Of a stretch of 64,000 nucleotides of DNA, positions 1 to 64,000 are shown one piece after another. How positions within the stretch are numbered: position 1 is the stretch's first letter; each line of letters opens with the position of its first letter. A model generated the notes under the pieces. It was not told the DNA's origin. It was given only the letters and a program-made list of their open reading frames with translations, and ran no database searches. The stretch comes from Mucilaginibacter gotjawali. Lineage in GTDB: Bacteria > Bacteroidota > Bacteroidia > Sphingobacteriales > Sphingobacteriaceae. The position numbers were made by a program, and so were the translations under genes. Location: positions 1,488,001-1,552,000 of the forward strand of contig NZ_AP017313.1 in assembly GCF_002355435.1 (NCBI RefSeq), in the 5' to 3' direction.

Positions 1-157
1 AATCAAAAGCGGGCAAAGGCCTGACAGAAAAGCGGGCCGGGGAGTCTGGCCTGCAGCGCTGAAGCTTTTTTCTGTCTTGATCTTTTGGTTACTTTTGGAT
101 CAAGCCAAAAGTAACAGCCCCCGCGGCAATTGAGCGGGCAGCGGTTAAGAGTGAATA
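1..157. repeat. Partial copy of a dispersed MITE-like element
   Basis: This stretch is a second, inverted copy of one end of the element at 14909-15500. It shares the words around CAAGCCAAAAGTAACAGCCC and GCGGCAATTGAGCGG, and the inner part about CTGCAGCGCTGAAGC and gcgggccggg, in the same order as the reverse complement of 14909-15055. The copy is cut by the window edge, so its other end cannot be seen. Any open frame across it belongs to the repeat and is not a credible gene. Confidence 0.75.
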
Positions 158-241
158 AAAAAATGCTCATAGTAAAATAAACAGCCCCCCTGCGGCGAGC
201 GGTCAGCGGTTCAGAAAAAACCAAAAATGCTCAAAGTACTA
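113..241. repeat. Imperfect tandem duplication of about 65 bp
   Basis: Two successive copies of the same segment lie at about 113-176 and 180-241. Each contains aaCAGCCCCC, a GAGCGG/CAGCGGTT word and an AAAAATGCTCA(a/t)AGTA word in the same order. The duplication sits at the outer edge of the dispersed element, between it and the first gene. Confidence 0.6.
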
Positions 242-331
242 TTAACCCTGCTAACCACCCCGCAGCAGTAAGAAAATTGCTTCGAAATTTCCCCCAAAAT
301 ATCCCTACCTTGTTACAACCAATAACAACCC

Positions 332-1672
332 ATGAAGAGAAAAACATTTATCAAATTAAGCGGCACCTTTATGGCAGCACCTTTAATATCCCCCTACTAC
401 TCCTTCGCGCAGCAGGACAGGCTAAAAAACTGGGCCGGCAACCTTACCTACAGCACCGGTAACGTATTTTACCCCACTACCGTGGCCGAAGTACAGCAAC
501 TGGTAAAAGCGCATACCAAAATAAAGGCTCTCGGCACCCGGCATTGCTTCAACACCATTGCCGACAGCCGCGACAACCTGCTCTCTACCAGTAAAATGAA
601 CCAGGTGGTGTCCCTTAACACTGCCGAAAATACAGTAACCGTTGAGGCCGGTATTAAATATGGCGAACTGGCCCCTTACCTGCACCAAAAGGGCTATGCC
701 CTGCACAACCTGGCCTCGCTGCCGCATATTTCGGTGGGGGGCTCCATTACTACGGCTACGCATGGGTCGGGGATCAGGAACGGGAATTTGAGCAGCGCAG
801 TAACCGGGCTGGAACTGGTGATCGCCGATGGCAGCATCGTACACTTCAGCAAAGCCGCCGATCGCGAAAAGCTGAACGCCGCCGTGGTGGGCCTGGGCGC
901 CTTGGGCATTATTACCAAGGTTACTTTGGCCATACAACCCACCTTTATGGTGAGCCAGCGCGTATTTACCGGCCTGCCCATGGCACAGGTGAAGGAGAAT
1001 TTTGAAAAGATCATGTCCGCCGGGTATAGCGTGAGTTTGTTTTACGACTGGCAAACCGACCTCATTAACGAAGTCTGGATAAAGAGCCGCATCGGTACCG
1101 ACACCCTGCCCGATCAGCCCGAATTCTACGGCGCCAAAGCCGCCACCAAAAACCTGCACCCCATTATCGCTCTCGGCGCCGAAAACTGTACCGAACAGAT
1201 GGGCGTGCCCGGCCCCTGGTTTGAGCGGCTGCCGCACTTTAAAATGGGCTTTACCCCCAGCAGCGGTAAAGAACTGCAGGCCGAATATTTTGTGCCCCTG
1301 CACCACGCCGTAGCAGCTATTGAAGCCGTTGCCAAACTGGGCAAACAAATAGGCCCTCATTTATTTATCACCGAGATCCGCACCATTGCGGCCGACGACC
1401 TGTGGATGAGCCCCTGCCGCCACCAAACCTCGGTAACCATCCATTTTACCTGGAAGCAGGAAACCGAAGCCGTACTGGCACTGCTGCCGCAGATTGAACA
1501 GGCCCTGGCCCCTTTTAATCCCCGACCGCACTGGGGCAAAGTTTTTACCCTGGCGCCCAAAATTCTGGAGGCCCGCTACCCCAAATTGCACGACTTTAAA
1601 AAGCTGGTAGCCGCTTTTGATCCGCACGGCAAGTTCAGGAACGGGTTTTTGGAGAGGAATATTTATGGGTAA
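332..1672 (+). CDS. FAD-dependent sugar-alcohol/aldonolactone oxidase-like protein
   Basis: A 446-residue exported flavoprotein of the alditol oxidase / L-gulono-1,4-lactone oxidase (ALO) type, which oxidises a polyol or sugar lactone with covalently bound FAD. Residues 1 to about 27 form a hydrophobic export signal starting KRKTFIKLSG, Tat-like in its layout. The FAD-binding half carries GTRHCFN near residue 68, whose His71 is the likely covalent flavin attachment site, and PHISVGGSITTATHGSG near residue 130. The C-terminal half ends with the family motif HWGK followed by a GKFRNGFL segment. It stands alone between a repeat region and a HAD gene. Substrate is not predictable from sequence. 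Confidence 0.85.
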   Translation: MKRKTFIKLSGTFMAAPLISPYYSFAQQDRLKNWAGNLTYSTGNVFYPTTVAEVQQLVKAHTKIKALGTRHCFNTIADSRDNLLSTSKMNQVVSLNTAENTVTVEAGIKYGELAPYLHQKGYALHNLASLPHISVGGSITTATHGSGIRNGNLSSAVTGLELVIADGSIVHFSKAADREKLNAAVVGLGALGIITKVTLAIQPTFMVSQRVFTGLPMAQVKENFEKIMSAGYSVSLFYDWQTDLINEVWIKSRIGTDTLPDQPEFYGAKAATKNLHPIIALGAENCTEQMGVPGPWFERLPHFKMGFTPSSGKELQAEYFVPLHHAVAAIEAVAKLGKQIGPHLFITEIRTIAADDLWMSPCRHQTSVTIHFTWKQETEAVLALLPQIEQALAPFNPRPHWGKVFTLAPKILEARYPKLHDFKKLVAAFDPHGKFRNGFLERNIYG

Positions 1673-1807
1673 GGTAATTACCAGGGGGATGGGATAACGG
1701 GTTGTTTGTTTGCCGTTCGTTCTGTTATGGATAGTAGGTGCAATTGGATCAACACGAAGTAATCTTCCCGTTGGGGTACCGGCAGGTTCCCGCTTTCCTC
1801 TTTTTAC

Positions 1808-1815
1808 TATATTTG
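1808..1815 (+). promoter_or_regulatory. Bacteroidota-type -7 element (TATATTTG) of the HAD gene
   Basis: TATATTTG matches the TAnnTTTG consensus and ends 6 nt before the ATG at 1822. Transcription would start almost on the start codon, so the mRNA would be nearly leaderless. No clear -33 TTG is present at the usual spacing. Confidence 0.45.
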
Positions 1816-1821
1816 CCCCCT

Positions 1822-2427
1822 ATGATCAACACCATCATCTTCGACCTTGGCGCGGTACTAATTGACTGGAACCCGGATTACCTTTACCGTAAGATTTTTG
1901 CAGATGAGGAAGAAATGAAAAACTTCCTGACCAACGTGACAAGTTCTGATTGGAACGAGGAACAGGATGCAGGCCGCCCCTTGCAGGAAGGAACTGATAT
2001 ACTGGTAAAACAGTTTCCGGAGCATGAGGGTAATATCCGGGCGTTTTATTCCCGCTGGGATGAAATGCTGGGCGATCCCTTACATGGCACCGTGGAGATC
2101 TTTAAACAGCTTAAACAAAGCAACCGCTATAAAATATACGCCCTTACCAACTGGTCGGCAGAGACGTTTCCGGTGGCGCAGGCGCGGTATGACTTTTTAA
2201 ACTGGTTTGATGGCATCGTGGTATCAGGTACCGAGAAGATGCGTAAGCCCACGCCTGCATTTTACCAAATACTAATCGACCGTTACCAGGTAAAACCAGA
2301 AGAAGCTTTATTTATTGACGACAATTACCGCAATATTTTAGCGGCCGAAAAGATGGGCATCAAATCGATCCACTTTACATCGGCAGAAGAGTTGAAACAC
2401 AACCTGCAGGAATTAGAATTGTTGTAA
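1822..2427 (+). CDS. HAD-superfamily phosphatase (YihX-like)
   Basis: A 201-residue haloacid dehalogenase-type hydrolase. Motif I is FDLGAVLIDW with the nucleophile Asp near residue 8, motif II is ALTNWS near residue 109, motif III has the Lys of MRKPTPAFY, and motif IV is FIDDN. The Gly in DxG, and the small helical cap between motifs I and II, resemble the YihX-type sugar-phosphate phosphatase subgroup. The frame continues 28 codons upstream to an earlier non-ATG start, but the ATG at 1822 begins directly before the motif I strand and follows a -7 element, so it is preferred. Substrate is unknown. Confidence 0.85.
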   Translation: MINTIIFDLGAVLIDWNPDYLYRKIFADEEEMKNFLTNVTSSDWNEEQDAGRPLQEGTDILVKQFPEHEGNIRAFYSRWDEMLGDPLHGTVEIFKQLKQSNRYKIYALTNWSAETFPVAQARYDFLNWFDGIVVSGTEKMRKPTPAFYQILIDRYQVKPEEALFIDDNYRNILAAEKMGIKSIHFTSAEELKHNLQELELL

Positions 2428-2493
2428 TGTTGTAAGGTTGTAAAGTTGAAATGTTTTATCAGCTTAATCAAAAAAATCAACTCAATCAATGGT

Positions 2494-3384
2494 TCAGACA
2501 ATCAATAACACTTTCCAGGCCTCCGCTACCCTGCCGGCATCCAGTAACTCTTTGGCCTTAAAATGCAGCTGCACTTCGCGGGTTTGGCTATCGCCGATGG
2601 TAGCATCCAGCAGTTCCTTAATTTCGGGCGATTGGGCATAAGCGTCAATCTCTTCATCATTTGGCAATACTTCCACATTACCCAACTGGCCGAGGTTATT
2701 GCCGGATAATATTTTTGAATTGCGGACAGCAAATGGAATAGCATCAACCCCAATACCTATGTTTTTATTGGGTTTGGCTACTATAAATAGATTATCGGGG
2801 GTTACGCGGCAATACCAGTCGCCACCCAGGCGGGCCACATGCTGCATTTTTAGCTGGTCGATATTGTTATTGGAATCCAGCACGGCTTCGTTAATGTGCA
2901 TCAGCTTAATTTCGGCAATTACCAGGTTACCTGCGCCTGCGCCATCGCCCAAACTAATAATATCCTTCACCACACACTCCAGTTGCACCGGCGATTCAGC
3001 AACCCTGGGCGGTTTTACCAGCTCAGACGGCAGCATGGTAAAGCCTGCTTTAATAAACTCATTCACCCCTTTTTCGTACTCAACACTTGCTAATGATACC
3101 TGCTGAACCATATCATAATTTACGATGTTGATGGTACATTCAGGCACTTCGCGCAGATTTTCCAGCGTATGCTTGGTGGTATTATCCCGCACCCTGCGCG
3201 ATGGCGAAAACACACAAACGGGCGGGTTTACACTAAACAAATTAAAATAACTGAACGGGCTCAGGTTGATATTGCCTTCTCTATCCACAGTTGACGCAAA
3301 ACATATCGGCCTCGGGCCAATGGCGGTGTTCAGGTAGCTTTGAATTTGAACCGGCGAAAGATCGGATAGTTTTATAGTTAACAT
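2494..3384 (-). CDS. Flavin reductase family protein
   Basis: A 296-residue protein of the flavin-reductase-like FMN-binding split-barrel family. The N-terminal part has the family signature PRPICFASTVDREGNINLSP followed by FSYFNLFSVNPPVCVFSP, which line the FMN site. The remaining C-terminal region, longer than the minimal domain, is typical of Bacteroidota homologues. The start is taken at ATG 3384 (MLTIKLSDL). The longer frame to 3438 reads through a dispersed inverted repeat and is unlikely to be translated. It lies next to the tyrosine degradation genes, but nothing shows that it acts in that pathway. Confidence 0.8.
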   Translation of the reverse strand: MLTIKLSDLSPVQIQSYLNTAIGPRPICFASTVDREGNINLSPFSYFNLFSVNPPVCVFSPSRRVRDNTTKHTLENLREVPECTINIVNYDMVQQVSLASVEYEKGVNEFIKAGFTMLPSELVKPPRVAESPVQLECVVKDIISLGDGAGAGNLVIAEIKLMHINEAVLDSNNNIDQLKMQHVARLGGDWYCRVTPDNLFIVAKPNKNIGIGVDAIPFAVRNSKILSGNNLGQLGNVEVLPNDEEIDAYAQSPEIKELLDATIGDSQTREVQLHFKAKELLDAGRVAEAWKVLLIV

Positions 3385-3404
3385 GATATTATCCCTACGC
3401 GCTG

Positions 3405-3540
3405 TTGCGAGGAACGAAGCAATCTCTACACAGGACATTCAACTACACAAATGCGCAGTAATTTACGGCATGCGGTTGATAGGCTACGATTAACTCCATC
3501 TATTGATCAGCATGTGTAGAGATTGCTTCGTTCCTCGCAA
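3405..3540. repeat. Perfect 28-bp inverted repeat flanking a gene junction
   Basis: The arms 3405-3432 and 3513-3540 are exact reverse complements over 28 bp, with the core TTGCGAGGAACGAAGCAATC. An 80-nt spacer separates them. The pair lies between the fumarylacetoacetase-like gene and the downstream flavin reductase gene, both transcribed leftward. The word is familiar as a dispersed intergenic repeat in many bacteria. Confidence 0.8.
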
Positions 3541-3551
3541 TGAGCGACTTT

Positions 3552-4550
3552 TTATTTTTTCTTCAAACCTAAAATTGAAAAATCGCTTTTAGCTTTTTTA
3601 ATGATATTGCCCAGCATACCCAAACCGGTTACTTCCATCTCTACCAGGTCGCCGTCTTTTAGCCATTGGGGTTGATAATTGGGGTCGCTGAGCAGGCCGG
3701 TGCCGTTAAGCTCGAGGAAGCAGCCGGTACCTACTGTTCCGGAGCCTATTACGTCACCTGGCAGTACATCGCAGCCGTAAGCCGCGCGTTCAATAATTTC
3801 GGCAAAGGTCCAGTCCATATCAGCCATATTGCCTTTTGATACGTCTATACCGTTTACTGCACACTTCATTTCCAGATTATAGGCATTACCGGTATGCCCG
3901 GCTTTTGGCGCTGTTTTGTATTTTTCCAACTCGTCCGGTGTTACCAGCCATGGGCCTATCACGGTACTAAAATCCTTGCCTTTTGCCGGGCCCAGGTTCA
4001 GCAGCATTTCTTCCATTTGCAGGGTGCGGGCGCTCATATCATTCATGATCATATAGCCTGCAATAAGGCTATCGGCATCCACCGCCTTAATGTTACGGGC
4101 CTTTTTATTCAATACCACAGCTACTTCCAGCTCAAAATCAAGTTTTTCGAAATGATCAGGCATACACTCAATTTCGCCGATGCCCTGTATGGCGTTATGG
4201 TTGGTGAAATAAAAAATAGGGTATTGGTCGAACTCCGGGATCATTGGCGCTTTGCGGTTTCGGCGGGCCGATTCCACATGCTGCCTGAAAGCGTAGCCGT
4301 CACGGCACGAGGTGGGGTGCGGCACGGGCGCCAGCATCTCAAAAAACAATTCTTCCTTAGCCTCCAGCTTGCCCGAAGCGATGGCCTCATTAATACGGTG
4401 CGCGCGTTCCATCAGCTCATCCCCTCCCCATAAAAACTCATTCATATTATCGGGGAGCAGCTTATCGCAGGAGTTAAGGTTATAAATATGGCCTTTTACG
4501 TAAACACCCAAATGCTCACGGTCTTCGGTTTTGTAGGATACTAATTTCAT
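3552..4550 (-). CDS. Fumarylacetoacetate hydrolase family protein
   Basis: A 332-residue FAH-superfamily protein, probably the fumarylacetoacetase that cleaves fumarylacetoacetate to fumarate and acetoacetate in the last step of tyrosine degradation. The catalytic domain shows the metal-ligand segments DFELEVAVVLNKKA and MIMNDMSARTLQ, an SCRDGYAFRQHVE loop, a KGKDFSTVIGPW turn and a GDVIGSGTVGTGCFLE strand. It lies divergently from hmgA and hppD, which supply the two previous steps, so the context supports this role over a generic acylpyruvase. It is shorter than the eukaryotic enzyme (about 420 residues), as in other Bacteroidota. Confidence 0.85.
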   Translation of the reverse strand: MKLVSYKTEDREHLGVYVKGHIYNLNSCDKLLPDNMNEFLWGGDELMERAHRINEAIASGKLEAKEELFFEMLAPVPHPTSCRDGYAFRQHVESARRNRKAPMIPEFDQYPIFYFTNHNAIQGIGEIECMPDHFEKLDFELEVAVVLNKKARNIKAVDADSLIAGYMIMNDMSARTLQMEEMLLNLGPAKGKDFSTVIGPWLVTPDELEKYKTAPKAGHTGNAYNLEMKCAVNGIDVSKGNMADMDWTFAEIIERAAYGCDVLPGDVIGSGTVGTGCFLELNGTGLLSDPNYQPQWLKDGDLVEMEVTGLGMLGNIIKKAKSDFSILGLKKK

Positions 4551-4829
4551 GGGTTTGTATTATTGGTTTTTCAAACTTATGTTTTTTTTAGTTGATTTAT
4601 TGTTGAAAGGTTGTAATGTTGGAAAGTTGTAACGTTATTTTTGGGTTAGTTGTTGAAAAGTTGTAATGTTGGAAAGTTGTAATGTTGTTTTTATGGCTCC
4701 AGCCGACTGAAGCTACTTTCGGACTTCCTGACTTTCCCGACTTTCGGACTCCCCAACCCAATCAACCACTCACTCAATTAACCTAATCAACTCAATCAAC
4801 CTCCCCTTGCAATTAACATATAATACAAC

Positions 4830-4837
4830 TACCTTTG
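4830..4837 (+). promoter_or_regulatory. -7 element (TACCTTTG) in front of a small open frame
   Basis: TACCTTTG fits TAnnTTTG and lies 12 nt before the ATG at 4850. It could instead start a transcript that runs on to hmgA about 290 nt downstream. Confidence 0.35.
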
Positions 4838-4849
4838 CTTATCCAATTT

Positions 4850-4957
4850 ATGAGCATACAAAAGCATTTTCTATTTTCCCTGGGCCTCACTTCCATGAGT
4901 GATGCTTCTTCTTTCAGGGATGCTGTGCTCGCTAAGATCGTTTTGGCGCAATACTAA
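4850..4957 (+). CDS. Possible 35-residue small protein
   Basis: An open frame of 35 codons plus stop, starting MSIQKHFLFSLGLTS and ending AKIVLAQY. It is not recognised. It sits alone between blocks of intergenic phrase repeats, directly after a TACCTTTG -7 element, and unlike its surroundings contains no repeat words. It could be a real small gene, a gene remnant, or chance. The main reason to list it is the promoter-like element at the right distance. Confidence 0.25.
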   Translation: MSIQKHFLFSLGLTSMSDASSFRDAVLAKIVLAQY

Positions 4958-5138
4958 TTTGTTGAAGACAGTTGAAAGGTTGTAATGTTGGAAGGTTGTA
5001 ATGTTAATACAATATCTGGCTTAAAACTATTCAACCTTTCTGCTTGTTAAATATTTTGTACTGAATTGTTTGGGTTGATGACTTCTTCAACATTCCAACT
5101 TTACAACATTAAAACATTCCAACAAAAACATAAACCAC

Positions 5139-6293
5139 ATGCCTGTTTATCATACTTTAGGAGCTATCCCGCCAAAGCGGCATACGCAGTTCCGTAAGCC
5201 CGATGGTAGTTTATATGCCGAGGAGCTGGTATCAACTGAAGGTTTCTCCAGCCTGTACTCGCTGGTGTACCATGTTTACCCGCCAACGCTGGTAAAAGAA
5301 CTGGGTGAACCTTATTCGGTAGAACCGAAGATAGCCCGCGAAAAACACCTGAAACATACCAGCCTGATCGGTTTTAAAATTGAACCGGAAGACGATTACT
5401 TAAAAAGCAGAAAACCAGTACTGGTTAACAGCGACCTGCAGATCTCACTGGCTGCCCCGCGTAAATCCATGACGGATTATTTCTACAAAAACAGCCAGGC
5501 GGACGAGGTGGTATTTATCCATGTCGGCTCGGGCACGCTGAAAACCGGCTATGGCCATATTAAATTTGCTTATGGCGATTACCTGGTGATCCCACGTGGC
5601 ACCATCTACCAGGTGGAATTTGACACACCCGATAACCGCCTGTTTATTGTGGAAAGCTTTAGCCCGATCCGCGTGCCCAAACGCTATACCAATGCTTACG
5701 GACAGCTTACGGAGCAATCGCCATATTGCGAGCGCGATATTAAACGCCCGACCAACCTGGAAACCCATGACGAGAAAGGCGATTTTAAAGTGCTGATCAA
5801 AAAACAAGGTTTAATCTATCCCTACATCTACGGCACTCATCCTTTTGATTTTATTGGCTGGGACGGCTTTCATTATCCCTGGGCATTTTCGATCCATGAT
5901 TTCGAGCCGATAACAGGCCGCCTGCACCAGCCGCCGCCGGTACACCAGACTTTTGAGGGGCATAACTTTGTCATCTGCTCCTTTGTACCGCGCAAGTACG
6001 ATTACCATCCGCTCTCTATCCCCGCCCCATACAACCACAGCAATGTGGATAGCGACGAGGTGCTTTATTATGTTGATGGCGACTTTATGAGCCGAAAAAG
6101 CGTGGTAAAAGGACAGATCACCCTGCACCCAGGAGGTATTCCGCACGGGCCGCACCCGGGAACAGTGGAGAAGTCGATAGGCAAAGAATCAACCGACGAA
6201 CTGGCCGTAATGATAGACCCTTTCCGTCCGCTGATGCTGACTGAAGACGCGGTAAAAATTGAAGACGGGGATTATTATAAGAGCTGGATGTGA
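5139..6293 (+). CDS. hmgA: Homogentisate 1,2-dioxygenase
   Basis: A 384-residue cupin-fold Fe(II) dioxygenase that opens the ring of homogentisate to maleylacetoacetate. The C-terminal cupin contains the metal-ligand region NHSNVDSDEVLYY near residue 297 and the HPGGIPHGPHPG segment with the second His. The N-terminal part begins MPVYHTLGAIPPKRHTQFRK, as in bacterial relatives that are shorter than the roughly 440-residue animal enzymes. It is followed 111 bp later by hppD in the same direction and faces the fumarylacetoacetase-like gene, giving a compact tyrosine-degradation cluster. No maleylacetoacetate isomerase gene is visible here. Confidence 0.9.
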   Translation: MPVYHTLGAIPPKRHTQFRKPDGSLYAEELVSTEGFSSLYSLVYHVYPPTLVKELGEPYSVEPKIAREKHLKHTSLIGFKIEPEDDYLKSRKPVLVNSDLQISLAAPRKSMTDYFYKNSQADEVVFIHVGSGTLKTGYGHIKFAYGDYLVIPRGTIYQVEFDTPDNRLFIVESFSPIRVPKRYTNAYGQLTEQSPYCERDIKRPTNLETHDEKGDFKVLIKKQGLIYPYIYGTHPFDFIGWDGFHYPWAFSIHDFEPITGRLHQPPPVHQTFEGHNFVICSFVPRKYDYHPLSIPAPYNHSNVDSDEVLYYVDGDFMSRKSVVKGQITLHPGGIPHGPHPGTVEKSIGKESTDELAVMIDPFRPLMLTEDAVKIEDGDYYKSWM

Positions 6294-6404
6294 GAATCTG
6301 TTGTAAGGTTGGAATGTTGAAAAGTTAGCCTGTCAACTATAAAAATCCAACCACGCAATAACATTACAACATTCCAACTTTAAAACACTTCAACAAAGAA
6401 ACAA

Positions 6405-7529
6405 ATGGAAACATTAACCATAGAAAAACCAACCAATACAGCTGATTTTTTACCGTTGAACGGTACCGATCATGTTGAATTTTATGTGGGCAATGCCAAG
6501 CAGGCTGCTTACTACTATAAAACCGCCTTTGGCTTTAGCGATTTGGCTTATGCAGGGCCTGAAACAGGGGTGCGCGACAGATCATCGTATGTATTACAAC
6601 AGGGGAAGATCCGGCTGGTATTAACTACCCCCATGCATTCTGACCATCCTATCGCGGAGCATATCAAAAAGCATGGCGACGGGGTAAAGGTTTTGGCATT
6701 ATCTGTTGACGACGCTTATGATGCTTTTGAGCAAACCACCAGTCGCGGCGCCAAACCTTACATGCAGCCGCAAACTTTAAAGGATGAAAACGGCGAAGTG
6801 AGGATGAGCGGCATTAAGCTTTATGGCGAAACCGTTCACCTTTTTGTGGAGCGTAAAAACTATAAAGGTATTTTCCTGCCGGGATATCAAAAACATGAAT
6901 CGACCTATAATCCAACCTCAACCGGGTTAGAATATATCGACCATTGTGTTGGCAATGTAGGCTGGCATAAAATGAACGAATGGGTGAATTTTTACGAGGA
7001 GGTAATGGGCTTTAAAAACATTTTAACCTTTGATGATAAAATGATCAGTACCGAATACTCGGCCCTGATGAGCAAGGTAATGAGCAATGGCAACGGCTTT
7101 GTGAAGTTTCCGATAAATGAACCGGCAGAAGGCAAAAAGAAAAGCCAGATAGAAGAATACCTGGAGTTTTATGAAGATGAAGGTGTGCAGCACCTTGCCC
7201 TGGCCACCCATAATATTGTTGAAACGGTAACCGAGCTGCAAAACCGCGGCATTGAGTTTTTAACCGTGCCTACCAGCTATTACGATGAACTGCTTGACCG
7301 TGTTGGCCATATTGATGAGGACCTGGAGCCTTTAAAACGCCTCGGTATTCTGGTGGACAGGGATGATGAAGGCTACCTGCTGCAGATCTTTACCAAACCG
7401 GTAGAAGACAGGCCAACCTTATTTTTTGAGATCATCCAGCGCAAAGGCGCCAAATCATTCGGCGCAGGTAATTTTAAAGCTTTGTTTGAGGCGATTGAAA
7501 GGGAACAGGAAGTAAGGGGAAATCTTTGA
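6405..7529 (+). CDS. hppD: 4-hydroxyphenylpyruvate dioxygenase
   Basis: A 374-residue enzyme with two VOC-type domains that converts 4-hydroxyphenylpyruvate to homogentisate. The first domain starts near residue 23 (HVEFYVGNAKQAAYYY). The second, catalytic domain starts near 175 (YIDHCVGNV, first Fe ligand His), then VQHLALATHNIVETV (second His) and FFEIIQRKG (Glu ligand) near the C-terminus. The length matches bacterial HPPD. It sits downstream of hmgA, so substrate flow follows gene proximity. It is followed by a strong palindrome that could end the transcript. Confidence 0.93.
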   Translation: METLTIEKPTNTADFLPLNGTDHVEFYVGNAKQAAYYYKTAFGFSDLAYAGPETGVRDRSSYVLQQGKIRLVLTTPMHSDHPIAEHIKKHGDGVKVLALSVDDAYDAFEQTTSRGAKPYMQPQTLKDENGEVRMSGIKLYGETVHLFVERKNYKGIFLPGYQKHESTYNPTSTGLEYIDHCVGNVGWHKMNEWVNFYEEVMGFKNILTFDDKMISTEYSALMSKVMSNGNGFVKFPINEPAEGKKKSQIEEYLEFYEDEGVQHLALATHNIVETVTELQNRGIEFLTVPTSYYDELLDRVGHIDEDLEPLKRLGILVDRDDEGYLLQIFTKPVEDRPTLFFEIIQRKGAKSFGAGNFKALFEAIEREQEVRGNL

Positions 7530-7542
7530 TTTCGGATGTTCG

Positions 7543-7560
7543 TCCCGATAGCTATCGGGA
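7543..7560. repeat. 18-bp perfect palindrome after hppD
   Basis: TCCCGATAGCTATCGGGA is a perfect palindrome 14 nt past the hppD stop. There is no T-run directly after it, so it is not a classical intrinsic terminator. It is a common kind of dispersed Bacteroidota palindrome and may still affect the mRNA 3' end. Confidence 0.7.
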
Positions 7561-7605
7561 TCGGAATTAGTTAATTTAATTAAAGTTTTTGTCTAAAAGA
7601 GCACT

Positions 7606-7761
7606 TGCCCCATCGGGGCTACCGCTTTGTAGCCCTTAATTCAACCCCCATCTATTGCCGCGTCAGCGGCTACCCAATTCGCGAAGGGTAGCCACTGACG
7701 TGGCAATTTTCATTTATTATTTATATGTCTACAAAGCGGTAGCCCGCCCATTGGCGGGGCA
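7606..7761. repeat. 156-bp nested inverted repeat between hppD and pdeM
   Basis: The outer arms 7606-7632 and 7729-7761 pair through GGGCTACCGCTTTGTAG and its complement. The inner arms 7654-7675 and 7686-7707 pair through ATTGCCGCGTCAGCGGCTACCC and its imperfect complement. The whole can fold into one long two-tier hairpin on either strand. The 340-bp region 7530-7869 holds nothing else apart from the palindrome at 7543 and a -7 element. Confidence 0.8.
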
Positions 7762-7857
7762 TATTTAAAGGGGGAATATCTAAACTAATTCTATGCCCAC
7801 TTCAACTGTAGTTTAAATTAACTAAATCACCTCAATCGAACTTCCGATTGGCTTCAT

Positions 7858-7865
7858 TACTTTTG
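7858..7865 (+). promoter_or_regulatory. -7 element (TACTTTTG) directly before pdeM
   Basis: TACTTTTG fits TAnnTTTG and ends only 4 nt before the pdeM ATG at 7870. The predicted transcription start falls on the start codon, which suggests a leaderless mRNA. No clear -33 match is present. Confidence 0.45.
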
Positions 7866-7869
7866 CAGG

Positions 7870-8535
7870 ATGATATTGGGTACGACTGTGCATTTCGAAC
7901 TAAAAAATCAGGATCTTTATTTATTACCCCAAAAAGCCATTTACTGGCAACAGGAAAAGGCATTGATTGCTGCCGATGTGCATCTGGGGAAGGTGGGGCA
8001 TTTCCGCAAAGCGGGTATAGCCGTGCCGCTTGACCTGGAACAAAACGAGCTCGCTGTGTTATCGGACCTTATTTTTGAACATAAAGCCGAAAAACTGATC
8101 CTGCTGGGCGATTTTTTCCATAGCGATATGAATGCCGACTGGGACTGGTTTGTTTTATGGCGGAGCCAGTTCCCCAAGCTGGAGATCATCCTCGTCAAAG
8201 GCAACCATGATATTATTGATGAGGCGCATTACCATCACCTCAACATTATTCTGCATGATGAGCTCTTAATCGGCCCCTTCCTGATGCTGCACCATCCGCT
8301 TGGCGAAAAAGAATTACAAAGCGCTGCCGGCTATGTGTTTTGCGGGCATATCCATCCGGGCATCAGCCTGGCAGGTAAGGCGCGGCAGCACATTACGCTG
8401 CCCTGCTTCGCATTTGGGGCCAGCCAGGCCATTTTACCTTCTTTTGGAAAGTTTACCGGCAGGGTTGCCATCCGCAGTGTTAAAGCAGATAAGATCTTCG
8501 CGATAGCTAAAGATAAGGTACTGGCAATTGATTGA
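7870..8535 (+). CDS. pdeM: Ligase-associated DNA damage response endonuclease PdeM
   Basis: A 221-residue calcineurin-like metallophosphoesterase of the PdeM type, found in Bacteroidota and other phyla with a DNA ligase/exonuclease/helicase repair set. The metal-binding blocks appear in order: AADVHLGK near residue 35, LLGDFFHSD near 77, VKGNHD near 115, MLHHPLG near 139 and CGHIHPG near 157. None of the expected ligase or Lhr-type helicase partners is in the window, so the assignment rests on the protein itself. An alternative frame covering the N-terminus is a shadow. Confidence 0.8.
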   Translation: MILGTTVHFELKNQDLYLLPQKAIYWQQEKALIAADVHLGKVGHFRKAGIAVPLDLEQNELAVLSDLIFEHKAEKLILLGDFFHSDMNADWDWFVLWRSQFPKLEIILVKGNHDIIDEAHYHHLNIILHDELLIGPFLMLHHPLGEKELQSAAGYVFCGHIHPGISLAGKARQHITLPCFAFGASQAILPSFGKFTGRVAIRSVKADKIFAIAKDKVLAID

Positions 8536-8611
8536 TGTAAAGAATCATGAACCAAGAGTCAAGATAAAGCAAAATCAGACATTTTTACTAAAAGGCTGGT
8601 CAGTGCCAGAA

Positions 8612-8807
8612 AAATCGCTTTTAAAATAAAACGAACGGTAGGAGGCTCCCCTGGAGCCATAATTTTCAATTTTATTTTTCTATAAACACGGGACTCCTCC
8701 GGAGTCTGACACGCCCATTATTATTAGTTCCGGAGGAGTGGCCTGTTTATAGAAAAAATGGAATCGTTTTTAAGGCTCCACAGGAGCCTCCTCTTTAAAA
8801 GCGATTT
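8612..8807. repeat. About 196-bp imperfect palindrome upstream of sdhC
   Basis: Left arm from AAATCGCTTTTAAA (8612) through GGAGGCTCC, TTTTTCTATAAACA and ACTCCTCCGGA (about 8702). The right arm carries the same words as reverse complement, TCCGGAGGAGT through TTTAAAAGCGATTT (about 8807). A roughly 25-nt loop separates them, and the left arm has about 14 extra bases after TTTAAA. The 442-bp gap 8536-8977 contains this palindrome and, near its end, the sdhC -7 element. Confidence 0.85.
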
Positions 8808-8949
8808 CCCTGTGGTCCGTGCTTTTTGTACTAACGGTAAAACCCCTTCCCGGCACTTGGCTTTTAACACTACTTTTTTAGATTGTTTCTAAATAACCAT
8901 TTGGCGTTTATTACACCAAATCCATTAATATCTTTTGCTATTTAATAAA

Positions 8950-8957
8950 TACTTTTG
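8950..8957 (+). promoter_or_regulatory. -7 element (TACTTTTG) of the sdh operon
   Basis: TACTTTTG fits TAnnTTTG and lies 20 nt before the sdhC ATG, in an AT-rich stretch that follows the long palindrome. It is the likely promoter of sdhC and the downstream sdh genes. A -33 TTG at standard spacing is not evident. Confidence 0.5.
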
Positions 8958-8977
8958 CCAAATAAATCTGAATTATA

Positions 8978-9754
8978 ATGAGCGAATTCAAACAAACCTT
9001 TAACTCATCGTTGGGGAAGAAGCTGATCATGGCTTTAACGGGCTTGTTTTTGTGTACTTTTTTAATTGTGCACCTTGGAGGTAACCTGCTGTTATTTAAA
9101 AACGACAACGGTTTTGGCTTTAACGTATATGCCAACTTCCTTACCCATTTCCCACCCATCGAAGTTATTGCTTATCTGCTTTACCTGAGCATACTGGTAC
9201 ATGCCATTTATGCACTGGTTTTAACCATTAAAAACCGCAAAGCCAGGCCGGTACGTTATGCCGAAGTGAGCAGTGCAAATGCCAGCTGGTCGTCAAAAAA
9301 CATGGGGCTGCTGGGTTCCATCCTGTTTTTGTTCATCGTGATCCACATGAGCGATTTTTGGTACAACTATAAGTACAGCGGCAAAGTTGGCTTTATTGAG
9401 TACAAAACCAACCTGGCAACTGATGAAACAACTGCAGTTCCTTACATCCCTACATCACCAACCTTCGAAAAATCGGTTACTACCGAAAATAATTTCGAGG
9501 TTGTACGCGTAAAAGACCTGCATGCTCGTGTGGCAAGCAGTTTCAGCAACTTGATCTACGTGATATTTTATGTGATAGCGATGGGCACCCTGTCGTTTCA
9601 CCTGAAACATGGATTTCAAAGTGCGTTCCGTACCCTGGGATGGGTACACCGCAAGTATACGCCCATTGTTTCCTTTATCGGGACATGGCTGTTTGCTGTG
9701 ATTATACCGTTAGGGTTTGCGGCGATGCCGGTTTATTATTATTTCACAAGATAA
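8978..9754 (+). CDS. sdhC: Succinate dehydrogenase cytochrome b subunit
   Basis: A 258-residue membrane anchor of the single-subunit, diheme type (Wolinella FrdC / Bacillus SdhC class). It binds haem and quinone and holds SdhAB at the inner face of the membrane. Five hydrophobic segments can be seen, starting near residues 15, 60, 110, 185 and 230, with candidate haem His residues in IVHLGG, ILVHAIYAL, FIVIHMSDFW and FHLKHGFQSA. sdhA follows after 94 bp, an order (C-A-B) usual in Bacteroidota. The loop near residues 125-175 is longer than in short homologues, as is common in this phylum. Confidence 0.92.
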   Translation: MSEFKQTFNSSLGKKLIMALTGLFLCTFLIVHLGGNLLLFKNDNGFGFNVYANFLTHFPPIEVIAYLLYLSILVHAIYALVLTIKNRKARPVRYAEVSSANASWSSKNMGLLGSILFLFIVIHMSDFWYNYKYSGKVGFIEYKTNLATDETTAVPYIPTSPTFEKSVTTENNFEVVRVKDLHARVASSFSNLIYVIFYVIAMGTLSFHLKHGFQSAFRTLGWVHRKYTPIVSFIGTWLFAVIIPLGFAAMPVYYYFTR

Positions 9755-9848
9755 CAAGATATTTTATTTACGAAGGGCGGTTTCGGGATGATGAATTCAG
9801 CAATCCAAAATCGTAACTCGTAATTCTAAAATCGTAAATACTGAAAAA

Positions 9849-11786
9849 ATGAGTTTATTAAATGCTAAAATTCCTGAAGGTCCATTAGCCGAAAAATGGA
9901 GCAAGCATAAATTCAACTTAAAACTGGTTAACCCGGCCAATAAACGCAAGTACGATGTAATTGTGGTAGGTACCGGGCTTGCCGGTGGCGCAGCAGCTGC
10001 ATCGCTGGCCGAACTGGGCTATAATGTTAAAGCATTTTGTTTCCAGGATAGCCCGCGCCGTGCACACTCTATTGCTGCGCAGGGGGGTATCAATGCCGCC
10101 AAAAATTACCAGAACGATGGCGACAGCGTTTACCGTTTGTTTTATGATACCATAAAGGGCGGTGATTACCGTGCCCGCGAAGGCAACGTTTACCGTTTAG
10201 CCGAGGTATCTGTAAATATCATCGACCAGTGCGTGGCCCAGGGCGTACCATTTGCACGCGAATACGGCGGCTTGCTGGATAACCGCTCATTTGGTGGTTC
10301 GCAGGTATCCCGTACATTTTATGCAAGGGGACAAACCGGGCAGCAGTTATTGCTGGGCGCCTATTCCGCTTTAAACCGCCAGATCCATTTGGGCAAGGTA
10401 AAAATGTATACCCGCACCGAAATGCTGGATGTTGTTTTGGTTGACGGGCAGGCAAAAGGTATTGTTACGCGTAATTTAATCAACGGAAGTATCGATACCC
10501 ATTCTGCACATGCGGTGTTGTTATGTACCGGCGGATACGGTAACGTATTTTATTTGTCGACCAATGCTATTGGTTCAAACGTTACTGCAGCCTGGAGGGC
10601 TCATAAACGCGGTGCTTTTTTCGCTAACCCATGCTTTACACAGATCCACCCCACCTGTATCCCGGTAACCGGCGATCACCAGTCGAAACTGACGCTGATG
10701 TCGGAATCATTGCGCAACGACGGCCGTGTTTGGGCGCCTAAAAGCGTTGAAACTGCCGAAAAATTGCGTAAAGGCATTATCAAAGCCAACGAGGTAAAAG
10801 AAGAAGACAGGGATTACTTCCTGGAAAGAAAATATCCATCATTTGGTAACCTGGTTCCGCGCGACGTTGCATCACGCAACGCCAAAGAAATGGTTGACGA
10901 AAACCGCGGTGTAGGCGGATCGGGCATAGCTGTATTTTTGGACTTTGCTGACGCGATACATCGTTTGGGCAAGGATGCTGTGTCCGCAAAATACGGCAAC
11001 CTGTTCGATATGTATTACCAGATCACTAACGAAGATCCATACACACAACCTATGCGTATTTACCCGGCCGTTCACTATACTATGGGTGGCTTATGGGTTG
11101 ATTATAACCTGAGCACCAACGTGCCGGGCTTATATGCATTAGGCGAATGTAATTTCAGTGATCACGGTGCTAACCGCCTGGGCGCCTCTGCATTGATGCA
11201 GGGCTTAGCCGACGGTTATTTTGTGATCCCGTATACTTTAGGCGATTACCTGGCTACCATCGGCCCAAAACCAGTGGATACCAAACACCCTGCCTTCGAA
11301 AAAACGAAGCAGGAAGTTATCGAGCGGGTTAACAAGCTGCTGGCATTAAAAGGCACCAAAACCGTTAACGAATACCACCGCGATTTGGGCCACATTATGT
11401 GGGAATATTGCGGCATGGCCCGTACCGAAGAAGGTTTAACCAAAGCAAAAGGCCTGATCAGCGCTTTACGTGCCGATTTCTGGAAAAACGCCATTGTAGT
11501 GGGTGAAAACGATGAGGTTAACCCTGCGTTGGAGAAAGCCGGTCGTGTTGCTGACTTTTTGGAGCTGGGCGAACTGATGGTTGACGATGCTTTAATGCGC
11601 CGTGAATCGTGCGGCGGCCACTTCCGCCTTGAATCGCAAACACCGGAGGGTGAAGCCCTTCGCGACGATGATAATTTTGCATTCGTAGCCGCATGGGAAT
11701 ACACGGGCGATAACCAACCTGAAGTATTAAATAAAGAAATACTGGACTTTGAATTCGTCCATTTAACACAGAGAAGCTATAAATAA
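9849..11786 (+). CDS. sdhA: Succinate dehydrogenase flavoprotein subunit
   Basis: A 645-residue FAD subunit that oxidises succinate to fumarate (or the reverse). The Rossmann motif [19 protein letters not shown] lies near residue 40, and the covalent-FAD histidine is in [17 protein letters not shown] near residue 75. Substrate-site segments include [11 protein letters not shown] near 265, the catalytic Arg region [13 protein letters not shown] near 355 and [12 protein letters not shown] near 412. The C-terminal region has the [12 protein letters not shown] segment. It is separated from sdhB by an S23-family gene and two repeat modules, an unusual interruption of an otherwise adjacent pair. 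Confidence 0.96.
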
Positions 11787-11936
11787 GATGTGAGATATGA
11801 GACGTGAGATATGAGATTTTAATGCGTTTTCGATCCAGGCATTTTATCAGAAATATTAAAAGAATCGATTTTAGATACTCAGGTTTGTTTGACTTCAGTC
11901 TCAAATCTCATATCTAACGTCTCAAATCTAAAAAAC
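11786..11936. repeat. sdhA/S23 junction: inverted TGAGATATGAGA phrase module
   Basis: Directly after the sdhA stop is ataagatGTGAGATATGAGAC with further TGAGAT words. Directly before the S23-family ATG is the complementary GTCTCAAATCTCATATCT with a TCTCAAATCTAAAAAA tail. The two blocks are roughly reverse complements around an about 80-nt spacer. The same module, with the same two blocks in the same order, occurs again after the S23-family gene (12288-12443). Confidence 0.85.
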
Positions 11937-12296
11937 ATGCATAACCTGAAGGAATTAAAAATCTGGAATAAAGCTATTGATTTATCTGTAGACGTTTACA
12001 AGGCTACAGCAAGTTTTCCAGCGGACGAACGGTTTGGGTTGACAAGTCAATCAAGAAGATCGGCAGTTTCAATACCTTCAAATATTGCAGAAGGCGCTGG
12101 TAGAAATTCAAATAAAGAGTTTTGTAATTTTTTAGGGATTGCGAATGGATCGTCTTTTGAGTTACAAACTCAATTGGTAATATCAAACAAATTGAGTTTA
12201 CTAAATGACGAGCTGTTAAGCGATCTTTTACAACAGATTGATGAATTGCAAAAAATGAATTACGCTTTTCAGAACATGCTGAAAAATAAGATGTGA
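11937..12296 (+). CDS. Four-helix-bundle protein (S23 / 23S rRNA intervening-sequence family)
   Basis: A 119-residue all-helical protein of the S23/IVP family, related to the bAvd accessory proteins of diversity-generating retroelements. It shows the family motif ERFGLTSQSRRSAVSIPSNI followed by AEGAGRNSNKEF, near residues 30-65. The biochemical role of genomic copies is unknown. The ATG at 11937 gives the standard start HNLKELKIW; an earlier in-frame start would translate repeat sequence. The gene lies between sdhA and sdhB and is bracketed by two copies of the same repeat module, which suggests it arrived as a unit. No reverse transcriptase gene is present in the window. Confidence 0.85.
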   Translation: MHNLKELKIWNKAIDLSVDVYKATASFPADERFGLTSQSRRSAVSIPSNIAEGAGRNSNKEFCNFLGIANGSSFELQTQLVISNKLSLLNDELLSDLLQQIDELQKMNYAFQNMLKNKM

Positions 12297-12443
12297 GATA
12301 TGAGACTTGAGATTTGAGATATAACAATGCGAATATCTGAATCTAATGTCTCCATTAAAAATAATATAAGTCGATGTTGGATTATGAATTTTGAGTTGCT
12401 TTTGTCTCAAATCTCATATCTCACATCTCAAATCTAAAAAAAT
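12288..12443. repeat. S23/sdhB junction: second copy of the TGAGATATGAGA module
   Basis: This repeats the sdhA/S23 junction: ataagatGTGAGATATGAGAC at the stop codon, then a spacer, then GTCTCAAATCTCATATCTC and ATCTCAAATCTAAAAAAA before the sdhB ATG. Start-to-start distance of the two left blocks is about 505 bp, the size of the S23 gene plus one module. The spacers between the arms differ, so this is not a recent exact duplication. Confidence 0.85.
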
Positions 12444-13238
12444 ATGAGTACAGGAAATATGAATCTAACGCTGAAGATCTGGAGGCAAAAAAATGCTGAT
12501 GCCAAAGGTGCGTTTGTAACTTATAAGGCTGAAGGTATTTCGCCGGATATGTCATTCCTTGAAATGCTGGACGTGGTGAATGAAGGCCTGATCCACAAGG
12601 GAGAAGAACCTATCCATTTCGATCATGATTGCCGCGAAGGAATCTGCGGGATGTGCTCGCTATACATCAACGGCCGCCCGCATGGGCCTAAGGGTGCTAT
12701 TACCACCTGCCAGCTGCACATGCGCAGTTTCCACGATGGCGAGATCATCGTGATTGAACCATGGCGCGCTGCTGCTTTCCCGGTAATTAAGGACCTGGCG
12801 GTTGACCGTTCATCCTTCGACAGGATCCAACAGGCAGGCGGCTTTGTTTCGGTTAATACCGGCGTTACTATCGACGCCAATGCAACACCGATCCCTAAGG
12901 TAATTGCCGACGAAGCGTTCAACTCAGCTACCTGCATTGGTTGCGGCGCTTGTGTTGCAGCCTGTAAAAATGCATCGGCGATGTTGTTTGTTTCGGCTAA
13001 GGTTACCCAACTGGCCATGTTGCCGCAGGGTCAACCTGAGCGCTGGAGCCGCGTCCAGGCGATGGTTGCCCAGATGGATGCCGAAGGTTTTGGCAATTGC
13101 ACCAATACCGGCGCATGCGAAGCTGAATGCCCTAAAGAGATCAAGATGACCAACATCAGCAAAATGAACAACGACTACTTCAGCGCGAAACTTTTCCGCG
13201 AAGAAGGAGTTCATGAGCACGCTACGTCAGGCGAATAG
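12444..13238 (+). CDS. sdhB: Succinate dehydrogenase iron-sulfur subunit
   Basis: A 264-residue electron-transfer subunit between SdhA flavin and SdhC quinone/haem. The N-terminal ferredoxin domain has the [2Fe-2S] motif [17 protein letters not shown] near residue 60. The C-terminal domain has [16 protein letters not shown] near residue 165 and [15 protein letters not shown] near residue 220 for the [4Fe-4S] and [3Fe-4S] clusters. An ATG at 12459 (MNLTLKIW) is an alternative start five codons later. It is the last gene of the sdh operon, followed at once by a terminator-like hairpin. Confidence 0.95.
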
Positions 13239-13259
13239 ATATTACATTGTTTAATCTGT

Positions 13260-13292
13260 GAAAGGCATGGGGAGTAATTCTCAGGCCTTTTT
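13260..13292 (+). terminator. Intrinsic terminator after sdhB
   Basis: AAAGGC and its partner GCCTTT, with an inner GGGAG/CTC pairing, form a stem-loop 21 nt after the sdhB stop and are followed by a run of seven T. This fits a rho-independent terminator for rightward transcription. Confidence 0.7.
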
Positions 13293-13296
13293 TTAT

Positions 13297-13378
13297 GCCT
13301 CACCCAACCCTCTCCAAGGGAGAGGGCTATAACTTCACTCTTTTTCAACCCTCTCCTTTGGTGAGGGCAGGGTGAGGC
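13297..13378. repeat. Inverted 'CCTCACCC...CCTCTCC' repeat pair
   Basis: Arms at about 13297-13327 (GCCTCACCCAACCCTCTCC...) and 13346-13378 (...CCTCTCCTTTGGTGAGGG and CAGGGTGAGGC) are imperfect reverse complements. The same word set recurs at 48940-49025. The right arm overlaps the 3' end of the PfkB gene and supplies its last codons and stop. Confidence 0.8.
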
Positions 13379-14247
13379 TTAAAGCTTTTCCAAAATTCCA
13401 CCACATCTTCCTCAGTACCCACAAAAGCACCGGCTGCGGCAGTCTTTAACCCGGCCATCGCGGCAGCAAATTCGCCGGCCTGCTGTATCCCTGTCCCCTT
13501 ATTCCTTTGGTACAAATAACCGGCCATATAGGTATCACCGCAGCCTGTGGCATCAATAACGCTTTCTGGGTGATAGGCAGGAATATTATAAAACACCCCG
13601 TCGCTATAAATTACCGAACCGTTGCTGCCATTGGTAATGATCACTTCTTTTACGCAGCATCCGGCTACCAATTTAGCACCTTCCTCTACAGATTCGCAGC
13701 CCGTTAATGCTTTCAATTCGGCTACATCGGCTTTTAAAATATCGACATATTGCAGTGCTTCCATCTTTTGAGGCCAGCCGGTTGCGTTTACCTTAAAATC
13801 AACAACATCGCGCAGGTAGCCCTGCACGTCGACGCTGATCTTCCCTTTTTTGGCTAATTCCCCGATCAGCTCCACCGAAATATCGTCGGCGAGCAATGGT
13901 CCAAGGTGGAATATTTTGGCGTCAACATCGGCCAGTTGCGCCATGGTAAACGCATCAGCTTTTTGGGTTACCCGCTGACTGCGCGCATCCTGGTTTTCGG
14001 CATAGATGTTTTCAAACTCCACCGTATGGGTACTGGGCTGCACTTTTACTTCAATGCCTTTCTCCCGTAAATCCTCCACATAGCTTATTTCGGTATCTGC
14101 CAGCGCCGTAACCAACAGGTAGTTTACAGCAAACTTACTTACCGCGCACGAGAAATAATACGCCGTACCACCTGGCATAAATAGCACCGACCGGCTGTTA
14201 ACTACCTTATCCGAAGTAATATGCCCTACACAACAAATATCGTACAT
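13345..14247 (-). CDS. PfkB-family carbohydrate/nucleoside kinase
   Basis: A 300-residue ribokinase-fold sugar kinase. The N-terminal half has the substrate-lid region GGTAYYFSCAVSKF, and the C-terminal half has the PfkB signature 2 DATGCGDTYMAGYLYQR, whose Gly-Cys-Gly-Asp forms the anion hole with the catalytic Asp. Start at ATG 14247 (MYDICCVGHITSDKV); the seven extra upstream codons begin with TTG. The last ten residues (PHPALTKGEG) and the stop are encoded by a dispersed repeat arm, so the native C-terminus has probably been replaced. Substrate not determinable. Confidence 0.85.
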   Translation of the reverse strand: MYDICCVGHITSDKVVNSRSVLFMPGGTAYYFSCAVSKFAVNYLLVTALADTEISYVEDLREKGIEVKVQPSTHTVEFENIYAENQDARSQRVTQKADAFTMAQLADVDAKIFHLGPLLADDISVELIGELAKKGKISVDVQGYLRDVVDFKVNATGWPQKMEALQYVDILKADVAELKALTGCESVEEGAKLVAGCCVKEVIITNGSNGSVIYSDGVFYNIPAYHPESVIDATGCGDTYMAGYLYQRNKGTGIQQAGEFAAAMAGLKTAAAGAFVGTEEDVVEFWKSFKPHPALTKGEG

Positions 14248-14339
14248 ACGTCTATTAGAATTCGGCAAGATAGGAATAAGTCAGGAAGTCCGAAAGTAGG
14301 GAAAGTCCGAAAGGAAAAAATGGATCAATAGGTTTGGCC

Positions 14340-14771
14340 CTATCGCCTTTTCACCCAGCCGGAGTATGTCGTTTCCTCCGGCACATCTGTCGGGCTTTCA
14401 AAATCAAGCTTGTAGCCGTCGGGGTCGGCAAAGCAAACCACCCACATGTTATTGCCTACAAACGGTTCTTCTATTTCAACGCCTTTTGCAGTAAACTCAT
14501 GGTACAGGGAAAGCGCGTCTTCGCACTGGAAGCAAATAGAAATGCCTTTCCCCTTTGGCCCTTCAGCGTCAAACTTCCCCTTGTTGCGCGGCTCCTGCAG
14601 CATCAGTGACACTGCCTCCCGCGTTAGCCAGCACCATTCAATTTTGCCCCTCGGGGTCCATTGGTTGGTGAGGGTGAAGCCCAGTTGGTCCACATAAAAA
14701 TGCAGGGAGGTTTGCATATCTTTTACCATAAAGAAAGGGACAGCGAGGCGGAGGTTGGGGGGAGTTTCCAT
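14340..14771 (-). CDS. VOC-family (glyoxalase/bleomycin-resistance fold) protein
   Basis: A 143-residue single-domain VOC protein. It shows two beta-alpha-beta-beta-beta halves, AVPFFMVKDMQTSLHFYVDQ at the N-terminus and ISICFQCEDALSLYHEFTAK in the middle, ending with the typical VCFADPDGYKLDFESP strand. Metal ligands are not complete enough to name a reaction. It is transcribed leftward ahead of the PfkB gene, with a 92-bp gap holding an AAGTCCGAAAG-type phrase. Confidence 0.8.
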   Translation of the reverse strand: METPPNLRLAVPFFMVKDMQTSLHFYVDQLGFTLTNQWTPRGKIEWCWLTREAVSLMLQEPRNKGKFDAEGPKGKGISICFQCEDALSLYHEFTAKGVEIEEPFVGNNMWVVCFADPDGYKLDFESPTDVPEETTYSGWVKRR

Positions 14772-14908
14772 ATCAGCGGTTGTTTTGATATACTAATTTA
14801 GGGATTTAACTAAAATTTCAAAAGGCAGGAATGGTTTGGTTAACATGCGCGTTAGGCCTATGCACACATGGCTCTATTGTCTCAACCTTTTATTGGTCTT
14901 TTAACTCA

Positions 14909-15500
14909 TAACCGCTGCCGCTCAATTGCCGCGGGGGCTGTTACTTTTTGTCTTGATACAAAAAGTAACCAAAAAAATCAAGACAGAAAAAAGCTTCAGC
15001 GCTGCAGGCCATACACCCGGCCCGCTTTTCTGTCAGGCTTTTGCCCGCTTTTCATCTTTCTTTAATTCTAAAAAAGCTCCTCAAAAGGGCATTTTTTTTC
15101 CGTCAGCAGATAAGCTTCGGAAGAAAGCCGGAATATCTGCGGATGTGCAGATGTGTAAATAGGCAGATAATTTAATTTACAATGGAGCCCCGTCAGCAGA
15201 TAAGCTTCGGGAAAAAGCGGGAAAAACTGCAGGCCTGTGAGGTAGCCTGGGCATAGCAAACTGCGAAGCATTCTTGAGGGCCCATAAAAATAAATTACTG
15301 CCGAAAAATTTTTGCATGCAAGTTAGCCCGCTGACAGGGTAGCCCGGCAAAAAGATTGCAGCCCCGGCAGTTTTTCCGGCTTTGTGCGGCAAAGGCCCTC
15401 GGCGGCAAAGAACCCTATCTGATGACTTGATTTTTTGGTTACTCTTGGATCAAGCCAAAAGTAACAGCCCCGCGGCAATTGAGCGGCAGCGGCTCAGAGT
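14909..15500. mobile_element. MITE-like element with about 73-bp terminal inverted repeats
   Basis: The left end (14909-14983) and right end (15425-15500) are imperfect inverted repeats sharing CCGCTGCCGCTCAATTGCCG, GGGGCTGTTACTTTT and AGTAACCAAAAAA/ATCAAG. The 440-bp interior has no credible gene but contains a direct repeat, CCGTCAGCAGATAAGCTTCG at 15101 and 15189. Part of another copy lies at 1-157. The size, the inverted ends and the lack of a transposase suggest a non-autonomous element. It occupies most of the 767-bp gap between the VOC gene and ctaA; the remainder shows no feature. Confidence 0.7.
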
Positions 15501-15538
15501 GAAACCAAAATCTTTATAGCAGAACCCCGCAACCAACC

Positions 15539-16627
15539 CTACGCAGCAATTCCCCTCACCCCGCTCTTCCCGCACAAATACACCGTCACCAAAAACGAAA
15601 CCAGCAGCAGCATGCCCACAAACTGGTGTGCCACCGCAAACCCTATCGCCCCTGTAAACGGACTATTTACTACTGCCAGCACTCCAAGCGTTATCTGCAT
15701 AAACACCAATAGCAACGGCACCCTGCTGAATTTCTTCAGCCAGCCCCTGCTTACCGTTCTCCCTGCCAGGTAAAACCATAATAACGTACCCAACCCAATC
15801 AGGTATGCCAGCGTACGGTGCACCACCTGGATCACCAGCGGATCAGTATACAGCTTCCGCACCCAATCAGCACCGCCAAACAGGTTGCCGGGCATAAATG
15901 CCCCGTTAATATCCGGCCAGGTAGGTGCACTCAAAGCAGCGTGGCTGCCGGCCATCAGCGCGCCGTAAATCAGCTGCACCAACAGCAATACCAGCAGCCC
16001 CCTGTTCAGGCCCTGCAATACCGGGCGGTAAACCACCTGCTGCGCGGGTACGGCCAATTGCAGCAGCATCCACACTAACCAGCTGAGCAGGCACAGGGCG
16101 CAAATAAAATGGACCGCCAGCGCCACCGGGTTCACGGCGGTATCGGTGTCGTTAAGGCCGGTTTGAACCATTATCCAGCCGATGGCTCCCTGCAGCCCGC
16201 CCAGCACGAAGAGGACGGCCAGCGGTTTCACCATGCCCCGGCTGATCCGCTTTTGCAGCACGAATACCACAAAAGGAATCAAAAATACCAGCCCCATCAG
16301 TCGCGCCCATTCCCGGTGCAGCCATTCCCAAAAAAATATCGACTGGTAATCAGCCAGTGTAAACTGGCTGTTGAGTTTCTTAAACTGGGCAATCTGCCGG
16401 TAATGCGCAAAACTTTGCTCCCAGGCATGCGTATTCAGCGGGGGCAGGACGCCCATCAGCGGGTCCCATTGGGTAATGCTCAGGCCGCTGCCCGTAAGGC
16501 GCGTAATGCCGCCCAGCAGAATCTGCACCATCAGCATCACAACGCCCACGCCCAGCCAGGCGCTCACCATACGGTTGTTTTTTCGGGTTTGGGTATCGCT
16601 GATGGTTGGGTAAATGGCTGTTTGCAT
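15539..16627 (-). CDS. ctaA: Heme A synthase (COX15/CtaA family)
   Basis: A 362-residue polytopic membrane enzyme that oxidises the C8 methyl of haem O to make haem A for cytochrome oxidase. Eight hydrophobic segments are visible. The N-terminal half has GGITRLTGSGLSITQWDPLM near residue 40 and the conserved FFWEWLHREWARLMG near residue 105, with haem-ligand candidates. The second half repeats the pattern with LMAGSHAALSAPTWPDING and VHRTLAYL. The fused length matches the alphaproteobacterial/mitochondrial COX15 type more than Bacillus CtaA. No cytochrome oxidase genes lie nearby. Confidence 0.9.
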   Translation of the reverse strand: MQTAIYPTISDTQTRKNNRMVSAWLGVGVVMLMVQILLGGITRLTGSGLSITQWDPLMGVLPPLNTHAWEQSFAHYRQIAQFKKLNSQFTLADYQSIFFWEWLHREWARLMGLVFLIPFVVFVLQKRISRGMVKPLAVLFVLGGLQGAIGWIMVQTGLNDTDTAVNPVALAVHFICALCLLSWLVWMLLQLAVPAQQVVYRPVLQGLNRGLLVLLLVQLIYGALMAGSHAALSAPTWPDINGAFMPGNLFGGADWVRKLYTDPLVIQVVHRTLAYLIGLGTLLWFYLAGRTVSRGWLKKFSRVPLLLVFMQITLGVLAVVNSPFTGAIGFAVAHQFVGMLLLVSFLVTVYLCGKSGVRGIAA

Positions 16628-16996
16628 GGGTCTTATATTCTTTTGTTAAACTGAATGTTAAAAATACCGAACACCGTATATCCAATGCAGAATATTGAAG
16701 TTTTCTTTCAATATTCGACATTCAACATCATTATCCGATATTTAAATTCCTGTTTTCGACGGGGCACGGAAATCCCTGCAAGTTCCCCTATTAAACCGGT
16801 GCAGAAAATGATCAGCATCACATTTCTGCCTGCGCTAAACCGGTTGCCTGAACAATATGAACCAGGTGAATAAAGATGAATAAGGGTGAATACACCTGGG
16901 ACACCCCACAATATGCCCCGCCGGGCTGCAAAAGCCATTTTCGCGAAAATTTAATTGCAGCAATTCATCACAAATCCTGAATTGACAGACTACTCA
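16628..16996. other. 369-bp intergenic region, phrase repeats and a small hairpin
   Basis: Contains GAATATTGAA (16690-16699) with its complement TTCAATATTC (16707-16716), further ATTCGACATTCAACAT words to about 16745, and GATGAATAAGGGTGAA words near 16875. The frames across it have no recognisable protein. The promoters of the two flanking leftward genes must lie here or in the ends of the neighbours but were not identified. Confidence 0.5.
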
Positions 16997-17479
16997 CTAC
17001 TCGCCATACGGGTTATAATCATCTGCGGGGTACCAGGTGCCGGCAAACAATCGCGACTGCATGGCCACGGTGCAGCGCTGCACATGGTCCCAGTCGTAAA
17101 AGGAATGGGGCACTTCCGGGTGGCCCCAGTCGCCGCCCCAGATCAGCTGGTGGCTGTGCGCCAGCTGGCCCAGCACCGCGAAACTCCCGTCCCACGATGG
17201 CTCGCCGCCCACATTTTTTACAATATCGCAGGCCAGGCCGTAGTTATGCACCCCAACGGTGCGCAGCTGGGTTACCCCCTGGTCAAACAACTGCTGCTGG
17301 CGGGCCTGGCTGCGGAAAGTTTCAAAAACCATCAGCGCGAGGCCCTGCGCCGCCGCGGCGGCAATAATTTGCTGCACCAGCCCCCGGGTAACCGGCTCCA
17401 GTAAATTGATATCATTGATACATTCGGTCGAATTAAAACGGGGATCGTTTTTAATTACCTCTTCATAAAAGTTTGCCAT
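16997..17479 (-). CDS. M15-family peptidase (CwlK/endolysin-like)
   Basis: A 160-residue protein resembling the M15 D-Ala-D-Ala carboxypeptidase / L-Ala-D-Glu endopeptidase domain that cuts peptidoglycan stem peptides. It shows ETFRSQARQQQLFDQG near residue 50, the zinc-ligand segment VGVHNYGLACDI with His and Asp near residue 76, and a third-ligand region YDWDHVQ near residue 130. No signal peptide is apparent, so it could act through lysis or as a domesticated phage-type enzyme, though no other phage gene is present. The shadow frames on the plus strand are not coding. Confidence 0.75.
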   Translation of the reverse strand: MANFYEEVIKNDPRFNSTECINDINLLEPVTRGLVQQIIAAAAAQGLALMVFETFRSQARQQQLFDQGVTQLRTVGVHNYGLACDIVKNVGGEPSWDGSFAVLGQLAHSHQLIWGGDWGHPEVPHSFYDWDHVQRCTVAMQSRLFAGTWYPADDYNPYGE

Positions 17480-17696
17480 TGTTTTTAAGATTTAGGGGCC
17501 TGCAGATCAATCGCCGGAAACCTCTCCGGCAATTAAAATCTAAATTTCCGATTTATTTTGATGAAAAGAAAGCGTGTTTTTACGGTATTTCCCGCGGTAA
17601 ATCCCGCGAAAATGGGGTGGGGGAAGCAGTAAAATGAGGCTGGTTTTTGGCTAAAATATTCTCCCTTCAAACGCCCGGGGAAGAATATAAAGAAAA

Positions 17697-17984
17697 TTAA
17701 AATTTAAGCGGCGATCTGCTGGTATGCCGTAAACGGACGATGCGGATTTCGTTTGGCATAATCCGGTACGAGACACGGTAATGGTGTTTTTCAAAAGCGC
17801 GCCAGGTACCGTCGTTATCTTTTTTAAATTTATCGGGAGGGTATTTCGTAGGATAATTACATAATTCTATGGTCAAATCAATCAGCTCATCCCTCAGCAT
17901 TTCTGCATTTTGCACCGAATCCAATTTGATATATAAATAAGCTTTCGGCAACTCAATTCTTGCCCTTTTGCTCCAAACTGTTAC
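17697..17984 (-). pseudogene. RelE/ParE-family toxin with apparently lost start codon
   Basis: Toxin of the RelE/ParE fold: AYLYIKLDSVQNAEMLRDEL near the N-terminus and YRVSYRI..NEIRIVRLRHTS at the C-terminal beta-sheet. The expected first strand (TVWSKRARIEL) is encoded in frame upstream of the first usable start, TTG at 17951. Where an ATG would be expected, at the antitoxin stop, the sequence reads GGGTAACAG, so the codon is GTA. A related module at 21438 has an ATGA overlap at the same place. The toxin may therefore be inactive, be started at TTG without its first strand, or use a non-standard start. Confidence 0.7.
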
Positions 17985-18196
17985 CCTTTGCCGGCTTCAA
18001 TTCTCAAATCGGCGGCGGTTTTATAGTCGCCGCGCTCAATTTCAGCATCCCCGGCCAAAAGGTCTTCGTTGTACTGTTCCAGTGTCTGGGCTTTTTCAAG
18101 TTCCTGGTAATCAATTCCCATTAGCTTTAAAGTACTCAACAACCACGCTTTCTTGCCGGCATCTTTAATATTGTCAAAATCTATGATCAGGTCCAT
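17981..18196 (-). CDS. Putative antitoxin of RelE/ParE module
   Basis: A 71-residue protein, MDLIIDFDNIKDAGKKAWLL at the start and EDLLAGDAEIERGDYKTAAD later, of a type commonly found directly upstream of RelE/ParE toxins in Bacteroidota. No DNA-binding motif is obvious. Its stop codon overlaps the expected toxin start. It lies at the edge of an AT-rich accessory patch. Confidence 0.7.
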   Translation of the reverse strand: MDLIIDFDNIKDAGKKAWLLSTLKLMGIDYQELEKAQTLEQYNEDLLAGDAEIERGDYKTAADLRIEAGKG

Positions 18197-18222
18197 ACTT
18201 ACCGGTTTTATATCTATCTACA

Positions 18223-18230
18223 CAAAGTTA
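18223..18230 (-). promoter_or_regulatory. -7 element (TAACTTTG) of the toxin-antitoxin module
   Basis: On the minus strand TAACTTTG fits TAnnTTTG and lies 26 nt before the antitoxin ATG. A TTG at 18251-18253 lies 20 nt upstream of it, close to the standard -33 spacing. Confidence 0.5.
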
Positions 18231-18357
18231 TTTAAATATCGCAAATTTTACAATGGGCGTTGATCACCTGGCACAGCCGAACTTTCACTGAAAAAAACCG
18301 GGAGTCGGAGACTCCGGGCATAGTTAATCCGAAGTGGAACACTTCGGACAGCGGGGA

Positions 18358-20031
18358 CTAATTTTGTTCTTCAATAGTAAGCCCTGAAACTTGAATGTGC
18401 TGATTATTTTCAACAACAAAGCCTGTGTAATTGCCTTCTTTTTCGAAATTGTCAATGCTGTTAACTAACGTATCATTAATATAAAATTGGCAAACTTGAT
18501 TCCCCTGGTACCATATTCTCAATTTGTTTATTTGACCATTTGTTTTTAGAATTTTGTCGCTCGCCGTCCAAGGCAATATTGTATAAAATTGGCTATCCAA
18601 AAATCGACAAACACGATAGTAACCTTCGGCTGAAATTTCGAAAAGATATAAGTTACCACTGTCCTTATATGAAAACGTTAGACCATAGCCGTTATTTGCA
18701 ACTCCCGAAAAATGACTTATTAAGGCCGTTATCCGATAATCGCCATCTGAATTAATACTGGTGGGTATAACGGGTTCAAACATCCCTTGGCCCAAACTCT
18801 CCATTTCGTATTTATTATTTCTAAAATAAAAATTGTAGTTATAGCCTCTCTGAACCGGCCATCGGCTGGCGTTATCCACAAAGCTATCCGAGAAAGAGAC
18901 TTTAAAAGTTTTATTGTCAGCAGTAGTATTGGCGGGGGGATTATTGTCTTTATCGTTTGCTTGAGGTTCGTTAGGCGTTGTTTGAAAAAACCTTGCAAAC
19001 ATGGGATAATAGGTATTATATGCCGCTTGTGTTTTGTATTTAAAGCCTTTGACATGATGAATGTTTTCTTTTTGGCTTTGTACCTCTAAATAAGCACGTT
19101 CATAAGAATTATCTTTTGCCTTAATATCGTACCGCACTATTTCACCACCCCTCCCTACATTAGTAGATACAAGTGTTTCAGTTTTTGCATCAATGGCAAT
19201 ATCACTCGCTACATTTCCCCAAGGCGAAAGGAATATATAAAACTCCGCATCGCCATCAGGAGAAGTAAAAAAGAAACTTTGAGCAGCTTTGGTTGTAATT
19301 GATCTTATCGAAGGTCGAGCGATAAAATTGGATGGAAGTGTCACAGTGAAACCGTTGCCTACAAAATGCCCATCAGTGAACGGTAAAACAAACGTGTTAG
19401 TAGTTAAATTTGGTTTTAGAATGGGGTTACTGTTATCGGCCTGATTTGGCGCTTTTCCATTTTGACATCCAGCATCATAAAAGCCAATTGAGAAAGCCTC
19501 AATTCTATCCTTCCTTGCTGGGTATATCCCTTTACTATAAGAAGGACACTCTGTTATATACAATTGTTTAGCATCTTCCAACTTAAGACCAAGCTTGCAT
19601 ATTACACTTCCTGCAAACTTGTCGGCATCTAATTCGTCAATTGTTCTTTTGGAATCCTTTGTAAACAGATTATTATTTAAATGGTGTGCTATTTCATGGG
19701 CCAATATGGCGATTTTATATGTTTCATTATTTAAAGACCCAAAAAAATCCTGATTATAATAAATTATGCGATTATTATCAGCATCAATAACCGCGCATGC
19801 TGTAGCTGTGAGACTGGAACGCTGAATAGTAAAGTTTTTACTTATTCCAGACACGTCGCAAATTCTTTTCACATACTCAAGCGCTTGGTTATCAGCGTCC
19901 CATGCGTATCCTTCCGATGTTGTATCTTGCTTACTAAACCCGCAGCTTCTATTTATAGAAGCTTTATATTGAGCAAATCCACATAGTTGAAACAACAATA
20001 GTATCATCGTCATAAAAAAGACCTTCTTCAT
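18358..20031 (-). CDS. Secreted HExxH metalloprotease with C-terminal beta-sandwich-like domain
   Basis: A 557-residue exported protein with a signal peptide (residues 1-21, ending CGFA-Q). Residues about 60-175 form a zinc-peptidase-like domain with AILAHEIAHHLNN (HExxH near residue 111) and a downstream DELDADKFAG segment like the third-ligand Glu region of M48-type peptidases. Residues about 210-350 are of unknown fold. From about 373 a region (FKVSFSDSFVDNASRWPV ... GLTFSYKDSGNLYLFEIS) resembles LamG/concanavalin-like sandwich domains. It is the last gene of a tight operon with two small envelope proteins (gaps of 7 and 8 bp). Substrate unknown. Confidence 0.7.
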   Translation of the reverse strand: MKKVFFMTMILLLFQLCGFAQYKASINRSCGFSKQDTTSEGYAWDADNQALEYVKRICDVSGISKNFTIQRSSLTATACAVIDADNNRIIYYNQDFFGSLNNETYKIAILAHEIAHHLNNNLFTKDSKRTIDELDADKFAGSVICKLGLKLEDAKQLYITECPSYSKGIYPARKDRIEAFSIGFYDAGCQNGKAPNQADNSNPILKPNLTTNTFVLPFTDGHFVGNGFTVTLPSNFIARPSIRSITTKAAQSFFFTSPDGDAEFYIFLSPWGNVASDIAIDAKTETLVSTNVGRGGEIVRYDIKAKDNSYERAYLEVQSQKENIHHVKGFKYKTQAAYNTYYPMFARFFQTTPNEPQANDKDNNPPANTTADNKTFKVSFSDSFVDNASRWPVQRGYNYNFYFRNNKYEMESLGQGMFEPVIPTSINSDGDYRITALISHFSGVANNGYGLTFSYKDSGNLYLFEISAEGYYRVCRFLDSQFYTILPWTASDKILKTNGQINKLRIWYQGNQVCQFYINDTLVNSIDNFEKEGNYTGFVVENNQHIQVSGLTIEEQN

Positions 20032-20039
20032 TTCTTATA

Positions 20040-20423
20040 TCAATTAATTATAACATTCTGAATTATTATTTTCTGACTTCGAGCTTTAAATGTGGAATCA
20101 ATCTGGGTTTCAGAAAAACCTCTTATCTTTTTTACATCTAATAATGAATAATTTTGCAATAAATACTCTTCAATCTGATCTATTTGATTGTTTAATTTAG
20201 CTAAACAATCAGTATTTTCATTTGATTTCAGTCTCTGAAGATTGGTATACTTAAATATTATTAAATATTTATAGGCAAGTATGTAATTTTTGTCATTAAC
20301 AGCTTGCCTTGCCATGTTTAAGCCCCCATAATCAATATACGGCTTATTTTGACTATACCCATTGTTATAATTGAGCAGTAGAATTAATGCAAAAAAGAAT
20401 AGGCGTAAAGGAAACTTTTTCAT
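20040..20423 (-). CDS. Small exported protein of unknown function
   Basis: A 127-residue protein with an N-terminal signal (MKKFPLRLFFFALILLLNYN). The mature part contains YGGLNMARQAVNDKNYILAY followed by KYLIIFKYTNLQ, which resembles a single TPR-like helical pair, and no other recognisable motif. It is the middle gene of a three-gene operon, 7 bp after the membrane protein gene and 8 bp before the metalloprotease gene. Low GC compared with the flanking housekeeping genes. Confidence 0.6.
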   Translation of the reverse strand: MKKFPLRLFFFALILLLNYNNGYSQNKPYIDYGGLNMARQAVNDKNYILAYKYLIIFKYTNLQRLKSNENTDCLAKLNNQIDQIEEYLLQNYSLLDVKKIRGFSETQIDSTFKARSQKIIIQNVIIN

Positions 20424-20430
20424 GATTTTC

Positions 20431-20748
20431 CTATTTTAATGTTATTGAATCATCAAGTTTTGGTGAGGGTAAGTTATATTTTGGAATTGTTGTACGCAGA
20501 GGAAAACCGTGAATGTTTTCGTCAGAACTTAGTCCCTTTATAATTGTGCAACAAATAATAATCGTACCCAAAACCACAAAATAAGTTCCAGGCAGGGCTT
20601 TTTTTATTATTAGCTTATTATTTTTAAAAGTCGCCTCCAGATCACCACTTTGAATAAAAACTCCTTTTACAAAAAGCTTGTATCCTAGAAATATTATAGC
20701 GAGGCCTACTAATAAACAGGTTATTTTATAATAAAATACAAATTCCAT
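20431..20748 (-). CDS. Small membrane protein of unknown function
   Basis: A 105-residue protein from ATG 20748 (MEFVFYYKITCLLVGLAIIF). Two hydrophobic segments, near residues 5-27 and 55-75, bracket a basic loop (VFIQSGDLEATFKNNKLIIK). The C-terminal tail is short and polar. It is the first gene of the operon with the small exported protein and the HExxH protease. An earlier start at 20781 is possible but adds a sequence with no supporting signal. Function unknown. Confidence 0.55.
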   Translation of the reverse strand: MEFVFYYKITCLLVGLAIIFLGYKLFVKGVFIQSGDLEATFKNNKLIIKKALPGTYFVVLGTIIICCTIIKGLSSDENIHGFPLRTTIPKYNLPSPKLDDSITLK

Positions 20749-21315
20749 ATGGGGGGCGTTAAGACTCGGTTTAGAAAGCAATAATGATTTAGAATAATAA
20801 TAAAGTTAAATATTATAAAATTAAAAATCAACTCCTTATATAATATTTTCTATACCGTAGTTTGCCCTCGCCCGGTGAAGCGTGTCGCTTCTCCCAACCT
20901 GGCGGGTATGCCGGGCAAATGCCATGAGGGCTGCGTGCCCCGCTGACAGGTAAACACTTTAACCGGTTGGAGGTATTCTGAGCGATATCATCGGGCACCT
21001 ATTTTTAACCCATGAATAGGCAATGGTTGATTACCTGGCAGCGGCACACGAGTAGGCCACATCTTTGGGCTCGCGTTCCCATATCGTCATGAAATATGAA
21101 TAAATTGATTATCAGCAAATTACATGGGTATTGTCAAAAAAACAAATTTGCTATTAATTGATTATCAGCTACTTAGAGAAATTCCGAATTTTATGGAAAA
21201 AGCAAAATCGCTGATAATGAGCGTGTTTCACGATGTTCCGCGTGTTCCGTGCGCAAAAATGGAACGCTGGAACGCACTGTATCGTCCTGAAAAAAGTTTA
21301 TACTTGGTCTTCGAG
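20749..21315. other. 567-bp region without a credible gene in the accessory patch
   Basis: Contains AT-rich DNA upstream of the three-gene operon (20780-20850), a GC-rich block (about 20860-20960, GCCCGGTGAAGCGTG...), the direct repeat ATTGATTATCAGC at about 21101 and 21156, and GTTCCGCGTGTTCCGTGCGC with a nearby GGAACGCTGGAACGC. A plus-strand frame at 21124-21375 overlaps the antisense of a toxin remnant and has no recognisable protein features. The sequence after the toxin remnant stop may be decayed toxin coding sequence. Confidence 0.4.
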
Positions 21316-21438
21316 CTATTCGTTTACTCTTTTTTTAAAATTTGTAATTTCCTTTTCGGTCCAATGTATGTTTAAGTATTCTATTCTTTTTTCGAAACTC
21401 ACTAATGATTTGGGTGACCATATGATAGAATAGCTCAT
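21316..21438 (-). pseudogene. Truncated RelE/ParE-family toxin
   Basis: Forty residues beginning MSYSIIWSPKSLVSFEKRIE and ending NFKKRVNE before an in-frame TAG. This is the typical N-terminal strand and first helix of a RelE/ParE toxin; the remaining half with the catalytic or binding sheet is missing. The ATG overlaps the antitoxin stop (ATGA). It is below the size of a working toxin, so the module is decayed. Confidence 0.75.
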
Positions 21439-21656
21439 AAACCAAGCCTTTTCACTGCCTCCTCGTGTGGTATGCCCTCACCTCTGTCTAATTGCTCAAT
21501 AGCAGTAAACACATCTTGCTGCTGTTCCCCAGTTAAATCATCAAACCAGTCATGGTCAGCTTTTTTAAGTATTTTTTTTACTTTTTTGATAAGGCTGATG
21601 TCCTCAATATCCAATATGGCCTGTACCAAATTTAATTTTTCTGCCTGTAAATCCAT
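21435..21656 (-). CDS. Antitoxin-like protein of a decayed module
   Basis: A 73-residue protein, starting MDLQAEKLNLVQAILDIEDI with WFDDLTGEQQQDV later, resembling the short helical antitoxins that precede RelE/ParE toxins in Bacteroidota. Its stop overlaps the ATG of the truncated toxin by ATGA. It appears intact while its toxin is broken. It lies immediately downstream of thrC in the same direction (32 bp), so it might be transcribed from the thr operon. Confidence 0.7.
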   Translation of the reverse strand: MDLQAEKLNLVQAILDIEDISLIKKVKKILKKADHDWFDDLTGEQQQDVFTAIEQLDRGEGIPHEEAVKRLGL

Positions 21657-21688
21657 GATGCCTTGTTTAATAACACTAAGTTACGATG

Positions 21689-22999
21689 TTAATCATTCTT
21701 CAACAAATAATCCTTAAACCCTGCAAAGTCTTTACCCAAGGCAGTAGCATGTTTTTGTTTTTTGCTGAGGCCGGCAACCTGTTCGGGCACATCCACCTTG
21801 CCGCCAATACTCTCCGGAAAAACATCCGGGAATTTGCAGGGGTGCGCGGTGGATAAAAATATGCCGGCGGTATCCCTTTTGTAGTTGTCCTGCTGCCAGT
21901 CGCGCAGGGCTTGCCAGGCGATGGCGGTATGCGGGCAGGCCACGTAGTTATAGTTATCAAAAATAAACTTAATGGCTTCCAGCGTTTGTTCATCGGTATA
22001 GCTATAGCCGGTCACCTGTGTTTTTAGCGCTTCGGCATCTTCCTTAAACAGATCGGCGATACGTACCCAGTTGCTCGGGTCGCCTACATCCATGGCATTG
22101 CTCAGGGTAGCTACGGATGGTTTGGGTTGGTATACGCCTGTCTTTAAAAACTCCGGGACGGTATCATTCACATTGGTAGCCGCAATAAAATGCGAAACGG
22201 GCAGGCCCATCTTCCAGGCCAGTAAACCTGCGCCAATATTGCCAAAGTTACCGCTCGGTACCGAAAATACTACTTTGTTAATGTCGCGTTTCAGCAACTG
22301 CGCGTAGGCATTAAAATAATAAAACGTTTGCGGGATGAGGCGGGAAATATTGATGGAGTTAGCCGATGTCAGCCTGAATTTTTCATTCAGTTCCTTGTCG
22401 GTAAAGGCCTGTTTCACTAATGCCTGGCAATCATCAAACGTGCCGTCAACCTCCACGGCCCGGATATTTTGCCCGTTGGTGGTGAGTTGCAGTTCCTGGA
22501 TATCGCTCACCTTGCCTTTAGGGTACAGGATGGTAACGCGGGTATTGGGTACGCCTAAAAAGCCCAGCGCCACGGCGCCGCCGGTATCGCCGGAGGTGGC
22601 TACCAAAACATCCAGTTGTTTTTCGCCTTTCTCTAAAAAGTAGCTCATCACCCGGCTCATAAACCTTGCGCCGAAGTCCTTAAACGCCAGCGACGGCCCG
22701 TGCCAAAGCTCCAATACAAAAACATTTTCTTCCAGCTTAACGGCAGGCGCCAAAAAGCTGATGGCATCGGCAATGATCTCCTTCAGGTCGTCCGCGGGGA
22801 TATCATCACCAATAAGCTTTTGCGCCACGTGGAAAGCGATCTCCGGCAGGGTATACTCATCCAGGTGATTTAAAAAATTATCCTCCAGCCGCGGTATATT
22901 CACCGGCATGTACAGGCCCTTGTCCTGCGGCATGCTGTTAAAAACGGCTTCTTTAAAGCTTACCCGTGTGGCTGGGTTTTTGGTACTGTATAGTTTCAA
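21689..22999 (-). CDS. thrC: Threonine synthase
   Basis: A 436-residue PLP enzyme that makes threonine from O-phosphohomoserine. The N-terminal region has YSTKNPATRVSFKEAVFNSM. The PLP lysine is in HGPSLAFKDFGARFM near residue 113, and the phosphate-binding loop is VATSGDTGGAVALGF near 143. SVPSGNFGNIGAG near 244 is a further cofactor-site segment. The length and N-terminus match the E. coli/Bacteroidota type more than the short Bacillus type. It is the last gene of thrA-thrB-thrC; the gap to thrB (164 bp) is filled with TTTACGAATTACGATTTACG and AATTTTTAGAATT phrases. Confidence 0.95.
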   Translation of the reverse strand: MKLYSTKNPATRVSFKEAVFNSMPQDKGLYMPVNIPRLEDNFLNHLDEYTLPEIAFHVAQKLIGDDIPADDLKEIIADAISFLAPAVKLEENVFVLELWHGPSLAFKDFGARFMSRVMSYFLEKGEKQLDVLVATSGDTGGAVALGFLGVPNTRVTILYPKGKVSDIQELQLTTNGQNIRAVEVDGTFDDCQALVKQAFTDKELNEKFRLTSANSINISRLIPQTFYYFNAYAQLLKRDINKVVFSVPSGNFGNIGAGLLAWKMGLPVSHFIAATNVNDTVPEFLKTGVYQPKPSVATLSNAMDVGDPSNWVRIADLFKEDAEALKTQVTGYSYTDEQTLEAIKFIFDNYNYVACPHTAIAWQALRDWQQDNYKRDTAGIFLSTAHPCKFPDVFPESIGGKVDVPEQVAGLSKKQKHATALGKDFAGFKDYLLKND

Positions 23000-23163
23000 T
23001 TTGATTTACGAATTACGATTTACGATTTCGGATTTATTTTTTTTTATTTTTTCTGTCGGAACTCGAATTTTTAGAATTAATGAATTTTTAGAATTGATTT
23101 CAAATCCATTTTCAATTTAAAATTCCATTAATTCGCTAATTCCAAAAATTCGAGTTCAGACAA
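23000..23163. repeat. Phrase repeats between thrB and thrC
   Basis: Beside the thrC start lie TACGAATTACGATTTACGA words (23005-23030). GAACTCGAATTTTTAGAATT (about 23058) and its complement AATTCCAAAAATTCGAGTTC (about 23138) form an inverted pair around an AT-rich centre. Nothing gene-like is present. Confidence 0.75.
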
Positions 23164-24168
23164 TCATCCAATCACCCTCGGCCCTTTATCATTAATGGTG
23201 GATACATAAATGTTCGAACCTATCTTAATGCCTGTTAAATGCTGCTGCAGTTTTTGGGTGATGCGGTGAGCGGTGTCTTCATCCCTGGTAAAGGCAAAAA
23301 CGGACGGCCCGGAGCCGGAAATGCCAAAGCTTACCGCGCCCATTTCCATGGCCATTTCCCGCATTTTATAAAAATCAGGGATCAGCATGGAGCGTACGGG
23401 CTCCACCAAAATATCTTTCATGCTGCGGCCAATCAGGTCGATGTCATTTAAAAACAAACCGCTTACCAGGCCGGCAATATTGCCCCACTGGGTAACAGCA
23501 TCTTTCATCTGGATATTTTTGCGGATGATTTGCCGGGCCTCCCTTGTGGGTACGTCCACATCCGGGAAAATGATAGCGCAGTACAAACCCTCCGGATGCG
23601 GCAACCGAACCACATCCAGCGGCTCGTAACTCCGTATCAATACAAAACCACCCATCAAAGCGGGCGCCACGTTATCAGCATGACCATGACCACAAGCCAT
23701 TTCCTCACCTTTCATGGCAAAGGGCAACAGGCCGGCCACATCGCTTTCATCACCCAATAAAGTCTTGATGGCGTATAGCCCGGCCACGGTACTTGCAGAG
23801 CTCGAGCCCAGGCCGCTGCCTATCGGCATTTTTTTGTGCAGCTCGATATCCAAACCAATATCGGTACGCCCGATACTTTTTAAATAATGCTGCACGCTAA
23901 CGCTTACCGTATTTTTAGCAGGATCCATCGGCAGGCGGCCATTGTCGCCGGTGATTTTGCTGATGGTGATACCCGGTTTACCGGTCATGCGCATTACCAC
24001 CTCGTCGCCGGGCTCATTCACTGCAAAACCCAAAACATCAAAGCCACAAACCACATTGGCGACAGTTGCAGGGGCAAAAACCTGAATGTCCGCTCCTACA
24101 GCCCCCCGACCCCCTAAAGGGGGAGGAATAGCGGCGGTTTTATTTAAATCTTGTATTTTATCTTCCAT
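23164..24168 (-). CDS. thrB: Homoserine kinase
   Basis: A 334-residue GHMP kinase that phosphorylates homoserine. The core starts at residue 28 with DIQVFAPATVANVVCGFDVL. The ATP-binding GHMP motif is KKMPIGSGLGSSSASTVAG near residue 106, and GAVSFGISGSGPSVFAF near 280 is the C-terminal glycine-rich motif. The first 26 residues, including AAIPPPLGGRGAVGA, are unusual: they are encoded by a CCCCCTAAAGGGGGAGG-type dispersed repeat, and no alternative start lies between it and the conserved core. It follows thrA after a 237-bp gap containing a 40-bp-arm inverted repeat. Confidence 0.93.
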   Translation of the reverse strand: MEDKIQDLNKTAAIPPPLGGRGAVGADIQVFAPATVANVVCGFDVLGFAVNEPGDEVVMRMTGKPGITISKITGDNGRLPMDPAKNTVSVSVQHYLKSIGRTDIGLDIELHKKMPIGSGLGSSSASTVAGLYAIKTLLGDESDVAGLLPFAMKGEEMACGHGHADNVAPALMGGFVLIRSYEPLDVVRLPHPEGLYCAIIFPDVDVPTREARQIIRKNIQMKDAVTQWGNIAGLVSGLFLNDIDLIGRSMKDILVEPVRSMLIPDFYKMREMAMEMGAVSFGISGSGPSVFAFTRDEDTAHRITQKLQQHLTGIKIGSNIYVSTINDKGPRVIG

Positions 24169-24242
24169 TGTTTTAAAAACCGGCCATACGGCTGGTTATA
24201 TTTTTAAAGTTTTTTTCCTGGCCCTCTTTACCGCTTGCGGAA

Positions 24243-24358
24243 GAGAGGGCTGACGAGCGTAGCGATGTCTGGGTGAGTAGACTCGCAGCAATGCACTTGT
24301 GGTAATGTCGCTCGTATAGTTTACTCACCCGGTCGTTGCTACGCTCGACCACCCTCTC
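24243..24358. repeat. 116-bp inverted repeat between thrA and thrB
   Basis: Arms 24243-24282 (GAGAGGGCTGACGAGCGTAG...GGGTGAGTAGAC) and 24318-24358 (GTTTACTCACCC...CTACGCTCGACCACCCTCTC) pair over about 40 bp with a few mismatches. It could form a strong mRNA hairpin within the thr transcript. Confidence 0.8.
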
Positions 24359-24405
24359 TTTTGCAGGCAAAAAAGAGGGATAAAGCTATTTATTATTTTT
24401 TTTCT

Positions 24406-26016
24406 TTATGCTCCCACATTTATTAAATCAGCAAATACACCGGCTGCGGTTACTTCAGCGCCTGCACCGGGGCCTTTCACCACCAGCGGGCGTTCCCTGT
24501 ATCGGTCGGTAGTAAAAGATATAATGTTATCACTACCGGACAGGGTATAAAACGGGTGACTTTCGTCCACCATTTGCAGGGTGATCTCTGCTTTGCCTTC
24601 ATCCAGTTTGCCGATATAACGCAATACCTTATTCTCTGCAGCGGCTTTTGCCTTCAGGTTGCTGAAGAAAGCATCTTCTGCTTTAAGGGCAGCGTAAAAT
24701 TCTTCCACGCTTTGAGCCTCCAGGCATGCTTTTGGTAATACGCTTTCAATCTTCACATCCGCTTCCTCCATGGCATAGCCGGCATCACGGGCAAGAATCA
24801 GGATCTTGCGCATGAAATCCTTACCGCTCAGGTCGTCGCGCGGGTCAGGTTCGGTATAGCCTTTATCCTGCGCCTCTTTTACCACGTCATGGAAATTGGC
24901 ATCGCCCTTAAAGTTATTAAAGATAAAAGATATGGTGCCCGACAGGATCGCTTCTATCTTGGCCACCCTGTCGCCGCTGTTCATCAGGTCCTTTAAGGTG
25001 CGGATGATCGGCAGGCCTGCGCCTACGTTAGTTTCGTAAAAGAAATCAACGCCGTGGCTGTGCGCGGCATCATGGAAGGTTTTATATTGTTTATATGAAG
25101 CCGAATTACCAATCTTGTTGCAGGTAATCACCGAGATATTGGCTTTAAATACTTCTTCGTAATATTCTACAGGTTTTGGGCTGGCGGTATTGTCAATAAA
25201 CACACAGTTGGGCAGGTTCATGCTTTTCATTTTGGCAACAAACTCAGCCAGGTCGGCCGGGTGCATGGACGCCTCCAGTTCAGCCTGCCAGTTATCCAGT
25301 GAAACCCCATCGCTGTTAAACACCATTTTACGGGTATTGCTGATGCCGGCAATTTTAACCTGTATGCCATTATGTTCCTGCAAATAAGCACTGTGCGCAT
25401 TCAATTGCTTAAACAGGGTTTGGCCGATATTGCCGGTACCCAGGCAAAAGGCATGCAGGGTTTTGGTGAGCTGGGTAAAAAAGCCGTCGTGCACTGCATT
25501 CAGGGCTTTTGCCAGGTCGTTTGCGGAGATAATTACCGAGATATTGTATTCTGATGATCCCTGCGCAATCGCCCTAACATTGATACCGTTACGGCCAAGG
25601 GCATGGAACAATTTGCCGGATACCCCCGGGGTTTGCTTCATGTTTTCGCCAACGATGGCTATGATGGCCAGGTTTTGTTCAATAACCACATGCTCCAGCT
25701 TTTTGGCTACCAGTTCCAGTTCAAATTCCTGCTCTATTAAATGGCGTGCGCGTTCAGTATCGCCCGGCTGCACGGCGAAGGTAATGCTATGTTCGGAGGA
25801 GGATTGGGTGATGAGGATGACATTAATCTGCTCCCTCGCCAGTAAAGAAAATAACCTGCCGCTAAAGCCCGATTTACCCACCATGCCGCTGCCTTCCAAA
25901 TTCAGGATGCTGATATTGTTGATAGAGGAAATACCTTTTATAGGCAGGTTGGAAGGTTTGCAATCATGGCGGATAACGGTCCCTTCAAAGTCAACATCAA
26001 AAGTATTTTTGATCAC
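24406..26016 (-). CDS. thrA: Bifunctional ThrA, C-terminal part: ACT domains and homoserine dehydrogenase (split by frameshift)
   Basis: A 536-residue C-terminal part of aspartokinase I-homoserine dehydrogenase I. Two ACT-like regulatory domains occupy about residues 1-165 (ISILNLEGSGMVGKSGFSGR and LAIIAIVGENMKQTPGVSGK), then homoserine dehydrogenase from about 185 (HAFCLGTGNIGQTLFKQLN for NADP, CVFIDNTASPKPVEYY, YETNVGAGLPIIRTLKDL, DDLSGKDFMRKILILARDAG). Homoserine dehydrogenase reduces aspartate semialdehyde to homoserine. The upstream reading frame overlaps it by GTGA (26013-26016). Reading one extra A in the A6 run restores a single 815-residue ThrA, the normal size. GTG at 26016 could start it separately. 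Confidence 0.9.
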   Translation of the reverse strand: MIKNTFDVDFEGTVIRHDCKPSNLPIKGISSINNISILNLEGSGMVGKSGFSGRLFSLLAREQINVILITQSSSEHSITFAVQPGDTERARHLIEQEFELELVAKKLEHVVIEQNLAIIAIVGENMKQTPGVSGKLFHALGRNGINVRAIAQGSSEYNISVIISANDLAKALNAVHDGFFTQLTKTLHAFCLGTGNIGQTLFKQLNAHSAYLQEHNGIQVKIAGISNTRKMVFNSDGVSLDNWQAELEASMHPADLAEFVAKMKSMNLPNCVFIDNTASPKPVEYYEEVFKANISVITCNKIGNSASYKQYKTFHDAAHSHGVDFFYETNVGAGLPIIRTLKDLMNSGDRVAKIEAILSGTISFIFNNFKGDANFHDVVKEAQDKGYTEPDPRDDLSGKDFMRKILILARDAGYAMEEADVKIESVLPKACLEAQSVEEFYAALKAEDAFFSNLKAKAAAENKVLRYIGKLDEGKAEITLQMVDESHPFYTLSGSDNIISFTTDRYRERPLVVKGPGAGAEVTAAGVFADLINVGA

Positions 26017-26852
26017 GATTGGAATTTTTTCATAAAGGCCGGGATCATGGTAGGGGGGTAGATCACCTTGGCCCCGAAGTAGGAAAGTTCCATCGCTTCG
26101 GTGTAAGTCAGTTCCGGTAAGGAGAAAGCTTTGGTTACCATACGCGGATCAGCGGTCATCATGCCGTTCACGTCTGTCCAGATCTGGATCTCTTCCGCAT
26201 TTAACGCTGCGCCGAGTATGGCTGCGGTATAATCGCTGCCGCCACGGCCCAGGGTAGTGATTTGCCCGGCGTCGTTGGCAGATATGAACCCGGTAACAAA
26301 TATCAGTTTGCTGCTGTTCTCCTGGTAAAAGCCACGAACCAGCAGGTCGGTTAACTCCATATTTACTTTTGCCTGCCCGAAGGAGCTGTCGGTTTTGATG
26401 AACTCCGTAGCCTCAACGCTGATAGCGCCGGGGAAACGTTGTGCGGCGATCTTGCCGATCATAAAGGTGGAACAGCGCTCGCCGAAGCTGAGCACCATAT
26501 CGCGGGTTTTAGGGGTAAGCTCCCGTAAGGTGAGGATGCCCTGCAGCAGGTCTTCCAGCTGGTTAAATAATATTTTAAGACGGGTAAATGCCGGGTTTTG
26601 GTTTTGGATGTCGAGCAAGCTCTTTATTACGTCAAAATGGCGTTTTTCCAGTTCGGCTAATTGGGCCGTAAAATCTTTTCCTTCAGCAGCGCCTTCGGCC
26701 ATAGCTACCAGCAGGTTGGTTACTCCGCTCATGGCGGATAAAACCACTACCGGTTTTTGTTTATTTTTAATCTCACCCTCCAGGATATTTAACAGGGTTT
26801 GGATACTTTGCACTGAGCCTACGGAAGTACCGCCGAATTTTAAAATCTTCAT
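26013..26852 (-). CDS. thrA: Bifunctional ThrA, N-terminal part: aspartate kinase domain (split by frameshift)
   Basis: A 279-residue aspartate kinase domain starting at ATG 26852 (MKILKFGGTSVGSVQSIQTL). It shows VVVLSAMSGVTNLLVAMAEG, LSFGERCSTFMIGKIAAQ, VTGFISANDAGQITTLGRGG and SDYTAAILGAALNAEEIQIW with TDVNGMMTADPR, all standard for the kinase. It ends abruptly after YPPTMIPAFMKKFQS, where intact homologues continue into the ACT domains. The break is at six A (26025-26030 on the plus strand). Upstream lies a Thr/Ile leader peptide and terminator that would regulate it. Confidence 0.9.
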   Translation of the reverse strand: MKILKFGGTSVGSVQSIQTLLNILEGEIKNKQKPVVVLSAMSGVTNLLVAMAEGAAEGKDFTAQLAELEKRHFDVIKSLLDIQNQNPAFTRLKILFNQLEDLLQGILTLRELTPKTRDMVLSFGERCSTFMIGKIAAQRFPGAISVEATEFIKTDSSFGQAKVNMELTDLLVRGFYQENSSKLIFVTGFISANDAGQITTLGRGGSDYTAAILGAALNAEEIQIWTDVNGMMTADPRMVTKAFSLPELTYTEAMELSYFGAKVIYPPTMIPAFMKKFQS

Positions 26853-26871
26853 TATTACGTAAATATTAAAC

Positions 26872-26901
26872 AAAAACGCCTTCCTCTTTTGGAGGAAGGC
26901 G
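26872..26901 (-). terminator. Attenuator terminator upstream of thrA
   Basis: On the minus strand, CGCCTTCCTC and GAGGAAGGCG form a perfect 10-bp stem with a short A-rich loop (arms 26892-26901 and 26877-26886), followed by five T. It lies 20 nt before the thrA ATG and after a Thr/Ile-rich leader peptide. Its 5' arm CTTCCTCC (26891-26898) can alternatively pair with GGAGGAAG in the leader (26940-26947), giving an antiterminator. Confidence 0.85.
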
Positions 26902-26935
26902 CTCATTTGGTTTTTTATGTTTTTACACCATACGA

Positions 26936-27001
26936 CTATCTTCCTCCGTGTTTTACCCCGGTGGTTGTGATTGTTGTTATAATGGTGTTGTTACTGGTCA
27001 T
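26936..27001 (-). CDS. thrL: thr operon leader peptide (Thr/Ile-rich)
   Basis: A 21-codon open frame between the nitrilase gene and thrA. It contains TIITTITTTG and has seven threonine and three isoleucine codons in total. This resembles in composition the enterobacterial thrL peptide, which controls thrA by ribosome stalling when charged tRNA-Thr or tRNA-Ile is short. The last sense codons GGA GGA AGA and the stop TAG overlap the segment that can pair with the terminator's 5' arm. The run of Thr/Ile codons ends about 13 nt before that segment, the right distance for a stalled ribosome to leave it free. No -7 element is clear; TACCATTTG (about 27042) is a possible variant. Confidence 0.8.
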   Translation of the reverse strand: MTSNNTIITTITTTGVKHGGR

Positions 27002-27061
27002 ATTATCGGCTGTAAAGTAAGCGGAATATTTTTGATTATGCAAATGGTATTTTTTTATTTT

Positions 27062-27859
27062 TTAATACCCGCCATACAATTCCGGTTTAAACCTCCTGGC
27101 CAGGAGCCCCGTCGCCAGTTCTGGATTTATCTCCTCAACAAAAACACCCGGCTCACCATAAGGCTGATAAGCGATGCATGTTCCGTCCGGGCCTATCAGG
27201 GAACTTGCTGATTCAGGGTAACGCATCCCATAGTTGGAGCTGGCAAAATAGATGGTGTTTTCCAAAGCCCGCATCATCATTGCTTTTTCATAGTAGGGGT
27301 TGTTTTTGTTGCCCCATTCAGTCAGTTCTTCATCAACATTGCTATCGCTTCCCGAACAATGCGGGTGAAATACGATTTTGGCGTCGTTCCGGGCCGCCCA
27401 TCTTACCGATTCGGGGTACCTGAACCCTTCGTGGCAAATGGTAATGCCGAATTTTACGCCATCTATTTCAAAAATGCTGCGTTCTGTACCGGGTACCCAT
27501 ATCTTGTCTTCAGAAGGGTCCAGTTGGTTTTTGGTTTGATAGCCCAGTATTTCACCCGATTTGGAGATTACATGCGCTAAGTTGAACTTGCCCTTTGATG
27601 AGTGCCAATCCATGGGCAATATAATGGCGATATTATTTTCAGATGCTATTCTGCCGGCTTTATCCAATGCTGCCTGCATATTTTCGGGCGAAGCAACTTC
27701 AATGTCAAATTCTTCTAACGGATAACCGGGAATATATGATTCAGGGAAACAAATGATATCCGCCTGCTGTGCAGCTGCTTTTTTTACCAGTTGCTCCAAA
27801 TTGGTTAATCCATCTTCAATGGACTTTGGAAATGGGGGCGATGCTACTGCTACTTTCAT
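27062..27859 (-). CDS. Carbon-nitrogen hydrolase (nitrilase superfamily)
   Basis: A 265-residue amidase/nitrilase-fold enzyme. The Glu-Lys-Cys triad can be seen: Glu in IICFPESYIPGYP near residue 40, Lys in YQTKNQLDPSED near residue 110 and Cys in FGITICHEGFRYPES near residue 144. The length fits omega-amidase- or carbamoylputrescine-type members, but the substrate cannot be named. It is transcribed leftward toward the thr leader, whose promoter must lie in the 60 bp after its stop or within its 3' end. Confidence 0.85.
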   Translation of the reverse strand: MKVAVASPPFPKSIEDGLTNLEQLVKKAAAQQADIICFPESYIPGYPLEEFDIEVASPENMQAALDKAGRIASENNIAIILPMDWHSSKGKFNLAHVISKSGEILGYQTKNQLDPSEDKIWVPGTERSIFEIDGVKFGITICHEGFRYPESVRWAARNDAKIVFHPHCSGSDSNVDEELTEWGNKNNPYYEKAMMMRALENTIYFASSNYGMRYPESASSLIGPDGTCIAYQPYGEPGVFVEEINPELATGLLARRFKPELYGGY

Positions 27860-27884
27860 AGTGTTGGCTTGACGGGGCGGTCTG

Positions 27885-28373
27885 TCAGAGTTTTTTTACT
27901 TCACCTGTTAAATCATCCACTGTTGGCGCCTTTTCCCACGATTTTACCAGTTTTTTATTTTTATCGTAAAGGGCAGTAAACGGTGTGGTGTGCACATCGT
28001 AAAAACGTTGTACCACCATCGAGTAACCTTCAGTGCCGACAGTAAAATTCGGATATTTTTTCAGGTCAAAATCCCTCACAAAATTACGGATGGCCTGGAT
28101 CTGCTGCACAAAAGTGATCATGATGACCTGCGTGTTTTTAAAGTCCTTCATTTTGGGCTTCAATTCGTACATCAAATGCTGGCAATGGCTGCAATCCGGC
28201 GAAAAATAGATGATCAATACCGGCTTATCCTTTTTTAAATTGGTGGGCGTTACATATACGCTGTCGGTAGTTAATATATGGTAAGATGGAATGTTGGTTG
28301 GGATAGCTTTGTTTTGCGCTGAGCTGCAACCCGCAGCTATGATCATTCCAAAAAATAAAAGTAATTTTTTCAT
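27885..28373 (-). CDS. Thioredoxin-like lipoprotein (TlpA/AhpC-TSA type)
   Basis: A 162-residue lipoprotein from ATG 28373. The signal ends at the lipobox-like AAGCSSAQ, so Cys19 or so would be lipidated. The redox domain follows with LIIYFSPDCSHCQHLMYELK (CxxC near residue 70) and a cis-Pro region VHTTPFTALYDKNKKLV. It probably works in periplasmic thiol redox or as a thiol-disulfide reductase. It stops 26 bp before the nitrilase gene, so the two may be cotranscribed. Confidence 0.8.
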   Translation of the reverse strand: MKKLLLFFGMIIAAGCSSAQNKAIPTNIPSYHILTTDSVYVTPTNLKKDKPVLIIYFSPDCSHCQHLMYELKPKMKDFKNTQVIMITFVQQIQAIRNFVRDFDLKKYPNFTVGTEGYSMVVQRFYDVHTTPFTALYDKNKKLVKSWEKAPTVDDLTGEVKKL

Positions 28374-28416
28374 AAAATTCATTTGCAGGTCATTGTGCCA
28401 CATAGTTACGATTTTT

Positions 28417-29433
28417 TTACGCTTCGAGCAATTCTAATTGCCAGGCTATATGTTCTTCAGTTATGGGATATAACGCATTTTGACGGATGGTATGGTGCAC
28501 CGCGTCAAATAAACCATTGTAGTGTCCTTTTGGTGCTTTTAGCCATTCAACGTTTGGTTTATTATTTAAATCCATCAGCACCAGCTTTCCTTCGCTGCCT
28601 TCCGGCTCAATGCCGTAGGCAGGGTCGGTTGGCAGCATCCCGCCATCCAGTTGGGCTTCCTGTACATCGCACCTGTCTTTTACAAAGCTACCCAATGTGC
28701 CGTGCACGGCAAAGCCGGGCAATACTTCGGCGATCAGCAGTCCCGCGGTGATAAATACATTCAGTTGGTTGGGATAGGTAAAATGATAGGTAAAATAATC
28801 GGGTACTTCCGAGCCTTCCCGGTATATGCCTGTCGTTTTAGTGAAACTTAGCGGCTTGCCAAACAGGCAGATCACGTTATCGATCAGGTGCGGCCCAAGG
28901 TCGTAAACCAGCCCCGCGCCTGGTGTAGAGGCCGTTTCTTTAAATATTTTAGGGCTAAGGGCGCGTTTGTACCGGTCCATCCTGAAATAAACCTCTATCA
29001 GCTGGCCAAGCCGCCCGCTTTCAATCACCTCTTTTGCCTGTAAAAATCCACTGTCCCACCTGCGGTTCTGGTAAACCAATAAATGCAGGTTCAGCTTTTT
29101 AGCCAGGTCGAACATGGTTTTTACATCGGCGCCATTTGTAGCAGCCGGTTTTTCGAGCAATACATGTTTGCCGGCATTCAGGGCTTTTATGGTGAGCTCA
29201 AAATGGGTATTGCCCGGCGTATTCACAATCACCAGCTCAATTTCCTCATCGGCCAGCAATTCATCAACGGAATTATAGCTGATCACGTCCGGGTACCTTA
29301 AGCCGGCTTTTTTCTCGTGCCGCTCCACCACCGCTTTAAATTTAAAGCCGGGGTTAGTGGTTAAAAATGGCGCCTGGAATATTCTGCCCGACATTCCGTA
29401 GGCCATCAGGCCGGTAACAATTGGTGTTGACAT
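28417..29433 (-). CDS. Gfo/Idh/MocA-family oxidoreductase
   Basis: A 338-residue NAD(P)-dependent sugar or cyclitol dehydrogenase-like protein. The N-terminal Rossmann fold begins with VTGLMAYGMSGRIFQAPFL, followed by VIVNTPGNTHFELTIKALNA and the conserved HVLLEKPAATN near residue 95, where the Lys-Pro is diagnostic. The C-terminal domain carries GAGLVYDLGPHLIDNVICLF with the typical catalytic His region near residue 180. It lies 43 bp upstream of the thioredoxin-like gene in the same direction. Substrate unknown. Confidence 0.88.
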   Translation of the reverse strand: MSTPIVTGLMAYGMSGRIFQAPFLTTNPGFKFKAVVERHEKKAGLRYPDVISYNSVDELLADEEIELVIVNTPGNTHFELTIKALNAGKHVLLEKPAATNGADVKTMFDLAKKLNLHLLVYQNRRWDSGFLQAKEVIESGRLGQLIEVYFRMDRYKRALSPKIFKETASTPGAGLVYDLGPHLIDNVICLFGKPLSFTKTTGIYREGSEVPDYFTYHFTYPNQLNVFITAGLLIAEVLPGFAVHGTLGSFVKDRCDVQEAQLDGGMLPTDPAYGIEPEGSEGKLVLMDLNNKPNVEWLKAPKGHYNGLFDAVHHTIRQNALYPITEEHIAWQLELLEA

Positions 29434-29521
29434 CGTTTATTTTTATTGCGGCGTAAATATGCACATTGCCCTTTAATAATTTACACTTATGCTTATTTTC
29501 TAATTCCAGGTACCGGCGCGC

Positions 29522-31948
29522 TTAATCGCCTATCGGGCTTCCGTCAGGCATAATTAACACAGGTGCCGGTTTAAATTGGTCAGGGTTTTTATTAAAGGCT
29601 TCAATTTGCGACAGGCCAAATAATAGGCTTGCCTTCTCTTCGCCCGGGGCAATGTTTAGCCTTACCTGCATCCATTTTTTCAGGCCGTCTATCTCCATTA
29701 ATGCAATTCCCCGCACGCTTTCGGCTGCCTGCGGGTCCGCAGTAAGGGTAAGCAACTGTTTCAATACCAGCCCGTTTACCAGCCTTTGCAGTTCACCTTT
29801 GTAGCCCGCCTGCTGCGGCGCTTTCCATGTTTGGGCAACCAGTTTGTCAATAACGGGTATCAGGCCAGGTTGCGTATTGTCTCTTGATTTATATTCAACC
29901 AGGCGTTCGGCCCGCTGGGGGTTAAGCATAAATTCAATGGTGGTGCCCGCCGCCGATTCAGCCGCCGCCATAGGGTCGAAGGTAAGCCCTGTACGCGATT
30001 TGAATAATTCACGTGTACGCGGATAACCATCTGGCCTTGGCGGAATTTTTTCAATAAGCTTTTCAGGCAAGGCCAAAGCATCAGGACTCAGGGTCGACAT
30101 CAACGCCCCAAAGGCCTTCCATTGCTCAGCAGGCGCAATCAGTTTGGTTACTGTTTGTCCGTCATTTTTAATAGCATAGGTGTAATACAAACCTCCCAGC
30201 ATTTTTGACGCGGCTTCCACCTGGTAGCGGTGCAAAAGATATACCGGTACCAAAACTTCTTCCAGCATAGCCATTGGCGCGCCGGGCCTTATCGCCTTTT
30301 CCGAGAAATTATCCAGCAAATGTTTGCGGATCAGCATTAGCCTGTTCAGCTCATCGGCGGCATTAACGCCGTTATCCCACAGGTGAGCTTGTGGGTGTGC
30401 ACCATCGGCCGGGCGGGCGTCTTCATCGGTAATGTACAAATAACCTTGTTTCAGTGTTTCGCTGATGATGTCTTTCAACGCTTTATCCTCGTTCGTTCCA
30501 GGCGCAAAATCCTGGTATCCGTACAGGATAACACGCTTATCCCAGCCGCCAATCCCCGTGGCATATGCTTTTGAAAGGTCGACGGTTCCGTCAGCTTTTA
30601 AACTGAATAATGGTGATGGATAGTCCATAACCGACGACCTGTTATTTACGCTTGCCGCAAAATTGTGCTGCAGACCCAGGGTGTGGCCAACCTCATGTGC
30701 GGCAAGCTGGCGCAGGCGTGCAAATACGATATGCATTAAGGTAGTGTCAATCGGTTTTCCGTCTTCATAGGGTTGTAATAAACCTTCCGCAATTAAAAAG
30801 TCCTGCCTGTCGCGTAGCGAACCCAATGATACCTGGCCTTTAATGATCTCGCCGGTGCGGGGATCCGTTATGGATTCGCCGTATGACCATCCCCGTGTGG
30901 AGCGGTGGATCCATTGGATAATATTATACCGGATATCCATCGGGTCAACGGTATCCGGTAAAATTTCTACGCGAAAAGCGTTTTTATACCCTGCGGCTTC
31001 AAAAGCCTGGTTCCACCATGAGGCTCCCTGCCTTAGCGCATCTTTCACCAATGGCGGTGCTCCCGGGTCAATATAATATACAATGGGTTTTTTGGGCTCA
31101 CTCATTTCGGCCGCCGGGTCTTTTTTTTCCAGCCGGTGGCGGGTAGCCAGGTGTTTTACGATAGGTTCATCAATCGGTGTTGCAAAATCCATGTAGCTTA
31201 CATCATAAAGCCCGGAACGAGGGTCGAACCTGCGCGGTTTGTAATTGCTGTCAGGCAGCTGTATAAATGAATGGTGCATCCTTACCGTTATAGCGTCCGC
31301 GTCGGGGGTAACCGACCGGATCTCCCTGGCATTGGGTTTGGCTTTCCCGGTGAGCGTGATGATGGCTTCAAATTCCGAATTCAGCGGGAAGTTTTTTGTA
31401 TCCGGCAGGTAGATAGCCGACCTTGAGTCCTCAACTTTATAATCTCCCTGATCGGCGCCGGCCAGTTTATCCGCAAGGTGATGCCCATCTCTCAACAAAA
31501 ATGGGGTAAAATTAACCAAAACTTTGTCGTTTTCTTCAGCTTCTATTTTAAATCCCCATAAAACTGATTGCGCAAACGCTTCCTCAACTGATTTTCGTTC
31601 GTTTGTATTTTGGCTTATTGCCCTATAGTCGTAATTGGGCTGGATCAGGAGCACCTTATGCCCGCTTTTTATAAATTTAACAACCCGGTTTCCACCAATC
31701 TGGCCGCGGTCTAAACCCAGGTCATTTGAGCCGACACCGGCCGGTAAAGAGTTTATATATAAAAATTCCGTGTTAAATTTATCTACCTCTAATAAGATCC
31801 TGCCATTTTTTTCGTCCCAGTAAAAATTAAAATACCCCCTGTAGGGTTTAAGATTTTGCGTTGCCGAGTCTATTTTGCCCGGTTTTTGCCCTTTGACATA
31901 TAAAATAGTGCTAAAAATGAACAATAGGACCAGTGGTATTTTTTTCAC
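29522..31948 (-). CDS. Zinc-dependent metalloprotease (DUF5117/DUF5118 type)
   Basis: An about 808-residue exported protein from GTG 31948, which gives a short signal (VKKIPLVLLFIFSTILYVKG); a longer frame starts at TTG 32002. After an N-terminal domain of the DUF5118 type comes a large DUF5117-type domain, then the zinc site LAAHEVGHTLGLQHNFAASV near residue 438, an M10/metzincin-like HExxHxxxxxH. The rest is a C-terminal helical region. This family is widespread in Bacteroidota and probably acts in the periplasm or at the outer surface. Substrate unknown. It stands alone. Confidence 0.85.
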   Translation of the reverse strand: MKKIPLVLLFIFSTILYVKGQKPGKIDSATQNLKPYRGYFNFYWDEKNGRILLEVDKFNTEFLYINSLPAGVGSNDLGLDRGQIGGNRVVKFIKSGHKVLLIQPNYDYRAISQNTNERKSVEEAFAQSVLWGFKIEAEENDKVLVNFTPFLLRDGHHLADKLAGADQGDYKVEDSRSAIYLPDTKNFPLNSEFEAIITLTGKAKPNAREIRSVTPDADAITVRMHHSFIQLPDSNYKPRRFDPRSGLYDVSYMDFATPIDEPIVKHLATRHRLEKKDPAAEMSEPKKPIVYYIDPGAPPLVKDALRQGASWWNQAFEAAGYKNAFRVEILPDTVDPMDIRYNIIQWIHRSTRGWSYGESITDPRTGEIIKGQVSLGSLRDRQDFLIAEGLLQPYEDGKPIDTTLMHIVFARLRQLAAHEVGHTLGLQHNFAASVNNRSSVMDYPSPLFSLKADGTVDLSKAYATGIGGWDKRVILYGYQDFAPGTNEDKALKDIISETLKQGYLYITDEDARPADGAHPQAHLWDNGVNAADELNRLMLIRKHLLDNFSEKAIRPGAPMAMLEEVLVPVYLLHRYQVEAASKMLGGLYYTYAIKNDGQTVTKLIAPAEQWKAFGALMSTLSPDALALPEKLIEKIPPRPDGYPRTRELFKSRTGLTFDPMAAAESAAGTTIEFMLNPQRAERLVEYKSRDNTQPGLIPVIDKLVAQTWKAPQQAGYKGELQRLVNGLVLKQLLTLTADPQAAESVRGIALMEIDGLKKWMQVRLNIAPGEEKASLLFGLSQIEAFNKNPDQFKPAPVLIMPDGSPIGD

Positions 31949-32131
31949 GATTAAGGTTTTGAAATAAGAAACTAAAATATTACTTTTATTTATATTAACC
32001 AATATTTAATAGGATGGTAACAAATCCACAAACCCGCCTCCAGTTAAAATGCCCCTGGAAGATTTTAATTATTTTTAAAAAGATTTAAACTTTTTAATTT
32101 CCCGTTGCGTATAAAGCAACATAAATACTGT

Positions 32132-32554
32132 ATGATGAACTATAATAGCAGACCCGTTAGCGTGTTACTGGTTGATGATGACGAAATAAACAACTTCATC
32201 TCCATTAAATTAATAAAAAAGGCTTTATTAAACACTGAGATAATGGCTTGCCTTAACGGTAAATTCGCTATTGATCAGTTGGTTGAGATCCAGCGGAATG
32301 ATCCGGCTAAATTGCCCGATTATATCCTGCTGGATATAAACATGCCCATTATGAACGGGTGGGAGTTTTTGGACGAATATAAACGGCTGAATATCGATCC
32401 GCTGGGTAAAACCAAAATATTTATCATTTCATCTTCTGTATTCAGCAACGATATCAACAAAGCAAGGTCATACCCGCTGGTAAAGGATTTTATCTCAAAA
32501 CCGCTTAATGTTGATAAAATAGTTGAACTTTTTAAAGTTGAGGACCCGGCTTAA
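32132..32554 (+). CDS. Single-domain response regulator (CheY-like)
   Basis: A 140-residue receiver domain with no output domain. The acidic pocket is VLLVDDDEINNFI near residue 10, the phospho-acceptor Asp is in YILLDINMPIMNGWEF near residue 64, and the signalling Ser and Lys are in IFIISSSVF and DFISKPLN. The start is placed at ATG 32132. An earlier in-frame start at 32105 gives a poorly fitting extension. No histidine kinase is adjacent. It converges with the MBL hydrolase gene and shares 4 bp with it. Confidence 0.88.
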   Translation: MMNYNSRPVSVLLVDDDEINNFISIKLIKKALLNTEIMACLNGKFAIDQLVEIQRNDPAKLPDYILLDINMPIMNGWEFLDEYKRLNIDPLGKTKIFIISSSVFSNDINKARSYPLVKDFISKPLNVDKIVELFKVEDPA

Positions 32555-33321
32555 GCAGGATCAACCTTAAAATGATCATCAAAATAGCTTACTTTTCCAA
32601 CCGGCAACGATTTGGCGTGATAAAACAGGCAGGTCCAGCCTTCTTCAGCGGCAATTTTTCCGTATTCTTCGCGTAATTGCATTGCCTTGCGGCCATCGTA
32701 GTCATATTTTGCAATAAATTTCCTGATCAGCTGCTCCGGTTCTGGTAGTTCATCGCCCCCAAAAAAGCATTTCTCGCCTTCGCTCTCCAGCCAGAAAACC
32801 TGGTGAAAAGGGGAGTGCCCGCCAGATAATTCATACCGGATGCCCGGCTGCAACATACCCGTACCTTCAACAAATTCAAGTTCAACCTTACCATTCAGCG
32901 CTTCAAAAATTTCTTTATGGTAGGATGATGATTTACCAGCCATAGCTGTTTCCCATTCCTGTTTTTGTATGACATGCCTGGCCTTCGGAAAACTGGGCTG
33001 CAGTTTGCCATTACGCTCAACCACAAGCCCGCCAGAGTGATCATAATGCAGGTGCGTCATCAGCACCAGCGTAACCTCATCAGGGTTATATCCCGCGTTC
33101 ATAATATGCTGGTGGATGTTTAATTCATCCCGGGTATCTTTATAACCAAGGCCGGTATCCAATACAATCAGTTCATCCGCTGTTTCAACCAGGAAAGGGT
33201 TTACATGGATAAAAAGAGAGGCTGGCCGGTCGCGGTAATTATCAATTTCGGGGTTAAAAGGGATAAACTTTTTGGTAGCATCTACTGAATAAGAGCCTTC
33301 GCATAGCGCATGTATTTTCAT
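32551..33321 (-). CDS. MBL-fold metallo-hydrolase
   Basis: A 256-residue metallo-beta-lactamase-fold hydrolase. The dinuclear site motif is LVLMTHLHYDHSGGL (HxHxDH) near residue 90, with GGHSPFHQVFWL near residue 168 and an Asp in FFGGDELPEPEQ as further ligands. The pattern is close to AHL-lactonase-type or general MBL hydrolases, and the substrate is not predictable. The last 4 bp overlap the convergent response regulator gene. Confidence 0.85.
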   Translation of the reverse strand: MKIHALCEGSYSVDATKKFIPFNPEIDNYRDRPASLFIHVNPFLVETADELIVLDTGLGYKDTRDELNIHQHIMNAGYNPDEVTLVLMTHLHYDHSGGLVVERNGKLQPSFPKARHVIQKQEWETAMAGKSSSYHKEIFEALNGKVELEFVEGTGMLQPGIRYELSGGHSPFHQVFWLESEGEKCFFGGDELPEPEQLIRKFIAKYDYDGRKAMQLREEYGKIAAEEGWTCLFYHAKSLPVGKVSYFDDHFKVDPA

Positions 33322-33552
33322 TGATATTTGTATCCTTAAATAAAATAATGGTTGATTTTGAATGTCGAATATCGAACTCCGGATGTAGAATGTCGAAATG
33401 GAAAGAAATTTAGATCACTTCAAAAATCGTTATTCAACATTCGGTGTTCGATATTGTAATGCAGTTCTTCATCATTTTGCGAAAAACCACTCACTGTTCA
33501 CCACTCACTATTCACTAATTTTCCTCTATATTTACTGTTTTTTAGCAAAGAT

Positions 33553-35256
33553 ATGAATAAACGCTGGGCATTACGGGATATCGCGGATCATGAGGAAGTA
33601 AAATCCTTAGCCGGCGCCCTCAATATCGACCCGGTGTTAAGCGCCCTGCTCATCAGCAGGGGCATAAAAACGTTTGAAGATGCCCGGCTTTTCTTCAGGC
33701 CCGACCTGCGGCTCCTGCACGATCCGTTCCTGATGGAGGATATGGAAAAAGCGGTTTTACGGATAGAAGAAGCAATTTCACGCGGAGAAAAGATCCTGGT
33801 TTTTGGCGATTATGATGTTGACGGAACAACGGCCGTGTCGGTTGTTTACAGTTTCTTCAAAAAACGCTATAACAACCTCGAATATTATATCCCCGACCGA
33901 TACCTGGAAGGCTATGGCATTTCGTTTAAAGGGATAGATTACGCCGCCGAAAATGGTTTTACATTGATTGTAGCGCTTGATTGCGGTATAAAATCTGTTG
34001 ATAAGATCGCCTATGCAAATGAAAGAAGTATTGATTTTATCATCTGCGACCATCACCTGCCGGGAGATCAGCTGCCTGAAGCCGTTGCCATACTCGATCC
34101 CAAACGGCCCGATTGCGCATATCCTTATAAGGAACTCTCCGGATGCGGCATTGGCTTTAAACTGGTACAGGCTTATGCCGAAAAAAATGAAATCCCTTTA
34201 GAGGAGGTTACGTGTTATCTCGACCTGGTTGCCATCAGCATTGCCTGCGATATTGTACATATTACCGGCGAGAACCGGATTCTGGCCCACCTGGGTCTTC
34301 AAAAAATCAATACTGACCCATCCATTGGCGTTAAAACTTTAATGGAAGTTGCCGGAAGGGGCACTTACTATACTATTTCGGATGTGGTTTTCCTGCTGGG
34401 GCCGCGCATTAATGCCGCAGGACGGATTGACGATGCCAAACACGCTGTCGAACTGCTGATTACTACTGATGTGGAAGTGGCTAAAGAAAAAAGCCTGCTT
34501 ATCAATGTAAAAAATACCGAACGCAAGGGGCACGACCTTTCTATTACCGATGAGGCGTTGAGCATTATTGATAGCAATGAGGAATTGATCAACCGCAACT
34601 CAACCGTAGTTTTTAACGAACATTGGCACAAAGGCGTTATCGGTATCGTCGCCTCGCGCTTAACCGAAAAGTATTACCGGCCCACCATCGTGTTAACCCG
34701 TTCAAACGGTCATGTGGCAGGCTCTGCACGTTCGGTAATAGGCTTTGACCTGTATGAGGCGCTTTGCGGCTGCAGCGACCTGCTGATCCAGTTTGGCGGG
34801 CACAAATTTGCCGCCGGCCTTACCATGCATCCCGAAAATGTAGAAGCTTTTGCCGCCCGTTTTGAAGAGGTAGTAAGCGCCACCATAAAACCTGAACAAT
34901 TGATCCAGCAGATCTCTATAGATGCAGAATTGCATTTGAGCCAGATAGAACCGAAATTCTTCAGATTATTAAATATGTTTGCACCTTTCGGGCCCGAAAA
35001 TATGGCGCCGGTTTTCCTGAGCAAAAATGTGTATGTTAGCGGGGTAGCCGGCCTGGTGGGCGAAAGTCATGTAAAGATGACCGTGATCCAGAAAGGCTCG
35101 CCGGGCTTTGAAAGTATAGCCTTCGGACAGGGCGAACACCTGCCCAAATTGAAAAAAGATGTCCCTTTTGATATTTGTTATACCATTGAGGAAAATATCT
35201 GGCGGGAAAAACGTTCTATACAATTAAATATAAAAGGGATTCGATTTACGAGTTAA
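33553..35256 (+). CDS. recJ: Single-stranded-DNA-specific exonuclease RecJ
   Basis: A 567-residue 5'-3' ssDNA exonuclease acting in recombination and mismatch repair. DHH-family motifs are in order: VFGDYDVDGTTAVS near residue 83, LDCGIKS near 143, ICDHHLPGD near 159, GCGIGFKLV near 198 and, in the DHHA1 domain, RSVIGFDLYEAL and QFGGHKFAAGLTM near 415. The C-terminal OB-like part follows. A TATATTTA -7-like element ends 18 nt before the ATG. The length matches bacterial RecJ. Confidence 0.95.
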   Translation: MNKRWALRDIADHEEVKSLAGALNIDPVLSALLISRGIKTFEDARLFFRPDLRLLHDPFLMEDMEKAVLRIEEAISRGEKILVFGDYDVDGTTAVSVVYSFFKKRYNNLEYYIPDRYLEGYGISFKGIDYAAENGFTLIVALDCGIKSVDKIAYANERSIDFIICDHHLPGDQLPEAVAILDPKRPDCAYPYKELSGCGIGFKLVQAYAEKNEIPLEEVTCYLDLVAISIACDIVHITGENRILAHLGLQKINTDPSIGVKTLMEVAGRGTYYTISDVVFLLGPRINAAGRIDDAKHAVELLITTDVEVAKEKSLLINVKNTERKGHDLSITDEALSIIDSNEELINRNSTVVFNEHWHKGVIGIVASRLTEKYYRPTIVLTRSNGHVAGSARSVIGFDLYEALCGCSDLLIQFGGHKFAAGLTMHPENVEAFAARFEEVVSATIKPEQLIQQISIDAELHLSQIEPKFFRLLNMFAPFGPENMAPVFLSKNVYVSGVAGLVGESHVKMTVIQKGSPGFESIAFGQGEHLPKLKKDVPFDICYTIEENIWREKRSIQLNIKGIRFTS

Positions 35257-35344
35257 GATTTTAGATTTACGATTTCTTCAAACCGGAGGAATTTTAATCA
35301 TCAATCAAATCGTAATTCGTACTTCGTAAATCGTAAATAAAAAA
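35257..35344. repeat. ATTTACGA phrase pair between recJ and lptB
   Basis: Immediately after recJ comes ATTTTAGATTTACGATTTC, and before lptB the complementary AATCGTAATTCGTACTTCG and TAAATCGTAAATAA. The words match those near 9800-9848 (sdhC/sdhA gap) and 23005-23030. They are the same phrase family in different gene junctions. Confidence 0.75.
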
Positions 35345-36091
35345 ATGATTCTTCGGGCAGATAATTTATTAAAGAAATACAAACAGCGTACGGTTGTTAA
35401 CGATGTATCGTTTGATGTGGCGCAGGGCGAGATCGTAGGTTTACTTGGGCCAAATGGGGCGGGTAAAACAACATCCTTTTATATGATCGTAGGTTTGATA
35501 AAGCCAAACGAGGGCCAGATATTTTTGGATGATGAAAATATCACCAATGATCCGATGTACCGCCGCGCCCAAAAAGGCATCGGGTACCTGGCGCAGGAAG
35601 CATCCGTTTTCCGGAAACTTTCTGTGGAGGATAATATAAAAGCGGTATTGGAAATGGGCGACATGAGCAAAGAGCGCCAAAAGGAAAAGCTGGAAGAGCT
35701 GATCGATGAATTCAGTTTGCACAAAGTGCGCCGCAACCGTGGCGACCTGCTGTCAGGCGGGGAACGCCGCCGTACCGAAATTGCGAGGGCGCTGGCAGCC
35801 GAGCCGAATTTTATTTTGCTCGACGAACCCTTTGCCGGCGTTGATCCGATTGCGGTGGAGGAGATCCAATATATGGTTGCTAAATTAAAAACCCGTAATA
35901 TCGGGATCCTGATCACCGATCACAATGTGCAGGAAACCCTTTCAATAACCGACAGGGCCTACTTGCTTTTTGAAGGAAAAATACTGGAATCAGGGGTGCC
36001 CGAAGTGCTGGCAGCAAACGAAATGGTGCGCAAGGTTTACCTGGGCGCCAACTTTGTGCTGAAAAGAAAAACGTTCGATCACGTAAAATAA
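35345..36091 (+). CDS. lptB: LPS export ABC transporter ATP-binding protein LptB
   Basis: A 248-residue ATPase that powers lipopolysaccharide extraction from the inner membrane with LptFG. Walker [21 protein letters not shown] near residue 36, Q-loop [19 protein letters not shown], signature [17 protein letters not shown] near 140 and Walker [15 protein letters not shown] near 160 are all present, and the His switch is in ITDHNVQET. Length and RRRTEIARA signature are typical for LptB. A GH3-type gene follows 3 bp later, a pairing seen in other Bacteroidota. Confidence 0.93.
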
Positions 36092-36094
36092 CCT

Positions 36095-37614
36095 ATGGAA
36101 ATTTTTAACTCCGTATTTACCTGGTTCATGAAAAAGCGTATTCACCAGATAGAGCTTTTTATGAAATATCCCAATGAAGTACAGGAGGAATGGTTTGAGC
36201 AATTGATCTGCGGCGCCGAAAATACCGAATGGGGTAAAAAGTACGGCTATAAAAGTATCCTCACCCTGCATGATTTTAAAGAGCGCGTACCTATACAAAC
36301 CTACGATACGCTGAAACCCTACATTGAACGGATGCTGAAGGGGGAACAAAATGTTTTATGGCCTTCAGAGATCAGGTGGTTTGCCAAATCATCAGGCACC
36401 ACCAGCGACAGGAGCAAGTTCATCCCGGTAAGCGAAGAAGCGCTGGAGGAATGCCATTTTAAAGGCGGTAAAGACCTGCTGACCATCTATTTCAATAACC
36501 AACCCAATTCAAGAATGTTTACCGGCAAGATCCTTACCCTTGGAGGAAGCTTCCAGGTAAGCGAGCTGAATGCTGATACTTCTTTTGGTGATCTGAGCGC
36601 CGTGCTGATGAAAAATCTCCCGCTCTGGGCCGAACTTCACCGGACACCCGATATGGATATAGCATTGCTGGAGGATTTTGAGGAAAAGATTGAGAAAATG
36701 GCACATGCAACTATCGGGGTGAATGTAACAAGCCTGAGCGGCGTACCTACCTGGAATATTTTGCTGTTTAAAAGAATATTGGAAATAACCGGCAAAAAAA
36801 CCTGTTGGAAGTATGGCCCAACCTTGAAATGTATTTCCATGGCGCGGTAAATTTTACCCCATACCGCGAGCAGTTTAAAAAGCTGATCCCGAACGATGAC
36901 ATGTATTACCTGGAGAACTACAATGCTTCCGAAGGGTTTTTTGGCATCCAGGATACCCGCGAGCCCGGTGAAATGCTGCTGATGCTGGATTACGGTATTT
37001 TTTACGAGTTTTTGCCTTTGGAGGATCTCCATAAAGAAAATCCAAACACGCTGACGCTGGATGAAGTAGAGCTGGATAAGAATTACGCCCTCATCATCAG
37101 CACCAATGCCGGCCTTTGGCGGTATATGATCGGCGATACGGTCAGGTTTACCTCGAAGTTTCCGTTCCGGATCCAGGTTACCGGGCGTACCAAACATTTT
37201 ATCAATGCCTTTGGTGAAGAATTAATTGTCGATAATGCCGAGCGGGCGTTGGACGAAGCCTGCCAGCAAACCGGCGCTGTCATTCGTGAATATACTGCCG
37301 CCCCGGTTTATTTTAACGGCGACGAAAGCGGCGCCCACGAGTGGATCATCGAATTTGAAAAAAAGCCGGCTGAGTTTGAGCGATTTGTAGATCTGCTGGA
37401 CGAAACCCTTCGCCGGATAAATTCAGACTATGATGCCAAACGCTTTAAAGATATGGCCCTGCGCCGACCCATTGTGCGTAAAGCGCCTGAAGGTACCTTC
37501 TTTAACTGGATGAAAGAACGGGGTAAAATTGGCGGACAGCATAAAGTTCCGCGCCTGGCCAATAACCGTGAATATGTGGATGCTATTTTCAAGATGATGG
37601 AGTTGGTGGGGTAA
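36095..37614 (+). CDS. GH3-family acyl-adenylate-forming protein, frameshifted in the middle
   Basis: Together about 506 residues of a GH3 auxin-responsive promoter-type protein, the bacterial relatives of plant GH3 acyl-amido synthetases. The first frame, 36095-36850, has WFAKSSGTTSDRSKFIPVSE (ATP loop) near residue 93. The second, 36805-37614, has MYYLENYNASEGFFGIQ and LWRYMIGDTVRFTSKFPFRI with the VTGRTKHFINAFGEE hinge. The frames join at the A7 run 36794-36800: one more A gives GKKNLLEVWPNLEMYF. It follows lptB after 3 bp. Bacterial role unknown. Sequencing error or -1 slippage are both possible. Confidence 0.85.
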
Positions 37615-37721
37615 GATTAGTCCGGAAGTCAGTAAAGTCCGGAAGTCCGAAAAAGCTGCAACTGACGTTTCGGCAAAAATAGCTTAAGTTATATAGATCA
37701 TCGCGCTAGATTGCTCAGGTA

Positions 37722-37925
37722 CTAAGCCCCCTTTTTCAATTCCATAGCTTTTTTACTTATTTGGTTGATATCCATGTTCTCAAATAAATTTCTTTGCCAC
37801 GTTGTGTAATCAAAGGGGTCCCTGTTGAGCAAAGTAATAAAACGTTCGGCATCTACCTCCCCCAGCGCATCCAATAAAGCGCCTAATCCTTTCTGCTTTA
37901 CCTCGGTATCTGTTATGGTTGTCAT
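37722..37925 (-). CDS. Small conserved-looking protein, possibly an orphan antitoxin
   Basis: A 67-residue protein, MTTITDTEVKQKGLGALLDA with DPFDYTTWQRNLFENMD later. Its size, acidic composition and helical look resemble antitoxin-like proteins of small two-gene modules, but no toxin frame follows; 105 bp separate it from the GH3 gene end. The gap contains AAGTCCGGAAGTC words. It may be a solitary remnant. Function unknown. Confidence 0.5.
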   Translation of the reverse strand: MTTITDTEVKQKGLGALLDALGEVDAERFITLLNRDPFDYTTWQRNLFENMDINQISKKAMELKKGA

Positions 37926-38132
37926 AATTCAGCAATTGTCAAGATATATCCGCATAAATCAAAAATAATAAAAATACAACCGACTTTATAAGAAACGGTA
38001 ATCGAAAACTTTTGATAAGGGTGTAACCGGATAAATTTATCTGACAATAATCTCAATTTAAGCGATCTGAATTTTTATCCTTACTTGTCGCATTTTCCAT
38101 TTTTCCATCGTAATCAATAAAAAAACCTGGTT

Positions 38133-38543
38133 ATGAAAGCTTCTATTTTTGTTGCGGTTGTTGTCCTGTTCCTGTTTTCCTGTAAAAAAAAGAACAGCCC
38201 CGTACCCCTTAGCAGCGGCTTGTTTGGCAGCTGGGAAGTACGCCGTGTTTACAATGGAAATATCCTACCTGCAGATTCGATCTATAAGCCGGGTAACGGA
38301 AATATCGTGCGACTGAACGCCGACAGTACGTATGTTAAATACATCCAGCACAAATATTCTTCAAAAGGCGTTTACCACACACGGATAAATCTGATGTCGA
38401 TGCTTGCAATGAACAACGAGCGGTTATATTTTGATAACGATACCTCCTTCAACTACATGGTATTGGTAAACGGAGACCTGATGACGCTGAAACCATTATT
38501 CCCGGATATACCGACGACAGATTATCAAAAGATACCGAACTAA
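38133..38543 (+). CDS. Lipoprotein, first of a tandem paralogous pair
   Basis: A 136-residue protein with a lipobox-like signal ending LFLFSCKKKN. The mature part contains LFGSWEVRRVYNG, DSIYKPGNGNIVRLNADSTY and a terminal PDIPTTDYQKIPN. It resembles small lipocalin-like lipoproteins of Bacteroidota in its pattern of strands and its GSWEV opening. The next gene, 32 bp downstream, encodes a clear paralogue with the same ordered motifs. Function unknown. Confidence 0.75.
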   Translation: MKASIFVAVVVLFLFSCKKKNSPVPLSSGLFGSWEVRRVYNGNILPADSIYKPGNGNIVRLNADSTYVKYIQHKYSSKGVYHTRINLMSMLAMNNERLYFDNDTSFNYMVLVNGDLMTLKPLFPDIPTTDYQKIPN

Positions 38544-38575
38544 ATTATAAGCCATAAACTTAAATTAAGGAAGAG

Positions 38576-38977
38576 ATGAAAATATTTACACTTGTTGCTG
38601 TAATTGCCAGTTGCTTGCTGGCCTGCACAAAGCCCCAGCCACTATCGCCCTATTTATTTGGTAAATGGGAGGTGCGGAAAACTTACGGCGGGTTTATTAT
38701 TCCCCCGGATTCTACCTATAAACCGGGTAACGGCAATGTTATGCAGTTTAACGGAGATAGTACATACAGCCATTTTAATCAAAATGTGCTGGTTTCAAAA
38801 GGAGTTTTCCATATCCGTACAGGCGCATTTAAAAACGGGACGACCGTTTACGACGAAATTTATTTTGGCAGCGATTCTTCTGCACGGTCGCTGATCATTT
38901 TAAGCGGCGATATCCTTACCCTAAAACCTTTGATCCCTGATATCAGTACAACCGATTATCAGAAAATAGGGGATTGA
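38576..38977 (+). CDS. Lipoprotein, second of a tandem paralogous pair
   Basis: A 133-residue protein with lipobox CLLACTK. It shares YLFGKWEVRKTYGG, DSTYKPGNGNVMQFNGDSTY, a LILSGDILTLKPLIPDI block and the terminal STTDYQKIGD with its upstream neighbour, and differs mainly in the middle (after SKGVFHIRT). This indicates tandem duplication followed by divergence. It ends 3 bp before the stop of the convergent folP gene. Function unknown. Confidence 0.75.
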   Translation: MKIFTLVAVIASCLLACTKPQPLSPYLFGKWEVRKTYGGFIIPPDSTYKPGNGNVMQFNGDSTYSHFNQNVLVSKGVFHIRTGAFKNGTTVYDEIYFGSDSSARSLIILSGDILTLKPLIPDISTTDYQKIGD

Positions 38978-38980
38978 GGT

Positions 38981-39835
38981 TTATCGCTCGCACGCTGTGA
39001 AAATCTTTACGGCCTCTACCGCTTCCTTTACATCATGAACGCGAAGGATATTTGCGCCTTTGGTAAGGGCAATGGTATTCAACGCAGTTGTACCGTTAAG
39101 TGATTCTTCAGGAGTAATGCCTAACAGGTGATGGATCATTCTTTTACGGGATACTCCTGCCAGTATAGGGAGTTGCAGCCGGCTAAATTCCTCCAGCCGG
39201 CTCATCAGGGCATAGCTTTGGTGCTGTTTTTTGGCAAAGCCAAAGCCGGGATCGATGATTACGTCATGCACCCCCATTTGTTTTAATTGATAATATTTTG
39301 ATGCAAAATAATCGTAAACTTCGGCGAAAACATCTTCGTAATCCGTTTTTTGAGCCATATTTTGGGGTGTGCCTTTCATGTGCATCAAAATATAGGGGAC
39401 CTGCAGGCGTGCTACGGTAGCAAACATATCTTCATCCAACTGCCCGCCGGAGATATCATTGATGATGTGCCCGCCTGCATTTATTGCAGCCTCAGCAACT
39501 TTGGATCGAAAGGTATCTATGGATAATATGGCTTCGGGGTATTCACTCCTTATGGCTTCTACAACAGGCAGCAACCTGTCCGTTTCTTCCTGGATAGAAA
39601 TGTCCACAGCGCCGGGGCGTGAGGAATAGGCCCCCAGGTCTAAAAAAGTGGCGCCTTCCGCCAGCATTTTGCCTGCCTGCCATACAGCCTCTTCTACGCC
39701 GGGTTTCCGGCTGCCCGCAAAAAAAGAGTCGGGCGTAAGGTTAATGATGCCCATAACCTTCGGGCTGCTCAAATCAATTAAATAGCCCCCGGCATTCAGC
39801 GTCTCCTTTTTCCGAAAAAATGTATCTTTAGCCAT
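38981..39835 (-). CDS. folP: Dihydropteroate synthase
   Basis: A 284-residue folate-pathway enzyme joining p-aminobenzoate to the pterin pyrophosphate. Pterin-site motifs are KVMGIINLTPDSFF near residue 25, DLGAYSSRPGA near 67, LSIDTFRSKVA near 96, INDISGGQLDE near 114, DPGFGFAKKQHQ near 190 and LAGVSRKRMI near 226. ATG 39835 (MAKDTFFRKK) is taken as the start. It diverges from a BT_3928-type gene, with a phrase-filled 149-bp gap between them, an arrangement common in Bacteroidota. Confidence 0.95.
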   Translation of the reverse strand: MAKDTFFRKKETLNAGGYLIDLSSPKVMGIINLTPDSFFAGSRKPGVEEAVWQAGKMLAEGATFLDLGAYSSRPGAVDISIQEETDRLLPVVEAIRSEYPEAILSIDTFRSKVAEAAINAGGHIINDISGGQLDEDMFATVARLQVPYILMHMKGTPQNMAQKTDYEDVFAEVYDYFASKYYQLKQMGVHDVIIDPGFGFAKKQHQSYALMSRLEEFSRLQLPILAGVSRKRMIHHLLGITPEESLNGTTALNTIALTKGANILRVHDVKEAVEAVKIFTACER

Positions 39836-39841
39836 TCGCAA

Positions 39842-39984
39842 TTGTTAAAAAGGTTGTAATGTTGTAAAGTTGCAATGTTATTTTTAATCAAAAGGTTTTT
39901 AATTGAGATTTTACATTTTTTGCAATCTGAAAAAATCCAAACCTTACAACTTTCCAACCTTGCAACTTTACAACGCTTAACAAA
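39842..39984. repeat. Inverted TTGTAAAGTTGCAATG phrase pair in the folP/DoxX divergent gap
   Basis: GTTGTAAAGTTGCAA (about 39860-39874) and TTGCAACTTTACAAC (39959-39973) are exact reverse complements over 15 nt, with further related words around them. Both gene starts lie immediately outside the pair, so it brackets the divergent promoter region. Confidence 0.8.
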
Positions 39985-41148
39985 ATGACTAATACTAAAA
40001 CAACACCATGGTGGATATGGGCATGCAGAATATTTGTTGGCGTGCTGTTTATTTTCTCGGGCCTGGTAAAAATTAATGATCCGCTGGGCTTCTCGTATAA
40101 ACTGGAAGAATATTTCGACGTACTGCACCTCACCTTTTTTACGCCTTTTTCGCTTTATATTGCCATTATCCTGTGCTCGCTGGAGATTATATTAGGTTTT
40201 GGGCTGCTTATTGGCGCACGTTCGGCAAATGTTGCCTGGGGATTGCTGCTGCTGACGATTTTCTTTGGCTTTTTAACTTTTTATTCGGCCTATTTTAAAG
40301 TGGTGCAAACCTGCGGTTGTTTTGGGGATGCTATCCCGTTAACGCCGTGGCAGTCTTTCAGTAAGGATATGTTTTTGCTGCTGCTGGTGATTGTCCTTTT
40401 TAAAAACCGTAAAAAGATAAAACCGTTTGCTTCAAAAAAAGCAGGGGATCAATTATTAATAGGCGCAACTGTAATAGCTGTAGGGTTGGGTGTGTATACC
40501 TATAACTTTTTGCCGGTGATCGATTTCCTGGCGTATAAAGTTGGCGCCAATATTCCGGATGAAATGAAAACTCCTCCTGGCGCCAAGCCTGATGAGTATG
40601 AGCAAACTTATACCCTGAAAAATAAAAAAACAGGTGCAACTAAGGTGATGAACAACACCGAATACATGAGCAGCAATATCTGGAAAGATAACGACTGGTC
40701 GGTTGTGGGTACGCCGGAAAGCCGGTTGGTAAAAAAAGGTTTTAGCCCAAAAATCCAGGACCTTACCATCAGCGATGCCCAGGGAACTGATTACACCAAA
40801 GAACTGTTAACCAATCCTTACCTCAATATGGTAATTGTAGCCTATGATCTGCGCCATACGGATGCTGATGCACTGGCTCGGTTAAATGCGACTGCCATCA
40901 ACCTGCAAAACGATTACCATACGCGTACCGTGATGCTTACCTCAAACTCCGCGCAATATTCGGAGGCATTCAGCAAACAGCACCACCTGGCTTTTGAAAT
41001 TTTTTATGCTGATGAGGTGCCCCTAAAAACGATGGTGAGGGCTAACCCGGGCATATTTTTATTAAAAAATGGAACCATCATCAACAAATGGCACTACCAT
41101 TCCATGCCTAATTATGATGTGCTGGTAAAAGACTATTTTCAGCAATAA
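39985..41148 (+). CDS. BT_3928-type protein: DoxX-like membrane domain plus thioredoxin-like domain
   Basis: A 387-residue protein. The N-terminal 150 residues have four hydrophobic segments of the DoxX/MauE type (IFVGVLFIFSGLVKINDPLG, LYIAIILCSLEIILGFGLLI, WGLLLLTIFFGFLTFYSAYF, CFGDAIPLTPWQSFSKDMF), with a CGCFG near residue 110 that may be redox-active. The C-terminal part looks thioredoxin-like (LNMVIVAYDLRHT, NPGIFLLKNGTIINKWHYHS) but lacks a CxxC. This domain order is typical of the BT_3928 family. Exact role unknown; electron or thiol transfer at the membrane is plausible. Confidence 0.8.
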   Translation: MTNTKTTPWWIWACRIFVGVLFIFSGLVKINDPLGFSYKLEEYFDVLHLTFFTPFSLYIAIILCSLEIILGFGLLIGARSANVAWGLLLLTIFFGFLTFYSAYFKVVQTCGCFGDAIPLTPWQSFSKDMFLLLLVIVLFKNRKKIKPFASKKAGDQLLIGATVIAVGLGVYTYNFLPVIDFLAYKVGANIPDEMKTPPGAKPDEYEQTYTLKNKKTGATKVMNNTEYMSSNIWKDNDWSVVGTPESRLVKKGFSPKIQDLTISDAQGTDYTKELLTNPYLNMVIVAYDLRHTDADALARLNATAINLQNDYHTRTVMLTSNSAQYSEAFSKQHHLAFEIFYADEVPLKTMVRANPGIFLLKNGTIINKWHYHSMPNYDVLVKDYFQQ

Positions 41149-41166
41149 TTTAACTACTTTTATTTT

Positions 41167-42797
41167 ATGAAGATTACGAAGCTGGAATTAAAGAATTTTA
41201 AACGTTTTGATGATTTGACCATTGATTTAACATCTTTAGCTGAACCCGCCAAACTTGTTTTATTGATTGGTACAAATGGTTCAGGTAAATCTTCTGTGTT
41301 TGATGCTTTTGAATATGTCAACAAGCTAGTTAGAAGTGATATTAAAATTAATGATGATTTGTCAAAATCTTCCTATTATAATAAGAATACAAAAAAAAGT
41401 ATGAAATAGATGTGACTTTTAATGATGATAGATCATTTCACAGTAATTTCTTTTTAGTAAATAATAACGAAATTCCGGATAATGCTTTTTATGGTAGAAC
41501 TAGTTTCCGACAGGTTCCCAAATTAACAAGAACAGCTTCCGGTCAGGTTAGTGTGTCTTTTGAAAAAGATTCTGATCGTCCAAAGACATTTATTGATTAC
41601 GACAATCGTTTTGAAAATGATATTGAGAAGATTTCTTCATCAATATTAACAGATTTATTTGGACAGAATTCAACGCAACAAATACTCGAAAGCTATATAA
41701 ATCCGATTAATCGAGCCTTTGAAAATATTTTTGGCGCAGAGGACGGTTTAAGGATCAGACTGCTTTCAATTAAACCACCATTAGATGGAAAAATAGCAGA
41801 GATACTATTCCAGAAAGGTAATTCTAATATTCAATACGATTACTTAAGCAGTGGCGAAAAAGAGATTTTCAATATTCTCCTTGATTTACTTGTTCGCAAA
41901 GAGTATTTCCAGGATGCCGTTTACTTTTTAGATGAAATAGATCTCCATTTAAATACTGCGTTGCAAAAAAATCTATTAAAAGAAATCACAGAAAACTGGG
42001 TTCCCAATATTTGTCAGTTATGGACAGCCAGCCATTCTTTGGGGTTTATAGAATATGCAAATGCCACAGAAAATGCAGCAATCATTGACTTTGACAACCT
42101 GAATTTTGACGTGCCGCAGGTTATCCTTCCATCAACAAAGAATAATGCTGATATTTTTGAAATCGCAGTAAGCAAAGAGTTTTTAGCTAATATATTCGAA
42201 GGAAAAACGCTGGTGTTTTCAGAAAATACCGATACTTCGTTATATAATAATCTCAAAATAAAAGACACCATATTTCTCGTAGGTAGGAATAAAGCAGACG
42301 TTTTTTTCAAAACAAAAAACAACGCTAATTACAACGGTTTAATTGATCGTGATTATTTAACTGACGAAGAAAGAAATAGCGTACTAACTGCGTATAAGAA
42401 ACTATATATTCTTGATTATTACTCGATTGAGAATTATTTATACCATCCCGATAACCTTGAAGAGTTCTATCATTCTAAAGGAAACGAATTCGACAAGACA
42501 GGCTATATGGCGTCAATTAAAAATGAACGAAAATTAGTCAGAGATAAAATTCTGCTTGGCATTCTCCGTGCAAGGGAAAGTTATTCATTCTTCAGAGAAG
42601 AAAAGCCTAAAGTTATTAGGACAGACGAGGAAATGATATTGCAAATGTTAGATGCTGATGATTTCGAAACATTCTACAAGGTATTTCCGGCCAAGGACTA
42701 TGGAACAGGAATTAAAGAGCGTCAAAATTTAAATCCAGCTGATCTCGCAAAAACTAAATGGTTTAAAGCTAAGATTGAAGAAGTTCTTAAAAAATGA
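41167..42797 (+). CDS. AAA-family ATPase with DUF4435-like C-terminal domain, frameshifted (defence candidate)
   Basis: Two frames (41167-41409 and 41412-42797) make one 543-residue protein when one A is added to the A8 run 41391-41398, giving TKKKYEIDVTFNDD across the joint. The first part has an SMC/AAA15-type Walker A, VLLIGTNGSGKSSVFDAFEY. The second has the signature DYLSSGEKEIFNILLDLL and Walker B AVYFLDEIDLHL. The C-terminal part (LVFSENTDTSLYNNLKI, NGLIDRDYLTDEER, LYILDYYSIENYLYHPDN) looks like the DUF4435/TOPRIM-like fold of the PARIS/OLD-type anti-phage proteins. It is AT-rich, sits between housekeeping genes, and its stop overlaps the permease start (ATGA). Confidence 0.75.
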
Positions 42798-43852
42798 TCC
42801 GCTACCTCATCCGCAAGTTTTTTTATGGCTCGGCAGTAATGCTGGGCATTGTGGTAGTGGTTTTTTTTCTGTTCAATATTTTACCGGTTGACCCGGCGCG
42901 CATGACGCAGGGGCAACGGGCGGATGTACAGTCGCTTCAGGCTATCCGCAAAGAATTTGGTTTGGATAAACCTATCCCGGTGCAATTTCTATACTACCTG
43001 AACGATCTTTCACCTATCGGCTTTCACCTTAACAACCAGCAAGAACAGCAGCAATATCATTATGTAAAATTGTTCCCGGTTTCATCCGTAAGGGTGCTGG
43101 CGCTCAAATGGCCCTACCTGAGGCGTTCTTATCAAACCCATAAGGAAGTAGCCCAATTATTGATAGAAGTAATACCCAACACGCTGGTGCTGGCTACAAC
43201 GGCCATGATATTTGCCATAATTATCGGTGTTTTCTTTGGCGTATTGAGTGCGGTGCATCAGCATACCTGGATCGATAAACTGGCCATCGGGATTTCTACG
43301 CTGGGTATTTCCGCGCCTTCTTTTTTCGCGGGCATTATTATCGCCTGGATCTTCGGCTTCGAGTTATCCAAATACACCGGCCTAAATATGTCAGGCAGTT
43401 TATATACTTACGATCCGTTTAAAGGTGAAGTGATCACCTGGCGCAACCTGGTTTTGCCTATGGTTACCCTCGGCTTAAGGCCTTTGGCTATCATTGTGCA
43501 ACTTACCCGAAACGCCATGCTGGACGAACTGGGAAAGGATTATATCCGTACCGCCAGGGCCAAAGGTTTAAGTGAAAACGCGATAGTTTATCGCCATGCC
43601 TTGAAAAACGCCCTGAACCCTGTTATTACCGCTATCGCCAACTGGTTTGCTTCATTGCTGGCCGGTTCCTTTTTTGTAGAATATGTTTTTGGCTATAACG
43701 GGTTGGGGAAAACAACGGTCGATGCCCTGGAAATGTCGGATTTCCCGGTAGTAATGGGCTCCATTTTATTTATTGCCTTTATTTTTGTGGTGATTAATAT
43801 TTTGGTGGATATTATTTATGTTTGGATTGACCCGCGGGTGAAGCTGTCTTAG
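42794..43852 (+). CDS. DppB/OppB-type ABC transporter permease
   Basis: A 352-residue permease subunit of a peptide/nickel-type ABC importer. Six hydrophobic segments appear, with VDPARMTQGQRADVQSLQAI in the long periplasmic loop and the EAA-like cytoplasmic loop DELGKDYIRTARAKGLSENA near residue 241. The insert after residue 65 (residues about 75-115) is longer than in enteric DppB. No second permease, ATPase or binding protein is adjacent. The ATG lies within the stop of the AAA-family gene (ATGA), so the two are translationally coupled, at least formally. Confidence 0.85.
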   Translation: MIRYLIRKFFYGSAVMLGIVVVVFFLFNILPVDPARMTQGQRADVQSLQAIRKEFGLDKPIPVQFLYYLNDLSPIGFHLNNQQEQQQYHYVKLFPVSSVRVLALKWPYLRRSYQTHKEVAQLLIEVIPNTLVLATTAMIFAIIIGVFFGVLSAVHQHTWIDKLAIGISTLGISAPSFFAGIIIAWIFGFELSKYTGLNMSGSLYTYDPFKGEVITWRNLVLPMVTLGLRPLAIIVQLTRNAMLDELGKDYIRTARAKGLSENAIVYRHALKNALNPVITAIANWFASLLAGSFFVEYVFGYNGLGKTTVDALEMSDFPVVMGSILFIAFIFVVINILVDIIYVWIDPRVKLS

Positions 43853-43915
43853 TCCATGGTCGATGGTCCATGGACCATGGTAGGAATATAGTTTAGTAAT
43901 TTGATTTAATTTGAC

Positions 43916-44455
43916 GTGTCTGAAAAAAAAATAAAAGATGGGCCGGGCATCATTTTCCTGGTTGGTTTTATGGGATGTGGCAAAACCACTTTAGGGCGTA
44001 AACTGGCAAACAGGCTGGGTTATGCGTTTATGGATCTCGACCATATCCTTGAAGCACAGGAAGGAATGACCATTGCCGAGTACTTTGCCAAACATGGCGA
44101 GGATGCTTTCCGCAAGCTGGAATCAGAAGTTTTAAAGCAAACCCAATATCCCGAACATGCCGTTGTTTCCACAGGCGGCGGCTTGCCCTGCTTTTTTGAC
44201 CATATGGATTGGATGAATGCGCACGGTAAAACTATCTACATCAAATTATCCCCCAAAACTTTGGCCAGTCGCCTTGAAAACGAAAAAGAAGAACGGCCGC
44301 TGTTGCGCCAGCACCACGGCGAAGCGCTGGTTACTTTTATTGCTGATAAGTTAACGGAAAGAGAACCTTTTTATAGCCGGGCAACAGTTATTGCTGATGG
44401 ATTGAGTTTGACGGCGGAGAAGGTGGAGGAGTTATTAAGAATCAAGGCCATTTAG
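43916..44455 (+). CDS. aroK: Shikimate kinase
   Basis: A 179-residue kinase phosphorylating shikimate in aromatic amino acid synthesis. Walker A GFMGCGKTTLGRKLANRLG near residue 17, substrate-site DLDHILEAQEGMTIAEYFAK, the Arg of EDAFRKLESEVL, STGGGLPCF and lid EERPLL are all present. The start is GTG at 43916. Just upstream lies a CCATGG/TCGATGG phrase. It converges with a toxin gene, overlapping it by 14 bp at the 3' ends. Confidence 0.93.
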   Translation: MSEKKIKDGPGIIFLVGFMGCGKTTLGRKLANRLGYAFMDLDHILEAQEGMTIAEYFAKHGEDAFRKLESEVLKQTQYPEHAVVSTGGGLPCFFDHMDWMNAHGKTIYIKLSPKTLASRLENEKEERPLLRQHHGEALVTFIADKLTEREPFYSRATVIADGLSLTAEKVEELLRIKAI

Positions 44456-44747
44456 AAGGATCCATGCGGTTATCCAAAATGGAGTTAATGGAAATTCGGC
44501 TTTTTGAAACCCGGTAAAATACAGACAATTGTTTGCTTAAAACAGCTCGCCGAATTTTCCTGCTCTTGTTAACCAGGGGATAGAGTTCCGGGAAGGGCTT
44601 TGTCGCGCGCTCGAACGTTTCCAATAAATGATAAAAGTGGTCAACTTCTTTATGCGTGAAATTATATAACAGGTAGTTTTTTATAACAATAGCATCAGCA
44701 TTAGCTCTTTTGGTGTAGTGAATTGCAAATGATGAATTTTCATCCAT
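44442..44747 (-). CDS. RelE/ParE-family toxin
   Basis: A 101-residue toxin-like protein, MDENSSFAIHYTKRANADAI with the later strand region KIRRAVLSKQLSVFYRVSKS and ISINSILDNRMDP. The pattern fits the RelE/ParE plasmid stabilisation fold. It overlaps the antitoxin gene by 8 bp and converges on aroK, overlapping its 3' end by 14 bp. Activity unknown; ParE-like members poison gyrase and RelE-like members cut mRNA. Confidence 0.75.
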   Translation of the reverse strand: MDENSSFAIHYTKRANADAIVIKNYLLYNFTHKEVDHFYHLLETFERATKPFPELYPLVNKSRKIRRAVLSKQLSVFYRVSKSRISINSILDNRMDPSKWP

Positions 44748-44976
44748 TTTTTAAGTTTTTCCAAAATTCTTCTGATGAAATAACACGACCATTTTCCTCA
44801 TCTTCTATCCCTTCATTTATGTGCTGTTTTTGCCACTCGGGCAAATTATCCCACCAATCGCCATCTTGTTCTGAGTTTCTTAAGCTATCCAAAACAGTGA
44901 GCATGTTGGAATCGGAAAGCTGTTCAATCCAGGCAATAAGATTTGATTTGGTTTCTTTTATTTCTGCTATTGACAT
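44740..44976 (-). CDS. Antitoxin of the RelE/ParE module
   Basis: A 78-residue protein, MSIAEIKETKSNLIAWIEQL with SEQDGDWWDNLPEWQKQHI and RVISSEEFWKNLKNG, a pattern very common in antitoxins directly ahead of RelE/ParE toxins in Bacteroidota. The module appears intact, with its own -7 element 17 nt upstream, and overlaps the toxin start by 8 bp. Confidence 0.75.
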   Translation of the reverse strand: MSIAEIKETKSNLIAWIEQLSDSNMLTVLDSLRNSEQDGDWWDNLPEWQKQHINEGIEDEENGRVISSEEFWKNLKNG

Positions 44977-44993
44977 AAAACGAAGTTTTATAA

Positions 44994-45001
44994 CAAATTT
45001 A
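44994..45001 (-). promoter_or_regulatory. -7 element (TAAATTTG) of the toxin-antitoxin module
   Basis: On the minus strand TAAATTTG fits TAnnTTTG and lies 17 nt before the antitoxin ATG (44976). No standard -33 TTG is found. Confidence 0.45.
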
Positions 45002-45008
45002 AATAATT

Positions 45009-45518
45009 TTACCTCAAATAAGCGCCATCCTCTTCACCCTCTTCATCCAAAACTACTTCTACATGTTCTTTTAATACAGTAGACAGGGCTATCCCGGCAA
45101 AATCAGTGGTGATGGGGAAGTTTTTATGGTTACGATCGACCAAAACAGCCGTGCGGAATTTTTTTAGAGGGACATCCCGGAAAACACCAAATCCATAAGC
45201 CAGCGCTTTGCCGCTGTTTAAAACATCGTCTACTAAAATAATTACTTTGTTGCTGCAGTCCTGCACATCAAAATTGATCTCTGCCTTTAAAAAAGGGCTG
45301 AATTTGTCTAATTTAATGGCAAGCAGCCTGATCCTAAATGGAGCGATCTTTTCAAGGATAGTCTTTAATCTTTCCGCAATTTTATTGCCGCCAGGTAATA
45401 TGCCGGCGATCAGAATTTCATCTTCATCAAAATTATCTTCCAGTATCTGGTAAGCTATCCGGTCAATCTTTTGCTGGATCTGCTGGCTGTTTAATATCAG
45501 GAGTTGTTTATCTGGCAT
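45009..45518 (-). CDS. Phosphoribosyltransferase (PyrR-like)
   Basis: A 169-residue type I phosphoribosyltransferase. The PRPP loop is VIILVDDVLNSGKALAYG near residue 92, and ILIAGILPGGNKIAERL near residue 35 is the first conserved loop. It resembles PyrR, but no pyrimidine gene is near. The stop lies 32 bp before the antitoxin gene, on the same strand. It may be a uracil- or hypoxanthine-type enzyme, or a regulator. Confidence 0.85.
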   Translation of the reverse strand: MPDKQLLILNSQQIQQKIDRIAYQILEDNFDEDEILIAGILPGGNKIAERLKTILEKIAPFRIRLLAIKLDKFSPFLKAEINFDVQDCSNKVIILVDDVLNSGKALAYGFGVFRDVPLKKFRTAVLVDRNHKNFPITTDFAGIALSTVLKEHVEVVLDEEGEEDGAYLR

Positions 45519-45527
45519 TTTTGTTAG

Positions 45528-45657
45528 AATGTTGTTGATTTTGTTGAAATGTTACAAGGTTGGAATGTTGTAAAGTTCCTGTCACTTTGTAAAGGTAAAA
45601 TTAACCTTTCAACCTTACAACTTTACAACATTCCAACAAAAAAACATTACAACAAAT
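45528..45657. repeat. Strong inverted phrase pair upstream of the PyrR-like gene
   Basis: GTTGGAATGTTGTAAAGTT (about 45559-45577) has its exact reverse complement AACTTTACAACATTCCAAC at about 45620-45638, 19 nt each, with additional similar words to both sides. It lies between the 131-residue gene and the PyrR-like gene. Confidence 0.85.
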
Positions 45658-46053
45658 TTATTTCGGATATGGGTAATAGATAAAGTTTGCACCCTCAGGC
45701 ACCACTACAAAAACGCACATAAAATCATTCGGGTTTTTGTAGGATTGAATAAAACGTTCCTTTAGTACCTGTTTGATCACTCCTTTTTCCACAAACTCTT
45801 CCAGCGTGGAAGCATGGATACTCCATTCTGTATTCAAATCGTGGCGGTCGAGGATCAGTTCGCCTAAACTCAATTCGTGCTGGTGAGCAATAAATATGGG
45901 GTAATTGGATAATCCCTCAACCATGATCTCTATAGCTACCTCGCGTACGGACTCATGAAAAAATTTAAGGTCTCGCTCCAGGCTCAATAACGGACTATCC
46001 TTTTTGGGGTCTTCGCTATTCCTGTTTTCGTTTAAAAGTTCTTCCGGTTCCAT
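45658..46053 (-). CDS. Conserved-looking protein of unknown function
   Basis: A 131-residue protein from ATG 46053 (MEPEELLNENRNSEDPKKD); a GTG six codons earlier is possible. The N-terminus is acidic and low-complexity, then an ordered domain with KFFHESVREVAIEIMVEGLS and HELSLGELILDRHDLNTEWS follows, ending FVVVPEGANFIYYPYPK. No catalytic motif or signal is visible. It is in the same direction as the PyrR-like gene but separated by a phrase pair. Confidence 0.6.
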   Translation of the reverse strand: MEPEELLNENRNSEDPKKDSPLLSLERDLKFFHESVREVAIEIMVEGLSNYPIFIAHQHELSLGELILDRHDLNTEWSIHASTLEEFVEKGVIKQVLKERFIQSYKNPNDFMCVFVVVPEGANFIYYPYPK

Positions 46054-46119
46054 GTTTTTGTGATTATTCACACTTGTTTGTTTTTTTAATGGCGTTCATG
46101 AGTTCGCTACGCTCAGTTA

Positions 46120-46192
46120 CACCGATTATATTTTGTGATTGCACCGATTATATTTTGTGATTACACTGATATATTTTGTGATTGCACCGATT
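46120..46192. repeat. 22-bp tandem repeat, 3.3 copies
   Basis: CACCGATTATATTTTGTGAT plus two bases repeats at 46120-46141 and 46142-46163, then a 21-bp variant (CACTGATATATTTTGTGATTG) at 46164-46184 and a partial copy to 46192. It lies between rlmD and the upstream end of the unknown gene, both transcribed leftward. Confidence 0.85.
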
Positions 46193-46224
46193 TTTATTTT
46201 TTTTCTGCCATGGACTAAATTCCA

Positions 46225-47631
46225 TCAACTCCTTAACACCAGCAAAATAACATTCTCCACGTGTTGTGTATGTGGGAACATATCAACCGGCTGAATTTTA
46301 ACCGTATCGTATTTCTCCTTCAATACCAGCAGATCGCGGGCCTGGGTGGCGGCATTGCAGCTTACGTATACTATTTTTTCGGCCTCAATTTCCATCAACC
46401 GGGTTACTACATCCGGGTGCATGCCTGCACGAGGCGGATCGGTAATGATGACATCCGGTTTACCATGTTCGGCTACAAAATCAGCCGCCAGTACATCTTT
46501 CATGTCGCCGGCAAAAAATTTGGTATTGCTGATGTTATTGATGGCCGAATTGATCTTGGCGTCTTCTATCGCCGAAGGCACATATTCAATACCCACCACT
46601 TCCTTTACGCTGCGGGCAATAAAGTTGGCGATGGTACCTGCGCCGGTGTACAAGTCATAAACCAGTTCATCGCCTTTAAAGCCTGCAAAATCGCGGGTAA
46701 TTTCGTATAGTTTTAGTGCCTGGATGGAGTTGGTTTGATAAAATGACTTTGGCCCGATCCGGAATTTAATACCTTCCATCTCCTCGTAAATAAACTCCGG
46801 CCCTTTATAGGCAATCACGTCCTGGTCAAAAATGGTATCATTCTTTTTTTGATTGATGATATACAGCAGGGAAGTTATTTCAGGGAATTCCCCGTTGATA
46901 AAGCCCATCAGTTGTTTGATTTCCTGTTCATCAGCAAAAGCAAAAACTACGATAACCATTGTTTCGCCCGTTGATGACGTACGGATGATCAGGTTGCGTA
47001 AGGTGCCGCTGTGTGCCTTCAGGTCGTAAAACCTGTAGTCATGCGCTATTACAAAATCCCGTATCCTGTTTCGCAGGCTATTGGAAGGCTCGGCCTGCAG
47101 CCAGCAATGGTTAATATCAAGGATCTTATCAAAGCGGCCCGGTATATGGAATCCCAGGGCATTCATATTTAATGCCTCATCGGTGCGGTTTTCGCCGTCA
47201 GTCAGCCAGCGTTTGTTGCTAAAAGTGTATTCCAGTTTGTTGCGGTAGTATTTATCAGCAGGGGAGGGCACAATGGGCGTCATCCTATCTACCTCAATTT
47301 TCGCAATCCTGGTTAATGCATCAGCAACTGATTTTTGCTTGAATTTTAATTGTGCGGCATAGGTCATATGCTGCCATTTGCAGCCGCCGCAGGTGCCAAA
47401 ATGTTCGCAGAATGCTTCGGTGCGGTATTCGGACGGTTTTTTGAGCTCGGTAATTTTGCCTTCGCCAAAGTTTTTTTTGCGGCGGTAAACTTCCACATCG
47501 GCAATATCCCCGGGCACTCCCTTATCTACGAATATGACGAAATCGTCTGATTTGGCTACGCCCTTGCCTTCTTCGGCGATGTCGATGATCGTGATGTCTT
47601 CAAAAAAACGCTGTTTTGCTAGCTGGTTCAT
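46225..47631 (-). CDS. rlmD: 23S rRNA (uracil-5-)-methyltransferase RlmD-type
   Basis: A 468-residue RNA m5U methyltransferase. The N-terminal TRAM domain begins FFEDITIIDIAEEGKGVAKS. The [4Fe-4S] cluster motif is AFCEHFGTCGGCKWQHM near residue 85. SAM-binding segments are LVYDLYTGAGTIANFIARSV near residue 325, VVGIEYVPSAIEDAKINSAI near 345, and the catalytic regions IITDPPRAGMHPDVV and KIVYVSCNAATQARDL near 430 with the nucleophile Cys. RlmD modifies U1939 in E. coli; RlmC- or TrmA-type specificity cannot be excluded. Confidence 0.88.
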   Translation of the reverse strand: MNQLAKQRFFEDITIIDIAEEGKGVAKSDDFVIFVDKGVPGDIADVEVYRRKKNFGEGKITELKKPSEYRTEAFCEHFGTCGGCKWQHMTYAAQLKFKQKSVADALTRIAKIEVDRMTPIVPSPADKYYRNKLEYTFSNKRWLTDGENRTDEALNMNALGFHIPGRFDKILDINHCWLQAEPSNSLRNRIRDFVIAHDYRFYDLKAHSGTLRNLIIRTSSTGETMVIVVFAFADEQEIKQLMGFINGEFPEITSLLYIINQKKNDTIFDQDVIAYKGPEFIYEEMEGIKFRIGPKSFYQTNSIQALKLYEITRDFAGFKGDELVYDLYTGAGTIANFIARSVKEVVGIEYVPSAIEDAKINSAINNISNTKFFAGDMKDVLAADFVAEHGKPDVIITDPPRAGMHPDVVTRLMEIEAEKIVYVSCNAATQARDLLVLKEKYDTVKIQPVDMFPHTQHVENVILLVLRS

Positions 47632-47830
47632 AAGCGCGCAAAGTTAGTTATTTGTTGGAATGTTGTAAGATGGAATTGTTGTAAGGTTGAAAAGTTGAAA
47701 GGTTGTAAGGTTGCATTGTTGGAGAGGTTTTAGAGGTTCCCTCCCCGAAGTATGTGTCGTCATCCCCGCAGTATGTGTCCTCACATACTGCTAAGTTTAG
47801 AACGTTGAATTTTTGAGCGCGCAAAATCAC
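47632..47830. repeat. Phrase repeats upstream of rlmD
   Basis: TTGTTGGAATGTTGTAAGAT, TTGTTGTAAGGTTGAAAAGT and GAAAGGTTGTAAGGTTGC-type words fill 47650-47725, followed by a tandem AGTATGTGTC(G/C)TC word near 47748. Nothing gene-like is present in this 250-bp gap. Confidence 0.75.
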
Positions 47831-47882
47831 TGCGGTTGATCATGTTGTGCGATCAACGCGGCAGAACGTTTAAAATATAGTG

Positions 47883-47999
47883 CTAAATGAACATATTCAC
47901 AACGGATGTCCAAAAATCATCCGGTTCAATTTCTTCAATTTCGCCAATATCAAACTGCTCCTCTATCATGTCTGAAAACTCAATTAATTCACGGCTCAT
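47883..47999 (-). CDS. Possible 38-residue acidic small protein
   Basis: From ATG 47999 (MSRELIEFSDMIEEQFDIGE), a strongly acidic short frame ending WTSVVNMFI. It contains no repeat words and follows an AT-rich stretch with a TTATTTG-like -7 element at about 48020. It is not recognised. The longer frame to 48167 starts inside the neighbouring gene and is not credible. Listed tentatively. Confidence 0.3.
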   Translation of the reverse strand: MSRELIEFSDMIEEQFDIGEIEEIEPDDFWTSVVNMFI

Positions 48000-48073
48000 G
48001 AGGTAAATGCTTTTATATATACAAATAACGATAAAAATATACCAAAAACCAAAATGGTATTGTGAAATTTTTG

Positions 48074-48535
48074 TTAAATAATTTCGAAGTTTTGAGGTGG
48101 AGGATTTGGCTGCAGTAGTTTCAACTTGTAAAACCAAACGCCAAAACCAACGCAGGCGCAATTGCATGCCATTAATGTATAGGCCAAACCTGAATCTTCA
48201 TTGTTAAAATCAAGTAATATTATTACCGCAACGAAAGGTCCCGCGGTTAACAAAAGGCCAGTTACGAAAATAATTATAGTCTTAGTGATTCCCGTAGTGG
48301 GAATTCTTATTACAGCCAGGATCACCCCGGTAAAAATTATCCATATTAAAAGCGAAAACACCAATTGAGCGAACACCATCCCAATATAAATTAAAAACGC
48401 CCATGGGAATAAAGCCACTGCATTTGATCGATAGGTGCTCACCCAGCAAATCAGGGAAATATAAAATAGTATTGGCGCCGCAAAAACGCTGGTTAACCAT
48501 ATCTTCAAGCTGTATTTGATAACGTGTGTAAGCAT
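48074..48535 (-). CDS. Membrane protein of unknown function
   Basis: A 153-residue protein with four hydrophobic segments (near residues 12-32, 45-75, 82-110 and 118-138). It has no recognisable active-site motif, and ends in a Pro-rich QPNPPPQNF tail. It is 39 bp downstream of a small exported protein gene in the same direction. Function unknown. Confidence 0.55.
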   Translation of the reverse strand: MLTHVIKYSLKIWLTSVFAAPILFYISLICWVSTYRSNAVALFPWAFLIYIGMVFAQLVFSLLIWIIFTGVILAVIRIPTTGITKTIIIFVTGLLLTAGPFVAVIILLDFNNEDSGLAYTLMACNCACVGFGVWFYKLKLLQPNPPPQNFEII

Positions 48536-48574
48536 TTAATTGGATTTTATAAAAAGTTGAATTGCCCTGAATGA

Positions 48575-48919
48575 TCAATTATAATTTCGCCGCCTTATTA
48601 AGTCATTCAGGTTGTAAATTTTTCTTTCAATTATTTCAGGGGTATTTGCATCATTCAACTTCTTTTCGACGGTGATCCGATCGCCACTAAGTTTGCATTG
48701 GATGGATGCCTTTTTGCTGTTGTAAGTTCCCAGGAACACCCTGAAGTTTGCAGAATCGGTCAGGTATTCCGAGGCCATATTCCCGGTTAAACCCGACCTG
48801 TAAACTTCTATATAGAGGTTGCGGTCTTCGCTTAAAGCATATTTATAATTCCCGGTGCTTCTCAGTTTCAGGCAGGTGATGATCGCAAGGATCAGCAGTA
48901 TAGTGATGTAGTTTTTCAT
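48575..48919 (-). CDS. Small exported protein of unknown function
   Basis: A 114-residue protein with an N-terminal hydrophobic signal or anchor (MKNYITILLILAIITCLKLR); the Cys near residue 16 may be a lipid site. The mature part has YKYALSEDRNLYIEVYRSGL and VTVEKK-like strands with no known motif. It precedes the four-segment membrane protein gene by 39 bp, suggesting a two-gene operon. Function unknown. Confidence 0.5.
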   Translation of the reverse strand: MKNYITILLILAIITCLKLRSTGNYKYALSEDRNLYIEVYRSGLTGNMASEYLTDSANFRVFLGTYNSKKASIQCKLSGDRITVEKKLNDANTPEIIERKIYNLNDLIRRRNYN

Positions 48920-48939
48920 GTAATTTAAAATTGTTTAAA

Positions 48940-49025
48940 GGCCTCACCTGAATCCTCTCCAAAGGAGAGGACTAAAAAATATTTAATGAAGCCCCTCTCC
49001 TTTGGAGAGGGGTTGGGGTGAGGCC
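48940..49025. repeat. Inverted CCTCACC/CCTCTCC repeat pair
   Basis: GGCCTCACCTGAATCCTCTCC (about 48940-48960) and, inverted, the segment ending GGAGAGGGGTTGGGGTGAGG (about 49006-49025) form the same type of pair as at 13297-13378. Each arm also contains a small CTCTCC(A/T)AAGGAGAG hairpin. It lies between the creD gene end and the small exported protein gene. Confidence 0.8.
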
Positions 49026-49027
49026 TC

Positions 49028-50380
49028 TTAGTGTTTATACCAGTTGATTTTTCGGGAGAAATACATCAGTGTTGCGATGATAATGAACAGGGCAACACTT
49101 CCAAACAGCAGGGAAAGCTCCTCCAATTGTATGATAATAAATATGAAGCCATAAAACACGGTAAGTATAAAAGCAAATAGCAGCGCCACCTTCCTGTTCT
49201 TTAGCAGCGATGAGGTGAAAATTGCTATCAGCCCGATGGTAGAGAGCGACGACAACAGATAGGCGTAATTATACCCGATCTGTTCGGCAAACGACAACAG
49301 CAGGGTATAATACACCACCATAGCCGCGCCGATTAAAGTATAGTTGAATAAGTGAATGCGCTCCTTTTTGATCATTTCGGCAAGAAACAGTGAAACAAAG
49401 GTGAGCAGGATGATAAGCGTTGAGTATTTAGTGGTGCGCAAAATTTTGCGGTACTGGTCAATAGGCAGCTGGAGCTTAACGCCTATAACGGCATCAGCCA
49501 GGGCTTTTTTATTGGTTAATACCGAGTCGCCATCGGTCCACTGTTGCGGGAACGGGCGGTTGTAGTAAAGCATCTGCCATTTTGCATTTAGCCCTTTATC
49601 GTTAACGGTGCGGGTATCCGGCAGGTAACGCCCGTTAAAATCCGGGTGCTTCCAGGTGCTGTAAACTTCCACACCGGTTGTTTTACCAATATCGAGGAAG
49701 TTAAGCGTATTGCTGCCTTTAAGGTCGAGCTGGTAACTGAAATTAAAACCGTGTTCCTTTTGCAGCGGAAAATTTACCTGCAGGCCGTTAGTAATGGGCA
49801 TATTTTCGTTTTCAGATGGTTCGGGCGTATAGTTCTGCCCCTGGATGCTTACCACCGGGTTATTCTTTAACCCTTTCAGGTCCGAAATACTGAATATCAG
49901 TTTGGCTTTATCGTATTGAACAGTAGCAGGGTCGATACTTAATTCACTTAAATCGGGTTGATTAAAACTGCCTGTTACGTTTACATTTGAGTTGTAAACA
50001 ATAGCGTCATAAATCCCGCTGCTGTATTGCTCTGTTTGAATACCTGCTTTCATGTTAAGCGTTTGCGGCAAAATATATAAGGTTTTGGTTACTTCGTGCG
50101 TAACCGGTTTGCCCGCGCTATTGTTTTCGGTAACCAATTTTCGGTAGGGCAGCGCCATAACAGGGCCCTGCACCAGTTGGCTGCCGGCCCATTTGTCGGC
50201 AACATTCTTCAGGTTTTCCTGCTGGTAGCCTTCGCGGTCGGTTACCAGGCTTTGGATCCAGGCCGATGGGATCAGCAAAAGCAGGATAATTATGGTAATA
50301 ACGCCTAACTTAATTAAAATGGAATCCTGGGCCCAGGTACTTTGTTTTGGTTGTAGTGCTGGTTCTGATTGTTCTATCAT
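49028..50380 (-). CDS. creD: Cell envelope integrity protein CreD (inner membrane)
   Basis: A 450-residue CreD-family membrane protein. A signal-anchor segment lies near residues 23-48, then a large periplasmic domain (WAGSQLVQGPVMALPYRKL near 68, TLYILPQTLNMKAGI near 122, FNGRYLPD near 250), and a C-terminal bundle of about five membrane segments from residue 320 (LIILLTFVSLFLAEMIKKER). In Bacteroidota CreD often pairs with small winged-helix regulators, as here. It is preceded by a palindromic operator-like site (50400-50418) identical in its arms to one before the regulator operon. Confidence 0.92.
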   Translation of the reverse strand: MIEQSEPALQPKQSTWAQDSILIKLGVITIIILLLLIPSAWIQSLVTDREGYQQENLKNVADKWAGSQLVQGPVMALPYRKLVTENNSAGKPVTHEVTKTLYILPQTLNMKAGIQTEQYSSGIYDAIVYNSNVNVTGSFNQPDLSELSIDPATVQYDKAKLIFSISDLKGLKNNPVVSIQGQNYTPEPSENENMPITNGLQVNFPLQKEHGFNFSYQLDLKGSNTLNFLDIGKTTGVEVYSTWKHPDFNGRYLPDTRTVNDKGLNAKWQMLYYNRPFPQQWTDGDSVLTNKKALADAVIGVKLQLPIDQYRKILRTTKYSTLIILLTFVSLFLAEMIKKERIHLFNYTLIGAAMVVYYTLLLSFAEQIGYNYAYLLSSLSTIGLIAIFTSSLLKNRKVALLFAFILTVFYGFIFIIIQLEELSLLFGSVALFIIIATLMYFSRKINWYKH

Positions 50381-50399
50381 GATTTTGATTTATTAAAAG

Positions 50400-50418
50400 T
50401 ACTTTGTATTTCAAAGTA
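50400..50418. promoter_or_regulatory. Palindromic operator candidate before creD
   Basis: TACTTTG-TATTT-CAAAGTA, a perfect 7-bp inverted repeat with 5-nt spacer, 19 nt upstream of the creD start. The same arms, TACTTTG-TTTGT-CAAAGTA, occur at 51603-51621 in front of the regulator operon. The site overlaps where a -7 element would be expected, so a bound repressor would block RNA polymerase. Confidence 0.75.
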
Positions 50419-50455
50419 TATGGATAAAAAAATAAGTTGATCGGTGATTAATTTT

Positions 50456-50656
50456 TTAATTGTTTTGGGTCGATTTTTTGAGCAAGAGGAGACTGTTTAC
50501 GGCTAATAGCCCAATCAGCCCGATGGCGGATAGTTTCTCCGGCAGGGTGCCCCGGAAGCCTTCGTCCATGGCGTTGAACAAGATCCATAATACGAATACG
50601 ATATTACCGCAAACAGCGGCGTACCTTAAAAGGGTAATAAGTGGTTTGGTTTCCAT
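50456..50656 (-). CDS. Small membrane protein
   Basis: A 66-residue protein with two hydrophobic segments (near residues 10-30 and 42-58). No motif. It lies 1 bp after the winged-helix regulator gene in the same direction and is probably in the same operon. Function unknown. Confidence 0.6.
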   Translation of the reverse strand: METKPLITLLRYAAVCGNIVFVLWILFNAMDEGFRGTLPEKLSAIGLIGLLAVNSLLLLKKSTQNN

Positions 50657-50657
50657 A

Positions 50658-50963
50658 TCAATTTGATTTTTGTTGTTTAATTAATTTCTCCAACGCATCC
50701 AGGTGCTGTTTAAAGGCCGTTTTTCCTTTTTCGGTAGCGGCGTAAGTGGTGTTAGGCTTCCGGCCCAGGAATGTTTTATGCACCAGGATATATTCCTCTT
50801 TCTCCAGCCCTTTCAGGTGCGATGCCAGGTTACCGTCGGTGGTATCCAGCAGTTCCTTTAACGAGTTAAAGTCGTACCGGTCGTTTACCATCAGCACGCT
50901 CATGATCTGCAGCCTTAAGCGGTTCTCAAAAGCTTTATCTAATTTTTCAAAGGGGACTTTCAC
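50658..50963 (-). CDS. Winged-helix transcriptional regulator
   Basis: A 101-residue DNA-binding protein. The winged-helix region is LRLQIMSVLMVNDRYDFNSL with KELLDTTDGNLASHLKGLEK as the recognition helix and TTYAATEKGKTAFKQHLDAL as wing and dimer helix. This is the small DNA-binding regulator type often next to creD in Bacteroidota. It overlaps the upstream 211-residue membrane protein gene by 4 bp. The two identical inverted repeats before the operon and before creD are its likely operators. Confidence 0.85.
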   Translation of the reverse strand: MKVPFEKLDKAFENRLRLQIMSVLMVNDRYDFNSLKELLDTTDGNLASHLKGLEKEEYILVHKTFLGRKPNTTYAATEKGKTAFKQHLDALEKLIKQQKSN

Positions 50964-51595
50964 CTGTCGTATTTAAAGTACATCATGCTGCCGTATATAA
51001 TATGCAGCACACCAAAACCAATCGCCCAAAATAACAAACCGTAGCCGGGTAAACAAGCGGCAATTAAACCCAAAGCTATTTCACAAATACCCAGGTAACG
51101 CACATCTTTGTAAGTAAAGTTGCTCGCCCCAACCAAAGCCAGCCCGTAAAAAATCAACGATGCCGGAGAAACGATGCCATAATAGTTGCGGAATAGCAAA
51201 ATCAGGATCAGCAAGCCTCCGCTTACCAATGGTAATGCCATGTTAAAGATCAAAGCCCTGCTGGTATTGCCCCAGATTGGCTGACCTTTCTTTTTGGCCT
51301 TGCGGGCGGTTAAAATAAAGCCGGTTAAAAGAGAGGCCAATAAAACTGCAAGTGCAATTAGCAATAAAGTAAACAATAGGAACGAATCTTCTATATTCTC
51401 AACAATCCGAAAATGCGGGTTAAAATGGTGCCTTCCTATCCCGATGTATAATTCATAATACGCTACCCCTGCACCAATTAATGCATAAATCCCTGCCAGT
51501 ATCCCCGACAACCCGCTAAGGGATATAAATTTTGAGGATCGCTCCATCAGGCTGCGGATGGAGGCCAGATCGTCCTGTATTTGTTTTTCTTCCAC
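50960..51595 (-). CDS. Membrane protein of unknown function, first gene of the regulator operon
   Basis: A 211-residue protein from GTG 51595 (EEKQIQDDLASIRSLMERSS). Six hydrophobic segments follow, starting near residue 28 (LSGILAGIYALIGAGVAYYE), with a basic loop ARKAKKKGQPIWG near residue 94. No enzyme motif. It overlaps the regulator gene by 4 bp (ATGA-type), so the two are co-translated. A TACTTTG/CAAAGTA palindrome lies 8-26 bp upstream. Function unknown; a sensor or a target of the creD regulon is possible. Confidence 0.65.
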   Translation of the reverse strand: MEEKQIQDDLASIRSLMERSSKFISLSGLSGILAGIYALIGAGVAYYELYIGIGRHHFNPHFRIVENIEDSFLLFTLLLIALAVLLASLLTGFILTARKAKKKGQPIWGNTSRALIFNMALPLVSGGLLILILLFRNYYGIVSPASLIFYGLALVGASNFTYKDVRYLGICEIALGLIAACLPGYGLLFWAIGFGVLHIIYGSMMYFKYDR

Positions 51596-51602
51596 TTAAA
51601 AG

Positions 51603-51621
51603 TACTTTGTTTGTCAAAGTA
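51603..51621. promoter_or_regulatory. Palindromic operator candidate before the regulator operon
   Basis: TACTTTG-TTTGT-CAAAGTA, with arms identical to the site in front of creD. It lies 7 nt upstream of the GTG start of the first gene. The pair suggests that the regulator represses its own operon and creD through the same site. Confidence 0.75.
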
Positions 51622-51715
51622 AATTATTATATCTTTGATTTCAAAATAATTAGTGAAAAATAACACGATTTATTTGATTTAAACAGGATTTACATGATTT
51701 AGAACGGAAACAACG

Positions 51716-52047
51716 ATGAAAAAACTACTTGCAGGCTTTGGGGGATACTTACGGGTTTGGCTACTTTTTATTTGATATATGGCTGGTATAATGTATTTCC
51801 CTGGGCTATCGTCGCGTTGATTATTGGTTATACCGGCAAAAACCGCAGGGACGGTATCATCAACGGAGCCATATTCGGGTACTTTTTATTCCTGGTATAT
51901 ATTTATGCAGGTTATAAAGGGAGAACGGATACGAGTGCAATGGCCAAATTTATTTTGTTCGACGCATTATTTAGTTTGGTTGGAGCGTTTGCAGGGGCGA
52001 TAGGGGCATTTATTGGGAATTGGCTGAAAGGGAAAATTAGAAAATAA
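51716..52047 (+). CDS. Small membrane protein, frameshifted near its start
   Basis: ATG 51716 begins MKKLLAGFGG but the frame is lost after 19 codons. The remaining frame (from 51745) reads ILTGLATFYLIYGWYNVFPW and FPWAIVALIIGYTGKNRRDG, with three membrane segments. One extra G in GGGGG (51740-51744) joins them into a 110-residue protein. It is a small membrane protein of unknown function. The break is in the same style as four others in this window. The TTG 51757 is the next possible start if the frame is real. Confidence 0.6.
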
Positions 52048-52140
52048 GGAACCTGAATTGTCCGGTTTTGATTCCTGATTTTCAGTGCGTCGATCTCTGA
52101 TTTAATAATTTTCTAAGTAACTTAGCCTAACTATATTCCA

Positions 52141-52863
52141 ATGAAATCAGACCTGGACTCACTTATCGAACTACTTGAAGCGGAAAAGCAATTTCTGAAG
52201 ACATGTATCAAAGACAATACACAGGAGTGGGAATATTTGCACGCGCATTATCATTCAAAAGCTCTATTTAAATTAAACGGCGAACTACGAATCCTCAAAA
52301 AACTAAAGGATCCATTTTATGATGAAAAACTTGAATTGGAAAGAAGTATTGAAATCTTTAAAAAAAGAGATAAAATGGAACTCTATTTACCAGCCGATTC
52401 TTACTATGAAAAATTGATTAAAGAGTACATCGACAAATTGGAAAAACTAAATGAGCGGAAAAGTGAGCCTTTTTATGATGACCAGAAAATAGATGATGCG
52501 CTGTTCAATCTTTTGGAAAAAACAAACGTGGGCTTCGTCCTATATCTTGGCGCGAAAGATAATTTGAGTTTTACATTTGAATTATCAGCCGACAATATAC
52601 TCGAGATTTCTCTTAGTGTGAAAAATGTACTCAACGTCGATTATTTTTTTGGTGATGATGCTGACGATGACGAGATAGGGCCGTTAAATAAATTTAAAGG
52701 TTTAGGATTTTCATTAAATCATACAGGCAATAAGTTGATTTACAAATATGATATGAGCGGTTTTAAAGAAGCCTCGGCGATTAAGATACTGCTTTCGAGG
52801 GCTATATATGATATTTTTACTTATGCTGAATTGGATAAACCAGCAACATTGGTTTACTATTAA
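52141..52863 (+). CDS. Coiled-coil protein of unknown function
   Basis: A 240-residue soluble protein with no signal. The N-terminal 125 residues are charged, helical and probably coiled coil (LIELLEAEKQFLKTCIKDNT, KLELERSIEIFKKRDKMELY, IKEYIDKLEKLNERKSEPFY). The C-terminal part is a small mixed domain (VGFVLYLGAKDNLSFTFELS, AIKILLSRAIYDIFTYAELD) with an acidic patch DDADDDE. Lower GC than its neighbours and no partner genes. Function unknown. Confidence 0.6.
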   Translation: MKSDLDSLIELLEAEKQFLKTCIKDNTQEWEYLHAHYHSKALFKLNGELRILKKLKDPFYDEKLELERSIEIFKKRDKMELYLPADSYYEKLIKEYIDKLEKLNERKSEPFYDDQKIDDALFNLLEKTNVGFVLYLGAKDNLSFTFELSADNILEISLSVKNVLNVDYFFGDDADDDEIGPLNKFKGLGFSLNHTGNKLIYKYDMSGFKEASAIKILLSRAIYDIFTYAELDKPATLVYY

Positions 52864-52947
52864 TATAGCCGAAACGGCCGGGCGTTTTTGATCTCATTGA
52901 AAATAAACAAATCCGAAATCGAAATTCCGAAATCCGAAATAAAGAAA

Positions 52948-53529
52948 TCATATCGTTATCGCAGCCTTCACCAAATAAGGCAAGATGTCTTTCTGAAAAG
53001 AAACAAAGTTTTTGCGCACATCCGAATCACTCACCGAGGTAAATGCAAAGCTGAACACGATACTTTTGCTGCATTTAATTAAAAAGTGCAGCCGCTTTAA
53101 ATAATTTTCCTGTTTGCGCAGTCCGCTTAACTGGCTGAACGCATTTACCAGCATTTCCTCCAGTTCGTTGGATAAGTTTTTAAGAAAAGCCTGCGAATTG
53201 GCCGATTCGCGGATGAAATCCCAGCCGATAAACTCATTGCACACGGTGTAACTGAGGCGGCAGGTTTTCATGATCAGGGTATTTAAATGCGCCTCCTCAT
53301 CATCCTCGTGGGTATTGCTGTGGATCAGGTCGTTAACACTTACCTTAATGTAGTCCATCAGGAGGGAGTGCAAAACATCCTCTTTACTCTCGAAATACTT
53401 ATAAATAGTGGCTTTAGCAATTTTTGCTTTCCTGGCAATTTCGTTAACACTGGTTTTATGATAACCAAATTTGCGAAACAGTTCCTGCGCGGCCCGCTTT
53501 ATACTTTCTTTTATTTTGTCAGCTTCCAT
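52948..53529 (-). CDS. TetR/AcrR-family transcriptional regulator
   Basis: A 193-residue repressor-type protein. The N-terminal helix-turn-helix is AQELFRKFGYHKTSVNEIAR through KAKIAKATIYKYFESKEDVL (residues about 14-52), followed by an all-helical ligand/dimer domain. The target is unknown and no transporter or enzyme gene is adjacent. It is separated from its left and right neighbours by phrase repeats. Confidence 0.9.
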   Translation of the reverse strand: MEADKIKESIKRAAQELFRKFGYHKTSVNEIARKAKIAKATIYKYFESKEDVLHSLLMDYIKVSVNDLIHSNTHEDDEEAHLNTLIMKTCRLSYTVCNEFIGWDFIRESANSQAFLKNLSNELEEMLVNAFSQLSGLRKQENYLKRLHFLIKCSKSIVFSFAFTSVSDSDVRKNFVSFQKDILPYLVKAAITI

Positions 53530-53571
53530 GTATCAATTGGATACAAATATCTAAAATTTAATGAGAATAGT

Positions 53572-53732
53572 AAGGGGTGAGCGGTGAGTTGTGAATGGTG
53601 CGTTGTGAATGGTGAGTAGTGAGGGGTGAGTTTGCGAGTTGTGAATGGTGAGGGCTGGGGTAAGTTGTGAACAATGCGTGGCAAATAACCAACTACTCAC
53701 CACTCACTACTCACCACTCACTATTCATCAAT
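53572..53732. repeat. Inverted GTGAGTGGTGAG-type phrase pair
   Basis: TGAGCGGTGAGTTGTGAATG-type words (53575-53655) and the complementary ACTCACCACTCACTACTCAC and TCACCACTCACTATTC (about 53693-53725) face each other around an about 35-nt middle. The same words, CACTCACTGTTCACCACTCA, occur near 33490 before recJ. Confidence 0.8.
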
Positions 53733-54146
53733 TCAATTCGAAACAAATATCTCAAAGTTACTTACCTCAATGCTGTAGGCTTTGAGCGAGGTTACCGCCG
53801 GCGCTTTAACCGGGTTTCCGCTGGATAGGGCCCATTTGCCGCCGCTACAGGGGTCGGTAACGGTAAAGTTTCCGGCATCAAGGGTAACGGCGCAAAGTTT
53901 TGAAGGATCTACGGTGCTGCAGCGATCGTAAGCGGCGTAACTGCCATCTGCTTCGCGGTACAAAATCAGCCCGGCCACGCCATAGCCATTTACCAGCACC
54001 GCGCCGCCGGGAACATTCAGCGCGCTGAAGCGCGGGTCGGTGGTTGCCGCCTGGAAATTTACGGCAACGTTTGGTATAACGCCCCCGCTTTTTACACACG
54101 AAAGGCAGCTTATTGCGATAGCGGACAGCAGGATCCATTTCCTCAT
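53733..54146 (-). CDS. Lipoprotein, Rieske-like domain without visible cluster ligands
   Basis: A 137-residue protein with a lipobox-like signal (SAIAISCLSCVKSG). The mature part follows the pattern of Sphingobacteria Rieske-like lipoproteins (VPGGAVLVNGYGVAGLILYR, YAAYDRCSTVDP, CSGGKWALSSG), but the paired Cys-x-His ligands for a 2Fe-2S cluster are missing. A Rieske-derived non-redox lipoprotein is one reading. It starts 4 bp before the end of pheS (ATGA) and is probably cotranscribed with it. Confidence 0.6.
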   Translation of the reverse strand: MRKWILLSAIAISCLSCVKSGGVIPNVAVNFQAATTDPRFSALNVPGGAVLVNGYGVAGLILYREADGSYAAYDRCSTVDPSKLCAVTLDAGNFTVTDPCSGGKWALSSGNPVKAPAVTSLKAYSIEVSNFEIFVSN

Positions 54147-55177
54147 ATGATCTCAGTTTTAAATTGCTTCAGAAAGCGAACATCGTTCTCAGAGAATAAA
54201 CGCAGATCGCGTATCACATATTTTAAGTTGGCAATTCTTTCTATCCCCATACCGAAAGCGAAGCCGGTGTATTTTTTGCTGTCGATATTGCAGTTCTCCA
54301 AAACGTTGGGGTCAACCATACCACAACCCAATATCTCCACCCAGCCGGTGTATTTGCACATGTTGCAACCTGCGCCCTTACAAATAGTGCAGGAGATATC
54401 CATTTCGGCCGATGGCTCAGTAAAAGGGAAATAAGATGGCCTGAAGCGTACTTTAAAATCAGCCCCGTAAAGTTCCTGCACAAAATGATAAAGGGTTTGT
54501 TTCAAATCTGCGAACGATACGTTTTCATCAATATACAAACCTTCCACCTGGTGAAAAAAGCAATGCGCCCGGGCCGAAATGGCCTCGTTGCGGTAAACCC
54601 TGCCCGGCATAATAGCCCGGAACGGCGGTTTGCCGTTTTCCATCATCCGTACCTGTACCGATGAAGTATGGGTGCGCAGCGCGATATCATCCTTGCCGCT
54701 GTTCTTTTTAATAAAGAAAGTATCCTGCATATCTCTTGCCGGATGTTCTTCAGGGAAGTTTAAGGCAGAGAAATTATGCCAGTCGTCTTCAATTTCGGGC
54801 CCTTCGGCCACTACGAAGCCTAACCTTTTAAAAATATCAATGATCTCAATTCTTACCAGGGATAAGGGATGACGGGAGCCGGTGTTAAATCCATCTCCGG
54901 GAAGCGTAAGGTCAAGTCCTAAGTCTTCAGTCTTCAGTCCTGAGTCAAAAGTTTCCTTAACTTCATTGTATTTTGCTTCAGCCAGCTGTTTAAACTGGTT
55001 TAAAACTTTCCCGAACGTACGTTTTTCTTCAGTGCCGACAGTTTTAAACTGTTCAAAAAGATCTTTTATAACGCCTTTGGTCCCTAAAAATTTAATGCGG
55101 AAGGTTTCCAGTTCTTCGGCATTAGCTGCTAAAAAAGCGTTGATCTCTTTGGTATATTGGTCTATTTTATCTTGCAT
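54143..55177 (-). CDS. pheS: Phenylalanyl-tRNA synthetase alpha subunit
   Basis: A 344-residue subunit. The N-terminal coiled coil leads into the class II core: HPLSLVRIEIIDIFKRLGFV with VAEGPEIEDDWHNFSALNFP near residue 130, motif 2 AIMPGRVYRNEAISARAHC near 195, and GCGMVDPNVLENCNIDSKKY with GFAFGMGIERIANLKYVIRD (motif 3) at the end. A linker segment near residues 79-90 (DSGLKTEDLGLD) is coded by a CTTCAGTC-type phrase, which is unusual inside an essential gene. The start ATG directly abuts the PIN toxin stop. pheT is not in the window. Confidence 0.95.
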   Translation of the reverse strand: MQDKIDQYTKEINAFLAANAEELETFRIKFLGTKGVIKDLFEQFKTVGTEEKRTFGKVLNQFKQLAEAKYNEVKETFDSGLKTEDLGLDLTLPGDGFNTGSRHPLSLVRIEIIDIFKRLGFVVAEGPEIEDDWHNFSALNFPEEHPARDMQDTFFIKKNSGKDDIALRTHTSSVQVRMMENGKPPFRAIMPGRVYRNEAISARAHCFFHQVEGLYIDENVSFADLKQTLYHFVQELYGADFKVRFRPSYFPFTEPSAEMDISCTICKGAGCNMCKYTGWVEILGCGMVDPNVLENCNIDSKKYTGFAFGMGIERIANLKYVIRDLRLFSENDVRFLKQFKTEII

Positions 55178-55594
55178 TTATAATTTTCTTAAAAATTGTT
55201 CGGCTGTTAAAACCGGTATGGTTGAATGTTTGTAGTCTTTAATATTACGAGTGATGATGGCGTCACAATGATAGCGCTCGGCGATGAAAAATTGCATTGC
55301 GTCTTCAAAATCCGGGAAATCGCTTGCTAATGCTATATCCACGATGTCACCTTCAAGGGGCAGAATTTTTACTGCCTTTATTAAGTCAGCTATTTTTTTT
55401 CTGCTGGCCTTTGCACCGATCTGCCTGGATAACAAATAATAAATGTTTGCAATGATCAATGCCGACGTGTTAAGCACAATATCATTTTTGAAACATTCCA
55501 TGATCAAGATCTCCGAATAAAAATGAAAAGGATCTCGATTTAAAAGTAAGTCCAATAGAACATCGCTATCGGCAAATAAACGCTTAAAGACCAT
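55178..55594 (-). CDS. PIN-domain protein (VapC-like toxin)
   Basis: A 138-residue PIN-fold RNase candidate. The acidic residues appear in LFADSDVLLDLLLNRDPFHF near residue 6, KADLIKAVK-region EGDIVDIALASDFPDFEDAM near residue 85 and CDAIITRNIKDYKH near 112. It overlaps the RHH-type antitoxin gene by 11 bp. Its stop codon directly precedes the pheS ATG with no gap. VapC-type toxins cut tRNA or rRNA, but the target here is unknown. Confidence 0.85.
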   Translation of the reverse strand: MVFKRLFADSDVLLDLLLNRDPFHFYSEILIMECFKNDIVLNTSALIIANIYYLLSRQIGAKASRKKIADLIKAVKILPLEGDIVDIALASDFPDFEDAMQFFIAERYHCDAIITRNIKDYKHSTIPVLTAEQFLRKL

Positions 55595-55868
55595 ACTTTT
55601 CCTTTAAGTATTCATATTTCAAGTCTTTATAATCCACGTTTGCTGGCAAATCAATTTTTGTTTTTATTGAAAGATCTTTTATCCATCCAGGTATTTCTAC
55701 ATTCTTGTATTTTTCCAATATGGGATCGGTTGGATTTTCCTTTTTTGGAAATTCATTGATAAGCCTTTTAAATAGCCTGGATACACTGGTGTTATTTTCA
55801 GACGCCAGATGCTTTGCTAAATTTATGGTATCTTCATCTACACTTAGGGTGAGTTTTGTCGTTGCCAT
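55584..55868 (-). CDS. Ribbon-helix-helix antitoxin (DUF6364-like)
   Basis: A 94-residue protein with an N-terminal RHH-type segment (MATTKLTLSVDEDTINLAKH and ASENNTSVSRLFKRLINEFP) and a toxin-binding C-terminal tail (YKDLKYEYLKEKYGL). It precedes and overlaps the PIN gene. Two perfect 12-bp direct repeats flank its -7 element, which suits autorepression by an RHH dimer. Confidence 0.8.
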   Translation of the reverse strand: MATTKLTLSVDEDTINLAKHLASENNTSVSRLFKRLINEFPKKENPTDPILEKYKNVEIPGWIKDLSIKTKIDLPANVDYKDLKYEYLKEKYGL

Positions 55869-55875
55869 ATCACAT

Positions 55876-55910
55876 TAATTTATACGTGCAAATATAAATA
55901 ATTTATACGT
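55876..55910 (-). promoter_or_regulatory. Promoter with flanking 12-bp direct repeats (RHH operator)
   Basis: TAATTTATACGT occurs at 55876-55887 and again at 55899-55910 (plus-strand view), 23 bp start to start. Between them CAAATATA (55889-55896) is the minus-strand -7 element TATATTTG, 20 nt before the antitoxin ATG. Perfect direct repeats bracketing a -7 element in front of an RHH antitoxin gene are what an autoregulated module needs. Confidence 0.75.
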
Positions 55911-55912
55911 AA

Positions 55913-57103
55913 CTATTTAATCACCCCCAGTTCTTTTCCCACCTTGGTAAACGCTGCGATAGCTTTATCCAAATGCTCCGTATTATGCGCTGCCGAAATC
56001 TGCACCCTGATCCGTGCTTTCCCTTGCGGAACTACCGGGTAGTAAAAACCGATTACATAAATGCCTTCTTCCAGCATTTTGGCCGCAAATTCCTGGGCAA
56101 GTTTTGCATCGTACAACATCACCGGTACAATAGGATGTACGCCCGGTTTAATATCAAAACCGGCCTCGGTTATCTTTTTGCGGAAATACTGCGTATTGGT
56201 TTCTAGTTTATCGCGCAGGTCGGTAGTTTCGCTCAGCATGTTCAACACCGCTATCGAAGCCCCGGTGATGGAGGGCGCAAGGGTGTTTGAAAATAAGTAC
56301 GGGCGCGAACGCTGGCGCAGCATATCAATGATCTCTTTACGGCCGGATGTAAAACCGCCGGATGCGCCACCCAGGGCTTTGCCCAAAGTACCGGTAATAA
56401 TATCAATTTTCCCCATCACATTATGGTGCTCATGCGTGCCACGGCCAGTTTTGCCCATAAAGCCGGAACAATGGCTCTCGTCAATCATTACCAGTGCATT
56501 ATATTGTTCGGCTAAAGCGCAAATTTTGTCCAGTTGGGCAACGGTGCCGTCCATACTAAAAGCGCCGTCGGTAACAATAATGCGGTGGCGGCAGCTAACT
56601 GTTGCTTTCAGTTTTTCTTCCAGGTCGGCCATGTCATCATGTTTATAACGCTGGCGTTGTGCTTTGCACAGGCGCACACCGTCAATAATAGACGCGTGAT
56701 TTAGCTCGTCCGAAATAATGGCGTCCTGCTCGTTAAACAAGGGCTCAAAAACACCGCCGTTGGCATCAAAGGCAGCGGCGTACAGTATTGTATCTTCTGT
56801 CCCTAAAAATTCAGCGATCTTTTTTTCAAGTTCTTTATGAATATCCTGTGTGCCGCAAATAAAACGAACTGATGATAAACCATAGCCATGGGTGTCCAAT
56901 GCTTCTTTTGCTGCCGCGATAACCTTTGGATGGCTGGACAGGCCAAGGTAATTGTTTGCACAAAAGTTGATGACATGCTGGCCGCCCTGTACAGTAATGT
57001 CGGCGCCCTGTGGCGATGTAATTATTCTTTCCCGTTTATATAAACCTGCGGTTTCAATATCAGCAAGCTCCTGCTGCAAAACCGGCTTTAGTGTGTTATA
57101 CAT
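55913..57103 (-). CDS. kbl: Glycine C-acetyltransferase (2-amino-3-ketobutyrate CoA ligase)
   Basis: A 396-residue PLP-dependent alpha-oxoamine synthase that converts 2-amino-3-ketobutyrate and CoA to glycine and acetyl-CoA in threonine breakdown. [20 protein letters not shown] near residue 47, [20 protein letters not shown] near 77, [19 protein letters not shown] near 203 and the PLP Lys in [20 protein letters not shown] near 235 are present. AONS/BioF or SPT-type relatives are less likely given length and the [16 protein letters not shown] motif. threonine dehydrogenase is not adjacent. Confidence 0.9.
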
Positions 57104-57230
57104 ATTGTAGATTTTAGAGGGGCAAAATTAATAATTAAAGATTATCCGGCCGGAGTAAATAAAATTAAAGATCATATAAATCGCATTCTATCAAACATTT
57201 TACCGCCAATATTTATTTAATGTTAACACT

Positions 57231-59704
57231 ATGAAAAAAACCATACTCTTCGCTGTTTTAGCCCTCTCCACTTTTAATTGCTTTGCACAACAATTTGCAT
57301 TGTCGGGTCATATAACCGGTGGTCGGAATCTACCCATTCCGTTTGCCTCTGTTTATATCAAAAATTCAACTTATGGTACCACCGCCAATGAAAATGGCGA
57401 TTATATGTTTAAGCTCAGGCCAGGCACTTATGATATTGTTTACCGGGTTGTTGGCTTTAAAGAGGATGTTGAAAGGATTAGTATTTCTGCCGGGCACGTT
57501 GAACATAATGTGCAACTGACCGCTGAACCATTTGAATTAAAACCGGTTATATCGAAGGAAACAAATAAAAACGACCCGGCGTATGATATTATGCACCATG
57601 TGGTCGATAAACGAAAATTTTATCTTAATGAAGTTAAGTCATACCAATGCGCCATATACGTTAAAGGCGTAAAAAAATCATTACTGTGCCAAAAACGCTT
57701 TTAGATAAGGGGATGGCAAAGCTGCTTGGCCTCGATACCAGCGGAAAAGGAATAGCTTACCAGTCGGAATCACTATCAACCTATAGTTTTAAACAGAAGG
57801 ATGAAGTAAAAGAGATCTTCGCCGCTTCAAAGGTATCGGGTTCAAACCCGCCTTTTGGCTATAATAAAGCGTCGGACCTGCAGGTAAATTTTTATAAAAA
57901 CCTGTTTTACATCAATGGCCTTAGCACCCATGGTTTTGTTTCACCGGTAAGTACCTACGCTTTTAAATATTATAAGTTTAAATTATTAGGCACGATATCG
58001 GAAGACGGAAAACAGATAGATAAAATCCAGGTGCAAACCCGCATTGGCAAAGCCTTGTCATTTACCGGAAGTATTTATATTATTGAGGGTGACTGGAGGA
58101 TTTATGGGGTTGATCTGTATTTAACCAAAGCACTAAATAACCTCAATTTTGTTGATACCTTAAGGGTTACCCAGCAATACATCCCTGTTGGAAACACCTG
58201 GGAGCCCTTGTCGTTTCAATACAGTTACAACGGGAATGTTAACGGCTTAAGGTTTAGCGGTTATTACCTGGGCATAAACAATAATTACAAAATAGATACC
58301 GTATTTAAGGAAAACTATTTTAACGGTGAAATTTTGCACGTGGATACCGAAGCAAACAAAAGAAGTGCAGCATTTTGGGCGGATAAACGCCCGGTACCTT
58401 TAACATCCCCTGAAGTAAAAAATTATAAAACACGCGATAGTATTGCCAAATTGCAGGAGTCAAAAACCTACCAGGATTCAATTCAGCGTGATGAGAATAA
58501 GTTTGCCTTATTACCTTACCTGGTAGATGGCTACCTGGCCACCTATAAAAATCATAAGGATTCGCTTTTCGTTTTCCCGTTATTGCAAACAGTTTATTAC
58601 AACACGGTTGAGGGGTGGGGGATTAATTTGAAAGGCAGTTTTACAAAAACATTTGAGGATAACCGGTCGTTCAGTGTGTCGCCAGCCCTTCGATACGGAA
58701 CTGCTGACAAAATGTTCAGCGCAAATATTCATTCAAGTTATACATATGACCCTGATAATGTCGGCAAGTTTTTTGTAGATTTTGGCAGTGATGTGCCCGA
58801 CCTGAACACTTTGGGCACCCGTTCACTTTATTTTAATACGTTAAGTACCCTTATCAGCGAACAGAACTTTGTAAAGTATTATCGTTCGGTATTTGCAAAT
58901 TTCGGATACCAGCGCGAACTCACAAACGGTATTTTGTGGACGGCCAATTTATCGTATGCCGACCGGACACAGCTATACAATACCTCCTTCAACCATATTT
59001 TTACGTATTCGCATCTGCGGTATACTTCAAACAATCCTTTAGCGCCGGATGCCCCGCAGGACGACCATTCCATATTATTTCCCGAAAACCAGGCGCTTAC
59101 TTTTAATACGTCATTAAGGTTTACTTTCGATCAGCAATATATTACCCGGCCAACCGGTAAGGTTTATTTGCCATCGGATTACCCGGTAATTACCGTTAAT
59201 TACCGGAAAGGAATAAATAACGTACTGGGTTCGGATGTTAATTACGATTTTGTTGCCATTGATATCACTGATGAACGCCTTGCGGTTGGTTTGCTGGGGC
59301 ATTCGGCATTTAAAATTAAAGCCGGTGCGTTTTTTAACAACCGGAATCTATACTTTATGGATTACAACCATTTTATAGGCAATGAGGGAACATCGTCAGA
59401 TCCAACTTATGTAGGGAGCTTCCATTTTTTGCCGTTTTATACGTTCAGCACCAAAGATCCTTTTCTTGAGTTTCATTTCCAGCATAATTTCGGCGGCGCG
59501 ATATTTGACAATGTGCCTTTTTTACGAAGACTTAAATTAGAAGAAATTGTCGGCGCTAATTATCTTACCGAAAAGAACAATCCTTATTATTCAGAATTCT
59601 ATTTTGGCATCAAACGCTTACAATTTGGCGCCGACTATGGCGTAGCTTACCAGGGTAATAAAAAATACCTGCAGGGTTTCAGGATATTTTATGGCTTGAA
59701 GTAG
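57231..59704 (+). CDS. DUF5686-type outer-membrane protein with CarboxypepD_reg-like domain, frameshifted
   Basis: Together 824 residues when one A is added in the A7 run 57671-57677, giving KGVKKIITVPKTLLDKGMAK. The first frame, 57231-57704, has a signal peptide (ending CFAQ) and a CarboxypepD_reg-like plug domain (LSGHITGGRNLPIPFASVYI, TYGTTANENGDYMFKLRPGT). The second, 57686-59704, is a beta-rich DUF5686-type domain with repeated aromatic strands and the ending YLQGFRIFYGLK, as expected for an outer-membrane barrel. Function unknown; many sit beside TonB-dependent systems, but none is here. Confidence 0.85.
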
Positions 59705-59800
59705 ATGTTTAGTGAGTGGTGGATTAAGTTAATTGAGTGGGTAATTGAACAACCAACCCAATCAACTTCATCTAACTATTCAACTTAATCAACCAAATCA
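59705..59800. repeat. AATTGAGTGG phrase pair upstream of trhO
   Basis: AGTGAGTGGTGGATTAAGTT with AATTGAGTGGG, followed by the complementary CAACTTAATCAACCAAATCAC. The same words as in 4754-4802. Confidence 0.7.
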
Positions 59801-59801
59801 C

Positions 59802-59809
59802 TATATTTG
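59802..59809 (+). promoter_or_regulatory. -7 element (TATATTTG) of trhO
   Basis: TATATTTG fits TAnnTTTG and lies 40 nt before the trhO ATG, just after the phrase repeats. No clear -33 match. Confidence 0.5.
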
Positions 59810-59849
59810 CGCCTCATTTAACACTGTTTGAAGCAGTATCAATGATTTT

Positions 59850-60818
59850 ATGGCAAAGTATAATACACTACTGTACTATTGTTACTCAACAATAGCAGAT
59901 GCGGAGCAGTATGCGACCGATCATTTAAAATTCTGTAAAAATTTAGGTTTAACCGGCCGCATTATCGTTGCCGAAGAAGGTTTGAACGGTACTGTTTCAG
60001 GTTCTGCTGAATCCTGCAAAACTTACATGGATACGCTGCATGCCGACCCGCGCTTTGCAGGTATTGATTTTAAGGTTGATGAAGTGGAGGAGCCTTCGTT
60101 CATCAAAATGCATGTGCGTTATAAATCGGAGATCGTTCACTCCGGCCTCCGCGATCCTAATATCATCAATCCCCAATTACAAACAGGCAAACACCTTGAT
60201 CCGAAAGATTTTTTGGCGATGAAAGATGATGAAGATGTGGTGATCCTGGATGTGCGCTCCAATTACGAGCACAATTTAGGCCGGTTTAAAAATGCCATTA
60301 CGCTTGATATTGACAATTTCAGGGATTTTCCGGAAAAAATAAATGAACTGGCCCAATACAAGGACAAAAAAATATTAACCTATTGCACCGGCGGCATCAA
60401 ATGCGAAAAAGCTTCGGCATTGCTGTTGCACGAAGGTTTTAAAGATGTTTACCAGTTGCATGGCGGCATCATCAAATATGGTAAGGAAGCCGGCGGCGAG
60501 GATTTTGAGGGGAAGTGCTATGTTTTTGATAACCGGCTTTCGGTGGATGTGAACCACGTTAACCCGGTAGTGATATCCACCTGTTTTAATTGCGGCAAAA
60601 TCACCCATAAAATGATCAACTGCGCTAACCCCGAGTGCAACGAACACTTTACCCAATGCGATGAATGCGGCGACAAAATGGAAGGCTGCTGCAGCGATGC
60701 CTGCAAGGCACACCCGCGCAAAAGGGAATATGACGGTACAGGGTATTATGTAAAGGTGCCGCAGCCGGTAAATGTTGATAAAAAAAGGAAAATTGTTACT
60801 CAGATGCTTAATGAGTAG
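59850..60818 (+). CDS. trhO: tRNA uridine-5-oxyacetic acid-type hydroxylase TrhO (rhodanese domain)
   Basis: A 322-residue YceA-family protein that hydroxylates wobble U34 in tRNA. The N-terminal part has TGRIIVAEEGLNGTVSGS. The rhodanese domain holds the active-site loop YCTGGIKCEKASALLL near residue 181, with the catalytic Cys. The C-terminal Cys-rich zinc-like segment, CFNCGKITHKMINCANPECN with CDECGDKMEGCCSDACKAHP, is typical of the family. Alone in direction and with its own -7 element. Confidence 0.92.
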   Translation: MAKYNTLLYYCYSTIADAEQYATDHLKFCKNLGLTGRIIVAEEGLNGTVSGSAESCKTYMDTLHADPRFAGIDFKVDEVEEPSFIKMHVRYKSEIVHSGLRDPNIINPQLQTGKHLDPKDFLAMKDDEDVVILDVRSNYEHNLGRFKNAITLDIDNFRDFPEKINELAQYKDKKILTYCTGGIKCEKASALLLHEGFKDVYQLHGGIIKYGKEAGGEDFEGKCYVFDNRLSVDVNHVNPVVISTCFNCGKITHKMINCANPECNEHFTQCDECGDKMEGCCSDACKAHPRKREYDGTGYYVKVPQPVNVDKKRKIVTQMLNE

Positions 60819-60837
60819 TTTGGCCCAAAAACTTATT

Positions 60838-61416
60838 ATGAGAACGCTATTAGCCGCCGCTTTCTGTTTTCTATTGGGAGGTAGCCTGTTTGCGCAAACA
60901 AGCGACCAAAAGCTAAAGCAACTATTATCCTATTCAACCAAAACGCAAATTGACTCAGCCCAATTTTTTGCGGCTCTTAAAATTTTCGAGGAGTGCGAGG
61001 CAAATCATGAACTTGACATTTCAATGAGGGGCGAAAGTGACGATAATACATTCCATGATTCTGTGTTAAAAATATTTGGAATTATTTGCCTAAAAAGTGA
61101 TGGCACTTATGCGGTAGATCAATACATTAAATTTGTCAGGCGTAATCTGGGGTCGGCAAACGAAGAGATTTCTTACGTATTTGAAAGAATCTTTGAAAAG
61201 TATCCCGGTTATACGCTCAAGAAAATCTCCGTAGATAAAGCATTGCTCGACAGTGTTGAATGGGGCTTTGTCAATAATCATTACCACGATTTAGCCTCAA
61301 AAAATTGCAAGGCCGTACTATTTAAAGCAGTCCCATCAATAAAAGCACTTTACCCGCTTTACAAAAAGCAAATCGACTACATATTAGCCAGCGCTAAGAG
61401 CGATATAAAAGAGTAA
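60838..61416 (+). CDS. Small exported protein of unknown function
   Basis: A 192-residue protein from ATG 60838 with a signal peptide (MRTLLAAAFCFLLGGSLFAQ). The mature part is helical (QFFAALKIFEECEANHELDI, YVFERIFEKYPGYTLKKISV, LYPLYKKQIDYILASAKSDI) with no known motif. It follows trhO after 19 bp. An earlier start at 60772 overlaps trhO and would hide the signal. Function unknown. Confidence 0.6.
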   Translation: MRTLLAAAFCFLLGGSLFAQTSDQKLKQLLSYSTKTQIDSAQFFAALKIFEECEANHELDISMRGESDDNTFHDSVLKIFGIICLKSDGTYAVDQYIKFVRRNLGSANEEISYVFERIFEKYPGYTLKKISVDKALLDSVEWGFVNNHYHDLASKNCKAVLFKAVPSIKALYPLYKKQIDYILASAKSDIKE

Positions 61417-61514
61417 TTTATTTCTTGCGTTTCAAAACCATCTTAATTATTACTTTTAACAACGTATTTTCGCAGAGATGCAATAATTTGCATCGCATTT
61501 TTGTTTTTCAGCCA

Positions 61515-64000
61515 ATGTTTAACCGCTCCGTCTTACTTTTGATTTTTTTATCGTGTTGCCTTGTGCAGGCCAACGCAGCCGACATCAAAAACATTGGCGT
61601 TCCTTACGTGCAAAATTATACTAAGGCACAATACCAGAGCGGTAATCAAAACTGGTCGGTAACGCGGGATGAGCATGGTATCATGTATTTCGGCAATGCC
61701 GAAGGTTTACTGGCATTTGATGGTAAATACTGGCAGCTTTACCGTATGCCCAACGGGCTTATTGTCCGCTCGGCTGCTGCAGACGGAAAGGGGAAAGTTT
61801 ATGTTGGTGGTTTTGGCGAATTTGGCTTTTGGGAAAATAATAAACAGGGCTTTTTAAAATACCATTCGCTAATTAGCCTTGCTCAGAAGTCGAATATCCC
61901 AAACGAAGAGATCTGGAAAATTTATGTAGATGGAGATAAGGTGATATTTCAGTCGTTTGGTTCTATTTACATTTATTCAAAAGGGAAAATCACGATTGTA
62001 AGGGCCCACAAACCTTTTCTGTTTCTGTTTAAGATCGGCAGCCGTTATTTTGTTGAACAGGTTGATGCCGGCCTTTTCGAACTTCAAAACAACCAGTTGG
62101 TATACGTAAACGGGAGCAATGTGCTGGGTAATACCGGGATCCTTACTATTCTGCCTTTTCGTGGTAATAAATATCTCATCGGCACGGCAAAAAATGGGTT
62201 GTTTGTTTATGACGGTAATAAAATTACTTCGTGGAACAACCAGGCGAATGATTTCCTGAAGACCTACCAGTTAAATAACGGCGCGGTTATCCCCGGCAAA
62301 TATTTTGCGTTCGGCACGATATTGAACGGAATTGTAATTATTGACACCGCAGGCAACGTGGTGCAGCATGTCAATAAATCCAGCGGGTTGCAAAACAATA
62401 CTGTTTTAAGTTTATATACCGATAACGAGCAGAACCTTTGGGCCGGTTTGGATAATGGTATCGACCGTATCGAAGTAAATTCACCCCTGTATTTTTATTT
62501 TGATAAAACCGGTCGTTTCGGAACAGTGTACTCCAGCATTATTTTTAACAATAAAATATACCTGGGTACAAACCAGGGGCTGTTTTATAGCGACTGGCTC
62601 CCCGGCGGGAATAATCAACTGCTGCAATCTTTTGATTTTAAATTGATCCCCGGTTCCCAGGGCCAGGTTTGGGACCTCTCACTGCAGGATGGTCGCCTGC
62701 TTTGCGGCCATAATGATGGCACCTACCAGGTAAATGGCGGCAGTATCTCCAAAATATCAGCGGTGAACGGTGGCTGGACCATCAAAAAGTTAAATGATCA
62801 CTTGCTGATCCAGGGTACTTATACCGGGTTGGCTATTTACAAAAAGGACAATAGCGGCAACTGGGTATTTGATCACAGGGTAGAGGGATTTATCGAACCG
62901 TCAAGGTACGTTGAAACAGATAGTAAAGGGCAGATATGGGTAGGCCATGCCTATAAGGGGATCTATAAAATTGTACTCAGTAACGACCTGAAAAAAGTTG
63001 TTTCCCAGAAATATTACGACAGGCGCTCAGGCCTCCCCGATAGTTACAATGTAAATGTATTTAACCTGGATAACCAGATCGTGTTTTCGTCAGATTCGGG
63101 CTTTTGCAGGTATGATGACATCAGCGACAAGTTTTATAAATACCAGCAGCTCAATAAAATGCTGGGTACTTTTGCGTCTTCTAACAAAATAATTTCGGCA
63201 ATAGGTAAAAAATATTGGTTTATTAACCATGGCCGTGTAGCGCTGGCCGATTTATCCATCCCGGGGAAACTCACCATCGATTCAAACCGCTTCAGCTCCT
63301 TAAACGGGCAAATGGTGCAGCATTACGAAAACATCAACCTTATCAATAACTCCATTTACCTTATTAGTATTGACGATGGCTTTGTTATTTTAAATGACGA
63401 TGATGCATTACTGGCTGATAAAATAAAACTGCCCCTGGTATTGATCAGGAAAGTTGAAAATATAACCGATAAAATTTCGGTGATCAGCGAAAATACAAAT
63501 ACCAACAGTCCTGCCGACATTGAGATCCCTTTTGCTCAGAATAATATCCGCATATCCTACGCATTACCCTATTATCGCCAGGCTAAAATTAAATACCAAT
63601 ATTTTCTGGATGGTTATTCGAGGCAATGGAGCGATTGGACAACGCAAAGTCAGAAAGAATTTACCAACCTTGGTCACGGCGTTTACAAATTCAGTGTTCG
63701 CGCTAAAATAAACGACGAGAATGTTTCGCCGGAAACCGTTTACACCTTTACTATATTGCCGCCCTGGTACGAAACAAATATTGCCATGTTTATTTACGTG
63801 CTTTTATTGATCGTCGCGTTTTATGTATTCCGGTATTATTATCATTTAAATTTAAAAAAACACCAGGACGAGATCCACGAAAAACTTCACCGCGAAAAGG
63901 AAGAGTTTGTAAAGCAGGAAGCTATTGCTAATGAGCAGCAGATCGTAAAGATCAAAAATGAAAAATTACAGGCCGACCTGGCCAGCAAAAGCAGGGAGCT
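61515..64000 (+). CDS. Two-component-regulator-propeller / triple-tyrosine sensor, C-terminus beyond the window
   Basis: An open frame of 828 codons from ATG 61515 to the window edge with no stop. After a signal (VLLLIFLSCCLVQANA) comes a beta-propeller sensor of the two-component regulator propeller type (ITRDEHGIMYFGNAEGLLAF-like blades repeated every 40-50 residues). A triple-tyrosine-like domain follows (KYQYFLDGYSRQWSDWTTQS, GHGVYKFSVRAKINDENVSP), then a membrane segment (YVLLLIVAFYVFRYYYHLNL) and a charged coiled coil at the end. The output domain is outside the window, most likely LuxR-type HTH or a histidine kinase. A possible -7 element TATTTTCG lies near 61465. Confidence 0.8.
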   Translation, partial: MFNRSVLLLIFLSCCLVQANAADIKNIGVPYVQNYTKAQYQSGNQNWSVTRDEHGIMYFGNAEGLLAFDGKYWQLYRMPNGLIVRSAAADGKGKVYVGGFGEFGFWENNKQGFLKYHSLISLAQKSNIPNEEIWKIYVDGDKVIFQSFGSIYIYSKGKITIVRAHKPFLFLFKIGSRYFVEQVDAGLFELQNNQLVYVNGSNVLGNTGILTILPFRGNKYLIGTAKNGLFVYDGNKITSWNNQANDFLKTYQLNNGAVIPGKYFAFGTILNGIVIIDTAGNVVQHVNKSSGLQNNTVLSLYTDNEQNLWAGLDNGIDRIEVNSPLYFYFDKTGRFGTVYSSIIFNNKIYLGTNQGLFYSDWLPGGNNQLLQSFDFKLIPGSQGQVWDLSLQDGRLLCGHNDGTYQVNGGSISKISAVNGGWTIKKLNDHLLIQGTYTGLAIYKKDNSGNWVFDHRVEGFIEPSRYVETDSKGQIWVGHAYKGIYKIVLSNDLKKVVSQKYYDRRSGLPDSYNVNVFNLDNQIVFSSDSGFCRYDDISDKFYKYQQLNKMLGTFASSNKIISAIGKKYWFINHGRVALADLSIPGKLTIDSNRFSSLNGQMVQHYENINLINNSIYLISIDDGFVILNDDDALLADKIKLPLVLIRKVENITDKISVISENTNTNSPADIEIPFAQNNIRISYALPYYRQAKIKYQYFLDGYSRQWSDWTTQSQKEFTNLGHGVYKFSVRAKINDENVSPETVYTFTILPPWYETNIAMFIYVLLLIVAFYVFRYYYHLNLKKHQDEIHEKLHREKEEFVKQEAIANEQQIVKIKNEKLQADLASKSRE

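Follow-up and report, generated by a model that had tools for sequence, protein, structure and literature searches.

The window, by which we mean the whole 64-kb stretch of DNA analysed here, comes from a genome of one contig and 6.34 Mb. On its minus strand lie three consecutive genes whose matches to NCBIfam models identify them as a thrABC operon:

24406..26852, minus strand: thrA, bifunctional aspartate kinase/homoserine dehydrogenase, read in two frames (NF006959)
23164..24168, minus strand: thrB, homoserine kinase (NF002288, 371.5 bits, cut-off 194)
21689..22999, minus strand: thrC, threonine synthase (TIGR00260, 299.8 bits, cut-off 167.1)

One base is missing in an A run of thrA (26030..26025), which splits the gene into two overlapping open reading frames. 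Both pieces match the NCBIfam model for bifunctional aspartate kinase/homoserine dehydrogenase I (NF006959), the first partially with 281.9 bits and the second with 739.1 bits (cut-off 726). At this A run thrA is intact in nine of nine related loci (two pairs of which are identical there). Because of the one-base deletion the operon may be broken in this genome or the assembly may be wrong: either the strain has a broken ThrA or the frameshift is a homopolymer assembly error.

The thrA gene is preceded by a short open reading frame and an intrinsic terminator, within and around which the following elements were distinguished, in the order in which they would be transcribed:

27041..27044, minus strand: TTTG, putative −33-like promoter element (pattern scan of leaders)
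27014..27019, minus strand: TACTTT, putative −7-like promoter element (same pattern scan)
26936..27001, minus strand: leader peptide ORF MTSNNTIITTITTTGVKHGGR, 21 codons plus TAG (sequence and ORF translation)
26982..26988, minus strand: segment 1, ACACCAT, codons 5-7, pairing with segment 2b (fold and alignment)
26960..26986, minus strand: putative regulatory codons 6-14, T I I T T I T T T (sequence)
26940..26947, minus strand: segment 2, GGAGGAAG, codons 19-21, 5' strand of the predicted antiterminator (fold and alignment)
26925..26931, minus strand: segment 2b, ATGGTGT, partner of segment 1 or, through UGGU, of ACCA in the inner helix of the predicted antiterminator (fold and alignment)
26903..26911, minus strand: ACCAAATGA, 3' strand of this inner helix (fold)
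26872..26901, minus strand: intrinsic terminator with a 10-bp stem, a 5-nt loop and TTTTT (folding and relatives)
26891..26898, minus strand: segment 3, CTTCCTCC, common to the antiterminator (with segment 2) and the terminator (with segment 4) (fold and alignment)
26879..26886, minus strand: segment 4, GAGGAAGG, 3' arm of the terminator (fold)

The leader frame begins with ATG and encodes seven Thr and three Ile (27001..26936), as stated in a preliminary description of this DNA, which also gave the correct positions for GGAGGAAG (26947..26940) and CTTCCTCC (26898..26891). The terminator, described there as a 10-bp stem followed by five T, was confirmed at 26901..26872; it has the sequence CGCCTTCCTC-CAAAA-GAGGAAGGCG followed by TTTTT and a folding energy that varies from −18.2 to −21.5 kcal/mol with the choice of its ends. 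The leader had been said to end directly before the terminator stem, a point that needs correction: 34 nt separate the leader stop (26938..26936) from the stem, and this spacer contains ATGGTGT (26931..26925) as a further conserved element. From the T run to the ATG of thrA (26852) there are 19 nt. When the 171-nt region was shuffled 200 times, only one shuffle folded as well as or better than the natural sequence (z −3.56).

Upstream regions of 110 thrA loci were collected (some genomes counted twice), 109 of them with enough sequence before the gene. The preliminary description had proposed a search of related thrA upstream regions for Thr-rich short frames, and a Thr/Ile-rich leader frame was found in all 109 evaluable loci. 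Scored by its Thr and Ile content, the leader in the window reaches 7.1 (cut-off 5.7). A run of at least 5.7 lies within 300 nt upstream of thrA in 106 of the 109 loci and upstream of none of 330 control ORFs other than thrA, drawn from the window and from 80 loci (the scan took in 335 ORFs, and five that reached the score were excluded, each being thrA read from an earlier start). The cut-offs for this score and for the scan of stop-codon hairpins described below were set after first looks at the data, and identical ones were used for the controls.

With further loci of the same family the number of evaluable thrA upstream regions rose to 125, and in each of the 125 a Thr/Ile leader is followed by an intrinsic terminator whose 5' arm is complementary to the leader end. 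Removal of duplicates left 108 distinct leader-terminator sequences; in every one an intrinsic terminator is present, and the tail of the leader can form a helix with the 5' arm of this terminator (−8.6 to −21.6 kcal/mol). The relatives are from Mucilaginibacter, Pedobacter, Daejeonella, Pararcticibacter, metagenome-assembled genomes labelled Sphingobacterium and other genomes of the same family, which we take to be the Sphingobacteriaceae. Dropped were two loci encoding other aspartokinases (L002, L003), one with only 59 nt of upstream sequence (L045), one genome with a partial gene (G005) and two with no close match to thrA (G018, G032).

Fifty-three leaders belong to the 21-codon TTGxxxGG type. 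All of them start with ATG, and their codons 13, 14 and 15 are always Thr, Thr and Gly. Gly15 is specified by four different synonymous codons, whereas for Gly19 and for Gly20, which lie in the antiterminator strand, the codon is GGA in 52 of the 53 leaders; the front of the leader thus looks constrained as peptide code and its end as RNA. The frame is altered in Daejeonella and some other relatives, where the leader itself ends with ATGGTGTAA or a close form; the persistence of this stretch despite the frame change suggests that it matters as RNA. Between the last Thr codon and segment 2 there are 9-12 nt in 98 of the 108 sequences.

The preliminary description had also proposed that GGAGGAAG at the end of the leader pairs with CTTCCTCC of the terminator. 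In the window alone this pairing does not exceed chance, an equally good one being reached by 20 of 200 shuffles of the leader tail, and the case for the antiterminator is therefore made by the relatives, in which the pairing is kept by covariation. Row by row, the leader tail pairs with the terminator arm better than nearly all shuffles (at most 2 of 200 as good) in only 39 of the 108 sequences, and L117, L060, L041, L115 and L029 were each equalled by over 25 of 200 shuffles. Segments 2, 3 and 4 differ in sequence between attenuators of the Mucilaginibacter type and those of the Pedobacter type. In random samples the tail and arm of one type pair with −16.3 kcal/mol (Mucilaginibacter) and −11.5 kcal/mol (Pedobacter); when tails and arms were swapped between the types, random samples gave only −7.4 and −8.9 kcal/mol. 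The 39 distinct combinations of segments 2 and 3 have a mean of −15.85, as compared to −13.74 (sd 0.32) with permuted partners, and none of 20000 permutations was as good as the true partners.

The pairing of segments 2 and 3 is kept despite quite different sequences, for example as GGAGGAAG:CUUCCUCC, as CGGGGC:GCCCCG in L101 and as UGGGGG:CCCCCA in L201. In L107 it is CGGAAC:GUUCCG where relatives have CGGGGC:GUCCCG; leader and terminator arm have both changed, the antiterminator is kept and the terminator makes use of G-U pairs. The next base past the helix, which belongs to the terminator loop, also tends to be paired with the leader (47 of 64 cases, 42.4 expected, p 0.016); the signal is modest, and the terminator does not account for this loop base. 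In the alignment of 78 sequences of the Mucilaginibacter type (L082 excluded from the pair counts), standard pairs between segments 2 and 3 are formed, depending on the position, in 64 to 76 sequences, those between segments 1 and 2b in 38 to 73, and those of the inner antiterminator helix in 46 to 65, so that the latter two pairings are conserved only in part. The predicted antiterminator is thus mutually exclusive with the terminator and, as judged by the comparison of sequences, is maintained by covariation across genera.

Right behind the leader stop the sequence reads ATG GTG TAA (26931-26923). A two-codon frame follows the leader stop in 91 of the 108 distinct sequences, the third codon being a stop in 88 of the 91, and in the Pedobacter form it is TTG TTG TAA/TAG/TGA. 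A minigene for re-initiation of translation was considered as an explanation and may exist, but the stretch pairs with the leader (by eye, ACACCA:UGGUGU and UUACAAC:GUUGUAA), which explains its conservation without translation.

Upstream of the leader ATG the pattern TTTG-N17..24-TANTTT, which we take to be the Bacteroidota promoter type, was found before 54 of 106 leaders and in 0.8% of shuffles, with a spacing of exactly 21 in 51 of the 54; since the pattern was picked from the alignment after seeing the data, the enrichment is descriptive. An earlier pattern, TTTG-N-TAnnTTT, was given up because it was no better than chance (1 of 106 leaders, 14 of 2120 shuffles). The RNA would start a few nucleotides before the leader ATG, at a position set by TACTTT.

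To relate the position of the ribosome to the fold of the RNA, the leading edge of the ribosome was assumed at +14 nt from the A site and the RNA beyond it was folded. With this assumed edge, a ribosome that has any one of codons 6-14 in its A site leaves segment 2 free; these codons coincide exactly with the Thr/Ile run, and the best fold is then the antiterminator (−21.5 to −23.2 kcal/mol); at codon 16 six of the eight bases of segment 2 are covered, and at codon 18 and the stop codon all of them. The geometry, with the same assumed edge, therefore permits the switch put forward in the preliminary description, in which a ribosome stalled in the Thr run frees segment 2 and one at the stop codon covers it. 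Both alternative structures considered there do fold, and they are balanced, the antiterminator with −20.0 and the terminator with −18.2 to −19.7 kcal/mol; the antiterminator fold also uses UGGU of segment 2b. Free of ribosomes, the full-length RNA folds into the hairpin of segments 1 and 2b plus the terminator. Before segment 4 is made, however, the RNA without a ribosome folds best into the antiterminator and not into the pairing of 1 with 2b, so that folding does not predict the operon to be shut off when translation is lacking.

We propose the following course of events. Segment 1, which contains Thr codons, could form a first hairpin with segment 2b, perhaps causing a pause. When Thr-tRNA (or Ile-tRNA) is scarce, the ribosome would stall at codons 6-14 and cover segment 1; segment 2 would then pair with segment 3, the terminator would not form and thrABC would be transcribed. 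When the tRNA is plentiful, the ribosome would reach the stop codon and cover segment 2, segment 3 would pair with segment 4, and transcription in vivo would end before thrA. The leader very probably lets a slowed ribosome switch on the thr genes at threonine scarcity, and we regard it as very likely from the sequence evidence that transcription of the thrABC operon is subject to ribosome-mediated attenuation at this element.

The likeness to the enterobacterial threonine leader thrL, already pointed out in the preliminary description, stands in that the predicted working principle is the same with a different sequence; it does not extend to the Rfam model Thr_leader (RF00506), which scores 31.7 bits on the thr leader of the window where the gathering cut-off is 55. 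Sub-threshold matches also lie on the thr leader in eight of eight related loci (22.3 to 49.1 bits, the best in L075). These matches would suit a true descent from the enterobacterial thr leader, by transfer or from a common origin, with the same working mode, as would the features shared with E. coli thrL, which likewise has 21 codons, a Thr-Thr-Gly end and the antiterminator strand in its last codons. We nevertheless hold such a descent to be unlikely. The cut-off was reached in none of 41 genomes of the family, each of which has several matches at E up to 1 (3 to 38 each, with 29.7 to 45.6 bits among the matches listed). In six of the eight genomes in which the place of thrA is known the best match is elsewhere, including the genome of the window, where it has 39.3 bits and lies at C1:2695864, away from thrA. 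The score is therefore weak and not diagnostic, and Rfam Thr_leader was rejected as proof of family membership. In the two remaining genomes (G076 and G116) the best match is the thr leader, so that a weak resemblance persists; in G004 the thr leader is among the matches listed. The same search of control genomes gave matches in 9 of 14, above the cut-off in one. No Rfam family at all, T-box, riboswitches and Bacteroid-trp RNA included, reached its gathering threshold anywhere in the 64-kb window. Upstream of the thr leader of L097 (Pedobacter), at 2997-3124, there is a match to the Flavo-1 RNA (RF01705) that falls slightly short of the gathering score, with 39.7 of 42 bits.

Two other readings were weighed against attenuation by the leader ribosome. 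The terminator might belong to the nitrilase-like gene upstream or be a fixed attenuator, the leader being a by-product without any switch: the upstream gene is on the same strand and ends at 27062, so that its read-through RNA would end at the terminator, and, as mentioned, the window by itself gives no significant support for the antiterminator pairing. This reading is highly improbable, as it leaves unexplained the presence of a Thr/Ile run at every one of the 109 evaluable loci, the Gly15 kept through four synonymous codons and the covariation of segments 2 and 3 across genera. Equally improbable is another route of action, in which leader translation would protect the transcript against Rho or the stalled ribosome would regulate how thrA is translated. 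Such a route may exist in the group, as leaders for Thr or His that lack a clear intrinsic terminator occur at other thrA loci of Bacteroidia and at hisG of this family; here, all 108 distinct sequences keep a T-run intrinsic terminator and the exclusive pairing, which neither route needs.

A second type of leader, for the most part lacking a clear intrinsic terminator, was found outside the family in 23 of 78 thrA upstream regions, which have a Thr-rich frame with its stop codon in or at a GC hairpin, as compared to 21 of 1560 shuffles scored with an identical cut-off (the paralogues L221-L227 were excluded from the scan). The arms of the hairpin are ACCCC..GGGGT, AACCC..GGGTT, ACGGGG..CCCGT and others, and Thr leaders with such a covarying hairpin are present in L120, L121, L127, L134, L151, L160, L161, L163, L168, L169, L174, L184 and further loci. 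A hairpin with a T run, sought in 36 upstream regions, was mostly absent or weak; one thrA upstream region, that of L118, resembles the terminator type, with GGAGG. The exact stop-hairpin pattern CCCCNTAGGGGT...CATAT occurs in 3 of 25 genomes, each time at thrA. The motif GTTTCTACGTGAAAC has three matches among 149 genomes, one of them at thrA (G175) and two elsewhere, at which no amino-acid-run leader was seen.

In the genome of the window, hisG (L234) has a His-rich leader, MNGYKQHHLSLHHHHHVVIR. Frames with at least three His precede hisG in 24 of 26 loci of the same family (a raw count without chance control), the loci with a His-rich leader being L234, L246, L247 and L261-L282. These leaders often have an ATCGCC..GGCGAT hairpin at the stop, the stretch TTTCTACG lies downstream of the leader in 13 of the 26 loci, and a T-run terminator was not evident in the 26. 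Terminator-type His leaders were recognized by eye at hisG in other families of the Bacteroidia (L237, L238, L240-L245, L248, L254, L255, L257). Those of L243, L244 and L248, for example, resemble the thr attenuator, by eye, in having a residue-rich leader followed by a T-run hairpin, and differ from it in the gene, hisG, and the amino acid, His. Upstream of ilvD in the genome of the window (L235, L236) no branched-chain-rich leader was seen among the frames listed. Since hisG here has the leader type found at thrA elsewhere, and the reverse, the two types appear to coexist in one genome and to swap between operons. Our tentative suggestion is that Bacteroidia possess two leader-peptide architectures, the classical one with a terminator and one with a GC hairpin at the stop codon and no clear terminator, which trade places between operons, and that the second may be a distinct control by the leader ribosome.

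The proposed thr attenuator would be a new instance of a known principle: the attenuation trick, textbook knowledge from gut bacteria, would here be used in another phylum. As the element is conserved and covarying in the sampled Sphingobacteriaceae, the mechanism becomes directly testable in Bacteroidota. Ribosomes of Bacteroidota rarely use Shine-Dalgarno sequences, and the GGAGG strand inside the leader would serve RNA pairing instead. For genome annotation the gain is a small gene that had been missed, together with an RNA element not called by Rfam. In the literature searched, which was mostly without subscription papers, no report on a thr attenuator of Sphingobacteriaceae was found. Attenuator predictions by Vitreschak and co-workers in 2004 and by Lopatovskaya and co-workers in 2010 reportedly may cover Bacteroidetes.

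Leader-peptide attenuation has already been suggested for Bacteroidota. In Flavobacterium psychrophilum, which belongs to the same phylum and another family, there are clues for it upstream of amino-acid biosynthesis operons, and the structured 5' elements of pheA and hisG are reported to be conserved in other genera; thr is not named in the accessible part of that report (PMC9723704). Short open reading frames in 5' untranslated regions have been noted in Bacteroides thetaiotaomicron (PMC7366714). The Bacteroid-trp RNA (RF01692), listed as a candidate RNA of Bacteroidetes (PMC2864571), is by its name tied to trp genes and thus to another amino acid, and it has no match here at the gathering threshold.

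Among the closest parallels is the thr operon of E. coli. There, too, a terminator precedes a fused thrA and the genes are in the order thrABC, and the leader of thrL (RF00506) is likewise a Thr/Ile peptide of about 21 codons, the last of which provide the antiterminator strand. The leader from Mucilaginibacter differs from it in sequence and in the promoter-like box that appears to lie directly before its ATG. By analogy, the predicted element works like thrL in principle, a statement that carries no claim of descent.
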